Shown: one piece after another, positions 1 through 50,011 of the stretch
Position numbering within the stretch: position 1 is the first letter of the stretch
Layout: each line of letters starts with the position of its first letter
From: Vagococcus fluvialis bH819
Lineage (GTDB): Bacteria > Bacillota > Bacilli > Lactobacillales > Vagococcaceae
Assembly: GCF_900163795.1 (NCBI RefSeq)
Contig: NZ_FWFD01000022.1
Location: 1 to 50,011, forward strand
DNA: 50,011 bases
Direction: 5' to 3'
Position numbers and translations under genes: made by a program
The notes under the pieces: generated by a model
Database searches by the model: none
What the model was told of the DNA's origin: nothing
Seen by the model: the letters and a program-made list of their open reading frames with translations, nothing else

Positions 1-1150
1 GCACAACGATTACAAATACTTACGTCAATAAAGAAACAACAGAATTACCAGTAACAAAAATCTGGAATGATTACAGTAACCAATTCAATACTCGACCAAA
101 AAATATTACTATTGAGTTACTTAAAAATGGCAAATCAGAAGTGGTTCAAGAGTTAACAGGTGACTCAGATAAATGGGAATATACTTTCAAAAATCTACCT
201 AAGTATGACAACAAAGGTAAAGAATATAGCTACAGCGTGAAAGAAATCAAAGTCCCATCTAACTACACAAGTAAAGTAGAAGGCACAACGATTACAAATA
301 CTTACGTCAATAAAGAAACAACAGAATTACCAGTAACGAAAATTTGGAATGACTACAGTAATCAATTCAAAACTCGTCCAGAAAGTATCACAGTTGAATT
401 ATTGAAAAACGGAGAAGTAGTCGCAACAGAAAAAGTAACAGGTGACTCGGACAAGTGGAGTTATACATTCAAAGACTTACCGAAGTACGATAACAAAGGA
501 AAAGAATTTAGCTACAGCATGAAAGAAATCAAAGTCTCATCGAACTACACAAGTAAAGTAGAAGGCACAACGATCACAAACACGTACATCAATAAAGAAA
601 CAACGGAATTACCAGTAACCAAGATTTGGGAAGATTACAGCAACAAATTCAACACAAGACCAGAAACAATCACCATTGAACTATTTAAAAATGGTGAATC
701 AGAAAAAGTAGAAGAAATAAAAGGTGACTCAGACAAATGGGAATATACTTTTAAAAATCTACCTAAGTATGACAACAAAGGCAAAGAATACTGCTACAGT
801 GTGAAAGAAATCAAAGTACCCGAAAATTACACAAATAAAGTAGAAGGTACAACAATTACAAACACTTACGTCAACAAAGAAACAATCGAAATCCCAGTAA
901 CAAAAGTTTGGGAAGATAACAATAACCAACTCAACACTCGTCCAGAAAACATCACCGTTGAGTTATTGAAAAATGACGAAGTAGTCGCAACAGAAAAAGT
1001 AACAGGTGACTCAGACAAATGGGAGTACATTTTTAAAGATTTACCGAAGTATGATGAAAGTGGCGAAGCATTTAGATACAGCGTGAAAGAAATCGATGTG
1101 CCAGAAGGATATGACAGTCAGGTGGAAGGTTTTACGATTACGAATAAATT
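1..1150 (+). repeat. 282-bp in-frame tandem repeats encoding Cna-B units
   Basis: The segment beginning GCACAACGAT at position 1 recurs at about 283 and 565 with very few changes, a period of 282 bp (94 codons). A more diverged fourth unit ends near 1150. This level of DNA identity allows unequal recombination, so repeat number probably varies between strains. That last point is inference. Confidence 0.85.
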
Positions 1151-1442
1151 AACTAAAAAAGAAATCGTTCCAGAAAAACCAAGTGTACCAAGTAAACCGG
1201 CAGAACCGTCATCGGAAGAAAAAGTACCTGAAAAACCAAAAGCACCATCATCTAAAGAAGAGGTACCAACTAAATCGACAGAATCACCATCTAAAGTTAA
1301 AGTAACCAATAATCAAACAACAGGTAAAAAATTACCACAAACAAATGATCAAAGTAACTATGTTTGGGTAATGATTGGCTTAATGTTAATCACCGTAGTA
1401 TTCTCAATAAGATATTACAAAAAAGAGAAACAAACGAATTAA
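3..1442 (+). CDS. Cna-B repeat surface adhesin, sortase-anchored (5' truncated by window edge)
   Basis: The reading frame is open to the left edge of the window, so this is the C-terminal part of a larger wall-anchored protein. At least four Cna-B-type units of about 94 residues follow each other. Each starts near ELPVTKIW, contains TRPxxITxELLKNG and GDSDKWxYTF, and ends with a YSVKEI strand and TTITNTY. The Lys of VTKxW and the Glu of VKEI fit the usual intramolecular isopeptide partners, which is family knowledge. A Pro/Glu/Lys/Ser-rich wall-spanning stretch follows. The end is a sorting signal: LPQTND, a hydrophobic helix and the tail RYYKKEKQTN. The anchor is LPxTN rather than LPxTG. Internal GTG codons are unlikely real starts because the repeat pattern continues upstream of them. 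A strong terminator follows immediately. Confidence 0.93.
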   Translation, partial: TTITNTYVNKETTELPVTKIWNDYSNQFNTRPKNITIELLKNGKSEVVQELTGDSDKWEYTFKNLPKYDNKGKEYSYSVKEIKVPSNYTSKVEGTTITNTYVNKETTELPVTKIWNDYSNQFKTRPESITVELLKNGEVVATEKVTGDSDKWSYTFKDLPKYDNKGKEFSYSMKEIKVSSNYTSKVEGTTITNTYINKETTELPVTKIWEDYSNKFNTRPETITIELFKNGESEKVEEIKGDSDKWEYTFKNLPKYDNKGKEYCYSVKEIKVPENYTNKVEGTTITNTYVNKETIEIPVTKVWEDNNNQLNTRPENITVELLKNDEVVATEKVTGDSDKWEYIFKDLPKYDESGEAFRYSVKEIDVPEGYDSQVEGFTITNKLTKKEIVPEKPSVPSKPAEPSSEEKVPEKPKAPSSKEEVPTKSTESPSKVKVTNNQTTGKKLPQTNDQSNYVWVMIGLMLITVVFSIRYYKKEKQTN

Positions 1443-1447
1443 TCCAG

Positions 1448-1487
1448 AAAAAGAGTCAACTGATTTAATCGTCAGTTGACTCTTTTT
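1448..1487 (+). terminator. Intrinsic terminator of the Cna-B adhesin gene
   Basis: A perfect 16-bp stem (1448-1463 with 1472-1487) includes GAGTCAACTGA and has an 8-nt loop. It ends in a run of T and starts six bases after the stop codon. Confidence 0.9.
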
Positions 1488-1495
1488 CATATTTT

Positions 1496-1779
1496 CCAGC
1501 TGCTTGGAGTTAGACGCATTTTTCACCACGCTGAGTAGTAAGGGTTCAAAAAGCAACTCCTGCGGCAACTTCACAAATAATAAAGAATCCCAAGATCACG
1601 GATTATTTATTATTCGCTCCAGCTGCTTGGAGTTAATCGCTATTTTCACCACGCTGAGTAGTAAGGGTTCAAAAAGCAACTCCTGCGACAACTTCACAAA
1701 TAATAAAGAATCCCAAGATCACGGATTATTTATTATTCGCTCCAGTTGCTTGGAGTTAATCGCTTTTCTCACCACGCTG
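1496..1779. repeat. 123-bp intergenic tandem repeat (2.3 copies)
   Basis: Copies start at 1496 (CCAGCTGCTTGGAG), 1619 and 1742, exactly 123 bp apart. The first two are full length and differ at only a handful of bases. The third stops after CACCACGCTG at 1779. Each full unit holds a small inverted repeat, CTCCA...TGGAG, at the copy junction. It also holds a larger one, AATAATAAAGAATCC against GGATTATTTATTATT, with a 9-nt loop and one mismatch. The third copy contains the stop and last codons of the minus-strand pucR-like gene. An open frame across the repeats on the plus strand is a by-product of the period being a multiple of three. Confidence 0.9.
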
Positions 1780-3378
1780 TATTAACTTTAACGCTAGCAT
1801 CAATGGAAGTACATTTTCAGACTCCTTCAAAGAAATGCCCAACAGTGATTCTATCTTTTCAATTCGATACAACAACGTATTACGATGGATGAAGAGGGCT
1901 CTAGCTGTTTCTGCAATATTTTGCTGATGATTCAAAAAGCAGTCTAGTGTTTCCAAAAACTGACTATTATGAGTGTTGTCATAGTCGATAAGTGGTGCTA
2001 GATAGTGTGAGATAAAGTTCTGAGCCTCAGTTGTTGGAATGCGCTGTTGTAAAAAATTATCAAAATAAAAGTTCTCCGAACGGTAAATATCACTCTGATT
2101 AGGCACTAAATAGCGAATTAAATGACGTACTTCTTGGTAACTTTTCGGTAAATTAGGAACAGGTTGGGTAGAACCGATTAACAAATTAATATCAGCGTTT
2201 GATTTAAAATAGAATAGAAGTTGTTTGTGTAAAAGGGTAAAAAAATGATTATCCACATTTCCGATTAAACCAATAAAAGAATTCCCTTGTTTAAAGAGAT
2301 GAATAACTTGTAACTGATCTTGTCTCAGTGTTTCAATCACAAGTTGTAAGTGCCGTAATAAAGAATCTTCATTATACGAAGCTTGTAAGTCGTCGTAATT
2401 TGACTGAGTGTGCTTAAAATCAATCATAAAGACAGTGTAAGAAAGATCAAAATTAAAGTTAGTATCATACTGTTTAAGTTCGTTAATATCTGCGGAGTTG
2501 TGTAATAATTTTTGATAAAATTCTCGAGATATTTTATTTTGAATTCGACTTTTTTCTGTTTGATGAACGATTTCCATGGCAATCGTTAAGGCTGCTTGTT
2601 GTAAATTGAGATAGTCTTGCTGCAAGATTGCTTGATTTTTTTGTAACACAATAATATAGCCATAGGTGACATCGTTAAAAAATAAAGGCAGCAACACGCC
2701 ATTTTTTTGACTATCAAATTGAAGAGAAATGGGATGTGCTGATTTAGATAGATTCACAGGTAAATTAACTATTTTACTCGTATCAAACAGCGTGAGTTGT
2801 TGTTCTTGATTGATTAAGCTGTCAAAATCATGAGTTGTCGGTTTGGTCAGTAGCACCCAATGTGAATCAGTAATAATGACGGGTTGATTCAAGAGGGATT
2901 CGAGTTTTTCTTTTAAATAATCGAGCCCCTTACCTTTTAGACCGTACTCTAAAAATTTAGTGTTTGTCTCTAAAGTTAGTTGTGTCGCCTTATTAGTATC
3001 TTCAGTTAACAGATTCATAACGGTCGTTAAAATTTTTGAAAAAGCGATCCCGTAAGGTATTTCAATGAGAGGGATAGTTAACTCATTGCACAAATCAATT
3101 AATAGCTCAGGAATAGGATTCAGATAGACTTGTGGTTTGATACAAATTCCTGGGATATTTAATTGATGGAAACTTTTTAAAAAGTCTTCTAAAGCGTCAG
3201 AACTTTCGCTGAAAAAATAACCTGACGTCACAATCAGCTCACCTGGAGAAAGCCAGTTCATCGCTTTTGGATTATCTAAAATATTCACGCTGGTAATTTG
3301 ATGATTGACTCCTGATTGACCAGCTAATAGCTTGAAATCAGAGAAGGTTGGTAGGTTCAATAAATCGCTTATCTTCAT
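1756..3378 (-). CDS. PucR-family transcriptional regulator
   Basis: A 540-residue protein starting MKISDLLNLPTFSDFKLLAG. The N-terminal 120 residues match the PucR purine-catabolism N-terminal domain, with GELIVTSGYFF and GICIKPQ. The middle is a CdaR/GGDEF-like region. The C-terminus is a PucR-type HTH (NHQQNIAETARALFIHRNTLLYRIEKIE). Family members are usually transcription activators or repressors of nucleobase, amino-acid or polyamine catabolism. No such genes adjoin it, so its target is unknown. I prefer the ATG at 3378, preceded by GAGGCGAG, over the in-frame ATG at 3435, because the family normally begins with this motif. The last residues (QRGEKSD) are encoded inside the third copy of the 123-bp repeat, so the natural tail may have been replaced. 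Confidence 0.85.
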   Translation of the reverse strand: MKISDLLNLPTFSDFKLLAGQSGVNHQITSVNILDNPKAMNWLSPGELIVTSGYFFSESSDALEDFLKSFHQLNIPGICIKPQVYLNPIPELLIDLCNELTIPLIEIPYGIAFSKILTTVMNLLTEDTNKATQLTLETNTKFLEYGLKGKGLDYLKEKLESLLNQPVIITDSHWVLLTKPTTHDFDSLINQEQQLTLFDTSKIVNLPVNLSKSAHPISLQFDSQKNGVLLPLFFNDVTYGYIIVLQKNQAILQQDYLNLQQAALTIAMEIVHQTEKSRIQNKISREFYQKLLHNSADINELKQYDTNFNFDLSYTVFMIDFKHTQSNYDDLQASYNEDSLLRHLQLVIETLRQDQLQVIHLFKQGNSFIGLIGNVDNHFFTLLHKQLLFYFKSNADINLLIGSTQPVPNLPKSYQEVRHLIRYLVPNQSDIYRSENFYFDNFLQQRIPTTEAQNFISHYLAPLIDYDNTHNSQFLETLDCFLNHQQNIAETARALFIHRNTLLYRIEKIESLLGISLKESENVLPLMLALKLIQRGEKSD

Positions 3379-3388
3379 CGTATGTCTC

Positions 3389-3425
3389 GCCTCTTTCTTT
3401 GTATATATTGTATGAAGAAAGAGGC
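3389..3425 (-). promoter_or_regulatory. Inverted repeat over the pucR promoter/leader
   Basis: An 11-bp perfect inverted repeat, GCCTCTTTCTT (3389-3399) and AAGAAAGAGGC (3415-3425), has a 15-nt AT-rich centre. On the minus strand the centre carries a -10-like TACAAT. The proximal arm runs into the ribosome-binding site GAGGCGAG. It could be an operator (autoregulation) or an RNA hairpin covering the Shine-Dalgarno sequence. The sequence does not decide between these. Confidence 0.5.
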
Positions 3426-3502
3426 TTATTTTCAATTAAATCAACTGATTTAAAGTTAAAGTAACTAAGATATACTAGACTTAATGTTAGGAGGTTAGAG
3501 GT

Positions 3503-4540
3503 GTGTTAGAAGAAAACAAGCAACACTTGCTGGAAGAAGCGGTTCTGAGTAATCAATTAGACAAAGTAGCTGATTTACTAAGTCATGGCGCAGATCCAAA
3601 TGTGAAAAATACGAATGAACTATCGCCTTTTATCGCTGCAGCAGCTAATGGGTTGACCGATATTTTTGAATTAATCTTGTTGCATAGCCCAGAAGTAACC
3701 CAAGTGAATCGATTTGGTGGCACTGCCTTACTGCCATCTAGTGAGAAAGGGTTTATTGAGGTGGTTCAGTTAGGGATTCAGGCAGGTGTTCCAGTGAATC
3801 ATGTGAATCATCTCGGATGGAGTGCCTTACTTGAAGCAGTTATTTTAGGCAATGACGGTTTTCTTTACCGAGATGTTGTGGAAACGTTAATTAGTGGTGG
3901 GGCTGATATCACTATTCAGGATTATGAAAAGAAAACAGCGCTAATATATGCAACAGAACAGCAGAAAGAAAATGTTCTTAGCATTCTTAAACAAAAAGAA
4001 GACAATTCAAATTTTTCGACAATCAAAGAATTGATTAAAGGAAGACACTATTTAGCTAGCCTTTCAGAGTTACACAAATTAGAAGAGTCTTTAGAAAAAG
4101 TCTACTATCTAGGTTTTGTTTACGAGAGATTACATGAGTTTGAGTTAGCTAAAGAATACTACGAAAAAGGATTAGAAAATTCCCCAGAGTTTGCTTATTA
4201 TTTAGCAAACTTGGCTAAAAAAACTGGTGACTCAAACAAGGTGATTGCTTACTTTAAACAGGGAGCTAAACAAACAAAGAGTGAACCCTTTTATCCGTAT
4301 CACCTTTCTAATTATTTCAGAGAAATAGGCTATCATGAGGCGGCTGTTGAAGTGATGACAGAACTACTAAGACAATCGCCTACACGCGTGGATTACTTAT
4401 TTCATTTATCCAATAGTTTAAAAGCTCTAGGAGATTATCAAGGTGCTTCCGAAATACTAACCAAAGCAAGCAATTTACAACCTCAAAATAACTGGTTATT
4501 AAAACAGAAACAACTTTCAGAGATGAGGCTAGGCTTATGA
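3503..4540 (+). CDS. Cytoplasmic ankyrin-repeat / TPR protein
   Basis: 345 residues with no signal peptide. The GTG start is chosen because a perfect AGGAGG (3489-3494) lies 8 nt upstream. The N-terminal half holds ankyrin repeats, for example DKVADLLSHGADPNVKNTNELSPFIAAAANG and GWSALLEAV...VVETLISGGADITIQDYEKKTALIYA. The C-terminal half, from about residue 195, holds TPR-like helices (YYEKGLENSPEFAYYLANLAK, AVEVMTELLRQSPTRVDYLFHLSNSL). These are protein-protein interaction scaffolds; no enzymatic motif is seen. The ankyrin part is clearly paralogous to the lipoprotein encoded next, whose ATG overlaps this stop codon by 4 nt. The pair is therefore probably cotranslated and may act together across the membrane (inference). 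Confidence 0.85.
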   Translation: MLEENKQHLLEEAVLSNQLDKVADLLSHGADPNVKNTNELSPFIAAAANGLTDIFELILLHSPEVTQVNRFGGTALLPSSEKGFIEVVQLGIQAGVPVNHVNHLGWSALLEAVILGNDGFLYRDVVETLISGGADITIQDYEKKTALIYATEQQKENVLSILKQKEDNSNFSTIKELIKGRHYLASLSELHKLEESLEKVYYLGFVYERLHEFELAKEYYEKGLENSPEFAYYLANLAKKTGDSNKVIAYFKQGAKQTKSEPFYPYHLSNYFREIGYHEAAVEVMTELLRQSPTRVDYLFHLSNSLKALGDYQGASEILTKASNLQPQNNWLLKQKQLSEMRLGL

Positions 4541-5283
4541 AAAAAATTATCTTATTTTTAGGCTTAAGTTTGATTTTATCGGCTTGTAGTCAACAGGAAG
4601 AAGTTAAAACGAAAGAAACAAGTATGACAAAACAAGAAGCAAAACAAACAGAAACCAAACCATATAAGGAGGAAAAACAAATGACAACATACGTATCAGG
4701 AGATTTAATCAAAGCAGTAGAGGCAAATGATTTAGAGAAGGTAAAAGAAATTGTTCAAGATAAAAACTATGATATTAATGAAGTGAACGAGAAAAAAGAA
4801 TCCCCACTATTGATTGCTACACACAACAATCAAGTGGCGATTGCTAAAGTATTAATCGACTATAAAGCCGATGTGAACCAACAAGACGAGATTCAAGACA
4901 GCCCTTATTTATATGCAGGAGCCCAAGGAAAAACGGAGATTCTCGCTTACATGCTTGAAAATAGCCATCCAGATCAACGGGTGGTCAATCGCTTTGGTGG
5001 GAATGCCTTAATTCCAGCTGCAGAAAAAGGGCATTTGGATAATGTGAAGTTGTTACTAGCGGATGGAAAATCAGATATCGACCATCAAAATAATCCAGGG
5101 TACACAGCGCTAATTGAAGCAGTTGCTTTAAGAGATGGTTCAAAAGTCTATCAAGACATTGTGGCAGAGTTGTTAAAATACGGGGCAGATACAACCCTAA
5201 GAGATACTTACGGTAAAACAGCGGCAGACTATGCCAAAGAATTAGGTTATCAAGAAATGTTGAAAATGTTGGAGAAGAGATAA
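4537..5283 (+). CDS. Ankyrin-repeat lipoprotein
   Basis: 248 residues. A signal peptide with a lipobox (ILFLGLSLILSAC) predicts lipidation and surface tethering at the Cys near residue 17. A charged, Lys/Glu/Thr-rich linker to about residue 50 follows, then four to five ankyrin repeats (DLIKAVEANDLEKVKEIVQD..., SPLLIATHNNQVAIAKVLIDYKADVNQQD, ALIPAAEKGHLDNVKLLLADG, TALIEAVALRDG...). The block NRFGGxALxPxxEKG...GxxALxEAVxL is shared almost residue for residue with the upstream ankyrin/TPR protein. Function is unknown. Extracytoplasmic ankyrin lipoproteins are uncommon but recurrent in enterococci and relatives (recollection). The overlap with the upstream gene and the terminator after it define a two-gene operon. 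Confidence 0.85.
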   Translation: MKKIILFLGLSLILSACSQQEEVKTKETSMTKQEAKQTETKPYKEEKQMTTYVSGDLIKAVEANDLEKVKEIVQDKNYDINEVNEKKESPLLIATHNNQVAIAKVLIDYKADVNQQDEIQDSPYLYAGAQGKTEILAYMLENSHPDQRVVNRFGGNALIPAAEKGHLDNVKLLLADGKSDIDHQNNPGYTALIEAVALRDGSKVYQDIVAELLKYGADTTLRDTYGKTAADYAKELGYQEMLKMLEKR

Positions 5284-5291
5284 GAAAAGGT

Positions 5292-5324
5292 ACCTAGAGC
5301 GAGGAAGTTACTCTAGGTTTTTTT
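5292..5324 (+). terminator. Intrinsic terminator of the ankyrin operon
   Basis: ACCTAGAG (5292-5299) pairs with CTCTAGGT (5311-5318). A run of seven T follows. Confidence 0.85.
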
Positions 5325-5337
5325 GTGTAGTCATCAT

Positions 5338-5401
5338 TTCATGAGTTCAAATCAAGGTGTTCAGGATCTTTTTTTAGTTGTGGAGTTAACTTCGATATAA
5401 T
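5338..5401 (+). promoter_or_regulatory. Pheromone-peptide promoter with LytTR-type direct repeats
   Basis: TTCATGAGTT (5338-5347) and TTCAGGATCT (5360-5369) form imperfect direct repeats 22 bp apart, about two helical turns. That arrangement is typical of binding sites for AgrA/ComE/EntR-type LytTR regulators. A TATAAT -10 lies at 5396-5401 with no good -35, as expected for an activator-dependent promoter. The same TTCATGAG-N10-GGTGTT arrangement recurs at 7682, again about 40 bp before a -10-like hexamer. Confidence 0.55.
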
Positions 5402-5430
5402 TTAAGTATCAAATAACAGAAAGGTTGATG

Positions 5431-5565
5431 ATGATGTTAAATAAGAAAATAGCTGAGAAAGGCTTAAAGAAGATTAATGGAGGGAGTAGTGTACTACAGC
5501 ATGTAACTGAGGCCTATAAAGGTAATGCTGTTCAATGTGTTCTTTCTTTATTTAAAAAATGTTAA
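5431..5565 (+). CDS. Enterocin/carnobacteriocin-type inducing peptide (pheromone) precursor
   Basis: A short ORF of 43-45 codons; three consecutive ATGs at 5428, 5431 and 5434 leave the start uncertain. The AGAAAGG ending at 5424 favours the second or third. The leader MLNKKIAEKGLKKINGG is a classical double-glycine leader (hydrophobic positions, Lys-Ile-Asn-Gly-Gly before the cut). The predicted mature peptide is 26 residues, beginning SSVLQHVTEAYKG and ending CVLSLFKKC. From memory, that end matches CVFSLFKKC(N) of the enterocin A induction factor EntF and CVFSFFKKC of carnobacteriocin CbnS. It is followed immediately by a kinase/regulator pair, as in those systems. Its likely role is a secreted autoinducer sensed by the adjacent kinase. 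A direct bacteriocin activity cannot be excluded. No C39 ABC exporter gene is present in the window. Confidence 0.8.
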   Translation: MMLNKKIAEKGLKKINGGSSVLQHVTEAYKGNAVQCVLSLFKKC

Positions 5566-5600
5566 ACTTTTACCATTTTTTTGATATTCTTAGTTAAAGG

Positions 5601-6914
5601 ATGTGTTTGATAGTGTTGATGGTAGATCTCAAAGCTTTTATTTTATTAACGTTTTATCTGAATATTTTATTGTATGGAATCTTTTATTTCTTTATTGAGA
5701 GAAAAATAAAACTTCCTTTGATTAGTGTGATGCTTATTATTACTTTTTTTGGACAATTAGTTATGGGAAATTGGTTTGATGTATTGATGGTGGGTGTTAT
5801 CTATCTCTATGAAAACTATGTTGTTAAGAGTAAAAATAATTTTATAGTGAATACTTATTTATTTTGTTTGCTAATAATACTTTTTGCTTCTCTAATAGCT
5901 TCTAATATCATGTTACCTTGGCTATCTTTTCAAGGAACAAAAGGGTTTGATTATATTTTTATCAAAATGAGTATTATGAGTATCATTTTGCTTTTCTTAG
6001 TAGTTGCTTACCAAAAATTAAAAGTTACTTCATGGTTGAAAAATAACAATTCCATACTACTAACCATGTTACTGCTATACGTTTATTGTATTACTCTTTT
6101 AGTCGTTGTTATATTAAAAACAATTGAAAAATACAGCTTATATATTAATATCATGTTAGTATTCGTCATACTGCAGACGATGGTGATAACAATTTTATTT
6201 GTTCGAGATCGAAAGAAAAAAGCAGAAGAGTATGAAAATTTACTCTATAAAAACCAACTAGACAGTCTAAAAAATTACACAGAACAACTAGAAGAAGATT
6301 ACCAATCTACCCGGAAATTTAAGCATGATTATAAGAATATGCTACTGAGTTTGAGAATTAATGTGGAGAATCAGAATTACGGTGAATTGACTACTTTCTT
6401 AAACGAACTCGACGATTACTCTGAAAAATATTTTATTAACTCAGCCATGGAAGTTTTCAAAGATTTGACGTACATAAAAGACGGCTATTTAAAAAGTATT
6501 TTTATTAATAAATTACAATTAATGCTGAACAAGGGGATAAAATGTCAGTTTGAATGCCGTGATCTGATTGATAATCCTGTGATTGATTTAGTGGATTTAA
6601 TTAGAATACTGAGTATTTTTTTAGACAACGGTATCGAAGCTTCTTTAGAAACAGAGGAAAAAAGAATGGCCATTGGTTTATCAAAAACGGATGCAGGTCT
6701 GACGATAATTATTGCGAATAGCTATTGTAATAATCAAGAGAGTGTCTCAAAATTAATGGAACAAGGTTACACTTCGAAGGCGAATCATTCAGGCTTAGGA
6801 TTAACCAATGTTCAAGAGATTAAGAATAAATACCCGAATTTATTTATTCAGTACGAAAAAGAAGAGCAGTTATTTACAGTAAAAATAATCATTGATGAAG
6901 GAGTGGCTAGATAA
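5601..6914 (+). CDS. AgrC/EntK-like peptide-sensing histidine kinase (HPK10)
   Basis: 437 residues. The N-terminal 200 residues contain about six or seven hydrophobic segments forming a polytopic sensor domain, as in AgrC, EntK and ComD. A dimerisation helix follows, with H-box KFKHDYKNML (His about residue 242). Then comes a GHKL ATPase domain with N-box FLDNGIEAS and G-box GLGLTNVQEI. The protein should detect the peptide encoded 35 bp upstream and phosphorylate the regulator encoded one base downstream. The start is uncertain: AAAGG directly abuts ATG 5601, so GTG 5613 or ATG 5619 is also possible. The operon order peptide-kinase-regulator is the standard three-component quorum-sensing arrangement. 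Confidence 0.88.
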   Translation: MCLIVLMVDLKAFILLTFYLNILLYGIFYFFIERKIKLPLISVMLIITFFGQLVMGNWFDVLMVGVIYLYENYVVKSKNNFIVNTYLFCLLIILFASLIASNIMLPWLSFQGTKGFDYIFIKMSIMSIILLFLVVAYQKLKVTSWLKNNNSILLTMLLLYVYCITLLVVVILKTIEKYSLYINIMLVFVILQTMVITILFVRDRKKKAEEYENLLYKNQLDSLKNYTEQLEEDYQSTRKFKHDYKNMLLSLRINVENQNYGELTTFLNELDDYSEKYFINSAMEVFKDLTYIKDGYLKSIFINKLQLMLNKGIKCQFECRDLIDNPVIDLVDLIRILSIFLDNGIEASLETEEKRMAIGLSKTDAGLTIIIANSYCNNQESVSKLMEQGYTSKANHSGLGLTNVQEIKNKYPNLFIQYEKEEQLFTVKIIIDEGVAR

Positions 6915-6915
6915 A

Positions 6916-7662
6916 ATGAGTTATCCAATAATAATATGTGAAGACAACCTCACGCAATTGCAGCAAATGAGGACAATCATTGATAACTATATTTTGTTTC
7001 ATGATGAATTGTTTGAAGTGAAAATAGCCACTCAAAGTCCGGACGAATTAATTAAATACATAAAAAAATTCGACATCAATAAAGGCATTTATTTTTTAGA
7101 TATTGATTTAAGTCATCAACTAAATGGTATTGATATTGCTAAAATCATTCGCGGAATAGATGTTGAGGCGAAAATTATTTTTGTGACAACTCATAATGAG
7201 ATGGCACCGATAACCTTTAAAGAAAAAGTTGAAGCTTTGGATTTTATTATGAAAGACCAACCTATTGAGGAGTTGAGGGCAGCTATTTACAGTGCCTTAG
7301 AAGAATCTCAAAAGCGAATCGATTTGATGAATGATGTTAGAAAAAACAATTTCAGTTTTTCAATTAGCTCTCAAACTTATAATTTAGAGTTATCAGAAGT
7401 TGTGTTAATTGAAACATCAACCATTCCCCATCGACTTGATCTGTACAGTAAAAAAGGAAAATATGAATTTTATGGCAATCTGATTGACCTAGAATTAATG
7501 TATCCTAGTTTACTCAGATTGAATCGTTCTTGTCTGGTGAATCCCCAAAACATAAAACAAGTCGATTACTCAAAAAGAAGTGTGTGCTTGCAAGATGATA
7601 TCTTGCGCACCTTTTCTCTCGGCAAAAGCAAAAAAATCAAAGAAGCGATGAAGACTATTTGA
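6916..7662 (+). CDS. AgrA/EntR-like LytTR response regulator
   Basis: 248 residues starting MSYPIIICEDN. The receiver domain has the acidic pair ED (residues 9-10) and phospho-acceptor Asp62 in YFLDIDLS, followed by FVTTHNE and a lysine in IMKDQP. The C-terminal part is a LytTR DNA-binding domain (VVLIETSTIPHRLDLYSKKGKYEFYGNL, LLRLNRSCLVNPQNI). Overall it is close to AgrA and FsrA. AAGGAG (6898-6903) precedes this ATG by 12 nt. Upstream in-frame TTG/ATG codons lie inside the kinase gene and would add residues not seen in the family. It likely activates the boxes at 5338 and 7682 (inference). Confidence 0.9.
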   Translation: MSYPIIICEDNLTQLQQMRTIIDNYILFHDELFEVKIATQSPDELIKYIKKFDINKGIYFLDIDLSHQLNGIDIAKIIRGIDVEAKIIFVTTHNEMAPITFKEKVEALDFIMKDQPIEELRAAIYSALEESQKRIDLMNDVRKNNFSFSISSQTYNLELSEVVLIETSTIPHRLDLYSKKGKYEFYGNLIDLELMYPSLLRLNRSCLVNPQNIKQVDYSKRSVCLQDDILRTFSLGKSKKIKEAMKTI

Positions 7663-7679
7663 ATCTTCATCGTTTTTTT
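7646..7679 (+). terminator. Terminator of the peptide/kinase/regulator operon
   Basis: CGATGAAGA (7646-7654) pairs with TCTTCATCG (7664-7672), followed by seven T. The stem overlaps the last codons of the regulator gene. Confidence 0.85.
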
Positions 7680-7681
7680 GG

Positions 7682-7746
7682 TTCATGAGGTGGAAAAGGG
7701 GTGTTGGAGACAATTAGCGAGATGGCGTGCTAAATAAGGTTATATT
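7682..7746 (+). promoter_or_regulatory. Second pheromone-regulon box and promoter
   Basis: TTCATGAG (7682-7689), 10 nt, then GGTGTT (7700-7705) copies the box upstream of the peptide gene with identical spacing. The second half-site, TTGGAGAC at 7704, lies 22 bp after the first but is less conserved. A TATATT -10 at 7741 is at nearly the same distance as the TATAAT of the peptide promoter. This suggests the next two genes belong to the same regulon. Confidence 0.5.
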
Positions 7747-7775
7747 GTAGGAAACAAAAGGAGTTGAACAACCAA

Positions 7776-8018
7776 ATGAAAGAAGCGAAAACATCAGTTT
7801 TTATAGGGATGCAAGTGATGAATCTATTATTGCTATTGACGGTGTTACTACCAAATGTTTCAACTAATTTTTACCTGTCTGATTGGATGTACGTTGTCTT
7901 AATAGTACTGATGCTAGTTAATGGAAGTTTGTATTTGTGGGTTCGAAGTAAACTAGAAAAGATAGAAGCAGATCGAAATCTTAAAGAAGTGATGAGAATT
8001 ATTGAGGAGTCGATATAG
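7776..8018 (+). CDS. Small membrane protein of unknown function, putative pheromone-regulon member
   Basis: 80 residues with two hydrophobic segments (about residues 7-30 and 36-58). The charged C-terminal tail (RSKLEKIEADRNLKEVMRIIEESI) is probably cytoplasmic. There is no double-glycine leader, so it is not an obvious bacteriocin. The ATG at 7776 is chosen because AAAAGGAG at 7756-7763 would abut the TTG at 7764 but stands 12 nt from this ATG. I do not recognise a family. Its promoter carries the same box as the pheromone gene, so it may be an immunity or accessory protein (inference). Confidence 0.6.
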   Translation: MKEAKTSVFIGMQVMNLLLLLTVLLPNVSTNFYLSDWMYVVLIVLMLVNGSLYLWVRSKLEKIEADRNLKEVMRIIEESI

Positions 8019-8030
8019 GGTGAGAGTATT

Positions 8031-8297
8031 ATGAGTGTGATAAAGAAACGATATGATCTAACCGTATATCAATTACTGCTATTTATTTTTTTCTCGTATT
8101 TATTGACTAACCACTACACAGTAGCAAGCAAAACCTATTTTATGATTGCTATAATTTTCATTACTTATTCATTTATTTTAGAGTCTTTATTAATTAAGTT
8201 GAAGATAAGTGGAAAAAGGAAGTATGCTTGGTGGGGATTTAGTTATTGTCCGCCGATGTTTTTAACGATGGTTGTGTTTATTGTGAGTTGTTATTGA
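8031..8297 (+). CDS. Small three-helix membrane protein of unknown function
   Basis: 88 residues with three predicted membrane segments (about 12-32, 35-55 and 70-88) and a short basic loop (KLKISGKRKYAWWG). GGTGAG at 8019-8024 serves as ribosome-binding site. It starts 12 bp after the preceding small membrane-protein gene and is probably cotranscribed with it. No family is recognised. The position between a pheromone system and an immunity gene makes an immunity or export-accessory role plausible but unproven. Confidence 0.6.
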   Translation: MSVIKKRYDLTVYQLLLFIFFSYLLTNHYTVASKTYFMIAIIFITYSFILESLLIKLKISGKRKYAWWGFSYCPPMFLTMVVFIVSCY

Positions 8298-8411
8298 ATG
8301 TTGTATGGGTTTGTTAAAGAATAAGAAAAAATTTCAAGTACAGCTTCTTTTTTTGCGAAAAATAGAAAAAATGCTACTCTTAAATTGCAGATGAAGTACA
8401 TTTATAGCACA

Positions 8412-8445
8412 AAGTCCCTAAAGAAGTCGGATTCTTCAGGGACTT
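8412..8445 (+). terminator. Terminator-like hairpin
   Basis: AAGTCCCTAAAGAA (8412-8425) pairs with TTCTTCAGGGACTT (8432-8445) with one mismatch and a 6-nt loop. The T-tract after it is weak (GCTTT). It probably closes the two-gene membrane-protein operon. The rest of the 8298-8517 gap holds no convincing gene. Confidence 0.6.
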
Positions 8446-8568
8446 GCTTTATGTGGAAATACCGTCTTAATACGGATTTACTTCTTGTCCAGATGAACTA
8501 AAATGAGGTGAATTAAAATAAACAAAATTAATAGTTATCTTAAAAATAATTTCAGAAAAATATTAAAT

Positions 8569-9135
8569 ATGCTAATTCTATATTTTATTGCTAATTTAAG
8601 TATCAGTTTCTTAGTCAGAATTCCATCAACAAATTGGATGGTTATTCTCCTTTTTTCGGTATTATTTTTATTTTTCAGTTATAGAATTTTAAGGAAAAAT
8701 AAGTATCTTAAAGAAATAACTATCAAAAAATCCTTGTCATTAAATGATGTAGGAATGATTGTAGCTTATAGTATGATTAATTTGATAGTGAGCTATCTTA
8801 CGGCTGCTAGTTCATCAAAAGTCAGAAATGAAGGGGGAACTATAGAATATCATTCTAGTTTTTTATTAATACTAGGAGTGATTATTTTAGCTCCAATATT
8901 AGAAGAAATTGTCTTTAGAGGGTTAATGAGGCAATTAATAGCCAATAAATATTGCTACATAGTAATCAGTTCATTATTGTTTTCAATGATTCACTCTCCG
9001 GAAAATAGCTATCTTTTTATAGGTATTTTTATTAGTGGAGTTCTATTTTCTCTATCATATATTAAAACGAATAACTTAGTGATTCCTATATGTATTCATC
9101 TTATTAACAATTTAACCGCTATTTTTTTGAATTGA
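8569..9135 (+). CDS. CPBP-family intramembrane metalloprotease
   Basis: 188 residues from the first ATG, with several hydrophobic helices. The CPBP/Abi signature is complete: EEIVFRGLMRQL (Glu-Glu-x-x-x-Arg), FSMIHSPEN and the C-terminal HLINN. CPBP proteins are membrane proteases or scaffolds. They often serve as bacteriocin self-immunity (PlnI-like) and in staphylococci take part in Agr peptide signalling (MroQ). The frame continues upstream to 8512, and a good AGGTG (8506-8510) sits 7 nt before an ATA at 8518. The extension NKINSYLKNNFRKILN looks like a natural N-terminus. The true start may therefore be ATA, or a mutated ATG, giving 205 residues. Confidence 0.82.
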   Translation: MLILYFIANLSISFLVRIPSTNWMVILLFSVLFLFFSYRILRKNKYLKEITIKKSLSLNDVGMIVAYSMINLIVSYLTAASSSKVRNEGGTIEYHSSFLLILGVIILAPILEEIVFRGLMRQLIANKYCYIVISSLLFSMIHSPENSYLFIGIFISGVLFSLSYIKTNNLVIPICIHLINNLTAIFLN

Positions 9136-9242
9136 TATGAAGTTGAAGATCTATAAATAGCTATTTCAAGATGTTTTAATCTTGTAAAACCTGAAAGATG
9201 ATATCTTATTATTACTTAATCAGTGAATGCGAGGGCAAAATA

Positions 9243-9551
9243 ATGGGCGGACTAAATTGGTTTACAAACGACAATAATCGTATGGAACAAGCACTGTTTC
9301 TTATTGTAGAACTGTTAATTGATGTGAATCATAGCCAAGAAAATGAAGCGTTAAAATCAATCTTAATGGAGTATAAAGAAGTATTGGCTAATTCAAATTC
9401 TTCAGAAATTTTTATTTTGAACCAAATGACCAATGATATTTCAATGGCTATAGAAAAAGATAATGTGTCGTTGTCGGAATATCAAACCCAAAAAATGAGA
9501 CATTTAATAAGGATATCAAAAACTAAAGGTGTTTCTTTTGTTGAGAAATAA
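9243..9551 (+). CDS. Enterocin A-type bacteriocin immunity protein
   Basis: 102 residues, MGGLNWFTNDNNR..., mostly amphipathic helices with no membrane segment. The C-terminal block VSLSEYQTQKMRHLIRISKT resembles, from memory, the same region of the enterocin A immunity protein (FTEYQEELIRNLSEIGRTAGI). It fits the class II immunity four-helix bundle that binds the mannose-PTS receptor complex from the cytoplasm. GAGGG (9231-9235), 7 nt upstream, selects this ATG over the one at 9198. No cognate bacteriocin gene is adjacent, so it may be an orphan protecting against a related strain's product. A strong bidirectional terminator follows. Confidence 0.78.
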   Translation: MGGLNWFTNDNNRMEQALFLIVELLIDVNHSQENEALKSILMEYKEVLANSNSSEIFILNQMTNDISMAIEKDNVSLSEYQTQKMRHLIRISKTKGVSFVEK

Positions 9552-9595
9552 CCCATCAGACAACACTAATTACTTAGTTTATCTGATGGGTTATT
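9547..9595. terminator. Bidirectional terminator between convergent genes
   Basis: AATAACCCATCAGA (9547-9560) pairs perfectly with TCTGATGGGTTATT (9582-9595), with a T-run after it on the plus strand. A smaller hairpin (CTAAT/TTAGT region) lies in the loop. The minus-strand gene 9566-9814 ends inside it. Confidence 0.85.
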
Positions 9596-9814
9596 TTTAA
9601 TTTTTTTTATCAATTTCCTGAAATATGGATAAGCGAACCAAGTCAAATAAATAGTCGAAATTCCAATAATCGTATGAAGAATAAAACTATCAATAAACTG
9701 GATAACAAAATCATTAATGATATCACCAATGATAAATCCAGCTACGGTAACTAAGGCGATGGTACTTTGTTTTTCATTAGATAACCATGCTTGGAGACTG
9801 TGTTTCTGTTTCAT
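9566..9814 (-). CDS. Small membrane protein of unknown function
   Basis: 82 residues with two predicted membrane helices (about 17-40 and 43-63) and a basic C-terminus (RKLIKKIKNN). AGGAGG, 8 nt before the ATG, supports translation. It follows the next minus-strand gene by only 15 bp and is probably cotranscribed with it. No family is recognised. Confidence 0.6.
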   Translation of the reverse strand: MKQKHSLQAWLSNEKQSTIALVTVAGFIIGDIINDFVIQFIDSFILHTIIGISTIYLTWFAYPYFRKLIKKIKNNPSDKLSN

Positions 9815-9829
9815 ATTTTAGCCTCCTTT

Positions 9830-10144
9830 TCACTTGATAACGGTATAGTGTTTGGAAAATTTTTTACTAGAAATTAATAGATGATTGGTCGCATCTAAAA
9901 AATCTCCTTCATATCCCATGGCGTACATACCGTAGCCACCACAGTTTCCAATCACTGTCACAACTGTTCCTGTTTTTAAGTTGTGAAGGATGGACGGATT
10001 TAATGCGGCCATTAAAATACGGAGACGATTATCTGACCAATATAGGTAATTCTTTTTAAAAGCTTCTTTCACCCAGTCAGGTTGCTCCCCTGTTCGACTA
10101 ATTTCCCAAACATCAACGACTTTATTTTTGTATGTTGCTTTCAT
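9830..10144 (-). CDS. Conserved hypothetical protein, 104 aa
   Basis: A soluble protein with sequence MKATYKNKVVDVWEISRTG...VIGNCGGYGMYAMGYEGDFLDATNHLLISSKKF. The dense aromatic and glycine pattern suggests a small beta-rich fold. It resembles hypothetical proteins I recall near prophage or accessory genes in enterococci, but I cannot name a family. AGAGGTGA lies 8 nt before the ATG. It leads a two-gene minus-strand operon. Confidence 0.6.
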   Translation of the reverse strand: MKATYKNKVVDVWEISRTGEQPDWVKEAFKKNYLYWSDNRLRILMAALNPSILHNLKTGTVVTVIGNCGGYGMYAMGYEGDFLDATNHLLISSKKFSKHYTVIK

Positions 10145-10160
10145 GAGACAATCACCTCTT

Positions 10161-10442
10161 ATTATTTTGTTGCTTTATTGTAATAGGAAATAGTGAGATT
10201 TGGTAAAGAATATCATGAAGTGTGGGAAAAGAGGTCATGAGTGAAGTAGAAGAGTCCAACGTATTTAATTAATGACATTCTAAAAATGATGAACATGATT
10301 ATATCAACGATTCCAGTGTATTCTGGTTTTATTTTATAGAATAAAATATTGTCAAATTATTTTTAGGCATAAAACAAAACCACAATAGCTTATAAACGTT
10401 GTTATAGAAGGAATTAGAGACTAGGGGAACTACAAAAATAAA
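10161..10442. other. Non-coding interval between convergent/divergent units
   Basis: An AT-rich gap of about 280 bp upstream of the 10144 gene. It contains a 7-bp perfect dyad, ATTTTAT-AGA-ATAAAAT (10331-10347). The only frames are very short (11 and 17 codons, at about 10237 and 10287) and not convincing. I see nothing else in it. Confidence 0.5.
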
Positions 10443-10470
10443 ACACACTTATCTCACAAGATAAGTGTGT
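10443..10470 (-). terminator. Intrinsic terminator for the maeKR operon
   Basis: ACACACTTATCT (10443-10454) pairs perfectly with AGATAAGTGTGT (10459-10470) across a CACA loop. On the minus strand it is followed by TTTATTTTTG. It lies about 70 bp after the maeR stop. Confidence 0.8.
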
Positions 10471-10539
10471 CCATCTCTATGTATTTTTAAACGCCTACTC
10501 ACAAATTATTGAAACATGCACAAAACAATAATTTTACGC

Positions 10540-11211
10540 CTACCCCCAAACATAAACCTTATAAGGTCTCCCAACTTTCAAGTAAATATTCTCACTTTTA
10601 AGCTGTTCTTTCTTTTCCAAATAAGCGACATACTTACGAATCGAAACGTGAGATAACTTCGCTTCATCTGTTAATTCTTGAATCGTAAAAGGCTTATCCA
10701 TCTGTTTAATGGTTTTAATCACAAAAGCTAGCGTCTCTTGAGTGAGGCCTTTTTCTAATTCTTCATCGCCCGTTTCTTCTTCATATTTTGGTTGGAGAAA
10801 GGCGTCGATTTGGTCTTGATCCATCTCATGTTGCCCAAGTTGATCAATTTTTTTCTGATACAGGTTCAAACTTTTTTCAAAACGATCATAGGTGAAAGGC
10901 TTGATTAAATAATCTAAAACACCAAGATGAAGGCTTTCCTTCACTAAAATTGCTTCTTTTGAAGCGGTAATCAAAATCACGTCAATGTCACGTTTTTCTT
11001 TTCTCAAATCACTTAAAAGCTGTAGACCATTCCCGTCTTCTAGGTGGATATCAAGTAAAATTAAATCAATAGCTTCCGTTGCCAGAATGTTTCGACTTTC
11101 AGCAATCGTTGAAGAAGCTGAAATATTAAAAGCAGGGTTCACTTTTTTTAGGTAATTGTTATGAATAAATTGCACCATCGGATCGTCTTCGATAATTAAA
11201 ATGTGGGTCAT
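10540..11211 (-). CDS. maeR: Malate two-component response regulator (CitB/DcuR family)
   Basis: 223 residues. The receiver domain has ED at 8-9, phospho-acceptor Asp54 in LILLDIHLEDGNG and conserved Lys in YLIKPF. The C-terminal HTH (FTIQELTDEAKLSHVSIRKYVAYLEKK) is of the CitB/DpiA type rather than OmpR or NarL. The gene is 2 bp downstream of the CitA-type kinase and divergent from a 2-hydroxycarboxylate permease and malic enzyme. This is the layout of the maeKR-maePE locus of Lactobacillus casei and enterococci. It should activate the permease and malic enzyme genes when malate is present. Confidence 0.9.
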   Translation of the reverse strand: MTHILIIEDDPMVQFIHNNYLKKVNPAFNISASSTIAESRNILATEAIDLILLDIHLEDGNGLQLLSDLRKEKRDIDVILITASKEAILVKESLHLGVLDYLIKPFTYDRFEKSLNLYQKKIDQLGQHEMDQDQIDAFLQPKYEEETGDEELEKGLTQETLAFVIKTIKQMDKPFTIQELTDEAKLSHVSIRKYVAYLEKKEQLKSENIYLKVGRPYKVYVWG

Positions 11212-11213
11212 AA

Positions 11214-12731
11214 TTAGTCCTCCTTAGAGTAGTCTACACTAAATGATAGGGTCTTGTCTGTAAAATGGAGCTCACTGTGGCGATCTTGGATGAGCTGTTT
11301 AAAGTAAAAGGATTGCAAGGTTTCTTGAATTTTCTCCCAATCTTCCCTTGAGAAAAGTTGCTCCTTAAATGAATAAGTAGAGGTTAGAACGTTGTCTTCC
11401 CATTCTAAGGATAACTGCAATTCATCAGGTAATTGTCGTTGTAAAAAGGCATGATGAATGTAGCGATAAATGGTAATTAACTGGGTTCGTTCCTCACTAT
11501 TATTTAACGGGATTTCCGGGAAAATTTCAATGTGTAAATGAGTTTTAATTTCGGAGAATTTCTGACGCTCCCCAATTAAAAAACTGGCCATCATGGGATC
11601 TTTGACTAAAAGAGCCACATAGCGGGAAAATTCTTTCTCCGGTTTTAATAAATCTTCCAAATATACGCCTAATTCTTCATATGCTTCTAAATCTACCAAA
11701 CCGAAAATAACATGAAGTTTATTCATAAATTCGTGAGACTGACTTTGAAGCGCAGAAGCGTAAGCCGTTGTATTCGCTAGTTGATCGGTAACAAATAAAG
11801 CTTCTGTGGCATTTCGTAAGAATATAACATAGCCCGTTTTTTGCTCTCTAACCACAATCGGAGCAGCTGAAAACAGGTAATCTTGCCCGTGTTGTTGATA
11901 GAGTTGTTCCACTTTTTTATCTAAATCGATTTGTTCGAAGTGATATAAAAAGTCTTGTACGTCTTTACCGATCAAATTGGTTTGTTGGGTGGTGTATTGG
12001 TACAAGGTTTGAGCTTGGGCATTGGCTAAAAGCACTCGATTGTTCAAATCAATGACCACAACGGCATCTTTGGTTTCTTCTAACATAGCGTTTCTTTCTT
12101 CTAATAAGGAAGCAATTTCTCGGGGTTCTAAATTAAGTAAGATGCGTTTTAAGTAGAGAGATAAGGCAAATGCCACGAATAAGCTAACGACTAAACTAAG
12201 AATTAAGGAAATTTGATAATCTTTTTGAGATTGTTGAATCATGGTTGATAAAGAGGTCATCTTAACGCCTAAAGCAATGACCCCAATTTGTTTCTCATCT
12301 GAGAAGACAGGGACAAAGGCACGTAAAGATTGTCCCAAAGTTCCTTCGTTAATCGAGATATGTTTTTCGCCTTTAAGAGAGGTAACTTCATCTCCTCCTT
12401 TAAAATGCCCACCAATTTTACTTGGATCGGGGTGAGTGAGGCGAATCGCGTCCATATCCATGACAACAATAAAATCCAGTTGGTAATTTTTCGCTAATTG
12501 ATTCGTGTATTCTTGAAGTTCTTGACTTGTTTCATCTTTTTTAAGTTGATTAATGACTAAGGGATCGCTGGCTAGTTGTTTTCCTGTGGCTAGGAGTAAC
12601 TTTTCTTCATTATGCTTTACTCGCTTGGCGGCACTTTTCACCACTAAAAAATAAGAGACTGAAATTGATAAAATCAGTGTTGTGACAAATGCTAACGAGA
12701 GCAACGTCCATAAACTAAGCTTTTTTTTCAC
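11214..12731 (-). CDS. maeK: Malate sensor histidine kinase (CitA/DcuS family)
   Basis: 505 residues. TM1 is at about 10-30, then a periplasmic-type sensory Cache/PDC domain (about 40-170, with HPDPSKIGGHFKGGD). TM2 is at about 175-195 (LILSLVVSLFVAFALSLYL). A PAS domain (about 215-320, VVVIDLNNRVLLANAQA) and a short kinase core with phospho-accepting His in QSQSHEFMNKLHVIFG follow. The catalytic ATPase part is degenerate and lacks a clear G-box, as I recall for some MaeK/CitA relatives. The start is GTG with GGAGG upstream. It is co-transcribed with maeR and divergent from maeP. Confidence 0.88.
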   Translation of the reverse strand: MKKKLSLWTLLSLAFVTTLILSISVSYFLVVKSAAKRVKHNEEKLLLATGKQLASDPLVINQLKKDETSQELQEYTNQLAKNYQLDFIVVMDMDAIRLTHPDPSKIGGHFKGGDEVTSLKGEKHISINEGTLGQSLRAFVPVFSDEKQIGVIALGVKMTSLSTMIQQSQKDYQISLILSLVVSLFVAFALSLYLKRILLNLEPREIASLLEERNAMLEETKDAVVVIDLNNRVLLANAQAQTLYQYTTQQTNLIGKDVQDFLYHFEQIDLDKKVEQLYQQHGQDYLFSAAPIVVREQKTGYVIFLRNATEALFVTDQLANTTAYASALQSQSHEFMNKLHVIFGLVDLEAYEELGVYLEDLLKPEKEFSRYVALLVKDPMMASFLIGERQKFSEIKTHLHIEIFPEIPLNNSEERTQLITIYRYIHHAFLQRQLPDELQLSLEWEDNVLTSTYSFKEQLFSREDWEKIQETLQSFYFKQLIQDRHSELHFTDKTLSFSVDYSKED

Positions 12732-12772
12732 GAGGTTCCCTCCTTTTCCAATTTATTATAGCATTTTCTTTG

Positions 12773-12836
12773 TTAATTTAATTAGTTGTATTAACTTAAA
12801 TTAATTAAAAAAAGTATATTTAGAAAAGCGCTTCCA
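12773..12836 (+). promoter_or_regulatory. maeK/maeP divergent control region with cre-like site
   Basis: An AT-rich block (12773-12810) holds repeated TTAA/AATTAA motifs, including a partial dyad around GTTGTATTAAC, a plausible MaeR binding region. GAAAAGCGCTTCCA (12823-12836) matches 11 of 14 bases of the palindromic CcpA cre consensus TGAAAGCGCTTTCA, suggesting catabolite repression of malate use. Both assignments are by eye. Confidence 0.5.
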
Positions 12837-12872
12837 ATATAGTAAGGGTGTAAAGACAAAGGAGGAAAACAA

Positions 12873-14168
12873 ATGGATACAAAAGAGCAAAAAGGGTGGA
12901 AGAATTTCCAAGTCGGATCTGTTCCATTACCAGTATATATCGTATTATCTTCAGTTATTCTAATAACAGCTTATTTACAACAATTACCAGTAAACATGCT
13001 AGGTGGTTTCGCTGTTATCTTAACAATGGGTTGGTTTCTAGGAACGTTAGGAGCAAATATTCCTTATTTAAAAAATTTCGGTGGTCCAGCAATTATGTCA
13101 TTATTGGTCCCTTCGATCCTAGTATTTTTCAATTTAGTTAATGAAAACGTCTTAAAATCAGCAGATATGTTGATGAAACAAGCAAACTTCTTATATTTTT
13201 ATATTGCCTGTTTAGTTTGTGGTAGTATCTTAGGTATGAACCGTAAAATCTTGGTTCAAGGTTTAATGAAAATGATTATCCCAATGTCAATCGGTATGAT
13301 CTTAGCAATGGGTGTTGGGACTCTTGTTGGTGTGGCACTTGGTATGGAATGGAAACATGTTTTATTCTTTATCGTAACACCCGTTTTAGCAGGTGGAATT
13401 GGTGAAGGTATTTTACCATTATCCCTTGGTTATAGTCAGATTACCGGCATGGGTAGTGAACAATTAGTGGGTCAATTAATCCCAGCAACCATCATTGGTA
13501 ACTTCTTTGCGATTGGTTGTTCAGCATTTATTAGTCGTTTAGGTGAGAAAAAACCTCATTTATCAGGTAAAGGCCAATTAGTAAAAGTAGCAGATGCAGA
13601 TGATTTAAGTGACGCTTTAGAAGAAGATAAATCACCAATTGATGTCAAATTAATGGGCGCAGGTGTCTTAACAGCATGTACCTTATTCATCATCGGTGGC
13701 TTATTACAATACTTAACAGGCTTTCCTGGTCCTGTATTAATGATTCTTGTGGCAGCACTTTTAAAATATGTTAATGTGGTACCAGAAGAAACACAACGTG
13801 GCTCTAAACAATTATACAAATTTATCGCAGGTAACTTCACTTTCCCATTAATGGCAGGATTAGGTTTATTATATATTCCATTAAAAGACGTTGTGGGTGT
13901 GTTAACATGGCAATATTTCTTAGTTGTTATTAGTACAGTATTAACAGTTATTACAACAGGTTTCTTCGTTTCACGTTTCATGAATATGTACCCAGTAGAA
14001 GCAGCAATTATCTCAGCGTGTCAAAGTGGAATGGGTGGAACAGGTGACGTTGCGATCCTTAGTACAACCAACCGTATGAACTTAATGCCATTTGCCCAAG
14101 TAGCAACACGACTTGGTGGAGCAATTACAGTAATTACCATGACAGCTATTTTAAGAATGATTTTCTAA
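12873..14168 (+). CDS. maeP: Malate permease, 2-hydroxycarboxylate transporter (2HCT) family
   Basis: 431 residues with about eleven membrane segments. It carries the two GGxG motifs diagnostic of the 2HCT family, GGIGEGILPLS and GGTGDVAILS. Each is preceded by substrate-loop residues, and the usual central cytoplasmic loop is present (RLGEKKPHLSGKGQLVKV). The 2HCT family includes CitS, CitP, MleP and MaeN/MaeP. Pairing with malic enzyme and MaeKR points to Na+- or H+-coupled malate uptake. AAAGGAGG precedes the ATG. The malic enzyme gene follows after 19 bp. Confidence 0.92.
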   Translation: MDTKEQKGWKNFQVGSVPLPVYIVLSSVILITAYLQQLPVNMLGGFAVILTMGWFLGTLGANIPYLKNFGGPAIMSLLVPSILVFFNLVNENVLKSADMLMKQANFLYFYIACLVCGSILGMNRKILVQGLMKMIIPMSIGMILAMGVGTLVGVALGMEWKHVLFFIVTPVLAGGIGEGILPLSLGYSQITGMGSEQLVGQLIPATIIGNFFAIGCSAFISRLGEKKPHLSGKGQLVKVADADDLSDALEEDKSPIDVKLMGAGVLTACTLFIIGGLLQYLTGFPGPVLMILVAALLKYVNVVPEETQRGSKQLYKFIAGNFTFPLMAGLGLLYIPLKDVVGVLTWQYFLVVISTVLTVITTGFFVSRFMNMYPVEAAIISACQSGMGGTGDVAILSTTNRMNLMPFAQVATRLGGAITVITMTAILRMIF

Positions 14169-14187
14169 ATATAAGGAGGAAACAATC

Positions 14188-15351
14188 ATGACAAAAAAAG
14201 ACGTAAAAGAATTAGCAATCGAGCAAGCAAGAGCAAACGGTGGAAAGCTATCTGTTGAATCAAAAGTAACCATCAACAACCGTGAAGAATTAAGTATCGC
14301 TTATACACCAGGTGTAGCAGCCGTTTCTTCAGCCATTGCAGAAGATAAAAAATTAGCTTACGAATTAACAACTAAAAAGAACACAGTTGCCGTTATTAGT
14401 GACGGAACAGCGGTTCTTGGTTTAGGTGATATTGGTCCAGAAGCAGCAATGCCAGTTATGGAAGGAAAAGCAGCTTTATTCAAACGTTTTGCGAATGTGG
14501 ATTCAGTGCCAATCGTTTTAGCAACAAAAGACACAGAAGAAATTATTCAAGCAGTAAAAATGATTGCTCCAACATTTGGTGGGATTAACTTAGAAGATAT
14601 TAGTGCCCCACGTTGTTTCGAAATTGAAAAACGTTTAATCGAAGAATTGGATATTCCAGTATTCCACGATGACCAACACGGAACAGCCATTGTTGTTTTA
14701 GCAGCACTTTATAACTCATTAAAATTAATTGGTAAATCAATTGATGAAGTTAATGTAGTTGTGAATGGCGGAGGATCAGCTGGCCTTTCAGTCACACGTA
14801 AATTCTTAGCAGCAGGCGTTAAAAATGTGACAGTGGTTGACCGTTTCGGTATTATTTCTGAATCACAAATCGCAGACTTAGCACCACATCATGCAGAAAT
14901 TTCTAAATTAACCAATAGAGAAATGCGTGAAGGTACGCTGCAAGATGCTCTTAAAGGGGCAGATGTGTTTGTCGGCGTTTCAGCACCAGGCGTACTAAAA
15001 CCTGAGTGGATCAAAGACATGAACGATAAACCAGTGATTTTCGCTATGGCAAATCCAACACCAGAAATTTTCCCTGACGAAGCTATTGCCGCAGGTGCTT
15101 ACGTTGTGGGAACTGGACGTAGTGATTTCCCTAACCAAATCAACAACGTTTTAGCATTCCCTGGTATTTTCAGAGGCGCATTAGATGCACACGCTCGTGA
15201 CATTACGATTGAGATGCAAATTGCCGCAGCCAAAGGAATTGCTAGTTTGATTTCTGATGAAGAATTATCAACAACGAACATCATTCCAGATCCATTCCAA
15301 GAAGGTGTGGCAAAAGTTGTCGCAGAAAGTGTTAGTCAAGCGGTAAAATAA
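14188..15351 (+). CDS. maeE: NAD(P)-dependent malic enzyme (oxaloacetate-decarboxylating)
   Basis: 387 residues, typical of the short bacterial malic enzyme. Motifs include the N-terminal YTPGVAAVS with the catalytic tyrosine and the metal/substrate block [16 protein letters not shown]. The Rossmann motif [27 protein letters not shown] and [15 protein letters not shown] follow. It converts L-malate to pyruvate and CO2 with reduction of NAD(P)+, feeding growth on malate imported by the adjacent permease. It is distinct from malolactic enzyme, which is about 540 residues. AAGGAGG precedes the ATG; the gene is cotranscribed with maeP and closed by a terminator. Confidence 0.95.
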
Positions 15352-15361
15352 TTGATAGATG

Positions 15362-15403
15362 AAGTTATCATCCTTAGAATTTTTAAGGGTGGTAACTTTT
15401 TTT
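15362..15403 (+). terminator. Terminator of maePE
   Basis: AAGTTATCATCCTTA (15362-15376) pairs with TAAGGGTGGTAACTT (15383-15397) using two G-U pairs. Seven T follow. Confidence 0.85.
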
Positions 15404-15460
15404 GTACGTTAATCATGATATGATAAAGGTAACTTAAAATCTAGAAAGGAACTGATAATC

Positions 15461-15754
15461 ATGACTTTAGTCATCAATATTACGTACACAGGAGAAAAGG
15501 GCAACGCTAGAAAATTTGCAGAAGAAATGGTGACACAAGGAATTGTTGAAGCAATCAGAAAAGAAGTAGGAAATGAAAAGTACGAATATTATTATCCAAT
15601 GGAAGATTCAGAATCTGTTTTGTTAATTGATAGTTGGACAAGTCAAGAAGCCTTGGACGTTCATCATAAAACAGAGATGATGACCCAAATTGCAGAGTTA
15701 AGAAAGAAATATCATTTGAAAATGAAAGTGGAACGTTTTGAACCTACTTTGTAG
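15461..15754 (+). CDS. Putative quinol monooxygenase (ABM domain)
   Basis: 97 residues forming one antibiotic-biosynthesis-monooxygenase (ABM) ferredoxin-like fold: VINITYTGEKGNARKFAEEM, then YEYYYPMEDSESVLLIDSWTSQEALDVHHKTEMMTQIAEL. The W-x-S/T-x-E/Q-ALDxHHKT motif is typical of YgiN/YczJ-like proteins, which dimerise and act on quinols or small aromatics. A -10 TATGAT at 15419 and GAAAGGA before the ATG suggest its own promoter. Quinone-response genes elsewhere in the window make a quinol role plausible. Confidence 0.8.
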   Translation: MTLVINITYTGEKGNARKFAEEMVTQGIVEAIRKEVGNEKYEYYYPMEDSESVLLIDSWTSQEALDVHHKTEMMTQIAELRKKYHLKMKVERFEPTL

Positions 15755-15816
15755 AATAGGTTAATGTTTTTAGGTAATCGCTTTCTTTGGTATGATAAAA
15801 TAAAGGGAGTGATGAC

Positions 15817-16530
15817 ATGAAAACAAAAAAAATTAGTTTGGTCTTGATTGTCTGTAGTTTCGCCATTCTTTTAAGTGCCTGTGGGAGTAAACGACCAGAA
15901 GCAAAAGATGCCGTCAACGTTTTTATGAACGCTGAAGTTTACGGAAAAGATAAGGAAAAGTACGGAGAATATTTTGGAATGGAATCGGTGGATACGGAGG
16001 CTAGTTTGATTTATAGTGTCAAAGAAGGATTAAAATCCGACGTTACTGGCTTGAGTGATTCAGAGATTCAAAAAATAGCCAATGAATTAAAAAAAGTTAT
16101 TGAAAAAGAAACACGTTTTGAGATAAAAGAAGTCAAAGACAAAAAGGATATGGCAACTGCCTATGTTGATTTGTATGGCTTGGATTTAACTGGACTTGAC
16201 CCAAAAATAGAAAAAGTCATGAATGCCGAGATGCAACAATACTTTAAGGAAAAAGGGGTTAATGTGGTGTCCCTAGAAGAGATAGAAAAAATAGAAGACG
16301 AGTCAGAGATAGAAAAGATAGAAAAAATATTAAAAGAGCCTGATTTTATGACAACTATGACAGAACGGACGTTAGCAAAAATTATTCCAGATTTGAAACA
16401 AACGAAAAAAGAGCAAACGGTAGAAATCCAACTAAAAGCAAATGAAAAAAATAAAGATCAATGGGAAGTTGTGGGAGTAGATTCTAAAGTTTTAGAAATT
16501 TATGAGAAACTGATGTATGAAGACGAGTAA
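15817..16530 (+). CDS. Lipoprotein, DUF5105-like
   Basis: 237 residues. The signal peptide ends in the lipobox ILLSACGS. A largely charged, alpha/beta-mixed domain follows (EAKDAVNVFMNAEVYGKDKEKYGEYFG near the start, then a Glu/Lys-rich helix), resembling the DUF5105 lipoproteins of Firmicutes. Function is unknown. A TATGAT -10 sits at 15791-15796, with GGGAG before the ATG. It is monocistronic, with its own terminator. Confidence 0.75.
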   Translation: MKTKKISLVLIVCSFAILLSACGSKRPEAKDAVNVFMNAEVYGKDKEKYGEYFGMESVDTEASLIYSVKEGLKSDVTGLSDSEIQKIANELKKVIEKETRFEIKEVKDKKDMATAYVDLYGLDLTGLDPKIEKVMNAEMQQYFKEKGVNVVSLEEIEKIEDESEIEKIEKILKEPDFMTTMTERTLAKIIPDLKQTKKEQTVEIQLKANEKNKDQWEVVGVDSKVLEIYEKLMYEDE

Positions 16531-16542
16531 TAAATTAATAAT

Positions 16543-16581
16543 CTGTGACTTGAATGTAAAAATTCAGGGCACAGTTTTTTT
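16543..16581 (+). terminator. Terminator of the DUF5105-like lipoprotein gene
   Basis: CTGTGACTTGAAT (16543-16555) pairs imperfectly with ATTCAGGGCACAG (16562-16574). Seven T follow. Confidence 0.75.
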
Positions 16582-16617
16582 ATTTAACGAAAACTTATAA
16601 AAAGTAAGTCTTTTATT

Positions 16618-16646
16618 TTGACTAACTAAAAGTAAGCGTGTATAGT
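16618..16646 (+). promoter_or_regulatory. Promoter of the FMN-reductase pair with TTACT-type dyad
   Basis: TTGACT (16618-16623), 17 bp, then TATAGT (16641-16646) is a near-consensus sigma-A promoter. The spacer holds TAACTAAAAGTAA (16623-16635), one base from the perfect dyad TTACT-N3-AGTAA. That dyad occurs, in the opposite orientation, over the mhqR promoter at 23929. From memory, this resembles sites of YodB/HxlR-type quinone sensors. Confidence 0.6.
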
Positions 16647-16679
16647 AACATTATCAACAAGGATAAAGGGGAAAAACAA

Positions 16680-17291
16680 ATGGGATTATTTAAAAAGAAA
16701 GAACCAGAAATCGTTATAAAAGAAGTTATCAAGGAAGTGAAAATTAAAGAAGAGAAAAAACAAGCAGATAAATTCGGTATTATCGTAGGTAGTACAAGAG
16801 AAGGTCGTGTGAGTCCACAAGTTGCTGAGTATATATTAAAATTAGCAAAAACACATAGCAATCGTCAATTTGAAATCATTGATATTGCAGATTACAATTT
16901 ACCGTTTATGGGCGAAGGTGAAGCTAATCCTAAGTGGAATGCTAAAATTTCAGAGATGGATGGTTTTATCTTCATCGTTCAAGAATACAATCACGGCATG
17001 TCAGCATCATTAAAAAATGCCGTGGATAGCGCTCGTGAAGAATGGTTCAATAAAGCCGCAGGGATCGTAAGTTACGGATCAGCTGGCGGGATTCGTGCCA
17101 GTGAACAGTTAAGATTAGTTTTAGCAGAGCAAAAAATTGCGGATGTTAGAACCAATCCAGCGTTTAACCTATTTACCGATTTTGAAAATTTCAGTACGTT
17201 TAAACCAGGTGAACACATGGTTTCTGGTGTGAATGATATGTTAGATGAGTTATTAATTTGGGCGGATGCCTTTAAAACTATTGAAAAATAA
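16680..17291 (+). CDS. NAD(P)H-dependent FMN reductase with N-terminal charged extension
   Basis: 203 residues. Residues 1-33 (MGLFKKKEPEIVIKEVIKEV...) form a charged, probably helical extension absent from the paralogue encoded next. From residue 34 comes a flavodoxin-like NADPH-dependent FMN reductase domain: GIIVGSTREGRVSPQV (FMN phosphate loop), FIVQEYNHGMSASLKNAVD and GIVSYGSAGGIRASEQL. These enzymes reduce FMN, azo dyes or quinones. AAGGGG 8 nt before ATG 16680 selects this start over one 42 nt upstream. The gene heads a two-gene operon behind a strong promoter. Confidence 0.85.
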   Translation: MGLFKKKEPEIVIKEVIKEVKIKEEKKQADKFGIIVGSTREGRVSPQVAEYILKLAKTHSNRQFEIIDIADYNLPFMGEGEANPKWNAKISEMDGFIFIVQEYNHGMSASLKNAVDSAREEWFNKAAGIVSYGSAGGIRASEQLRLVLAEQKIADVRTNPAFNLFTDFENFSTFKPGEHMVSGVNDMLDELLIWADAFKTIEK

Positions 17292-17319
17292 AACAAACAA
17301 CTAATAGGAGGAAATTATC

Positions 17320-17838
17320 ATGAAATTTGGAATTATTTTAGGAAGTACAAGAGAAGGTCGCGTTAGCCCACAAGTTGGAGAATATATTAAAGAGATTGCT
17401 TCAAAAAGAGATCATGATTTTGAAATTGTTGACGTAAAAGAGTTTAACTTACCGTTTTTAGGAACAGGCGAAGCCAACCTTAAATGGAATGAAAAAATTA
17501 AAGAGTTAGACGGCTATATTATTATTGCTCAAGAATACAACCACGGTTTTTCTGCGTCATTAAAAAATGCGATTGATAGCGCTCGTGAGGAATGGTTCAA
17601 TAAAGCAGCGGGGATTGTGAGCTACGGATCAGCTGGAGGAGTTCGTGCGAGTGAGCAATTAAGACAAGTATTTGCTGAACAAAAAGTGGCAACTGTTCGT
17701 ACCAACCCAGCCTTTAACTTATTTACCGATTTTGAAAACTTTAGTACCTTTAAACCAGGTGCTCATATGGAAGCTGGCGTGAATGATATGTTAGATGAGT
17801 TGATTTTATGGTCAGAAGCTTTTAAAGCAATTAGATAG
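17320..17838 (+). CDS. NAD(P)H-dependent FMN reductase
   Basis: 172 residues, standard length for the family. It is closely similar to the C-terminal domain of the preceding protein across its whole length, evidence of tandem duplication. Key motifs are FGIILGSTREGRVSPQVGEYI, QEYNHGFSASLKNAIDSAREEW and YGSAGGVRASEQL. GGAGG lies 8-9 nt before the ATG and 29 bp separate the genes. A probable role is flavin-dependent reduction of quinones or azo compounds, consistent with the shared dyad at the mhqR promoter (inference). It is closed by a strong terminator. Confidence 0.87.
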   Translation: MKFGIILGSTREGRVSPQVGEYIKEIASKRDHDFEIVDVKEFNLPFLGTGEANLKWNEKIKELDGYIIIAQEYNHGFSASLKNAIDSAREEWFNKAAGIVSYGSAGGVRASEQLRQVFAEQKVATVRTNPAFNLFTDFENFSTFKPGAHMEAGVNDMLDELILWSEAFKAIR

Positions 17839-17868
17839 AAGGAAAATGTAATAGTTAGTTATAAAATG

Positions 17869-17910
17869 CCTGTGTTATGAGTTTAAATACTTATAACACA
17901 GGTGTTTTTT
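17869..17910 (+). terminator. Terminator of the FMN-reductase operon
   Basis: CCTGTGTTAT (17869-17878) pairs perfectly with ATAACACAGG (17893-17902). A seven-T run follows. Confidence 0.88.
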
Positions 17911-18407
17911 TAGTCGTTCAATTAAAGCTCGTTTGGAACTTTAACTGTAAAAAATGTCTTTTAAACCGACAAAAGATAAGAAAAAGAAGTTCAATTTATA
18001 AGTGGATCAACGTCACTTTCCCAACAGCAGTTGTATTCGGGACAAATGATGGCAAACAGATCACCTCAGAAGCTAACTACAAAATGACAAATAATTCAGG
18101 ACGCCACCTTAAAGTGGATGTAACTGATTATGTGATTGACACAGTTAACTCAGATGCGAAAGCATTAGAAGCGCTATCTGAATTACAAATTCAATCAAGT
18201 CAAAGTAAAAATGTCACTTTAGCTAAAAATGGTGTATCAGCAGTGGATACAAACAAAGAATTTGCGGTAATTGATACAAAAGAAAGTATTAACTTCGGTT
18301 TCAAAGGAAAAATTGATGATAAAGTTCAGTTGGGTGAAAAAGCCTATGTTGAATCAAATGTAGTCTTTTGTTTCAAAGCATTACCTCAATCAGGTAACGA
18401 AAAATAA
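17877..18407 (+). pseudogene. 5'-truncated remnant of a secreted surface (WxL-locus-like) protein
   Basis: The open frame begins inside the preceding terminator with no ribosome-binding site. Its first 42 codons look like translated junk. From about 18003 the sequence becomes protein-like: VTFPTAVVFGTNDGKQITSEANYKMTNNSGRHLKVDVTDY..., ending GKIDDKVQLGEKAYVESNVVFCFKAL. That pattern recalls beta-rich surface proteins of enterococcal WxL loci, and the residue order suggests a normal C-terminus. The signal peptide and N-terminal part are missing. I therefore call it a remnant. A functional short gene is possible but less likely. Confidence 0.5.
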
Positions 18408-18416
18408 AATAGGAAA

Positions 18417-18448
18417 AGAGGTTGTGATTTTTACTGATCACAACCTCT
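18417..18448 (+). terminator. Hairpin after the surface-protein remnant
   Basis: AGAGGTTGTGAT (18417-18428) pairs perfectly with ATCACAACCTCT (18437-18448) over an 8-nt loop. The T-tract is weak. Confidence 0.65.
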
Positions 18449-18464
18449 CTTACGATATAACAAG

Positions 18465-18809
18465 GTGAATGACAATGAAAAAATAAGAAATGTATTTTAT
18501 GCAACAAGTTGCTTGATATTACTATTTGGATTAGTGGGTACAATTTACGTTAAGGCAAGCTCTCATGAAGGCCAAATGGCGATAACGGGAGATTTATCAG
18601 CACCTCAGCAGCAAGCAGAAGAAGAAATAATAGATGTGGAGGAACCAAAGGAGTTCATCCAAAAAGTTAAACTGGTAGAAGGACAAAGACGACTACCAAA
18701 AACAAACGAAAAATCAAACTCATGGTTAATGTCTCTAGGTTGTCTTATTCTGTTAACTAGTTTGTGGTTAGTTTCTAAAATAAAAAGTGCGACAGATGTC
18801 ACGAAGTAA
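18465..18809 (+). CDS. Small LPxTN wall-anchored protein, probable start-region frameshift
   Basis: As read from GTG 18465, 114 residues: a hydrophobic signal (FYATSCLILLFGLVGTIYVKAS), an acidic central region (EEEIIDVEEPKEF), sorting motif LPKTNEKS, a membrane helix and a short tail. The natural start should be ATG 18475, with AAGGTGA 6 nt upstream. From there the frame reads Met-Lys-Lys-stop, because the A-run after ATG has six bases. With seven it would read MKKIRNVFYATSC, a classical signal peptide. So the gene has lost a base, uses the poor GTG, or is phase-variable. Small LPxTG proteins of this size are common in WxL loci, matching the remnant upstream. Confidence 0.65.
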   Translation: MNDNEKIRNVFYATSCLILLFGLVGTIYVKASSHEGQMAITGDLSAPQQQAEEEIIDVEEPKEFIQKVKLVEGQRRLPKTNEKSNSWLMSLGCLILLTSLWLVSKIKSATDVTK

Positions 18810-18866
18810 TTTATTTTTTTTAAAGATATGCTAAAATGAAAAGATAAATTAAATGATGGTGATAAA

Positions 18867-19547
18867 ATGAAAAATAAGTTTCATGAAGCGCGTATTGTAG
18901 GATTATTGTTAACTTTTATTGGTGGAGCGTTAGATGCCTATACCTATATTCATTATGATGTTTTTGCCTCAGCTCAAACAGGAAATATTATTTTAGCAAT
19001 TATTCAAGGTTTTGATGGTGAGTGGGGCAGTGTCGGAAAAAAAGTGATTTCTACCTGTTTCTTTTTAGTAGGTATTATATTAGCTAAATTTTTAATTGAT
19101 TATTTTTACCGGAAAAAAGTTCATTATTGGCGTTTATTTGTCCTTTATTATGAAGCAATTTTTTTCTTTTTAATTAGTTTACCAGTGATTAATGAGAAAC
19201 AAACCTTGGTTACAATTTTGATTGCTTTTACTGCGGCAATTCAATGGGTCGTTTTTGATAAAATTGACGGTCGAGCGTATACTAATTTATTTACTACGGG
19301 CAATCTTAAAGGTATGGCAACAAATTTTTATGAGTATACTAAAACCAAAGAAAAAAAGGATAAGGATGCCTTTCTACACTTTTTACGAGTTGTTTTTGCT
19401 TTTATTTTAGGTGCGGTGGTTTCAATTTATAGTTACCACATGCTAGGTGGTCAAGCGATTCTTATCGTGTCAGTTCTCTTTTTAATTTTAGCAATCTATG
19501 AAACTGTGTTGATGTTACATTTTTATAAAGCAAACAGAATGAGTTAA
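18867..19547 (+). CDS. YoaK/DUF1275-family membrane protein
   Basis: 226 residues with six hydrophobic segments. The family signature GGALDAYTYIHYDVFASAQTGNIIL sits near the N-terminus, and a related segment (TNLFTTGNLKGM) in the second half. Function is unknown; members are widespread inner-membrane proteins. A weak ATGATGGTG-type ribosome-binding region precedes the ATG. It is monocistronic with a terminator following. Confidence 0.85.
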   Translation: MKNKFHEARIVGLLLTFIGGALDAYTYIHYDVFASAQTGNIILAIIQGFDGEWGSVGKKVISTCFFLVGIILAKFLIDYFYRKKVHYWRLFVLYYEAIFFFLISLPVINEKQTLVTILIAFTAAIQWVVFDKIDGRAYTNLFTTGNLKGMATNFYEYTKTKEKKDKDAFLHFLRVVFAFILGAVVSIYSYHMLGGQAILIVSVLFLILAIYETVLMLHFYKANRMS

Positions 19548-19563
19548 CAAAAGTTCGCTGATG

Positions 19564-19602
19564 AAATCTTGATTTTTTATTTAAAAATCAGGATTTTTTA
19601 TT
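19564..19602 (+). terminator. Terminator of the YoaK-family gene
   Basis: AAATCTTGATTTTT (19564-19577) pairs with AAAAATCAGGATTT (19583-19596) through one G-U pair. T-rich tail. Confidence 0.7.
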
Positions 19603-19831
19603 TTTTACCACCGTATTAAATGCTAGTCTTTATTTGTTAGTATCATTAATATTCGAAATAGATAATAATATATTAAAGATAAGTTACTTCAAAATTGATG
19701 CTTGAAAGTTCTCATTGTGCGCTGCTTACTAAGCGATGGAATAAAAATTGACTTACGCCCTTTATTATTTATTAATAACTCTGTAACAAATATAATGTAT
19801 TATAATAATAAAACAGAAAAATGGTGATATT

Positions 19832-20491
19832 ATGGCAAAAATATTGATTGTGGAAGATGAATTGTCTATTAATTTTTTAATAGAGACAAATCTGAGATTA
19901 GTAGGACATAAATGTGATGTTGCTTTTGATGGAATTGTTGCAAGTGAAAAAATATCTAAAAAGAACTACGACTTAGTTCTATTAGATATTATGCTCCCAG
20001 GGAAAGATGGTTTTAGTTTAATCAAAGAAGTAGAAGATGTCCCTATTATTTTTTTAACAGCACGATCTGAGCTATCTGATAAAGTAAAAGGACTTCAATT
20101 AGGGGCGGATGATTATATAGTTAAACCTTTTGAAATGGTTGAATTAATTGCTCGAATTGATGCAATTTTACGTCGAACCAAAAAAAGAAAAGAAATTATT
20201 AAAATTAATGATTTTACAATTAATTTTTTGGAGAGAACTATTGTTAAAGAAGGCGCTATATTAGAAGTTACACCGCAAGAATTTTCACTTTTAGAAGTTT
20301 TAATCGTTAATAGAAATATTAGTTTAAGTCGTGAAAAATTACTTGAATTAGCTTGGGGATTTGATTTTGAAGGGGATTCAAGAACTGTTGATGTTCATAT
20401 TCAAAGGATTAGAAAAAAAATGAATATGGAGAATATGATAAAAACTGTTTATAAAATGGGTTATCGATTAGAGGTGAAAGATGAAATTTAG
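19832..20491 (+). CDS. OmpR-family response regulator
   Basis: 219 residues. The receiver domain has acidic pair ED (8-9), phospho-acceptor Asp52 in LVLLDIMLPGKDG, Thr in FLTARSE and Lys in YIVKPFE. The C-terminal winged helix is of OmpR/PhoB type (VTPQEFSLLEVLIVNRNISLSREKLLELAWG, RTVDVHIQRIRKKM). It overlaps the kinase gene by 11 nt. The PepSY and C39-like genes downstream are candidate targets. The AT-rich 230-bp upstream gap carries TATAAT sequences at about 19791 and 19801. Confidence 0.92.
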   Translation: MAKILIVEDELSINFLIETNLRLVGHKCDVAFDGIVASEKISKKNYDLVLLDIMLPGKDGFSLIKEVEDVPIIFLTARSELSDKVKGLQLGADDYIVKPFEMVELIARIDAILRRTKKRKEIIKINDFTINFLERTIVKEGAILEVTPQEFSLLEVLIVNRNISLSREKLLELAWGFDFEGDSRTVDVHIQRIRKKMNMENMIKTVYKMGYRLEVKDEI

Positions 20492-21872
20492 AGTTTTTTT
20501 TCTATCTATTATTCTTTTTTTAGTAGTCTATTTTGGTAGTTTGCTAATACTAGGAAATAAAATATTACAAAATCAAATAGAATCAGGTGAACAAAGAGCT
20601 ACATCTCAAATAAACTATTTATCATCTATGTTTAATAGAGATATTGTATCAATTAGATCTAGAGATAAAAATAGTCAAAAAGATTTAGATGATATATTAA
20701 TTGCTTATTCAAAACAGTATAGCGCTTCTGGTTACATGTTTGATGTGTATAAAAAAGATCAAACGTTAACAAGAAGTATCCCAAAAGATTTTTCGTCAGA
20801 GAAACGGGTATACGAGATGAGTGGGAATATCAATTTGTCACTTAATAAAAATAAAAACAAAAAATATTATATTCGATCTATTAATAAAATTTTAGATACT
20901 GAGGGTTACTTTATTGAAACAGTCTATGATATTTCACCGCTAATTAACGATTGGAAAATCCTCATACGTAATATGATAACAATAGGTGTGTTAGGAGCTA
21001 TATTATTTTCAGTAACACTATACAGAAGTTTAACATGGGTATTTTCACCTATTAAAGAGGTCACCACAATTTCAAAACAAATCGCAGAAGGAAAATATGA
21101 TAAAAGAATTTCTATAAAGTCTGGTCAAGAAGCAGTTAAGATGGCTAATTATTTTAATACAATGGCAGATACTATTCAGAAAAATATAGATGAATTAAAG
21201 AAACAATCCGTAAGTAGACAAAATTTTATAGATAATATTTCTCATGAACTAAGAACACCTATCAGTTCAATTCATGGATATGCGGAGTTATTATTATCAA
21301 AAGGTTATGATGAAGAAATTTTATATTTGTCATCACAACAAATTATGAAAGAAAGTAAAAGAATAATCAGTTTGTCAGAGAAACTTTTGTATTTATCAGG
21401 AGTTCGAGAAGAAGTAATTATTTTTGAAAAACTTAATGTTCAAAGGTTATGTAATGATATATTTGATTCTACAAGAATTGAACGAGAGAAAAAAAATATT
21501 GAACTCATATTTGAAATAGAATCAGAATTTATTTATGGTAATTTAGAATTACTTCAGAGTTTATTTATTAATTTTGTGAATAATTCAATTCAAGCTTCAG
21601 ATAATGATAAGAAAATTTTTTTAAAAGCATATACAGAAGAGGCAGATTTAATTTTTATAATTATTGATGAAGGAAAAGGGATTTCAAAAGATCAACTTTT
21701 AAAGATAAAAGAGCCTTTCTATAGAGTTGATTCGGCTCGAAACCGTCAAGATGGTGGCTTAGGTTTAGGTTTATCTATTTGTGCTAAAATTGTAGAAATT
21801 CATAAGGGAGAAATGTTTATCACATCAGAATTAGAAAAAGGAACAGAGATAAAAATATTATTTACAAGTTAG
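20481..21872 (+). CDS. Sensor histidine kinase (HPK1/EnvZ-like)
   Basis: 463 residues. TM1 is at about 5-25, an extracytoplasmic domain of about 130 residues, TM2 at about 160-180, then HAMP (about 183-235). The phospho-accepting His is at about residue 255 in DNISHELRTPISSIHGY. The ATPase domain has N-box LFINFVNNSIQAS, G1 DEGKGI and G2 DGGLGLGLSICAKI. It is cotranslated with the OmpR regulator. The signal is unknown. Confidence 0.92.
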   Translation: MKFRVFFLSIILFLVVYFGSLLILGNKILQNQIESGEQRATSQINYLSSMFNRDIVSIRSRDKNSQKDLDDILIAYSKQYSASGYMFDVYKKDQTLTRSIPKDFSSEKRVYEMSGNINLSLNKNKNKKYYIRSINKILDTEGYFIETVYDISPLINDWKILIRNMITIGVLGAILFSVTLYRSLTWVFSPIKEVTTISKQIAEGKYDKRISIKSGQEAVKMANYFNTMADTIQKNIDELKKQSVSRQNFIDNISHELRTPISSIHGYAELLLSKGYDEEILYLSSQQIMKESKRIISLSEKLLYLSGVREEVIIFEKLNVQRLCNDIFDSTRIEREKKNIELIFEIESEFIYGNLELLQSLFINFVNNSIQASDNDKKIFLKAYTEEADLIFIIIDEGKGISKDQLLKIKEPFYRVDSARNRQDGGLGLGLSICAKIVEIHKGEMFITSELEKGTEIKILFTS

Positions 21873-21911
21873 CAACAACTTAGTAATAATATGGAAATGA
21901 CTACATATTAT

Positions 21912-21940
21912 TATACAGATAGTGATAGCTAGCAATCACT
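21912..21940 (+). promoter_or_regulatory. Promoter/dyad before the PepSY gene
   Basis: TATACA (21912-21917) is followed directly by AGTGAT-N8-ATCACT (21921-21940), a dyad centred on GCTAGC, then AATAAAAATTTTTTT. It could be an operator over the transcription start of the PepSY-C39 pair or a weak terminator/attenuator after the kinase gene. Confidence 0.45.
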
Positions 21941-21972
21941 AATAAAAATTTTTTTAAGACAGGGGTATGACA

Positions 21973-22770
21973 ATGAAAACAATCAAAAAAAGTGTTATTT
22001 TAAGCGTGGCAGCGATTAGTCTTTGTACAGGAGGTGTTAAATTAGCGATGGCAACATCACTTGACTCTAAACTTAATGATCAAAAAATTGTAAGTAATGA
22101 AAATAATATCTCATTGAAGAGCAATCAAAATGGATCTTCTCAAGCAATTGCTGTAGATTCAAATAGTGAAAAATTACCATCAGGATCAATTAGTGCTGAT
22201 GAAGCGGCTGCTATTGGATCAAAAAAATTATCAAGTGTAATGAAGTATCAAGTTGGAAATCAAAAAATAAATATGAAATCTGTGAAGAGTTTCGATGGTC
22301 GTTGGACATGGCAAGGCAATATACCTGTATCAGAAAATGAAGCTACAGAATTTATTATAGATGCAACATCAGGAGAGTTAATTTTTATGGGACAACCCAC
22401 ACCGACAGAGTATACAGAGCCAAAACTCTTAAACATTGATGAAACAAATAAACATTGGGAAAAAAATAGTATGTCATATATTGATGATGTGAAGAAAGTA
22501 GCGTCAGAATTTTCTGGACAAGAAGTAGAATCTGTAAAGTTTGATTATGTAGGAATTGGATTACAATCAACGAGTCAAGAAGATAATGACAAAATTGTAG
22601 AAATTGAAAAAAATAAGAAAGAAAATGAAATAATGTCAAATTATACTAATTTGAATTTTATAGTGACTACTAAAGATGGTAAAAAAACAGCAGTCACAAT
22701 TACACCTGAAAATAAAATTATTAGCCATGTTTCTGCTATAACACCAGAAACAACAGAAGGTCTAGGTTAA
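21973..22770 (+). CDS. Secreted PepSY-domain protein
   Basis: 265 residues from ATG 21973, chosen because AGGGG lies 7 nt upstream; ATG 21967 is too close. The signal peptide is MKTIKKSVILSVAAISLCTG, probably cleaved after AMA. A Ser/Asn-rich linker is followed by a PepSY-like domain (SADEAAAIGSKKL...VKSFDGRWTWQGNIPVS...FIIDATSGELIFMG). A second, weaker PepSY-like copy (VKKVASEFSGQEV...TVTITPENKII) ends the protein. PepSY modules often inhibit proteases or sense the wall. Here it is encoded between a two-component system and a C39-like peptidase gene, suggesting a shared pathway. Confidence 0.8.
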   Translation: MKTIKKSVILSVAAISLCTGGVKLAMATSLDSKLNDQKIVSNENNISLKSNQNGSSQAIAVDSNSEKLPSGSISADEAAAIGSKKLSSVMKYQVGNQKINMKSVKSFDGRWTWQGNIPVSENEATEFIIDATSGELIFMGQPTPTEYTEPKLLNIDETNKHWEKNSMSYIDDVKKVASEFSGQEVESVKFDYVGIGLQSTSQEDNDKIVEIEKNKKENEIMSNYTNLNFIVTTKDGKKTAVTITPENKIISHVSAITPETTEGLG

Positions 22771-22793
22771 AAAAATATGGAAGGGGCTAGATT

Positions 22794-23525
22794 TTGAGTA
22801 TGAAAAAAAGTCTCTTACTACTAGGTGTAGCTGTGTTGATTATAATCTTAGTTTGTTTCACAACGTATGTAAATCAAGCGATGATAAAATCATCTGATAA
22901 AAATAGCTATAAACCGTCAAAAAAAAGGATGGTTCCTAAGAAAAAAATAAAAAATAGTTATTTAGAACAAACAAATACTGATATATTTGAGCGCAAATTT
23001 TCTAACAGACTAGAGGTGCCATTAATTTTACAAACTGATAAGAGATGGAAAGATGAATTTTATGGATTATTGACAGAAAATCCTCAACAAAATTCATTAG
23101 CTATCAACGGTTGTGCAATAGTATCTTTGGCTATGATTGCTTCTTTTATTGAAAAAAAAGAAGTCTCACCGATAGATGTTTTAGAATGGTCAGGTAGTAA
23201 CTATTTTATTGAAAATCAAGGGACTTCATGGGATATATTTTCTGATTTTTCAGTTCATAATAATTATATATGTGAAAATTTGGGGTTTAATATTGAATTA
23301 GTTAAAAAACACCTATCAGAAGGACATCCAGTAGTTACATCTGTAAAACCAGGGATTTTTACAAAAGTAGGACATATAATGGTTCTTTCAGGTTATGATG
23401 AGAAGAATAATAGTTTTTGGGTAAATGATCCGAATGATGCTGAAGAAAAGGAGAACTCGCAAAAAAGTTTTTCACAATTGGAAATAGAACTAGAAGTAAT
23501 CAATTATTGGACGATTTATAAATAA
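22794..23525 (+). CDS. Membrane-anchored C39-like cysteine peptidase
   Basis: 243 residues. One N-terminal membrane segment (SLLLLGVAVLIIILVCFTTYV) is followed by a basic linker. From about residue 75 comes a peptidase C39-like (C39_2) domain: VPLILQTDKRW, NGCAIVSLAMI with catalytic Cys about 107, VGHIMVLSGYDE with His about 194, and WVNDPND. Its family cleaves peptides or cross-links outside the cell, or is inactive and binds. TTG 22794 lies 7 nt after AAGGGG; ATG 22800 is the alternative. It follows the PepSY gene by 23 bp. This is a single-helix secreted peptidase, not the C39 domain of a bacteriocin exporter. Confidence 0.8.
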   Translation: MSMKKSLLLLGVAVLIIILVCFTTYVNQAMIKSSDKNSYKPSKKRMVPKKKIKNSYLEQTNTDIFERKFSNRLEVPLILQTDKRWKDEFYGLLTENPQQNSLAINGCAIVSLAMIASFIEKKEVSPIDVLEWSGSNYFIENQGTSWDIFSDFSVHNNYICENLGFNIELVKKHLSEGHPVVTSVKPGIFTKVGHIMVLSGYDEKNNSFWVNDPNDAEEKENSQKSFSQLEIELEVINYWTIYK

Positions 23526-23836
23526 AATTAAACTGAGATTAAAAAAATGGGCCATGATGCGATAGAGTGATAAATGATCTATTGGTACTACTGATTACTC
23601 GCTTTTCACGGGAATTATCTGTGGAGTAGATTTTTATCTTCTTACTATTAAAGATTATTCGTATAAACATAAAATATGCGGCGTTTGAGTGAACCTGTTG
23701 AAAAACTAATAAAAATAAGAAGAATTCGAATTAGTAGTTCTCTGAATCTCAAAATACTAGACTAAAAAAAGTAGTGGTTTGTGGAGAGAAATGCATCTAT
23801 TTCAAGATGTAAATAGTAGTAATGTGGTATAAAAAT
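23526..23836. other. Non-coding interval after the C39-like gene
   Basis: About 310 bp with no credible gene on either strand. It contains one copy of a dispersed repeat (23619-23667) and otherwise low-complexity AT-rich sequence. Confidence 0.5.
23619..23667 (-). repeat. Dispersed 50-bp intergenic repeat, copy 1
   Basis: The reverse complement of 23619-23667 matches 32419-32468 at 45 of 50 aligned positions. It starts TTTATACGAATAAT, continues with TTTAATAGT and ends TCTACTCCACAG. Both copies lie downstream of genes in non-coding DNA. Confidence 0.8.
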
Positions 23837-23875
23837 AAAAGTCCCGATCTTCTTAATTGAAAATCGGGACTTTTT
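23837..23875 (+). terminator. Intrinsic terminator
   Basis: AAAAGTCCCGAT (23837-23848) pairs perfectly with ATCGGGACTTTT (23863-23874) and is followed by T. It insulates the mhqR operon from upstream transcription. Confidence 0.82.
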
Positions 23876-23928
23876 CAGTAGCCTAGTTTGGGTTCGTTTT
23901 TTTTTTACAAAAAACAAGTCTTTTTAAT

Positions 23929-23954
23929 TTACTTTTAGTAAGTAAAAATATAAG
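23929..23954 (+). promoter_or_regulatory. mhqR operon promoter with TTACT-N3-AGTAA dyad
   Basis: A perfect dyad, TTACTTTTAGTAA (23929-23941), overlaps a possible -35 (TTTACT). TATAAG (23949-23954) is a plausible -10. The dyad is the reverse orientation of the one in the FMN-reductase promoter at 16623. Confidence 0.5.
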
Positions 23955-23998
23955 ATGAAACCAGATCAAGAGATTAAGTTCTCTTTTTTAAAAAATAA

Positions 23999-24018
23999 TT
24001 ATCTCGAATTCGAGATAA
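23999..24018 (+). promoter_or_regulatory. MhqR operator
   Basis: TTATCTCGAATTCGAGATAA is a perfect 20-bp palindrome just before the ribosome-binding site of mhqR. From memory it matches the Bacillus subtilis MhqR operator (ATCTCGAATTCGAGAT core). It implies autorepression of the whole operon, lifted by quinones or electrophiles. Confidence 0.85.
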
Positions 24019-24034
24019 AAAAGGAGTGGTTTCC

Positions 24035-24469
24035 ATGAATCGAACAGATCAAGCGTTAGGAACGTTTATTGGGTTAATGCGAGGTAGTAGTAAATTAGAA
24101 AAAATTGTAAAAAAAGATGTGGCTTGTTATCAACTAAATTTGACGGAGTTTTCAGTCATGGAGTTGCTTTTTCATAAAGGAAAACAAACGACACAAAATA
24201 TTAAAGAAAAAATTCTGATCGCAAGTAGTAGTACCACGTATGTGATTGATCAGCTAGAAAAAAAGAATTATGTCGAGCGACTAATCAGTAGTGAAGACAA
24301 ACGAATTACATATGTGATGTTATCTGATAAAGGTCGGGTGTTAATGACTGAGATATTCCCAACGCATGCTGAAACGATAAAAAATAGTTTTTCAGGATTA
24401 GATGAGCAGGAATTAGAACAATTACTTAAATTATTAACTAAATTAAACAGACAATTAGATAAACAATAA
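24035..24469 (+). CDS. mhqR: MarR-family quinone-responsive repressor
   Basis: 144 residues, with ATG 24035 chosen by AAGGAG 8 nt upstream. A winged-helix MarR protein: FSVMELLFHKGKQTTQNIKEKILIASSSTTYVIDQLEKKNYVERLISSEDKRITYVMLSDKG carries the recognition helix and the DxR wing. The perfect upstream operator and the downstream dioxygenase-flavin reductase-hydrolase genes identify it as MhqR. In Bacillus and Staphylococcus, MhqR represses quinone-detoxification genes. Confidence 0.88.
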   Translation: MNRTDQALGTFIGLMRGSSKLEKIVKKDVACYQLNLTEFSVMELLFHKGKQTTQNIKEKILIASSSTTYVIDQLEKKNYVERLISSEDKRITYVMLSDKGRVLMTEIFPTHAETIKNSFSGLDEQELEQLLKLLTKLNRQLDKQ

Positions 24470-24488
24470 CAGAAAAGAGGAAATTAAC

Positions 24489-25448
24489 ATGAGACCACAA
24501 GACCAACCATTAGGAATTCACCACGTAACAGCTATGACAAGTGATGCTAAAAAGAATTATGATTTTTTTACCAAGATATTAGGAATGCGTTTAGTTAAAA
24601 AGACAGTTAACCAAGATGATATTCAAACCTATCATACTTATTACGCAGATGATTATGGAACACCTGGTACAACCATGACGTTCTTTGATTTTCCAAATAA
24701 TTCAAAAGGAATTAAAGGAACGAATGCGATTACTAAATCAGGATTTAGAGTACCTTCAGATGCAGCATTAACTTATTATAAACAACGTTTTGAAGAATTT
24801 AATGTGACACATGGAGAAATCACTGAAGATTTTGGTGTGAAAGTTTTATCATTTTGGGATGAAGATGAGCAAAGCTACCAGTTAGTTTCAGATGAAAATA
24901 ATGAAGGCATGAAACCAGGAATTCATTGGAAAGAGGGACCTGTTCCAGCTGAATTTGCTATTTACGGTTTAGGAACAGCTGAAATTACGGTAAGTTACAT
25001 GGATCAATTTAAACCATTAATGGAGAACGTGTTTTCATTTAAGGAAATTGCCAGAGAAGATAATCGCTATTTAATGGAAGTTGGCGAAGGTGGTAATGGT
25101 GCCCGAGTTATTTTAGTCGATGATCAAGAATCTAAAGATGCGTTACAAGGTTATGGAGAAGTTCATCATATTGCTTTTAGAATCAAAGACAGGGAGTCAT
25201 TAAATGTTTGGCAAAAATTATTTGAAGAATTAGGATTACCAAACTCAGGTTATGTTAATCGATTTTATTTTGAATCACTTTATGTCAGAATTGGTCATAT
25301 TTTAATTGAATTAGCCACAGATGAACCTGGATTTATGGAAGATGAGCCTTATGAAACGTTGGGGGAGAGTTTAGCTCTACCACCTTTTTTAGAAAATAAA
25401 CGTGACTATATTGAAGGTGCTATCAAACCTTTTAATACGAAAAGATAA
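24489..25448 (+). CDS. Ring-cleaving dioxygenase, glyoxalase fold (MhqA/MhqO type)
   Basis: 319 residues with two vicinal-oxygen-chelate modules. The first starts GIHHVTAMTSDAKKNYDFFTKILGMRLVKKTVNQDD; the second contains EVHHIAFRIKD and ends ILIELATDEPGF. His of HHVTA, His of VHHIAF and Glu of IELATD are the expected metal ligands. The C-terminal block LALPPFLENKRDYIE is typical of the family. It is predicted to cleave (hydro)quinone adducts. It is 19 bp after mhqR and shares an operon with a paralogue. Confidence 0.88.
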   Translation: MRPQDQPLGIHHVTAMTSDAKKNYDFFTKILGMRLVKKTVNQDDIQTYHTYYADDYGTPGTTMTFFDFPNNSKGIKGTNAITKSGFRVPSDAALTYYKQRFEEFNVTHGEITEDFGVKVLSFWDEDEQSYQLVSDENNEGMKPGIHWKEGPVPAEFAIYGLGTAEITVSYMDQFKPLMENVFSFKEIAREDNRYLMEVGEGGNGARVILVDDQESKDALQGYGEVHHIAFRIKDRESLNVWQKLFEELGLPNSGYVNRFYFESLYVRIGHILIELATDEPGFMEDEPYETLGESLALPPFLENKRDYIEGAIKPFNTKR

Positions 25449-25460
25449 GGAGAATGCAAT

Positions 25461-26378
25461 ATGGAATCAATTAAAAGAATCCACCACATTTCAGCAATTG
25501 TGGGAGATCCAAAAGAAAATGTCAGATTTTATGAAACAATTTTAAAAATGAGATTAGTGAAACAAACAGTCAATTTTGATGAGCCGGAAACGTATCATTT
25601 ATATTATGGTAATGATTTAGCAGAGCCAGGCACATTAATTACTTTTTTCCCTTGGCCAACAACAAGTCGTGGACGTGTAGGTAGTGGACAAGTCGGGCAA
25701 ATTGCTTTTCGAATTCCTAAAGGCAGTGTTGGCTATTGGAATGAACGATTGACTTCCTTTGATGTGAATTTTGAAATTAGTCAATTATTTGGTCAAACTA
25801 CAATGGAATTAGAAGATTTTCACGGATTGGCGATTGCGTTAGTTGAAAGTGAGGAAGAAACAGAAGGAAATCGAATTATTGGTTTTCATGGAACGGTGCT
25901 ACTATCAAGCCAACCTAAAGATACCATGAAAACATTAAGAGATGATTTAGGCTTAACGCTACTCTCAGAAGATGCAATAAATTTTCATTTAGAAACAGCA
26001 GGAGCAGAAAAGCATCATATTATTGTGCCAAAAGAGAAACTACCACGAGGACGGTTTGGTGTGGGAACTGTTCATCACGTTGCTTGGTCAGTTCCTAATG
26101 ATGAGACTCATAGAGAGTGGCAAGATTATTTATTTGAAGAAAAATATAGTGTCACTGAAATTAAAAATCGTCAATACTTCCAAGCCATTTATTTTGTTGA
26201 AAAGGGAAATGTTGTCTTTGAAATTGCTACTGATGGACCAGGATTTACAATTAACGAATCTTTAGAAACGTTAGGACAAAATTTAATGTTACCTCCTCAG
26301 TACGAACATATGCGGGATACTTTGGTGGAAAATTTATTACCGTTGCGAGATGAGGTGGCAGTAAGTGATTTCAATTAA
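25461..26378 (+). CDS. Second ring-cleaving dioxygenase paralogue (MhqO type)
   Basis: 305 residues, the same two-module VOC architecture as its neighbour. The first module is RIHHISAIVGDPKENVRFYETILKMRLVKQTVNFDEPETYHLYYG; the second has VHHVAWSVP and VVFEIATDGPGF as metal-ligand blocks. It ends LMLPPQYEHMRDTL. Two diverged copies in tandem may act on different quinones or form a heteromer (inference). GGAG precedes the ATG, and the next gene overlaps its end by 14 nt. Confidence 0.88.
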   Translation: MESIKRIHHISAIVGDPKENVRFYETILKMRLVKQTVNFDEPETYHLYYGNDLAEPGTLITFFPWPTTSRGRVGSGQVGQIAFRIPKGSVGYWNERLTSFDVNFEISQLFGQTTMELEDFHGLAIALVESEEETEGNRIIGFHGTVLLSSQPKDTMKTLRDDLGLTLLSEDAINFHLETAGAEKHHIIVPKEKLPRGRFGVGTVHHVAWSVPNDETHREWQDYLFEEKYSVTEIKNRQYFQAIYFVEKGNVVFEIATDGPGFTINESLETLGQNLMLPPQYEHMRDTLVENLLPLRDEVAVSDFN

Positions 26379-26973
26379 ACCTGATGAAATGAGTGAACGG
26401 GATAATTATAAGTTTTTAATCGGATCAATAATTCCAAGACCGATTGCTGTTGTTAGTAGTTTATCAAAAGAAGGTGTCGTTAACATTGCGCCCTTTAGTT
26501 ACTTCAATATTGTAACGGCTAATCCGCCTATTATTTCACTATCCATTCAGAGAAAATCTGGTGAAATGAAAGATACGACGAAAAATATTTTGGGTAACAA
26601 ACAAGCGGTTATCCATATTGCTGATGAAGAAAACATTGAATCGACCAATCAAACGGCTGCGAATCTCAAGTCATCAGAAAGTGAACTTTTTAGAACTGAT
26701 TTTACTCTTGGATCTTCTGATCTAGTATCAGTTCCATTAATCAATGAATTAAAAATTAAAATGGAAGTAGGTTTGTATCAGCATGTTCCGATTATGGATC
26801 AAGAACAGGTAACTGCCGACTTACTTTTATTAAAAGTTGAAAATTATCATATTCAAGAAGGGCTATATAAAAAAGGTCGAATCGATGCTGATTTACTCAA
26901 ACCAATGAGCCGTCTTGCAGGAAATGATTATGCTGCTTTGGGGAAAAAAATGAGTATTAAACGACCGGATTAA
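26365..26973 (+). CDS. Flavin reductase-like FMN-binding split-barrel protein
   Basis: 202 residues. The DIM6/NTAB flavin-reductase fold shows in LIGSIIPRPIAVVSSLSKEGVVNIAPFSYFNIVTANPPIISLSI and VSVPLINELKIKMEVGL. GTG 26365 overlaps the upstream gene by 14 nt, implying translational coupling. It probably supplies reduced flavin or reduces quinones within the Mhq pathway. Confidence 0.85.
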   Translation: MISIKPDEMSERDNYKFLIGSIIPRPIAVVSSLSKEGVVNIAPFSYFNIVTANPPIISLSIQRKSGEMKDTTKNILGNKQAVIHIADEENIESTNQTAANLKSSESELFRTDFTLGSSDLVSVPLINELKIKMEVGLYQHVPIMDQEQVTADLLLLKVENYHIQEGLYKKGRIDADLLKPMSRLAGNDYAALGKKMSIKRPD

Positions 26974-26987
26974 AGGAGATGTATAAG

Positions 26988-27581
26988 ATGGAATATACAA
27001 TCAAAAAAGGAATAGAAGAAGAACCTGTTTTGATTTTGTTACATGGAACAGGTGGTAATGAGAATTCGTTAATGGATGTAGGAAAAGCTTTAAATGATCA
27101 AGCAACTTTGATCGGTATTAGAGGGAAAACTCTAGAAAATGGTTATCCAAGATTTTTTAATCGTTTAGAAGAAGGGATTTTTGATGAAGAAGATTTGGAA
27201 GCAAGAGCGATAGAACTTCATGAATTTATATTAACATTAGTGAAAGAAAATCAATTAGATTTAGCAGATGTGGTACTAGTAGGGTATTCTAATGGAGCCA
27301 ATATCGGTGTCAGATTATTACTAGATTATCCAGAAAGTTACCAAAAAGCAGTCTTGTTTCATCCAATGTATCCTGTTGTAGTAGATGATAAAACGGATTT
27401 AAGTCAGACCCATATTTTTGCGACAATGGGGGAGCAAGATCCAATCGTGACGGTATTTGAAAGTTACCGTGTCATGGAGTTATTGAAAGATCGAGGTGCA
27501 GAAATTATTGAAGAGTGGACAAAAAATCATCAATTAACTTTTTTAGAAGTTGAAAGAGCTAAGAAATGGTTAAACGAATAA
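26988..27581 (+). CDS. mhqD: MhqD-type hydrolase (carboxylesterase/phospholipase-like)
   Basis: 197 residues, alpha/beta hydrolase. The oxyanion motif is LLHGTGGNE; the nucleophile is Ser101 in GYSNGAN. Asp151 in MGEQDPIV and His181 in KNHQL complete the triad. GGAG 9 nt upstream selects ATG 26988. It is the last gene of the mhqR operon, as MhqD is in Bacillus and Staphylococcus, where it accompanies ring-cleavage enzymes. The physiological substrate is not certain. Confidence 0.87.
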   Translation: MEYTIKKGIEEEPVLILLHGTGGNENSLMDVGKALNDQATLIGIRGKTLENGYPRFFNRLEEGIFDEEDLEARAIELHEFILTLVKENQLDLADVVLVGYSNGANIGVRLLLDYPESYQKAVLFHPMYPVVVDDKTDLSQTHIFATMGEQDPIVTVFESYRVMELLKDRGAEIIEEWTKNHQLTFLEVERAKKWLNE

Positions 27582-27587
27582 AGAGAT

Positions 27588-27625
27588 AAAAAGACTAGAA
27601 TCCTTTTTCAAGGCCTAGTCTTTTT
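27588..27625 (+). terminator. Terminator of the mhqR operon
   Basis: AAAAAGACTAG (27588-27598) pairs perfectly with CTAGTCTTTTT (27615-27625). Confidence 0.85.
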
Positions 27626-27922
27626 AAGTTTAATTTTAACTATTATTTGGGAAATAATCATTTTAAGTTTATTTAGTTGGGAACGAAAAAACGGGGATTA
27701 AATCGTATGTCTAAAATAATTAAAATGATTTTTTAAAAACTTGATTATTTAAAAAAATTAAATAAGAGTTGATACCTACATTCTAATCACATTGAATTAA
27801 AAAATAAGCGCTTTTTCACCTTTTTTAAGAACGTATTTCTTATTGCGTGTATGAGTTTGGTGAAATAGTTCGCCAGAAGAACATTTACTGATGTATAATT
27901 AAACTAAAAAGGAGAAATCACA
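27626..27922. other. Non-coding upstream region of the AraC-GH39 gene
   Basis: About 300 bp of AT-rich DNA with repeated TTTAA/TTAAAA motifs. TATAAT at 27894-27899 is a likely -10 for the downstream gene; there is no good -35 at 16-18 bp, suggesting activator dependence. No ORF or RNA gene is evident. Confidence 0.5.
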
Positions 27923-30244
27923 ATGAAAAATCAGGATTATTATGTCTCTTATGAAAAGATAACCAAGAAAGAAAAGAAAACATTTAATAATTTAACTTGC
28001 TTTTTTTTAGTAAAAGGTAGTATGGTTATTCACTTTAATAATCAATACTTAACTTTTGAACCAGGAGATTTTATTTTCATCAATATGAATGATACAGTAG
28101 AAATTGTGACACTCCTAGCACCAGAAGTTCAAGTGTTTAAACTATCTATTGCTAATGTATTTTTATTAAAACGGTATGAGGCTTATCTGTCTAGTCGTTT
28201 TAAGTGCCATTCTTTATTAAAGGGACAAGAAAATGAAATCAATCTTAATCAATTAAAGCAGTTGTTATCACAACTGATTATCCAATATTTTAGTGCAGAT
28301 AAAACAAAATATTTAAAGGTAGCTATTCATTTACAAGAGATATTATTAATTTTAATTGACAATTTTCAAATTAATATATTTAATAGTCAACAGTTTCGAT
28401 ACAGTGATAAATTAACGGATGTATTTGAATATATTCATATGCATTATAAAGAACCCATTAAATTAGAGGATGTTGCAAATGATTGTTTTATGTCATCATC
28501 GACACTCTCTAGGGTTTTTCAAGAACAAACAGGCATTAAATTTAATACTTATATCAATGAATTAAGAATCCAAATGAGTTTGAATGATTTATTATATACA
28601 GCAGACTCAATTGATAAAATAGCTCATAATTATGGGTTTACAAACAGCAAAACGTATAGAGTTCAATTTAAACGATTATTTGAAGCCTCCCCAACTGAAT
28701 ATAAAAATACTTTTTTTAGTAAGGAGACTAAAAATTCAGAAAAAAATATTTTACAACAAGAAAGAGATAAATTAATTGAAGAGGATTTAGAAATATTACT
28801 AAAATATGTTGGAGTTAAGCCAGAAAAAAAGAATTTTACAGAATCGAATGGGCAGAAAGCAACGCTTCATATTGAATCTGATCATGTTAGAGAGCAAGGA
28901 CATTCAGAGGTAATTGTTCATGTGAATAGTCTAGAAGATTTATTTTTAGATGAAATAAAAAAACAATTGATGATGATAAAAAAAGAAATGGGCTGTCATT
29001 ATATAGGAATTAGAAGCCTATTTACAGAGCCACCAAGTTCATATACAGTCTTTCAGCAAACAAAAATGTCTCTTTTTTCACCTTTTAGCCGGTTTGATAT
29101 AGTGATTGATTTTCTAAGACAAAATAATTTTGGGGTATATTATCAGTTATCCCTTACAGATTATGGGCAAGTTTCTTCTTTTTACAAACAGGACCATCAA
29201 GAGTTTTTTAAATACATTGAATACATGACACGAAATGAATTTTTACCAGGTTGGCGAATTGCCATTCGATTTGAAAAACAAGAAATAAAAAAAGGGACGA
29301 AAGCCTTTAAAGAACTTAGAGAAAAAATCAAACGTATTAACCCTCAAATCAGTGTTGGAGTAGAGCTTCCTATTGGGTATCCTGACTATAGTTTCAAGAC
29401 TAAAGAAGAAGAAACTGTATTTAGAAAGGAGGTACTAGAGGTTGTCGAATTCGTTTCCTACGAATCAGAACCTAATTTTGTGGTTGAGGAACTTGATTTA
29501 AGCCAATTTGATTCGTTTGTTACTAAAGATGTTCAATCTGCTAAAAATCGGTTAAAAAGTTGGGGAGTAGATTTACCTTTTGTACTATCAGAATGGAATA
29601 CATTGACAGGAAATACACGCTATAAGAACAGTTATTTTTTTAGAGCAGCGCTAATTGTGCACGAGTTAGCAAAGTTGGAACCTCTAGTAGATAGTTATGG
29701 CTTTTGGTTAAATACATTCTTATTTGAAGGAAAGCATCACAGTGCAGAATCTGTCAGATATGATGGATTAGAATTATTTCATTATTATAATTGCCGTAGA
29801 CCAGTATATTTTTCATTAAATCTTTATAAACGTTTACGAGGTAATGTGATAGCAATGGGTAGTCATTTTATTTTGACGACGTTGAATGGACATTATCAAT
29901 TATTAACCTGGAATGCTCAGTATTTTTCGCCCAATTTAAGTTTAAATGAAAACTATTTAAAAAATAAAACGTTAGAGTTAGAAATTAATAGTAGTAACGT
30001 GCCCAATGGGTTGTATCAAGTAAAGAAATTTACACTAAGTAAGAATCATGGGGCAACTGTTTATGCTTATGATCGTTTTTCTAGTCAACAAATATTGGAT
30101 GAAGAAGCCCATCAATATTTATCTTATATCACTCATCCTAAAATGGATGTTTTTGATAAAAAATTTGAACATGGTTTAGAATTTAAATCACTTTTAGAAC
30201 CAAATGATGTTTGTTTATATGAATTTTTTAAATTAGAAGATTAA
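27923..30244 (+). CDS. AraC-family regulator fused to a GH39-like glycosidase domain
   Basis: 773 residues. Residues 1-150 form a cupin sensor (FFLVKGSMVIHFNNQYLTFEPGDFIFIN). About 165-265 carry two AraC HTH motifs (IKLEDVANDCFMSSSTLSRVFQEQTGIKFNTYINELRI; DKIAHNYGFTNSKTYRVQFKRLF). About 290-760 resemble a GH39 beta-xylosidase-type barrel plus beta-sandwich. LSEWNT (Glu about 557) fits the GH39 nucleophile. The usual acid/base Asn-Glu-Pro is replaced by Phe-Glu-Lys (Glu about 451), so hydrolytic activity is doubtful and the domain may sense a sugar. AAGGAG precedes the ATG. No sugar-utilisation genes are adjacent, so its target is unknown. Confidence 0.85.
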   Translation: MKNQDYYVSYEKITKKEKKTFNNLTCFFLVKGSMVIHFNNQYLTFEPGDFIFINMNDTVEIVTLLAPEVQVFKLSIANVFLLKRYEAYLSSRFKCHSLLKGQENEINLNQLKQLLSQLIIQYFSADKTKYLKVAIHLQEILLILIDNFQINIFNSQQFRYSDKLTDVFEYIHMHYKEPIKLEDVANDCFMSSSTLSRVFQEQTGIKFNTYINELRIQMSLNDLLYTADSIDKIAHNYGFTNSKTYRVQFKRLFEASPTEYKNTFFSKETKNSEKNILQQERDKLIEEDLEILLKYVGVKPEKKNFTESNGQKATLHIESDHVREQGHSEVIVHVNSLEDLFLDEIKKQLMMIKKEMGCHYIGIRSLFTEPPSSYTVFQQTKMSLFSPFSRFDIVIDFLRQNNFGVYYQLSLTDYGQVSSFYKQDHQEFFKYIEYMTRNEFLPGWRIAIRFEKQEIKKGTKAFKELREKIKRINPQISVGVELPIGYPDYSFKTKEEETVFRKEVLEVVEFVSYESEPNFVVEELDLSQFDSFVTKDVQSAKNRLKSWGVDLPFVLSEWNTLTGNTRYKNSYFFRAALIVHELAKLEPLVDSYGFWLNTFLFEGKHHSAESVRYDGLELFHYYNCRRPVYFSLNLYKRLRGNVIAMGSHFILTTLNGHYQLLTWNAQYFSPNLSLNENYLKNKTLELEINSSNVPNGLYQVKKFTLSKNHGATVYAYDRFSSQQILDEEAHQYLSYITHPKMDVFDKKFEHGLEFKSLLEPNDVCLYEFFKLED

Positions 30245-30387
30245 ATTTTTAAATGAATATGGTATCATTAAATGAACATTAAAATCATTTTATGTTCTCG
30301 TATATTAGTAATAATTGTTATAAAAAGGATTATTGTCATTAATTTATATTTTGAATTAGGCATAAAAATTTAGGAGGCGTTAATAAT

Positions 30388-31422
30388 ATGAATAAAAGAA
30401 GATGGGTAGCAGTTGGCATTGCATCTAGTTTACTAGTTTTATCATTGATAGTGGCATCTATTCCAGGAAAAGCACCAGAAGAAGAAGTGCCCAATACTTT
30501 AAAAGGATTGAATAAAGTTTTTTATGGTTCTAATCAATTAACTGAGGACATATTAGAAGAAGGAAATTCAGGGAAAAAAATAGTTAAACTTACGGTAGAA
30601 GGAGCAATTTCTGATACAGGTGAAAGTAATTTGTTTAGCAAAGAAACATATAATCATCAAAATTTTTTAACACAAATAAAAAAAATTCAAGAAGATAGAT
30701 CGGTAAAGGGCGTCTTATTAGAAGTTAACTCTCCAGGTGGAGGTGTATATGAAAGTGCTGAGATCGCTAAGGAATTAAATAAAATTAAAGAAAAAAAAGT
30801 TCCGATTTACACATCCTTTAAAAATATGGCAGCAAGTGGTGGGTACTATATTTCAGCAAATTCTGATAAAATATTTGCCACAGAAGAGACTACCACTGGT
30901 TCAATTGGTGTTATTATTTCAGGATTAAATATTTCAGGATTGTTAGAAAAATTAGGTGTTTCTGATGCTACATATAAAAGTGGTGCTTTAAAGGATATGA
31001 TGTCTCCTAATAGAAAACCTACCGAAGAAGATGAAAAGGTGCTACAAGATTTTGTTATGGCAACTTACGATCGTTTTGTTAATATAGTGGCGGAAGGTCG
31101 TGGGATGAGTGTACCTGAAGTAAAAAAAATAGCTGATGGTCGAATTTATGATGGTAATCAAGCCCTAAAAATAGGATTAATTGATGAATTAGGCTATCCA
31201 GAAGATGCTTTAAATGCTCTGAAAAAAGATAAAAAATTAGAAGACGCTCAAATTGTCAGTTATAAAAATGATGTGAATAATTTTGCTTCATCATGGCTAG
31301 GAATAAAAATGGCTGAATGGCAAGGAATAAAAGCGACTAATTCAGATCAAATTGTTTCGACCATTGAAAAACTAGGAAATTCAGAAGCGCCAAAACCAAT
31401 GTATTACTATGGAGGTTATTAA
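30388..31422 (+). CDS. sppA: Signal peptide peptidase SppA
   Basis: 344 residues. One N-terminal membrane anchor (about 7-26) precedes an S49 peptidase domain: VKGVLLEVNSPGGGVYESAEIAKEL, NMAASGGYYISA with nucleophile Ser150, and DATYKSGALKDM with general-base Lys197. It degrades remnant signal peptides in the membrane. The single-domain short form is that of Gram-positives. GGAGG precedes the ATG. An RDD-protein gene follows, as with Bacillus sppA-yteJ. Confidence 0.92.
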   Translation: MNKRRWVAVGIASSLLVLSLIVASIPGKAPEEEVPNTLKGLNKVFYGSNQLTEDILEEGNSGKKIVKLTVEGAISDTGESNLFSKETYNHQNFLTQIKKIQEDRSVKGVLLEVNSPGGGVYESAEIAKELNKIKEKKVPIYTSFKNMAASGGYYISANSDKIFATEETTTGSIGVIISGLNISGLLEKLGVSDATYKSGALKDMMSPNRKPTEEDEKVLQDFVMATYDRFVNIVAEGRGMSVPEVKKIADGRIYDGNQALKIGLIDELGYPEDALNALKKDKKLEDAQIVSYKNDVNNFASSWLGIKMAEWQGIKATNSDQIVSTIEKLGNSEAPKPMYYYGGY

Positions 31423-31423
31423 A

Positions 31424-31942
31424 ATGGAGGAATTAGCAGAGTTTAATGATGTTATTAAAGAAGAAATACCTCAAAAAATCAGTGACTTTCCTAATTACTT
31501 TTATGCAGGATTTTGGGTACGCTTGTTTGCTTTTGTGGTGGATTTAATTTGTATAAGTATCGTTACAGCAGGTACGATTGGACTAGTTTATAAAATCCAA
31601 GGTTTAGAAAAGACCCATTCATTGATTACGATTTACGGTATAGTATCTTTGGTTATCTATTTAACTTATTTTACTTTATTAACTAAACTGAATGATGGGC
31701 AAACTTTAGGAAAGATGATTTTTGGAATTAAGGTTGTCAGTTTGGAAGAAGAAACATTAAGTTGGCAAACAGTATTGATTAGAGAATGTGTCTGTCGTTT
31801 TATACTCCAAACGTTTATTTTTGGATTAGGCTATCTAGTATCAATTTTTACTCCTAAAAAACAACATATAGGTGATTATTTTTCAGGAACTAGCGTGATC
31901 ATCATTAACATGATTAAAGCATCAGGCAGTGAAATAAAATAA
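31424..31942 (+). CDS. RDD-family membrane protein (YteJ/SppI-like)
   Basis: 172 residues, starting at ATG 31424 with GGAGG (31411-31415) inside the sppA tail. The RDD motif region is YAGFWVRLFAFVVDLICISIVTAG, followed by further membrane helices, GQTLGKMIFGIKVV and a third RDD-like segment (KQHIGDYFSGTSVI). The next-door sppA and this order match sppA-yteJ of Bacillus. There YteJ (SppI) is reported, as I recall, to inhibit SppA and link it to lantibiotic resistance. Confidence 0.85.
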   Translation: MEELAEFNDVIKEEIPQKISDFPNYFYAGFWVRLFAFVVDLICISIVTAGTIGLVYKIQGLEKTHSLITIYGIVSLVIYLTYFTLLTKLNDGQTLGKMIFGIKVVSLEEETLSWQTVLIRECVCRFILQTFIFGLGYLVSIFTPKKQHIGDYFSGTSVIIINMIKASGSEIK

Positions 31943-31958
31943 AAAGGAGATGAAGGAA

Positions 31959-32372
31959 ATGAATGTTAGAAAAACAGAAAGTGTTTTAACCTTGATTAGC
32001 GGAATTGTCGGTGTGATTGTTAGTGGCTTTACTTTGTTAATAGGAGTCCTGTTTACGGCAGTTGATTTTTCGACTTTACCAGAACTAGAGGCTACAACTG
32101 ATGAATTAGAGATATTAGGGATTATGGGTGGGGGTATTGCGGTAATCGCAGCGATTGCTTTAATTATTTCAATTGCATTAATTATTATCTCAACTCAACT
32201 TAAGAAAAATAAAAATACGGTCGTGTATGGTGTGATAATTTTAATTTTAGCTATTATTCCCTTCTTTTTACTTACCTTTTTATGGACGATATCTGGAATT
32301 TTAGGCGTGATTGCAGGGATTATGATGTTATCTAGAAAAGTGGAAATGCCAGAAGACCCGATGGCGTTTTAG
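31959..32372 (+). CDS. DUF4064-like membrane protein
   Basis: 137 residues with four hydrophobic segments in the pattern of DUF4064 proteins (TESVLTLISGIVGVIVSGFTLLIG..., then IAVIAAIALIISIALIIISTQL, IILILAIIPFFLLTFLW, ISGILGVIAGIMML). AAGGAG lies 9 nt before ATG 31959; ATG 31950 abuts it and is unlikely. It is the third gene of the sppA operon and is followed by a terminator. Function is unknown. Confidence 0.75.
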   Translation: MNVRKTESVLTLISGIVGVIVSGFTLLIGVLFTAVDFSTLPELEATTDELEILGIMGGGIAVIAAIALIISIALIIISTQLKKNKNTVVYGVIILILAIIPFFLLTFLWTISGILGVIAGIMMLSRKVEMPEDPMAF

Positions 32373-32387
32373 ACATAGAGATAGAAA

Positions 32388-32417
32388 GAGGCTGACTCAA
32401 AAGTCAGTCTCATTTTT
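32388..32417 (+). terminator. Terminator of the sppA operon
   Basis: GAGGCTGACT (32388-32397) pairs with AGTCAGTCTC (32402-32411) with one G-U pair and a CAAA loop. ATTTTTATTT follows. Confidence 0.82.
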
Positions 32418-32418
32418 A

Positions 32419-32468
32419 TTTATACGAATAATTTTTAATAGTCAGGGGATAAAAAGTCTACTCCACAG
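32419..32468 (+). repeat. Dispersed 50-bp intergenic repeat, copy 2
   Basis: TTTATACGAATAAT...TCTACTCCACAG, in the opposite orientation to copy 1 (23619-23667), with 45 of 50 aligned positions identical. It sits directly after the sppA operon terminator in a 190-bp gap before the convergent ASCH gene. Confidence 0.8.
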
Positions 32469-32565
32469 GCATACTGAACCAAAAATGATTAATAAAAAAG
32501 ACCGATTATTCGTTTTTGCCTTCAGTTACTCAGAGCAAAATGATTTTTGACCCATCTCTCTTTTA

Positions 32566-33021
32566 TTATACCCGATACACCACTTCAAAATTCTCACAAA
32601 TCAATTCCATTTGAGTATCAAAGGTGGTACCTAAACTCTCAGCTTCATCCATAAAGAATTTTTTATGTTCATCGTACCAATATTGATAAGTCAAATCGCC
32701 TTCACCTTCACTTAAAGCAAATTCCTCAGTGACATCATCCATTTTAGCTAGTTCAATCTTTTTAATTTGAATCACAGCAAGTGGTTCACTTTTACCATTT
32801 AAAACAATATCATATTGCCCTATTTGTGGTAGTGGCTCCCCACTGATTCGGTAAAAATCAAAAACAGAACAAGTTCCTCTTTTTTTACCTTCTAAAACAA
32901 GGTTAACTAACTCATCTGCCATCTTAGTATCAATCCCATCACCAAACATCCAAGCTTCTGGCATGGCGATATTTTTTAGCTGCTTACTTTGGCAAAATTT
33001 TTCCAAAAAAGTTTCAATCAC
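32566..33021 (-). CDS. ASCH-domain protein
   Basis: 151 residues. The ASCH (ASC-1 homology) fold shows in MPEAWMFGDGIDTKMADELVNLVLEGKKRGTCSVFDFY, GQYDIVLNGKSEPLAVIQIKKIEL and the C-terminal EEFALSEGEGDLTYQYWYDEHKKFF. The EGxGD...W...H pattern is typical of YqfB-like ASCH proteins, which bind RNA or hydrolyse modified nucleosides. AGGAGG precedes the ATG. It is transcribed alone. Confidence 0.85.
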   Translation of the reverse strand: MIETFLEKFCQSKQLKNIAMPEAWMFGDGIDTKMADELVNLVLEGKKRGTCSVFDFYRISGEPLPQIGQYDIVLNGKSEPLAVIQIKKIELAKMDDVTEEFALSEGEGDLTYQYWYDEHKKFFMDEAESLGTTFDTQMELICENFEVVYRV

Positions 33022-33146
33022 GATGATTCCTCCTAATTTTAAGGTTAATTCCTATTTTAGCACAGTAGTTAAATTTATATTTTGGTAAAACCAAGTTAAA
33101 TTGTGATAAAATGAACGTGATAAAACAGAAGAAGGTGAAAGAGAAA

Positions 33147-33551
33147 ATGAAGGAAGTTAAAATTATTAAAACAACAGACCTTATCAATGGTGGATGTAAT
33201 GCGTGTCCGACAGTTAAAAGTGATGTTTACGTATTGGTTTTAAATGACTTAAATCGTCCATTAGAAAATTTGGATGTGACATCTCTAGTCATGACAGTTG
33301 CTTTAGCAAATGGTTATAAACAATATCAAGAGTATGATATGGCAGAAGATTATGATGTTTATAAAAATGGAACAAATGAAGTTTCAGTGATTCCAGAATA
33401 TGATAAATTAATCATAAAAAAAGGTTTTAGCCAACATAAAGTAGCAAATAATTATCAAGAGCCAGCAGAGATATTTGCAGTAGTGAATAATATCCTGACC
33501 CAATTTTTTGATTTAGAAGGCTTAAATTTTGTGATTGAAGAAGAAAAATAA
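33147..33551 (+). CDS. Conserved hypothetical protein, 134 aa
   Basis: Start ATG 33147 with GAAGGTG 9 nt upstream; the ATG at 33111 lacks a ribosome-binding site. The protein is soluble, MKEVKIIKTTDLINGGCNACPTVKSDVYVLV..., with a CNAC pair near residue 20 that could bind metal or form a disulfide. An acidic, Tyr-rich middle (YKQYQEYDMAEDYDVYKNG) follows. I do not recognise a family. It is monocistronic with a strong terminator. Confidence 0.6.
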   Translation: MKEVKIIKTTDLINGGCNACPTVKSDVYVLVLNDLNRPLENLDVTSLVMTVALANGYKQYQEYDMAEDYDVYKNGTNEVSVIPEYDKLIIKKGFSQHKVANNYQEPAEIFAVVNNILTQFFDLEGLNFVIEEEK

Positions 33552-33562
33552 TGAGATGATGA

Positions 33563-33599
33563 AACCAAAGTGTCTGTTAATGATACTTTGGTTTTTTTG
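33563..33599 (+). terminator. Intrinsic terminator
   Basis: AACCAAAGT (33563-33571) pairs perfectly with ACTTTGGTT (33585-33593), followed by T-run. Confidence 0.83.
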
Positions 33600-33609
33600 T
33601 GCGGTAAAA

Positions 33610-33636
33610 GTTACTGTTGTTATGTAACCGCTTGCT
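33610..33636 (+). promoter_or_regulatory. Control region of the alpha-glucoside PTS operon with cre-like site
   Basis: TGTAACCGCTTGCT (33623-33636) matches 12 of 14 positions of the CcpA cre consensus TGWAANCGNTNWCA. A GTTAC-N9-GTAAC dyad (33610-33628) overlaps it and may bind the RpiR regulator encoded downstream. Assigned by eye. Confidence 0.5.
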
Positions 33637-33696
33637 TAAAGCGTGGTTTAAATTAATAATAAGCTCATAGGATAAAGGAAGGAGCGGAAAATTTTT

Positions 33697-35283
33697 ATGA
33701 TGGAAAAAGTACAGCGATTTGGTGGTGCAATGTTTACCCCTGTTTTATTATTTTCTTTTTCAGGTATTATGGTTGCTTTATGTATTATTTTTAAAAACCC
33801 GATGTTAGTGGGGAGTATTGCAACAGAGGGGACAACTTGGTTCAGTGTTTGGTCGATTATCGAAGATGGTGCATGGACGGTATTTAATCAAATGGAGTTA
33901 CTATTTGTTATAGGCTTAGCAATTGGACTAGCTAAAAAAGCCAATGCAAGAGCAGCTATGGAGGCATTCGTTGTGTATACCACATTTAATTATTTTGTCA
34001 GTGGTATGTTGAAACACTTTGGCTCATTTTTTGGTGTTGATTTTGCTCAGGAAGTTGGTGGTGAAAGCGGCCTAAAACTATTAGGGGGAATCAAAACATT
34101 AGATACAGGAATCATCGGTGCGATTATTATTTCTGCTATTGTTGTTTATATCCATGATCGTTACTTTGATACAAAATTACCTGATTTTCTTGGGATTTTT
34201 CAAGGCTCATCTTTTGTTGTTATTATTGGTTTTTTCGTCATGTTACCAGTAGCTTTTATTACAGCCCTTATTTGGCCTAAGATTCAAATGGGAATTGGTT
34301 CGATGCAAGGCTTTTTAGCAAGTTCTGGTGTGTTTGGGGTTTGGTTATACACCTTCTTAGAGCGGATTTTGATTCCAACGGGATTGCATCACTTTATCTA
34401 TACACCTTTTGTGTTTGGCCCAGCTGTCGTGGAAGAGGGGATTTCAAAATATTGGATGGCTCACTTAAACGAATTTTCGCAAAGTACAGAGCCGATGAAG
34501 AAACTATTTCCAGAAGGAGCTTTTGCTCTTCATGGTAATTCGAAAATTTTTGCAGCACCTGGTATTTCTGCAGCCTTTTATTTTACTGCTAAACCAGAAA
34601 ATAGAACGAAAGTGCTAGCGATTTTAATTCCAACAACCTTAACGGCTGTATTAGCAGGAATTACAGAACCACTTGAATTTACATTTTTATTTATTTCTCC
34701 GCCATTGTTTGCTCTTCACGCTGTGTTAGCAGCGACAATGTCAGCAACAATGTATGCTTTTGGTGTAGTAGGAGATATGGGTGGTGGTTTTATCGATTTA
34801 CTAGCGAAAAACTGGATTCCTTTATTTGCGAATCATAAAGGAATGATATTCACTCAACTGCTGATTGGTTTATCCTTTACAGTTATTTACTTCTTAATTT
34901 TTAGATTTATTATTTTAAAATTTAACATTCCAACACCAGGTCGTGAATTAGCTGGAGCAGATGTGAAATTATACAGTAAAAAAGAGTTTAAAGAAAAACA
35001 AGCTCAAAAAGACGATGCATCAACTAAAGAAACTGGAGAATCTATTTATATGGATCGTGCCATTATTTTCTTAGAAGCTTTTGGTGGTTCAGAAAATATT
35101 GAAAAAGTCGCCAACTGTGCCACTCGGTTGAGAATTACAGTAAAAGATGAAACAAAAGTACATGAGGATGCTGCTTTTAAATCAGGTGGCGCACATGGTG
35201 TAGTCCGTAAAGGAAATGCGTTCCAAGTAATCGTCGGGCTTGATGTCCCTCAAGTTAGAGAACAATTTGAAAAAATACTATAA
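33697..35283 (+). CDS. PTS EIICB component, alpha-glucoside specific (GlvC/MalP type)
   Basis: 528 residues. The EIIC domain (1-410) has about ten membrane segments and the glucose-family blocks GLHHFIYTPF and AGITEPLEFTFLFISPPLF, with EGAFALHGNSKIFAAPG. The EIIB domain (about 440-528) carries phospho-acceptor Cys about 474 in VANCATRLRITVKD. There is no EIIA domain, so phosphate must come from another EIIA-Glc. The next gene encodes a 6-phospho-alpha-glucosidase, so the substrate is probably maltose or another alpha-glucoside such as a sucrose isomer. Confidence 0.92.
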   Translation: MMEKVQRFGGAMFTPVLLFSFSGIMVALCIIFKNPMLVGSIATEGTTWFSVWSIIEDGAWTVFNQMELLFVIGLAIGLAKKANARAAMEAFVVYTTFNYFVSGMLKHFGSFFGVDFAQEVGGESGLKLLGGIKTLDTGIIGAIIISAIVVYIHDRYFDTKLPDFLGIFQGSSFVVIIGFFVMLPVAFITALIWPKIQMGIGSMQGFLASSGVFGVWLYTFLERILIPTGLHHFIYTPFVFGPAVVEEGISKYWMAHLNEFSQSTEPMKKLFPEGAFALHGNSKIFAAPGISAAFYFTAKPENRTKVLAILIPTTLTAVLAGITEPLEFTFLFISPPLFALHAVLAATMSATMYAFGVVGDMGGGFIDLLAKNWIPLFANHKGMIFTQLLIGLSFTVIYFLIFRFIILKFNIPTPGRELAGADVKLYSKKEFKEKQAQKDDASTKETGESIYMDRAIIFLEAFGGSENIEKVANCATRLRITVKDETKVHEDAAFKSGGAHGVVRKGNAFQVIVGLDVPQVREQFEKIL

Positions 35284-36639
<1,356 letters not shown>

Positions 36640-36728
36640 TTTATATCTATTGTTCCACTCTATATTCTTTTGTAAATACTTATTGAACGGTATAATAAAG
36701 ATATTATGGGAAAAGGGAAGATGACTAG

Positions 36729-37508
36729 ATGGAATTGATGGAATTGATTAATAAAAATTTTAAGTTACTCAGTGAATTAGATAAGGAATTTTTATCTTTT
36801 GTATTAGAAAATCAAGATAAAATTGATCAATTAACAATAGATGAATTAAGCAGAAAAACCTATATTTCAAAATCAACAATCATCAGATTAATGAAAAAAT
36901 TAGGTTTTTCTGGTTATTCAGAATTTAAATTTTCATTAAAACGTAGTAAAGCAAACAAGAAATTTATGAAAGAAGATGTGGATTTGATTAAAAGTCAATC
37001 TGCAGATTTGTCAAAAACGTTAAATGAATTAAATCATTACGATATGACAGGCGTTTTGGAAACCGTAGATTCTAGTCATATTATATATTGTTACGGGACT
37101 GGTTTTTCACAACGTAAATCCGTGGAAGAATTTTCAAAGCAATTAATTGGTTGTGGTAAGAGAGTTATTGTAATTCCTAATCAGACAGAATTAGAGATGA
37201 CACTTCCAATGATTACAAACCAAGACTGTATTTTTATCTCTTCGTTGAGTGGTGAAACGAGAGTGCTAAAAGATACTATTTTAGAATTTAATATCAAAAG
37301 AATCCCGATTATTTCTGTCACTCGATCGGGAAATAATTTTTTATCTCAACATGCTAATCATCGACTAGTTTATTATATGACAGAATTAGGCGTGAGAGAT
37401 GGTATTGAGATGGTGTCATTTTTAACGATGCATATGGTTTTTGATTATGTTATCAGGTCATATATGACCTATGGCTATTATTTGGAGGGATTGGATGATA
37501 CTGTTTAA
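36729..37508 (+). CDS. RpiR-family transcriptional regulator of the alpha-glucoside operon
   Basis: 259 residues. The N-terminal RpiR HTH is IDQLTIDELSRKTYISKSTIIRLMKKLGFSGYSEFKFSLKR. The C-terminal SIS sugar-phosphate-binding domain contains IYCYGTGFSQRKSVEEFSKQL and FISSLSGETRVLKDTI. Position after the PTS and GH4 genes matches glvR of Bacillus subtilis glvA-glvR-glvC. It probably senses 6-phospho-sugars. A TATAAT at 36691-36696 suggests its own promoter. Confidence 0.88.
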   Translation: MELMELINKNFKLLSELDKEFLSFVLENQDKIDQLTIDELSRKTYISKSTIIRLMKKLGFSGYSEFKFSLKRSKANKKFMKEDVDLIKSQSADLSKTLNELNHYDMTGVLETVDSSHIIYCYGTGFSQRKSVEEFSKQLIGCGKRVIVIPNQTELEMTLPMITNQDCIFISSLSGETRVLKDTILEFNIKRIPIISVTRSGNNFLSQHANHRLVYYMTELGVRDGIEMVSFLTMHMVFDYVIRSYMTYGYYLEGLDDTV

Positions 37509-37947
37509 AAGAAAAGTAAATTATGAAAAAATTCTAGTGGGGTATTGGTTGCTTGTCCCAATTTTGTTTGGAGTGTACTTTTTTATCATGAATCTAAAAA
37601 ACAACAATACAATGGAACAAACTTTAAAAACAGATAATCCATTACTTGCAATGGGAATGTTAGTTAGCTTTTTATTAGTGATTCAAGGAATGTCGTTTAT
37701 TCTGTTAGATCGACAAGTGGAAAATTCAAATCAAGCCAAACGTTATTTTCTAACATTTTCAATTTTTCAGCAATTATTAATGTTTAATATCATTGGTAGT
37801 GCGTTGAGTTTTTTAGCTTATCGCCAATTACCAGAAAAAAATCAAACAAAATTACATGTGAAACCTTGGTTATTGGGAATCATTACTTTTATTGTATTAC
37901 TATCAATCATCATAGCGGTAATTCAAATCAGACAACTTATTCTTTAA
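37495..37947 (+). CDS. Membrane protein of unknown function, 150 aa
   Basis: Start ATG 37495, with GGAGG 6 nt upstream inside the rpiR-type gene, overlapping it by 14 nt. Four hydrophobic segments: about 15-36, 55-75, 90-112 and 125-147. A short basic N-terminus (MILFKRKVNYEK) suggests an inside N-terminus. No family is recognised. Translational coupling to the regulator puts it in the alpha-glucoside operon. Confidence 0.7.
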   Translation: MILFKRKVNYEKILVGYWLLVPILFGVYFFIMNLKNNNTMEQTLKTDNPLLAMGMLVSFLLVIQGMSFILLDRQVENSNQAKRYFLTFSIFQQLLMFNIIGSALSFLAYRQLPEKNQTKLHVKPWLLGIITFIVLLSIIIAVIQIRQLIL

Positions 37948-37955
37948 TACATAAA

Positions 37956-37989
37956 AAAACCAAACAGACTAAAAATCTGTTTGGTTTTC
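37956..37989 (+). terminator. Terminator of the alpha-glucoside operon
   Basis: AAAACCAAACAGA (37956-37968) pairs perfectly with TCTGTTTGGTTTT (37976-37988). Confidence 0.88.
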
Positions 37990-38020
37990 GTTATATAGAT
38001 ATAAATCTTCTTTTAAAGCG

Positions 38021-38050
38021 TAAAAAAACCTCTAGCCACTAGCTAGAGGT
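38021..38050 (-). terminator. Minus-strand terminator after the GNAT gene
   Basis: ACCTCTAGC (38028-38036) pairs perfectly with GCTAGAGGT (38042-38050). Read on the minus strand it is followed by TTTTTTT. It lies about 230 bp after the acetyltransferase stop. Confidence 0.7.
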
Positions 38051-38062
38051 AAAAAGGAGTTG

Positions 38063-38110
38063 TTTATTTACTTTGGAGGAGTAAATAAAATGAAAAAGTT
38101 TATTTGTTAG
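38063..38110 (+). other. Hairpin presenting a Shine-Dalgarno before a six-codon ORF
   Basis: TTTATTTACT (38063-38072) and AGTAAATAAA (38080-38089) form a perfect 10-bp stem whose 7-nt loop is TTGGAGG. ATG follows at 38090, and the frame MKKFIC ends at TAG 38108-38110. Dropping one base after codon six would extend the frame as RVVLLVYIYNNDKK, so it may be a frameshifted small-protein gene. The rest of the 37990-38194 gap shows nothing else on the plus strand. Confidence 0.45.
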
Positions 38111-38194
38111 GGTTGTTTTGTTGGTATACATATATAATAACGATAAAAAGTGAACTAATTGTGACCAACTTTATTTCTTTTTATGAAATCTAGA

Positions 38195-38275
38195 TTAAGG
38201 AAGTTTAAAGAAGTATTCAAAAAAGATGGCACCTGAAATAAGAAAAGTAATCAAATAACAACTAAAAAACACCAT
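38195..38275 (-). CDS. Possible 26-aa hydrophobic peptide
   Basis: A minus-strand frame MVFFSCYLITFLISGAIFFE... just after the acetyltransferase gene. It is strongly hydrophobic with a short tail ending KLP. There is no convincing ribosome-binding site, so I give it low weight. If real it would be a single-pass membrane peptide cotranscribed with the GNAT gene. Confidence 0.22.
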   Translation of the reverse strand: MVFFSCYLITFLISGAIFFEYFFKLP

Positions 38276-38283
38276 GAGTATTT

Positions 38284-38760
38284 CTATTGAATTGTTTGTA
38301 TCATAATCTTGAGTTCACCGTATTCAGTTAATAAAGGTTTTTCGTTATCTACAAATCCTGTTTTTTGATACAGAGAAATAGCAGGCAAATTTTTAGCATT
38401 AACACCTAAAATAATTTCCGTTATTGTTGGAAAATGTTCCTTAATATATGCTGGTAATAGCAGCAAAGCTGTTTTTGCATATCCTTTTCCTTGATAGTGA
38501 TGATTAGTCGAAAAACTTCTTAATAAAATGGTGTTTGGTTTGTTTGTATAGATTTTAGGACCTTCGTTAATATGAAGAATAAAAGCAACGAGTAATTGCT
38601 GATCGTGAATTAAAAAAATAGGATATCGATCATGATCAACTTTTGATTTTTTAATGGCATTTAAAGGTAGATCTGAAAATTTAAGTTGGTTTAAAGGTAA
38701 TGAAAAATTTTCTAATTGTTCTTGAGATATAAAATCGGGATGATAGGCTAATAGTTCCAT
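38284..38760 (-). CDS. GNAT-family N-acetyltransferase
   Basis: 158 residues. The acetyl-CoA-binding motif A is TILLRSFSTNHHYQGKGYAKTALLLL (Q-G-x-G-x-A). It is followed by motif-B-like LGVNAKNLPAISLYQKTGFVDNEKP. The substrate is unknown. AGGAGG lies 7 nt before the ATG. The 5' end overlaps a small membrane-protein frame read from 38854. Confidence 0.87.
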   Translation of the reverse strand: MELLAYHPDFISQEQLENFSLPLNQLKFSDLPLNAIKKSKVDHDRYPIFLIHDQQLLVAFILHINEGPKIYTNKPNTILLRSFSTNHHYQGKGYAKTALLLLPAYIKEHFPTITEIILGVNAKNLPAISLYQKTGFVDNEKPLLTEYGELKIMIQTIQ

Positions 38761-38854
38761 GTGAACCTCCTAAAAATTTATTAAATTTAAGAAAGAAACC
38801 AATGATGAAAATAGGTAAGCTTAACCAGAATAACCACAGAATCATTTTTTTCAT
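38681..38854 (-). CDS. Possible small membrane protein overlapping the GNAT start
   Basis: A 57-codon frame, MKKMILWLFWLSLPIFIIGFF..., whose first 30 residues form a plausible membrane helix. AAGGAG stands 7 nt before the ATG. The last 26 codons overlap the acetyltransferase gene in another frame and look non-native (basic, Ser/Arg-rich). Either a real overlapping coupled gene or a gene whose 3' end was lost. Confidence 0.4.
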   Translation of the reverse strand: MKKMILWLFWLSLPIFIIGFFLKFNKFLGGSHGTISLSSRFYISRTIRKFFITFKPT

Positions 38855-38940
38855 TATTTTCTCCTTGTGTTTTATTAGTCTTATCATAGCAAATTATTAG
38901 TCAAATGTAGACAGAATTTAAGTTAGGAAGTGAGAGATCT

Positions 38941-39195
38941 GTGTCGAAAAAAACATTTGTAGAAATCGGTCTGGATTTTGATCAGCATAAGTGGGGGCTA
39001 GGTGTGAGTACAGAAATTGAAACGGCTAATTCTGAAATTAGAAAAAAAGGTTTTTCTAAGATAGCTATAACAGAAGTTTATTTAAGACTTTGGCTCTTAA
39101 AAAAAGTATTAATTTTATCGACTAAAGAAGGAATTAAAATTAGTAATAAAAAGCGAAAGAACTTCAAAGTTTTAATAGGAGTTTCAGACAAATAA
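38941..39195 (+). CDS. DUF3977-family protein
   Basis: 84 residues from GTG 38941 (GGAAGTGAGAG upstream). FVEIGLDFDQHKWGLGVSTEIETANSEIRKKGF and AITEVYLRLWLLKKVLILSTKEGIKISNKKRKNFKVLIGVS match, from memory, the short DUF3977 family (IEIG..., YIRIWIGKTVLILDSKEGFK). Function is unknown. It is monocistronic and convergent with the next gene across a shared terminator. Confidence 0.72.
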   Translation: MSKKTFVEIGLDFDQHKWGLGVSTEIETANSEIRKKGFSKIAITEVYLRLWLLKKVLILSTKEGIKISNKKRKNFKVLIGVSDK

Positions 39196-39221
39196 AAAAA
39201 TCTCAGAAGCCTGAGATTTTT
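39196..39221. terminator. Bidirectional terminator
   Basis: AAAAATCTCAG (39196-39206) pairs perfectly with CTGAGATTTTT (39211-39221) over an AAGC loop. It has A/T runs on both sides between convergent genes. Confidence 0.87.
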
Positions 39222-39688
39222 TATTTATTTTTAGCCAAACGTTTCATTTCTAAATATCTTTTTTGAGCTTCGTTTGCTTCATCTTTCATATTTGGGTAGA
39301 CACTTTTGATATCTCTAGCTGTTAAAATAAAAAAGATAATCGCAGCCAATTGAATCGCATAAGCAACAAGAAGTAACAGGTCATAGTTAAGAAGAATCCC
39401 ATCAAAAGCAGCAAACATGATGATTAAAGTGTAAATCTCACCAAGATAAATTAAACAAGGAGCTAAATATTTCTTTTTAGATAATAAGGTTAGTTTTCTG
39501 CCATGAACGTGAGCGAGAATGGCAAAAATCAAAGTTAAATAGCCTAAACTATTCACGGAAATATTCAAAAGCAACATAGCGTATAAAAAGACCGTAACAA
39601 TAGGAACAGATAGGTAGTAAGTATAGGCTCGGTAAGGTGCGCCTTTCTCTTTTGCATTTTGCTTAGCTCGTAATAGCTCATTATTCAT
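39221..39688 (-). CDS. Four-helix membrane protein of unknown function
   Basis: 155 residues from ATG 39688, with GGAGG 9 nt upstream. Basic N-terminus (LLRAKQNAKEKGAPYRA), four hydrophobic segments (about 27-45, 47-65, 78-98, 103-122) and a charged helical tail (EANEAQKRYLEMKRLAKNK). No family is recognised. A large palindrome lies about 120 bp upstream of the start. Confidence 0.7.
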   Translation of the reverse strand: MNNELLRAKQNAKEKGAPYRAYTYYLSVPIVTVFLYAMLLLNISVNSLGYLTLIFAILAHVHGRKLTLLSKKKYLAPCLIYLGEIYTLIIMFAAFDGILLNYDLLLLVAYAIQLAAIIFFILTARDIKSVYPNMKDEANEAQKRYLEMKRLAKNK

Positions 39689-39806
39689 TTTAAATATCCT
39701 CCAATTTTTCGTCAAACCTTTGATAATTAATCATATCATAAATGACTAAAAACTATAATTAGGATTCTAGTTAATTTTTAAAACAAAATAAAAAACTAAA
39801 ACAATC

Positions 39807-39854
39807 AAAATGTTTCATATGAAACATTTTATATATTTGAAACACCACGTTTCA
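39807..39854. promoter_or_regulatory. 24-bp perfect palindrome plus TGAAAC-N5-GTTTCA dyad
   Basis: AAAATGTTTCAT (39807-39818) is followed by its exact reverse complement to 39830. A second site, TGAAAC-N5-GTTTCA, lies at 39838-39854. Both share the half-site TGAAAC. GAAA/TTTC dyads are typical of RpiR-family operators, and such a regulator is encoded next to it at 39939. The palindrome may also end rpiR transcripts on the minus strand. Confidence 0.55.
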
Positions 39855-39938
39855 TCGAAGTAACCTGAACCGACTTCTCTTGAGACCATATTCATTTCAT
39901 AAAAAACAATCTATAATAAAAACAGAAGAGGTGATTGT

Positions 39939-40700
39939 CTAATCCGCTTCTTCTGTACTATGTTTTTTTAGATAAAGTTCTTTAGCTAAGGTTTCAATAA
40001 TATAAACAACAGGCAACTGAGAGGACATGTCCACACTGTAGGACTGACGATTGGATGGACTATCATAAGATAGTGAAAAATCAGCAGAAGTAGCTAAAGT
40101 ATTGGCTTCTTTATTGGTGATACTGACTGAATAAATCGAGGTATCAGCCAAAGCTTTAACGATGTGAACTAAATCAGGTGTTTCACCAGAAACAGAAAAA
40201 AGTAAACAAACCTCAGATGATTCATCATTTGTTTGATTCATCTTGGTAGCAAGGTAAGGGATAAAACTTGAAATAGAAGAAATACTTCTAAAGCCAAGAG
40301 AGGCGAAACGCTGTTGGGCGTAATCAGCCATTGTTCCTGAAGAGCCTGTCCCTAAACAGTGGATGAAACTTGCTTTTTCTAATCTGTTAGCTAGTTCAAT
40401 GATTTTTTGATTGAAGTCATCAGGTAATTGTGTAGTAGCTAAGTAAGGGTTACTTTCTTTAGCGTAAACAGACTCACTTCGAATTTTGAGATTTTGTTTT
40501 AAAGCTAATCGTAACTCAGGGAAACTAGCATAACCCATTTTTTGGGTAAAGCGTATGACCGTTGCTGGAGAGACATGTGTTTTCTCAGCTAATTCACGGA
40601 CACGCATAAAAGCAACGGATTCTTCATGCTCAGTAATGTAGCGAGCAATTTGAAGATCAGTTTCCGTGGCTTGTCTTAATTTTTCAATATCAAACAACAT
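39939..40700 (-). CDS. RpiR-family transcriptional regulator
   Basis: 253 residues. HTH: RVRELAEKTHVSPATVIRFTQKMGYASFPELRLALKQ. SIS domain: FIHCLGTGSSGTMADYAQQRFASLGF and LLFSVSGETPDLVHIVKAL. Divergent from the GH1 6-phospho-beta-glucosidase gene, its probable target, with a 99-bp shared control region. It resembles the other RpiR protein in this window (36729) only at family level. Confidence 0.88.
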   Translation of the reverse strand: MLFDIEKLRQATETDLQIARYITEHEESVAFMRVRELAEKTHVSPATVIRFTQKMGYASFPELRLALKQNLKIRSESVYAKESNPYLATTQLPDDFNQKIIELANRLEKASFIHCLGTGSSGTMADYAQQRFASLGFRSISSISSFIPYLATKMNQTNDESSEVCLLFSVSGETPDLVHIVKALADTSIYSVSITNKEANTLATSADFSLSYDSPSNRQSYSVDMSSQLPVVYIIETLAKELYLKKHSTEEAD

Positions 40701-40793
40701 GATTCACTCCTTTTATCATTCATTTTACTTGATAGTGACAAGTGAGTAAAGAAGTGAGGGTGTCATGCTAATTTAAAACGAGAAGGGAAGTAA

Positions 40794-42227
<1,434 letters not shown>

Positions 42228-42232
42228 AATTT

Positions 42233-42262
42233 AAGGCTGAAGTTCGAATGAGCTTCAGCCTT
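42233..42262. terminator. Bidirectional terminator after the GH1 gene
   Basis: AAGGCTGAAG (42233-42242) pairs with CTTCAGCCTT (42253-42262), followed by T. The convergent MepB-like gene ends within it. Confidence 0.85.
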
Positions 42263-42746
42263 TTTTATATAGTTTTTTAAGTTTTTTTGTATCTGTAGCT
42301 TGAGATAAATCAATAAAATAAGGCGTTTGCCATTTTTGAGTTTTACTTGCTGTTGAGTTTAAATTAGTTTCCCAAGAAGGATAGACGCGAATAGCCATTT
42401 TACCTTTTTGAGATTCGGTTCGAAGAATTTTTTGTTGATTCAAAATATCTTTTGGAAAAATAAATTGTCCTTTTTTATTTTCATCAATAATCGAAATGAT
42501 TAAGTAATCAGGACTTTCTTCGTAAGAAAAAGATTGATTGGTATTCATGCTATCTTTCTCCCAAAAAGCGACAAAATAACCTTTTTTCTTAGGCGTTGTT
42601 TTAGCTAGGCGACTTCTAAAGGTGGACTGACCAATCAAAAAGTAAGTGCCTTCATAATCTTTGTTTTGTTCTTCTAGATAACATTGTGTCAATTCAGGGG
42701 ATTTTACAGTTCTTAATGAATGTTTGATTAGGCTAATTGATTTCAA
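42255..42746 (-). CDS. MepB-family protein
   Basis: 163 residues. The family pattern is YEGTYFLIGQSTFRSRLAKTTPKKKGYFVAFWEKD, then YLIISIIDENKKGQFIFPKDILNQQKIL and KGKMAIRVYPSW. It is the same family as MepB from the Staphylococcus mepRAB locus. The biochemical role is undefined. AAGGAGG precedes the ATG. It is not accompanied by MATE pump or MarR genes here. Confidence 0.8.
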   Translation of the reverse strand: MKSISLIKHSLRTVKSPELTQCYLEEQNKDYEGTYFLIGQSTFRSRLAKTTPKKKGYFVAFWEKDSMNTNQSFSYEESPDYLIISIIDENKKGQFIFPKDILNQQKILRTESQKGKMAIRVYPSWETNLNSTASKTQKWQTPYFIDLSQATDTKKLKKLYKKG

Positions 42747-42802
42747 AAAAATCCTCCTTTTAAAATGTTAGTTGTAATTTATTATATAATGACTAATAAA
42801 GG

Positions 42803-42831
42803 TATACAAGACTTTTAAAACCCGTTATAAT
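42803..42831 (+). promoter_or_regulatory. Promoter of the adenosine deaminase gene
   Basis: TATACA (42803-42808), 17-bp spacer, TATAAT (42826-42831). Confidence 0.6.
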
Positions 42832-42869
42832 GATGAACAATATAAACTAACTACAGGAGGCGTTCCAAC

Positions 42870-43889
42870 GTGCTAAAAAAATCAGACATCCAATCATTTC
42901 CTAAGGTAGAATTACATTGTCATCTAGATGGCTCTATTCGTCCAATGACTTTACAAAAAATTGCCAAATTACAAGGGTTAGCAATTGATGAAAACATTGA
43001 TAATATTTCAAAAAAAATGCAAGCGCCATCAAATTGTCAAAATTTAAGTGAATATCTTGCTTGTTTTGATTTTGTATTACCGTATCTACAAACAAGCGAA
43101 GCGTTAGAAATGGCAGCTTTTGATGTGATGGAGCAAGCCTCAGAAGATGGTGTTAGATATATAGAAATTCGCTTTGCGCCAAGTTTGTCTATGGAAAAAG
43201 GCTTATCAGTAGAAGAAACCATCCAATCTGTTGCCAGTGGCATAGCAAAAGCGGAAGCGAAATATCCTATTTTTGGTAATTTACTAGTTATCGGTATGAA
43301 ATCTGGGGATCTTGATAGAGTATCATCAGTCTTTTCTGAAACTCACCAATTAAACCATAATAAAGTTGTCGGCTTTGATTTAGCGGGAGAAGAGAAAGAT
43401 TATTTTATTAAAGAATATCAAGAAGTCCTAGAAGTTGTAACGGATTTAGGAAGCATACCTTTAACCCTTCATGCTGGAGAGTGTGGTTGTGCTCATAATA
43501 TTTTCCAAGCAGTTGAAGTAGGAGCAAAACGGATTGGACATGGGATTGCTTTAAAAGGTGATGAAGCTGCTCAAAGAGAATTTAGTCAGTTAAACGCCTG
43601 TATTGAAGGTTGTCCGACGAGTAACGTTCAAACAAGAGCAATTGGAACGATTAAAGATTACCCGTTGAGAGAGTGGTTAGAAAATAATGTGACGTTTTGT
43701 ATTAGTACAGATAATAGAACGGTATCAGATACGACCTTAACGAAAGAATATCGCTTATTATTAGAAAATCTTGATTTGACTCAAGATGAATTAAGACTAC
43801 TAAATCATAATGGAATGAAGTATTCTTTTGCGGATGCAGAGCTTAAAAAGCAAGTGTTATCCGAAATCAATTATTTTGAATTTAACTAG
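42870..43889 (+). CDS. add: Adenosine deaminase
   Basis: 339 residues from a GTG start with AGGAGG 9 nt upstream. Zinc and catalytic motifs are all present: KVELHCHLDGSIRP, SIPLTLHAGECGCAHN (His and Glu), RIGHGIAL and CISTDNRTVSDTTLT (Asp). It deaminates adenosine and deoxyadenosine to inosine forms in purine salvage. It is monocistronic with its own promoter. ATG-initiated alternatives would remove the first zinc ligands, so the GTG is preferred. Confidence 0.95.
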   Translation: MLKKSDIQSFPKVELHCHLDGSIRPMTLQKIAKLQGLAIDENIDNISKKMQAPSNCQNLSEYLACFDFVLPYLQTSEALEMAAFDVMEQASEDGVRYIEIRFAPSLSMEKGLSVEETIQSVASGIAKAEAKYPIFGNLLVIGMKSGDLDRVSSVFSETHQLNHNKVVGFDLAGEEKDYFIKEYQEVLEVVTDLGSIPLTLHAGECGCAHNIFQAVEVGAKRIGHGIALKGDEAAQREFSQLNACIEGCPTSNVQTRAIGTIKDYPLREWLENNVTFCISTDNRTVSDTTLTKEYRLLLENLDLTQDELRLLNHNGMKYSFADAELKKQVLSEINYFEFN

Positions 43890-43976
43890 ATGTACTATAA
43901 AATCAGCCTTTCAGCCCTATCAATCTATAAATCAGTTTGTTAAAATAAACAAATAAAATAGAAAGATGGGATAGAG

Positions 43977-44360
43977 ATGAATGTATTAGGAAATATAATT
44001 TGGCTAATTTTTGGTGGCTTAATGGGAGCCATATCGTGGTTTATTGCTGGGTGTTTATGGTGTGTTACAATCATCGGAATTCCTGTAGGTTTACAGTGTT
44101 TCAAAATTGCTGGTTTAAGTTTATGGCCATTTGGAAAAAAAGTAGTTTATGGAACAAGTAGTATGTCTTTTCTTGTCAATATAATTTGGTTATTAGTAAG
44201 TGGTTGGGTATTAGCTTTAGGCCATGTAATTAGTGGTATTCTTTTATGTATTACGATTATCGGCATTCCGTTTGGCAAACAAAGTTTTAAACTAGCTCAG
44301 CTTGCTTTGATGCCTTTTGGAGCAAGAGTAGTCTCATCAAATAGTTACTATATGGATTAA
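43977..44360 (+). CDS. YccF/DUF307-family membrane protein
   Basis: 127 residues with two tandem YccF-type modules. Each is two helices around the motif CLWCVTIIGIPVGLQCFKIAGLSLWPFG, second copy LLCITIIGIPFGKQSFKLAQLALMPFG. Polytopic inner-membrane protein of unknown function, probably pore-like or regulatory. AAAGATGGG stands before the ATG. A terminator follows. Confidence 0.87.
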   Translation: MNVLGNIIWLIFGGLMGAISWFIAGCLWCVTIIGIPVGLQCFKIAGLSLWPFGKKVVYGTSSMSFLVNIIWLLVSGWVLALGHVISGILLCITIIGIPFGKQSFKLAQLALMPFGARVVSSNSYYMD

Positions 44361-44366
44361 AAAAAG

Positions 44367-44402
44367 AGATTTCGCTAAGAAAATTAGCAGAAATCTTTTT
44401 TT
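44367..44402 (+). terminator. Terminator of the yccF-like gene
   Basis: AGATTTCGCTAA (44367-44378) pairs with TTAGCagAAATCT (44384-44396) with a small bulge and a T-run. Confidence 0.78.
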
Positions 44403-44480
44403 GTTATTAATAAAAAATTACTATTTGGATAGATAAGTGCTAAAATAGTAAGTAACAAATAAAATTCGGGAGTGTTGAGT

Positions 44481-47114
44481 ATGAAAAAAAAGATTTTGAC
44501 AACTCTTTTGTTGTCCACTTTAGTGTTACCTTCGATAACTGGTGTAGGTCAAGTATTTGCTGAAGAAACATCATCATCTGTAGCTACGACAATAAGTGCA
44601 GAACAACCAAAAGAAGAGTCTCAACCGGTTACTGTAAAATACGTTGATGAGCAAGGGACAACTATTGCAGAAGAAGAGACGTTAAAGGGCAATTTAGATA
44701 CTGATTTTGAAGTCACACCAAAACCGATTACTGATTATACTTATAAAAATGTTGACACTAACTTAAAAGGGAAATATACCTCACAAGCGCAAGTGGTAAC
44801 GTTGACGTATGCTAAAAATGAAGCACCAATCGCTGAAGGATCTGTTACTGTTAGCTATGTAGATGATAAAGGAAACAGTATTTTAGTAGATGAAACTAAA
44901 AAAGGCTCAGTGGGAACTAGTTATAAAATTGAAAGTAAAGCAATTGATGGTTATACATTTAGCAAAGTTAAACAAGGCAATTTAACGGGTGAATTCAGTG
45001 AAGAATCTCAAAATATTGTTTTAGAATACAAAGAAAATGCTAAGAAAAGTGAAGTTACTGTTAAATTTGTAGATGATAAGAACAATGAAATAAAAAAATC
45101 AGTTGTCTACGAAGGTGAAGTCGGTAGTAAAGTACCAATCGCTAAAGAAAATATTACAGGGTATCAATTTGTCTCAGGTGTCACAGATGTTAACTATAAA
45201 GACGAAGCGCAAACTGTGACTCACACTTACAAAAAAGTAGGTCAAGGTCCTTATATTGCAGATGGCAGTCACGTTAAAGTAACTAAAAAAGGTTACAATA
45301 TGTATTCAAACTTTAGTTGGAATCAAAAAAATTCAAGTACCAATTTATACGGTCAAACATTTGAAGCTCGTGGTAGATACGAACATGCTAATGGTGCAAC
45401 GTATTATTCATTATTCAATGCTAAAAATGAGTGGCAAGGTTACATTAATGCCGATGCTACAACAAAAACTTCTCCACAAGGTCCTTATATTTCAGATGGT
45501 CGAATTGTTAAAGTAACTAAAAGAGGTTACGATAGTTGGTCAAATTTTAGTTGGAACAAAAAAAATTCTAATGATCAATTATATGGAAAAAACTTTAAAG
45601 CACAAGGTAGGTATGAGCATTTTAATGGTAATACGTATTATTCATTATACGATGTAAAAGGTGAATGGTATGGTTACATCAATGCTAACGCTGTATCAGA
45701 TGGAAAAGAAGAAGGTAACTATATTTCAGATGGTCGTTATGTTAAAGTGGCCAAAAAAGGCTATAATGTTTGGTCGAATTTTGGTTGGAACAAAAAGAAT
45801 TTAAGTGATAACCTATATGATCAAACCTTACAAGCGCGTGGTCGCTATGAACATTTTAATGGTGAAACTTATTATTCACTTTATAATGTGAAGGGTGAGT
45901 GGCAAGGTTATTTAAATGCATCTGCTACAACAAGCGCTAATCCAGAAGGATCATATATATCGGATGGCCGTTTTGTAACTGTTGATAAAATGGGCTATGA
46001 TGTTTACTCTGATTTTAGTTGGACGGTTAAAAATAAAAGTGACATATTAAAAGGCAACACATTTACTGCCAAAGGTCGTTATGAACATATTAATGGTAAT
46101 ACTTATTATTCGTTGTATGATAATCAAAACAAATGGCAAGGTTACATTGATGCCAAAGCAGCTAGTGTGGTTAGTAAACCAGAAGGATCATATATAGCTG
46201 ATGGTCGTTTTGTAAAAGTGAATAAAACTGGTTATAATGTGTGGTCAAATTTTGATTGGAAATTCCGTAATAAGAGCGATGAATTGATGGGAAAAACTTT
46301 AGAAGCCCGAGGTCGCTACGAACATGCTAATGGTAGTACTTATTATTCATTATTTGATTTAAATGGTGAGTGGCAAGGTTATATTAATGCTGAAGCGACA
46401 GTTGACGCTAAAGCGGAAGGTAATTATATTCCAGATGGAGATTACGTTAAAATCACTAAAAAAGGTGTAGATCTTTATTCTAATTTTAACTGGAATAAAA
46501 AAGGAACGACAGATTTGATGGTTGATAAATATTATCAAGCCCGAGGTCGCTATGAACACGCTAATGGAAAAACTTATTATTCATTATTTGATAGTAACAA
46601 TATTTGGCAAGGTTATTTAGAATCAAGTGCGGCGATTAAAATTACAAGCCCACAAGGACCTTACATCTCAGATGGTCGTTACTTCAAAGTGACAAATAAA
46701 GGTTTTGATGTGTGGGGTTCATTTAAAGAAAATAAAGTAAATTCAACAGATTCATTATATGGTAATCTCTACCAAGCCCGAGGCCGCTATGAACATGTAA
46801 ATGGTAAGACGTATTATACTATCTATGATAATAAAGGTGTTTGGCAAGGATATGTAGATTCAAAAGCGGGCGATATCACAAAAGCGCAAGGTCCACATAT
46901 TGGAGATAATCGCTATGCAACAGTGACTACTAAGGGATATGATGTTTATTCTAATTTTGATTGGAAAGTTGTAACAACTAGTACAAAACTATTCGGAAAA
47001 ACATACCAAGCCCGAGGCCGTTATGAGCATTTCAACGGACATACTTATTATTCATTATTTGATGGTGATAAATGGATTGGCTACATTAATGGAAACGCAG
47101 TTACATTGAATTAA
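44481..47114 (+). CDS. Secreted MucBP / GW(SH3)-repeat surface protein
   Basis: 877 residues from ATG 44481, with CGGGAG 8 nt upstream. The signal peptide is MKKKILTTLLLSTLVLPSITG, cleaved near VFA-EET. Three MucBP-like units follow (about 45-260), each VTVxYVDxxGxxI...G..GTxYxI. Then come eight units of about 78 residues with the pattern GPYISDGRYVKVTKKGYxVWSNFxW...QARGRYEHxNGxTYYSLYDxxGxWQGYINAxA, resembling GW/SH3-like cell-wall-binding modules. No LPxTG motif, hydrophobic tail or catalytic domain is seen. It is therefore probably retained non-covalently on teichoic acids or peptidoglycan while the MucBP part binds glycans. Its role as adhesin is inference. Confidence 0.88.
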   Translation: MKKKILTTLLLSTLVLPSITGVGQVFAEETSSSVATTISAEQPKEESQPVTVKYVDEQGTTIAEEETLKGNLDTDFEVTPKPITDYTYKNVDTNLKGKYTSQAQVVTLTYAKNEAPIAEGSVTVSYVDDKGNSILVDETKKGSVGTSYKIESKAIDGYTFSKVKQGNLTGEFSEESQNIVLEYKENAKKSEVTVKFVDDKNNEIKKSVVYEGEVGSKVPIAKENITGYQFVSGVTDVNYKDEAQTVTHTYKKVGQGPYIADGSHVKVTKKGYNMYSNFSWNQKNSSTNLYGQTFEARGRYEHANGATYYSLFNAKNEWQGYINADATTKTSPQGPYISDGRIVKVTKRGYDSWSNFSWNKKNSNDQLYGKNFKAQGRYEHFNGNTYYSLYDVKGEWYGYINANAVSDGKEEGNYISDGRYVKVAKKGYNVWSNFGWNKKNLSDNLYDQTLQARGRYEHFNGETYYSLYNVKGEWQGYLNASATTSANPEGSYISDGRFVTVDKMGYDVYSDFSWTVKNKSDILKGNTFTAKGRYEHINGNTYYSLYDNQNKWQGYIDAKAASVVSKPEGSYIADGRFVKVNKTGYNVWSNFDWKFRNKSDELMGKTLEARGRYEHANGSTYYSLFDLNGEWQGYINAEATVDAKAEGNYIPDGDYVKITKKGVDLYSNFNWNKKGTTDLMVDKYYQARGRYEHANGKTYYSLFDSNNIWQGYLESSAAIKITSPQGPYISDGRYFKVTNKGFDVWGSFKENKVNSTDSLYGNLYQARGRYEHVNGKTYYTIYDNKGVWQGYVDSKAGDITKAQGPHIGDNRYATVTTKGYDVYSNFDWKVVTTSTKLFGKTYQARGRYEHFNGHTYYSLFDGDKWIGYINGNAVTLN
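45247..47111 (+). repeat. Eight tandem GW/SH3-like coding repeats (~235 bp)
   Basis: Repeat starts are spaced about 234-237 bp. A conserved DNA core, GCYCGAGGYCGYTATGAACA and variants, encodes ARGRYEH in every unit. Units are diverged but alignable. The block carries no LPxTG or catalytic insert. Confidence 0.85.
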
Positions 47115-47123
47115 TTAGAATAA

Positions 47124-47170
47124 AAAAGATTAGCAAGGATATAGTGTTATTCCTTGTTAATCTTTTCTTT
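47124..47170 (+). terminator. Terminator of the MucBP/GW gene
   Basis: AAAAGATTAGCAAGG (47124-47138) pairs with CCTTGTTAATCTTTT (47152-47166) with one mismatch. Confidence 0.8.
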
Positions 47171-47183
47171 TATATATATAATA

Positions 47184-47205
47184 AACTAAGTTAATAAAGT
47201 TAGTT
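47184..47205 (+). promoter_or_regulatory. Operator-like dyad before the ROK regulator
   Basis: AACTAA (47184-47189), 10 nt, TTAGTT (47200-47205), just before the ribosome-binding site AAGGAAGG. A possible autoregulatory site. Confidence 0.4.
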
Positions 47206-47222
47206 TTAAAAGGAAGGTGTTT

Positions 47223-48233
47223 ATGGAACCTAGTAAACCACAAATGGTCAAACAGAATAATTTAGCTTATTTACTACAGCTGATAAAACAAAATGGGCCA
47301 ATTCCTAAAAGGATGTTAGCAGAATTAAGCGGTTTGAGTGTTGTGACAATTAACAAACTAATTCCTGATTTGTTAGATAAAAAAATGATAACGGCATTTT
47401 CTCATGATGTTATAACTGGGGGGCGTCATGCCGTCTCTTATATATTTAATGAAAAGAAAAGCTTACTATTAATAGTAAAAATGGTGGAAAAAGATAAAGG
47501 AATTATGCATTTCTTTTACTATGTATGCGACTTATATGGAAAAGTAATTAAAGAAGATGAAATGTCATCTCAAAATTTAGAGTGGGAAGAGTTCCTAAAA
47601 ACGATAGAAATTTGGAATAAAATTTATCCAGAAATCGAAACAATTGTTTTAGGAATCCCAGGTGTTGAAACGAATGGCGTTATTAAATTAGTTGACTTTC
47701 CAATGTTAAAGAATCGTAAATTAAAAGAAGAATTGACCGATAGATTTAACTGCCGTATTCAGATTGAAAATGATGTCAATGCTGCTGTTCTAGGTTATGC
47801 AGAAAAGTGCGATAATGAAGCAGTTGTTTCAGGTATTTACTATCCAAACGGTTTTCCACCAGGTGGAGGTATCTCTATTCAAAAGAAATTACTGAAAGGT
47901 AAAAATAATTTGGTAGGAGAGGTAGTATGGCTTCCTCTAGGAGAAGATTGGTCGATTGATAATATTGCAAAAGTAAATTTGAAAAGTCATTTAGAAAAAA
48001 TAATTAAAAGTTTTATCAGTTTGTATGATCCCCATGAAATTGTTGTATATGCAACACATGAGAGAATAAGGCAAGAATTGATTAATGAAGTATGTGCTAA
48101 ATTGGAAGAGCAATCTCCCGTGTTTGAATTACCTAGGATTAAACTTTCGAGAAATTTTAATGAAGATTATTTATTAGGTTTAATTACTATAGGCATTCGT
48201 GAGATGGATGAACTAATGAAATTAAAATTATAA
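47223..48233 (+). CDS. ROK-family transcriptional regulator
   Basis: 336 residues from ATG 47223. The N-terminal winged helix is AYLLQLIKQNGPIPKRMLAELSGLSVVTINKLIPDLLDKKMI. A ROK sugar-kinase-like domain follows (ETIVLGIPGVETNGVIK, CRIQIENDVNAAVLGYA). The usual glycine-rich ATP loop and zinc-binding GC-cysteine motif of ROK kinases are not evident. A purely regulatory, sugar-binding role is likely. It leads an operon with an acetyltransferase and a HAD phosphatase. Confidence 0.85.
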   Translation: MEPSKPQMVKQNNLAYLLQLIKQNGPIPKRMLAELSGLSVVTINKLIPDLLDKKMITAFSHDVITGGRHAVSYIFNEKKSLLLIVKMVEKDKGIMHFFYYVCDLYGKVIKEDEMSSQNLEWEEFLKTIEIWNKIYPEIETIVLGIPGVETNGVIKLVDFPMLKNRKLKEELTDRFNCRIQIENDVNAAVLGYAEKCDNEAVVSGIYYPNGFPPGGGISIQKKLLKGKNNLVGEVVWLPLGEDWSIDNIAKVNLKSHLEKIIKSFISLYDPHEIVVYATHERIRQELINEVCAKLEEQSPVFELPRIKLSRNFNEDYLLGLITIGIREMDELMKLKL

Positions 48234-48251
48234 ATTGAAAGAGATGATAAG

Positions 48252-48872
48252 ATGAGAACCGAAAAACAAAAAATGCTACAAGAAGATCTATATTTAGCAA
48301 ATGATATAGAATTAAGGCACGATGTAAAAAGAAGTCGTCGATTAACACGTTTATTTAATCAAACAACCGAAGAGCAGATAGAGTATCGCAGTGACTTATT
48401 AAAAGAGTTATTCAAAGGAACAGGTAATAATATCTATATGGAGCCACCTTTTAGATGTGATTATGGATCAAACATTACAATTGGAAATAATTTTTATGCT
48501 AATTTTGATTGTTGCTTCTTAGACGTTGCGAATATTACTATAGGTGAAAATGTTATGTTTGGTCCTAAAGTTAACCTATTAACCCCGGGCCATCCTCTAG
48601 ATGTAACGGTTCGAAATTCTGGATTAGAATATGGAAAAGAAATCAAAATAGGTGACAATGTTTGGTTAGGTGGAAATGTAACGGTGAATCCTGGAGTGAC
48701 TATTGGCAATAATACAGTAATTGGGTCGGGAGCAGTCGTGACAAAAGACATACCTGACAACGTAGTAGCTGCAGGGAATCCCTGTAAAGTTATTAGAACT
48801 ATTGGAGAAGAAGATAAGACTTATTGGAAAAACAAACAAAAAGCTTATTGGAAGGAGATTGAAAATGATTAA
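48252..48872 (+). CDS. Sugar O-acetyltransferase (maltose/galactoside acetyltransferase family)
   Basis: 206 residues. N-terminal Mac domain (EKQKMLQEDLYLANDIEL...), then left-handed beta-helix hexapeptide repeats (NITIGNNFYANFDCCFLDVANITIGENVMFGP). Catalytic His in LLTPGHPLD. The C-terminal segment VVTKDIPDNVVAAGNPCKVIR is typical of LacA/Maa enzymes. It transfers acetyl from acetyl-CoA to a sugar hydroxyl. It overlaps the next gene by 8 nt. Confidence 0.92.
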   Translation: MRTEKQKMLQEDLYLANDIELRHDVKRSRRLTRLFNQTTEEQIEYRSDLLKELFKGTGNNIYMEPPFRCDYGSNITIGNNFYANFDCCFLDVANITIGENVMFGPKVNLLTPGHPLDVTVRNSGLEYGKEIKIGDNVWLGGNVTVNPGVTIGNNTVIGSGAVVTKDIPDNVVAAGNPCKVIRTIGEEDKTYWKNKQKAYWKEIEND

Positions 48873-49683
48873 ATTGGTCGCAGTTGATATGGATGGAACT
48901 TTTTTATCTTCTAACAAAGAATATAACCGTGAGCGATTTATGAAAATATATGAAGAAATGAAACGGAAAAGTATTAAATTTGTAGTAGCTAGTGGTAATC
49001 AATACTATCAATTGAAATCGTTTTTCCCAGAAATTGCTGAAGAAATATCTTTTGTCGCAGAAAATGGTGCGCTTGTAATTAGCGAAGGTGAAGAGCTGTT
49101 CTGTGGAAAGATGTCAGACGATTTGGTTCAAGAGGTGTTAGATTTTATAAAAGAACAGCCAGAAGTTTTTATGATTGTTTGTGGACGTAAAAGTGCCTAC
49201 ACAAGTGAAAAAGAGCCACAGGAATTAATAAATTTAGGTAAAACTTATTACCATAGACTACAAGTATTACCAGAGATTACCCAAGAAATTGATGATATTT
49301 TCTTTAAAGTTGCGACTAATGTACCAGTTGATGAAACAGAGCGTTTTTTAGCATTCTTCAATGAAAAATTTTCTGGGAGGTTAGAAGCAGTATCAAGTGG
49401 TCATGGAGATATTGATTTGATTATACCGGGTCTTCACAAAGCAAACGGGCTGCAGATTCTTCAAGAAAAATGGGGAATAGATGCTTCTGAAATTGTCGCA
49501 TTTGGAGACGGAGGTAACGATTTAGAGATGTTACGACATGTTAAATATAGTTACGCTATGGAGAATAGCAGCCGAAAAGTTAAAAAAACTGCAACTTATC
49601 TGGCGCCAGACAATGACAATGAAGGGGTACTAGCCGTATTAGAAAAGATACTTACATTATCACAAAAAGATAGGAATAGTTGA
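48865..49683 (+). CDS. Cof-type HAD-IIB sugar phosphatase
   Basis: 272 residues from ATG 48865, with AAGGAG 8-9 nt upstream; longer upstream starts lie inside the acetyltransferase gene. Motif I is AVDMDGTFLSSNKEYN, motif II VVASGNQYY, motif III Lys in the HKANGLQIL segment, motif IV FGDGGNDLEMLRH. The C2B cap marks the Cof/YbiV group, which dephosphorylates sugar phosphates and flavins. As the last gene of the ROK-acetyltransferase operon it may detoxify excess phospho-sugars (inference). Confidence 0.92.
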   Translation: MIKLVAVDMDGTFLSSNKEYNRERFMKIYEEMKRKSIKFVVASGNQYYQLKSFFPEIAEEISFVAENGALVISEGEELFCGKMSDDLVQEVLDFIKEQPEVFMIVCGRKSAYTSEKEPQELINLGKTYYHRLQVLPEITQEIDDIFFKVATNVPVDETERFLAFFNEKFSGRLEAVSSGHGDIDLIIPGLHKANGLQILQEKWGIDASEIVAFGDGGNDLEMLRHVKYSYAMENSSRKVKKTATYLAPDNDNEGVLAVLEKILTLSQKDRNS

Positions 49684-49916
49684 TATTAATAGGAGCTTAG
49701 AACTTAGTTGTATAATTATTGTCGACACAAAATATATTTTTTAGAAAGAATTGATTTAAAAAATCAAGATAGCTTCAAATTTAAAAGGAAGACAAGTGGT
49801 GGTTCTTTTTTCTATTACTTTTAATATTTATACCTGCATAGGTCTTGAATTATAAAATATGTTTAAATAGGTCAATACATAAAGGAGATAGAGTTTAGAG
49901 TATCTAATAAATTAAC
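49684..49916. other. Non-coding interval before the tRNA gene
   Basis: About 230 bp with no convincing gene, hairpin or repeat. An AAAGGAGATAG at about 49880 is not followed by a usable start codon. Confidence 0.5.
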
Positions 49917-49945
49917 TAGACAATAGTTGTGTGGGATGGTATTAT
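49917..49945 (+). promoter_or_regulatory. Promoter of the tRNA-Arg gene
   Basis: TAGACA (49917-49922), 17-bp spacer, TATTAT (49940-49945), 22 bp before the tRNA 5' end. Confidence 0.65.
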
Positions 49946-49967
49946 TTATTTTGTTGAAAATAAACAA

Positions 49968-50011
49968 GCGCCCATAGCTCAATTGGATAGAGTGTCTGAC
50001 TACGGATCAGA
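49968..50011 (+). tRNA. tRNA-Arg (anticodon ACG), 3' end beyond the window
   Basis: The 5' acceptor strand is GCGCCCA, followed by TA and a D-arm GCTCAATTGGATAGAGT. The anticodon arm TCTGA-CTACGGA-TCAGA is complete and has loop anticodon ACG. The variable loop, T arm and 3' acceptor strand are cut off by the window end. Confidence 0.92.

Follow-up and report, generated by a model that had tools for sequence, protein, structure and literature searches.

What does a bacteriocin-type quorum-sensing locus control in a genome with no recognised bacteriocin and no detectable exporter for its pheromone? This question is raised by a locus of Vagococcus fluvialis bH819 (2.95-Mb genome, searched as G000), which we analysed within a 50,011-nucleotide stretch of DNA, hereafter the window. 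An earlier note on the window had listed a peptide, a kinase, a regulator, two small ORFs, a CPBP protein and an immunity gene, and each of these lies where the note had placed it.

The three-component system and its conservation

The note had read the first three genes as an EntF/CbnS-type three-component system, and our searches bear this out. The EntF-family induction-factor precursor (5428..5565, plus strand), whose mature part ends in QCVLSLFKKC, scored 40.6 bits against the NCBIfam EntF model NF033383 in a curated model search (cut-off, 35) and 24.6 against Pfam DUF5841, slightly below the cut-off of 25. The EntF family is defined by a double-glycine (GG) leader and a pair of tail cysteines, and this peptide, with a mature part of 26 residues, has both. 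A search of plasmid records with the peptide gave a single weak match (E 0.02). The next gene encodes an intact AgrC/CbnK-type GHKL sensor kinase (5601..6914, plus strand) with six hydrophobic segments by hydropathy, a GHKL domain (PF14501, 59.3 bits; Pfam cut-off, 22) and all of the H, N and G boxes. It is followed by an intact AgrA/CbnR-type LytTR response regulator (6916..7662, plus strand) with the phospho-acceptor Asp62, in which Pfam models matched a receiver domain (PF00072, 47.9 bits; cut-off, 30.2) and a LytTR domain (PF04397, 46.3 bits; cut-off, 22.6).

A second species, represented by a one-contig genome (G005), keeps the locus. Its peptide gene is intact and the peptide is 74% identical to that of the host, with a canonical GG leader in both and a tail of 16 residues that is invariant between them; selection on the peptide gene was not significant (p 0.07). 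Comparison of the two species showed that purifying selection acts on the kinase (dN/dS 0.23, p 2.6e-8), the regulator (1 nonsynonymous and 16 synonymous changes, p 3e-11) and several of the predicted output genes described below. Synonymous divergence was 0.10-0.14 in the kinase, regulator, 84-aa and immunity genes and 0.16-0.47 in the five flanking genes compared. This lower divergence suggests that the kinase-regulator-84-aa-immunity core may have been exchanged between the species after they split.

Operator repeats and predicted output genes

The LytTR regulator is predicted to bind direct repeats with a 22-bp period. The operator TTCATGA-N15-TTCAGGA precedes the peptide gene (5338..5366, plus strand), exactly matches the pattern seen in other families and is kept in G005. 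Candidate operators were scored with a matrix built from other loci only (i.e., with the host's own locus left out), and this site was the best in the window, at 15.6 compared with a maximum of 14.3 over six simulated 50-kb sequences. An operator with the same period before a divergent operon (10213..10241, minus strand) has one mismatch in the host and is exact in G005, and the footprint conserved between the two species starts at this repeat; by the matrix alone it scored 8.4, fourth in the window and inside the range of the simulated sequences, with two unrelated sites above it. The operator-like repeat before the immunity gene (9143..9171, plus strand; one mismatch) scored just 1.9; its second half is kept in G005, as is the promoter region that follows. 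A repeat before the first small membrane protein gene (7682..7710, plus strand; two mismatches) is identical letter for letter in G005, but the whole surrounding stretch is conserved, and this repeat is weak when taken alone. The operator test is thus clear at 5338, backed by pattern and by conservation in G005 at 10241, and weak at 9143 and 7682. The locus has 3 intergenic operator-like sites with at most one mismatch within 4.9 kb, where the site density of the genome predicts 0.07; this interval was picked after the sites had been seen. The published CbnR promoters carry two 10-bp repeats 12 bp apart, according to the available excerpt of PMC1634752, and thus have the same 22-bp period as the operators of this locus.

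The earlier note had suggested that the regulon might act on distant genes. This found little support. Genome-wide, the two-repeat pattern with at most one mismatch occurs at 45 sites, against 24 for the reversed pattern. Thirty of the 45 were examined: 19 fall inside ORFs of at least 100 aa (a count that covered ORFs complete within the 3-kb locus), and of the remaining 11, three belong to the peptide-kinase-regulator locus itself. The longer box proposed in the note gave 24 sites against 11 for a control pattern, and the 3-kb surroundings of its two best distant sites contained no bacteriocin-like operon.

The likely output of the system comprises an immunity protein of the piscicolin-126/mundticin type together with a CPBP protein, small membrane proteins and two genes that form a divergent operon; the regulon likely reaches past 9551, to the divergent pair at 9566-10144. 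The note had offered two small membrane proteins as a possible output. This was drawn too narrowly, because the class IIa-type immunity gene, the CPBP gene and the divergent operon appear to belong to the same set. One of the two is a small two-helix membrane protein (7776..8018, plus strand; 80/84 aa) and the other a putative hydrophobic 88-aa ORF (8031..8297, plus strand) defined by ORF calling and hydropathy; neither has a Pfam or NCBIfam match over cut-off. The 80/84-aa gene has a dN/dS of 0.17 against G005 (p 0.009, ORF taken from 7764), and no relative of its product was found in plasmid records. The 88-aa ORF is absent from G005, which has a different 48-aa ORF in its place. A candidate Fst toxin gene at 8346-8488 was rejected, as the match stops at the boundary of the toxin gene as annotated and we saw no frame resembling a toxin; Rfam found nothing at gathering scores over the window.

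The CPBP (CAAX/Abi) membrane protease family protein (8569..9135, plus strand; PF02517, 72.2 bits; cut-off, 22.4) is encoded by a gene with a dN/dS of 0.28 against G005 (p 9e-5). The pediocin-like (class IIa) immunity gene (9243..9551, plus strand) more likely starts at 9243 than at 9198, judging by ribosome site and relatives, which gives a protein of 102 aa. This protein matched PF08951 (EntA_Immun) with 30.1 bits (cut-off, 22.1), and its best solved relatives are the immunity proteins of piscicolin 126 (2k19, 2.2e-16) and mundticin KS (2zrr, 1.6e-14); selection between host and G005 was not significant (p 0.11). The divergent operon encodes a 104-aa protein with no Pfam family (9830..10144, minus strand) and, as its second gene, an 82-aa small membrane protein (9566..9814, minus strand), both genes having a dN/dS of 0.14 against G005 (p 2e-4 and 2e-5, respectively). 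The 104-aa product is probably an immunity-type protein: relatives occur in 122 plasmid records, and relatives adjoin class II bacteriocin genes on plasmids; of five contexts read, three show the relative immediately following small bacteriocin-like ORFs. No relative was found in viral contigs, and a single-sequence AlphaFold model was uninformative (mean pLDDT 40.6). In G217 and G241, which have nearly identical loci, a partial homologue (43%) of the 82-aa protein lies ~350 bases away from the EntF peptide; in plasmid records the 82-aa protein had one weak match.

Exporter and bacteriocin searches across the Lactobacillales

GG leaders are substrates of C39 exporters. The note had reported no exporter between 5.3 and 10.1 kb, and this absence extends to the whole host genome, in which no C39 domain was detectable; the same search was positive in 8 of 14 control genomes, and full-length exporters were found elsewhere. 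C39 was likewise not detected in G005. The missing bacteriocin was also confirmed genome-wide for two families, PF10439 and PF01721, with no member in G000, G005, G020, G058 or G254. Genome-wide bacteriocin searches covered these two families and one leader model (TIGR01847), which returned nothing over cut-off from the host but missed the known pheromone too and so carries little weight. In the window, a leave-one-locus-out GG-leader matrix, which took the place of a first crude pattern that had missed the pheromone, found the pheromone alone and no structural bacteriocin; it found zero GG peptides in simulated sequence, and it misses the pheromones of G020, G058 and G273 and one of the two bacteriocin-like ORFs in G009.

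An EntF-like peptide was found in 18 of 395 genomes of the order Lactobacillales, and C39 is absent from six of these 18, which span four families. On the kinase tree the C39-less state requires five changes, at least three of them forced by well-supported branches. Kinase and regulator are stop-free in all six genomes, with the H-box histidine and the phospho-acceptor Asp kept. The pheromones of G254 and G058, both among the six, have lost the two cysteines, and the G058 frame also appears broken; in both genomes kinase and regulator are open, with similarly sized membrane proteins beside them and immunity-type genes within 10 kb. The exporter gene that adjoins the regulator in G009 stops after 48 codons, at an ORF that resembles a transposase and that we take to be one. 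The presence of a bacteriocin family was not significantly related to the exporter (5/9 against 2/9, p 0.33). Split by bit score and exporter, the 13 over-cut-off peptides fall 6/0 and 0/7 (p 0.0006), a division drawn post hoc and suggestive at most.

A receiver-only reading, its rivals and known systems

We consider that the locus is probably, though far from certainly, a receiver-only EntF/CbnS-type quorum system controlling bacteriocin self-protection. EntF-like peptide would come from bacteriocin-producing neighbours, and perhaps also from kin that keep the exporter. The membrane kinase would sense this foreign peptide and phosphorylate the LytTR regulator at Asp62, and the phosphorylated regulator would bind the direct repeats and activate the operon of peptide, kinase and regulator, one or more small membrane proteins, the immunity gene of class IIa type and the divergent pair of immunity-type genes, with CPBP perhaps co-transcribed. 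A cell near a producer would arm several kinds of bacteriocin protection and bear no weapon cost. We infer both the sensing of foreign peptide and the protection from sequence. In favour of this reading are the missing C39 in host and G005, the lack of recognised bacteriocins in the searches described above, the purifying selection, the operator-like sites with their CbnR-type period, the kinship of the immunity protein with those of piscicolin 126 and mundticin KS, and the recurrence of C39-less genomes with open kinase and regulator, two of them with a damaged pheromone. Several observations speak against a receiver-only system: the peptide gene is intact in host and G005, which a pure listener would not need; the operators of the immunity and 84-aa genes are weak, and two unrelated sites score above that of the divergent operon; selection on the peptide and immunity genes is not significant; the core may have been exchanged between the species; and bacteriocin families show no significant relation to the exporter.

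The intact peptide, with its invariant tail and canonical leader in two species, would fit a self-signalling immunity regulon, in which the peptide is still exported and trimmed by a transporter outside the C39 type (for example, a peptide exporter with housekeeping duties, or leader cleavage by the CPBP protease); the strain would then respond to its own density and arm immunity while making no bacteriocin. The sensor half of the kinase is more diverged than the kinase half (24 nonsynonymous changes at 487 sites against 8 at 564, p 0.001; dN/dS 0.30 against 0.14), as expected if receptor and signal co-diversify, and the CPBP protein is weakly similar to MroQ (37.7 bits, far below the cut-off of the NCBIfam model). 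We nevertheless regard self-signalling as unlikely, because GG leaders are C39 substrates and the genome yielded no C39, and because the damaged pheromones of two other C39-less genomes argue against a general alternative exporter. Moreover, the substitute exporter of pneumococcus, ComAB, is itself a GG-peptide exporter according to excerpts of PMC5295010 and PMC4739721, and none such was found here.

The damaged pheromones of G254 and G058, together with the truncated exporter of G009 and the lack of significant constraint on the peptide and immunity genes, could instead point to decay, with the host locus the eroding remnant of a former bacteriocin locus from which both bacteriocin and exporter have gone. 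Yet erosion seems rather improbable: comparison of the two species shows open frames and clear purifying selection for the kinase, regulator, CPBP, 82-aa and 104-aa genes, and promoter stretches have also been preserved. We give very little credence to an effector role, in which the peptide or the small membrane proteins would themselves act as an undescribed antimicrobial, leaderless or directed at membranes, under quorum control. The 80/84-aa and 88-aa proteins do lack a family over cut-off, and the former is under selection, but the small proteins have no GG leader, neighbouring genes look immunity-type, and similarly sized membrane proteins adjoin kinase and regulator in the C39-less G058 and G254. 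The peptide falls in a family of characterised inducers, and its doubling as effector, which the earlier note had offered, is not favoured. As a whole, the interpretation in that note is partly supported.

It is possible, although we lean slightly against it, that receiver-only EntF-type systems form a recurrent and evolutionarily stable class, in which exporter and weapon were lost independently in several lineages of lactic acid bacteria; these would have kept receptor, regulator and immunity genes, overhear the producers of other species via the conserved pheromone tail and so gain inducible multi-class bacteriocin resistance. If the receiver-only reading is true, bacteriocin resistance in some lactic acid bacteria would be switched on by an overheard producer signal rather than be constitutive, which would bear on the possible failure of bacteriocin treatments in mixed communities. 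The locus would also be a natural exporter-free test case for cheating and eavesdropping theory, cleaner than pneumococcal Blp with ComAB, and the 104-aa and 82-aa families near bacteriocin genes would be suggested as immunity-type.

CbnS-CbnK-CbnR and EntF-EntK-EntR, as far as the excerpted descriptions go, share with this locus the peptide family, the order peptide-kinase-regulator, a LytTR regulator with Asp62 and two direct repeats of 22-bp period. Those systems drive bacteriocin structural genes, whereas no recognised bacteriocin was found in the host genome; likewise, the exporter-bearing relatives read have the three-component system near a C39 exporter, and no C39 was found in the host. 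The immunity proteins of piscicolin 126 and mundticin KS belong to the same sequence family as that of the host, whose gene differs in having no cognate bacteriocin gene beside it and a weak CbnR-type repeat upstream. In pneumococcus, blpA-disrupted 'cheaters' have lost the exporter but kept the receptor; they react to pheromone from a neighbour and produce immunity proteins (PMC4739721, in excerpt), and ComAB can export BlpC (PMC5295010 and PMC4739721, in excerpt). Here, too, no C39 exporter was found and the receptor gene is kept, with kinase and regulator under purifying selection. In contrast, the cheaters described in that excerpt keep bacteriocin genes and ComAB, whereas the host has no C39 that we could find anywhere and every output recognised in it is of immunity type; the signal peptides belong to different families, and the exporter-less state of the host is common to two species.

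Composition of the locus and the missing exporter

The source genome (2.95 Mb in 22 contigs, scored 100% complete; the window is contig C4 in full) carries at 5428-5562 a peptide gene that scores 40.6 bits against a curated EntF induction-factor model (cut-off 35). The kinase (5601..6914), regulator (6916..7662), CPBP (8569..9135) and immunity (9243..9551) genes all exceeded their Pfam cut-offs. The earlier note had called the immunity protein enterocin A-type, which holds at the Pfam level; however, when the protein was compared with solved structures from its better start at 9243, its nearer kin were the immunity proteins of piscicolin 126 (2.2e-16) and mundticin KS (1.6e-14), with marginal likeness to that of enterocin A (0.34). 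A second PF08951 immunity gene in this genome (C21:33802-34014) scores higher than the locus copy. Within the locus, 143 bases (8346-8488) are ~83% identical to a V. fluvialis plasmid stretch that stops where a type I toxin gene of the Fst family starts or ends. The window's copy shows no toxin-like frame and does not align with the locus of the sister species (G005); it could be a remnant or a related RNA element. The final part of a large, repeat-rich LPXTG surface protein with Cna-B-like repeats lies ~4 kb upstream of the locus (141-1442) and directly before the locus in G005 (L033 89-6967).

A search of the whole genome found no C39 peptidase domain. There was also no match to PF10439 or PF01721, the two bacteriocin families covered genome-wide in a draft assembly from which plasmids may be missing. 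With the locus under test withheld from its construction, a GG-leader matrix found one double-glycine peptide in the 50-kb window, the pheromone itself; the matrix had no match in five simulated 16-kb sequences and is not fully sensitive, having missed the pheromones of three genomes (G020, G058 and G273). The absence of a structural bacteriocin and exporter, previously noted for the locus, thus extends to the genome as far as searched. C39 occurs in two of the 14 genomes of the genus, as a full-length frame in G010 and a 59-aa frame in G009. In G009 (L034 9827-11144) the fragment lies directly behind an EntF-type regulator, and the exporter gene ends after 48 codons at a transposase-like ORF, presumably a transposase. 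The G009 sequence may thus have caught exporter loss in the act; two GG-leader bacteriocin-like ORFs are still present upstream. Twelve of the 14 genomes have PF08951 immunity genes, and ten of these twelve lack any C39.

Conservation in a sister species

G005 (one contig, 3.05 Mb) carries the peptide, kinase, regulator, 84-aa, CPBP and immunity genes and the divergent pair in identical order, and a genome search found no C39 there. Between the two species (p values from Fisher tests), the regulator had 1 nonsynonymous and 16 synonymous differences (dN/dS 0.014, p 3e-11), and constraint was also significant for the kinase (0.23, p 2.6e-8), CPBP (0.28, p 9e-5), 82-aa (0.14, p 2e-5), 104-aa (0.14, p 2e-4) and 84-aa (0.17, p 0.009) genes. 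No significant constraint was found for the peptide gene (0.47, p 0.07) or the immunity gene (0.45, p 0.11, taking the ORF that starts at 9198). Nonsynonymous changes were more numerous in the sensor half of the kinase than in its kinase half (p 0.001). These comparisons are most simply read as showing a signalling chain maintained in working order, though the exporter is missing in both species. Synonymous divergence was 0.16-0.47 for the five flanking genes compared and 0.17-0.38 for the peptide, CPBP and divergent pair. It was lower, 0.10-0.14, in a core formed by the kinase, regulator, 84-aa and immunity genes; this core may therefore have been exchanged at some time since the two species separated, though not very recently.

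Operators and the divergent pair

The pattern TTCANGA-N15-TTCANGA precedes peptide and bacteriocin operons in other EntF loci, and it matches the published layout of CbnR promoters, described as a pair of imperfect 10-bp repeats separated by 12 bp (PMC1634752). Scored with a matrix derived from other loci, the site at 5338, an exact pattern match, ranked first in the window (15.6; best scores in six simulated 50-kb sequences, 8.5-14.3). The site at 10241 (minus strand) scored 8.4, a value inside the simulated range; it ranked fourth in the window, with two unrelated sites above it. Its G005 counterpart is exact and top-ranked within its 20-kb stretch, where the G005 peptide site ranks third. 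Of the remaining sites, that at 9143 scored weakly (1.9), that at 7682 has two mismatches to the pattern, and one more, at 4892, falls within a coding frame. All four promoters contain stretches conserved between the species, and at the divergent operon conservation starts at the repeat. Intergenic sites with at most one mismatch numbered three in 4.9 kb, an interval chosen after the sites were seen, against 0.07 expected from the genome's own density. Elsewhere in the genome, operator-like sites were not far above a control pattern.

The divergent operon encodes an 82-aa protein (9566..9814, minus), a partial homologue of which adjoins the EntF peptide of G217 and G241, and a 104-aa protein (9830..10144, minus) that matches no Pfam family and lacks a convincing relative among solved structures. 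Relatives of the 104-aa protein occur in 122 plasmid records. A bacteriocin-like ORF lies directly upstream in three of the five plasmid contexts read. In pVPRE25b it is a bacteriocin with a GG leader and in Lactococcus SK11 plasmid 3 one with a ComC/BlpC leader; the pSDGJQ5 ORF is unnamed, has a mature part that is related, and shows no GG leader in the annotated frame. In Leuconostoc carnosum the relative follows an annotated bacteriocin immunity gene, and in Ligilactobacillus salivarius a cluster containing Blp-family bacteriocins and an AbpIP induction peptide is nearby. This context suggests an immunity role, making the family a candidate new immunity family. The family, represented in the window at 9830-10144, is found in plasmid loci L094, L095 and L096 directly behind small bacteriocin-like ORFs ending in a PYGxGGTPN-type motif.

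Recurrence and interpretation

EntF-like peptides were found in 18 of 395 Lactobacillales genomes (E<=1e-3; 13 over the cut-off). A C39 frame at least 700 aa long is present in nine of the 18, in G109 away from the EntF-like gene; in three the only C39 frames are fragmentary or short (G009, 59 aa; G053, 322; G366, 213 and 296); and six, from four families, have none (G000, the window's genome, with G005, G020, G058, G254 and G273). On the kinase tree, which is partly unsure owing to long branches, the exporterless state requires five changes, at least three forced by well-supported branches, and clusters no more than shuffled labels. In all 18 genomes the aligned kinase and regulator sequences, several comprising only the tblastn-aligned stretch, contain no stops and keep the H-box histidine and phospho-acceptor Asp. 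G109 is represented by a second copy nearby, as the regulator beside the matched peptide is truncated to 52 aa; this locus (L087 4914-10030) holds two inverted GG-peptide/kinase/regulator sets, whose pheromone-like peptides share a leader and differ in their mature parts.

A GG peptide resembling a bacteriocin is encoded close to the EntF gene in 7/8 exporter genomes versus 1/6 C39-less genomes (G273; p 0.026), a test in which G217 and G241 are nearly one locus, the G394 peptide is on the exporter contig, and the partial genomes G009 (yes), G366 (yes) and G053 (no) and G109 (unlinked exporter, other GG peptides present) are omitted. The pheromones of G254 and G058 have tyrosines at both cysteine positions, and that of G058 has no start codon in frame with its GG part. 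Both genomes keep genes of immunity type within 10 kb: G254 encodes a relative of the window's immunity protein (29% identical, 3e-14), and G058 has a 104-aa homologue and a CPBP relative together with small membrane proteins. Small proteins of 41-66 aa, most of them membrane-like, form arrays beside the EntF-type kinase and regulator in G058 (L086 4356-7460) and G366 (L078 3625-6477), and a G058 bacteriocin-like ORF has GE in place of the GG of its G366 relative.

The overall pattern, in which reception and immunity persist, export and weapon have been lost, and the pheromone is damaged in some lineages, fits a receiver-only switch that would sense a peptide and arm immunity. The main point against it is that the pheromone is intact in V. 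fluvialis and G005, which keeps alive the alternative that the peptide is still exported by a non-C39 transporter for self-signalling.

Among the matches listed, titles and abstract openings in the open-access literature described no EntF/CbnS-type system without exporter and bacteriocin. Non-producing Lactobacillus sakei strains reportedly carry homologues of the sakacin P cluster, so the general idea of non-producers retaining regulatory and immunity genes is probably already known. A precedent for a receiver-only immunity switch is the pneumococcal blp 'cheater', described as responding to a neighbour's BlpC and making immunity proteins without functional BlpA (PMC4739721). Because no C39 exporter was found in its genome, the V. 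fluvialis case is cleaner than the pneumococcal one.
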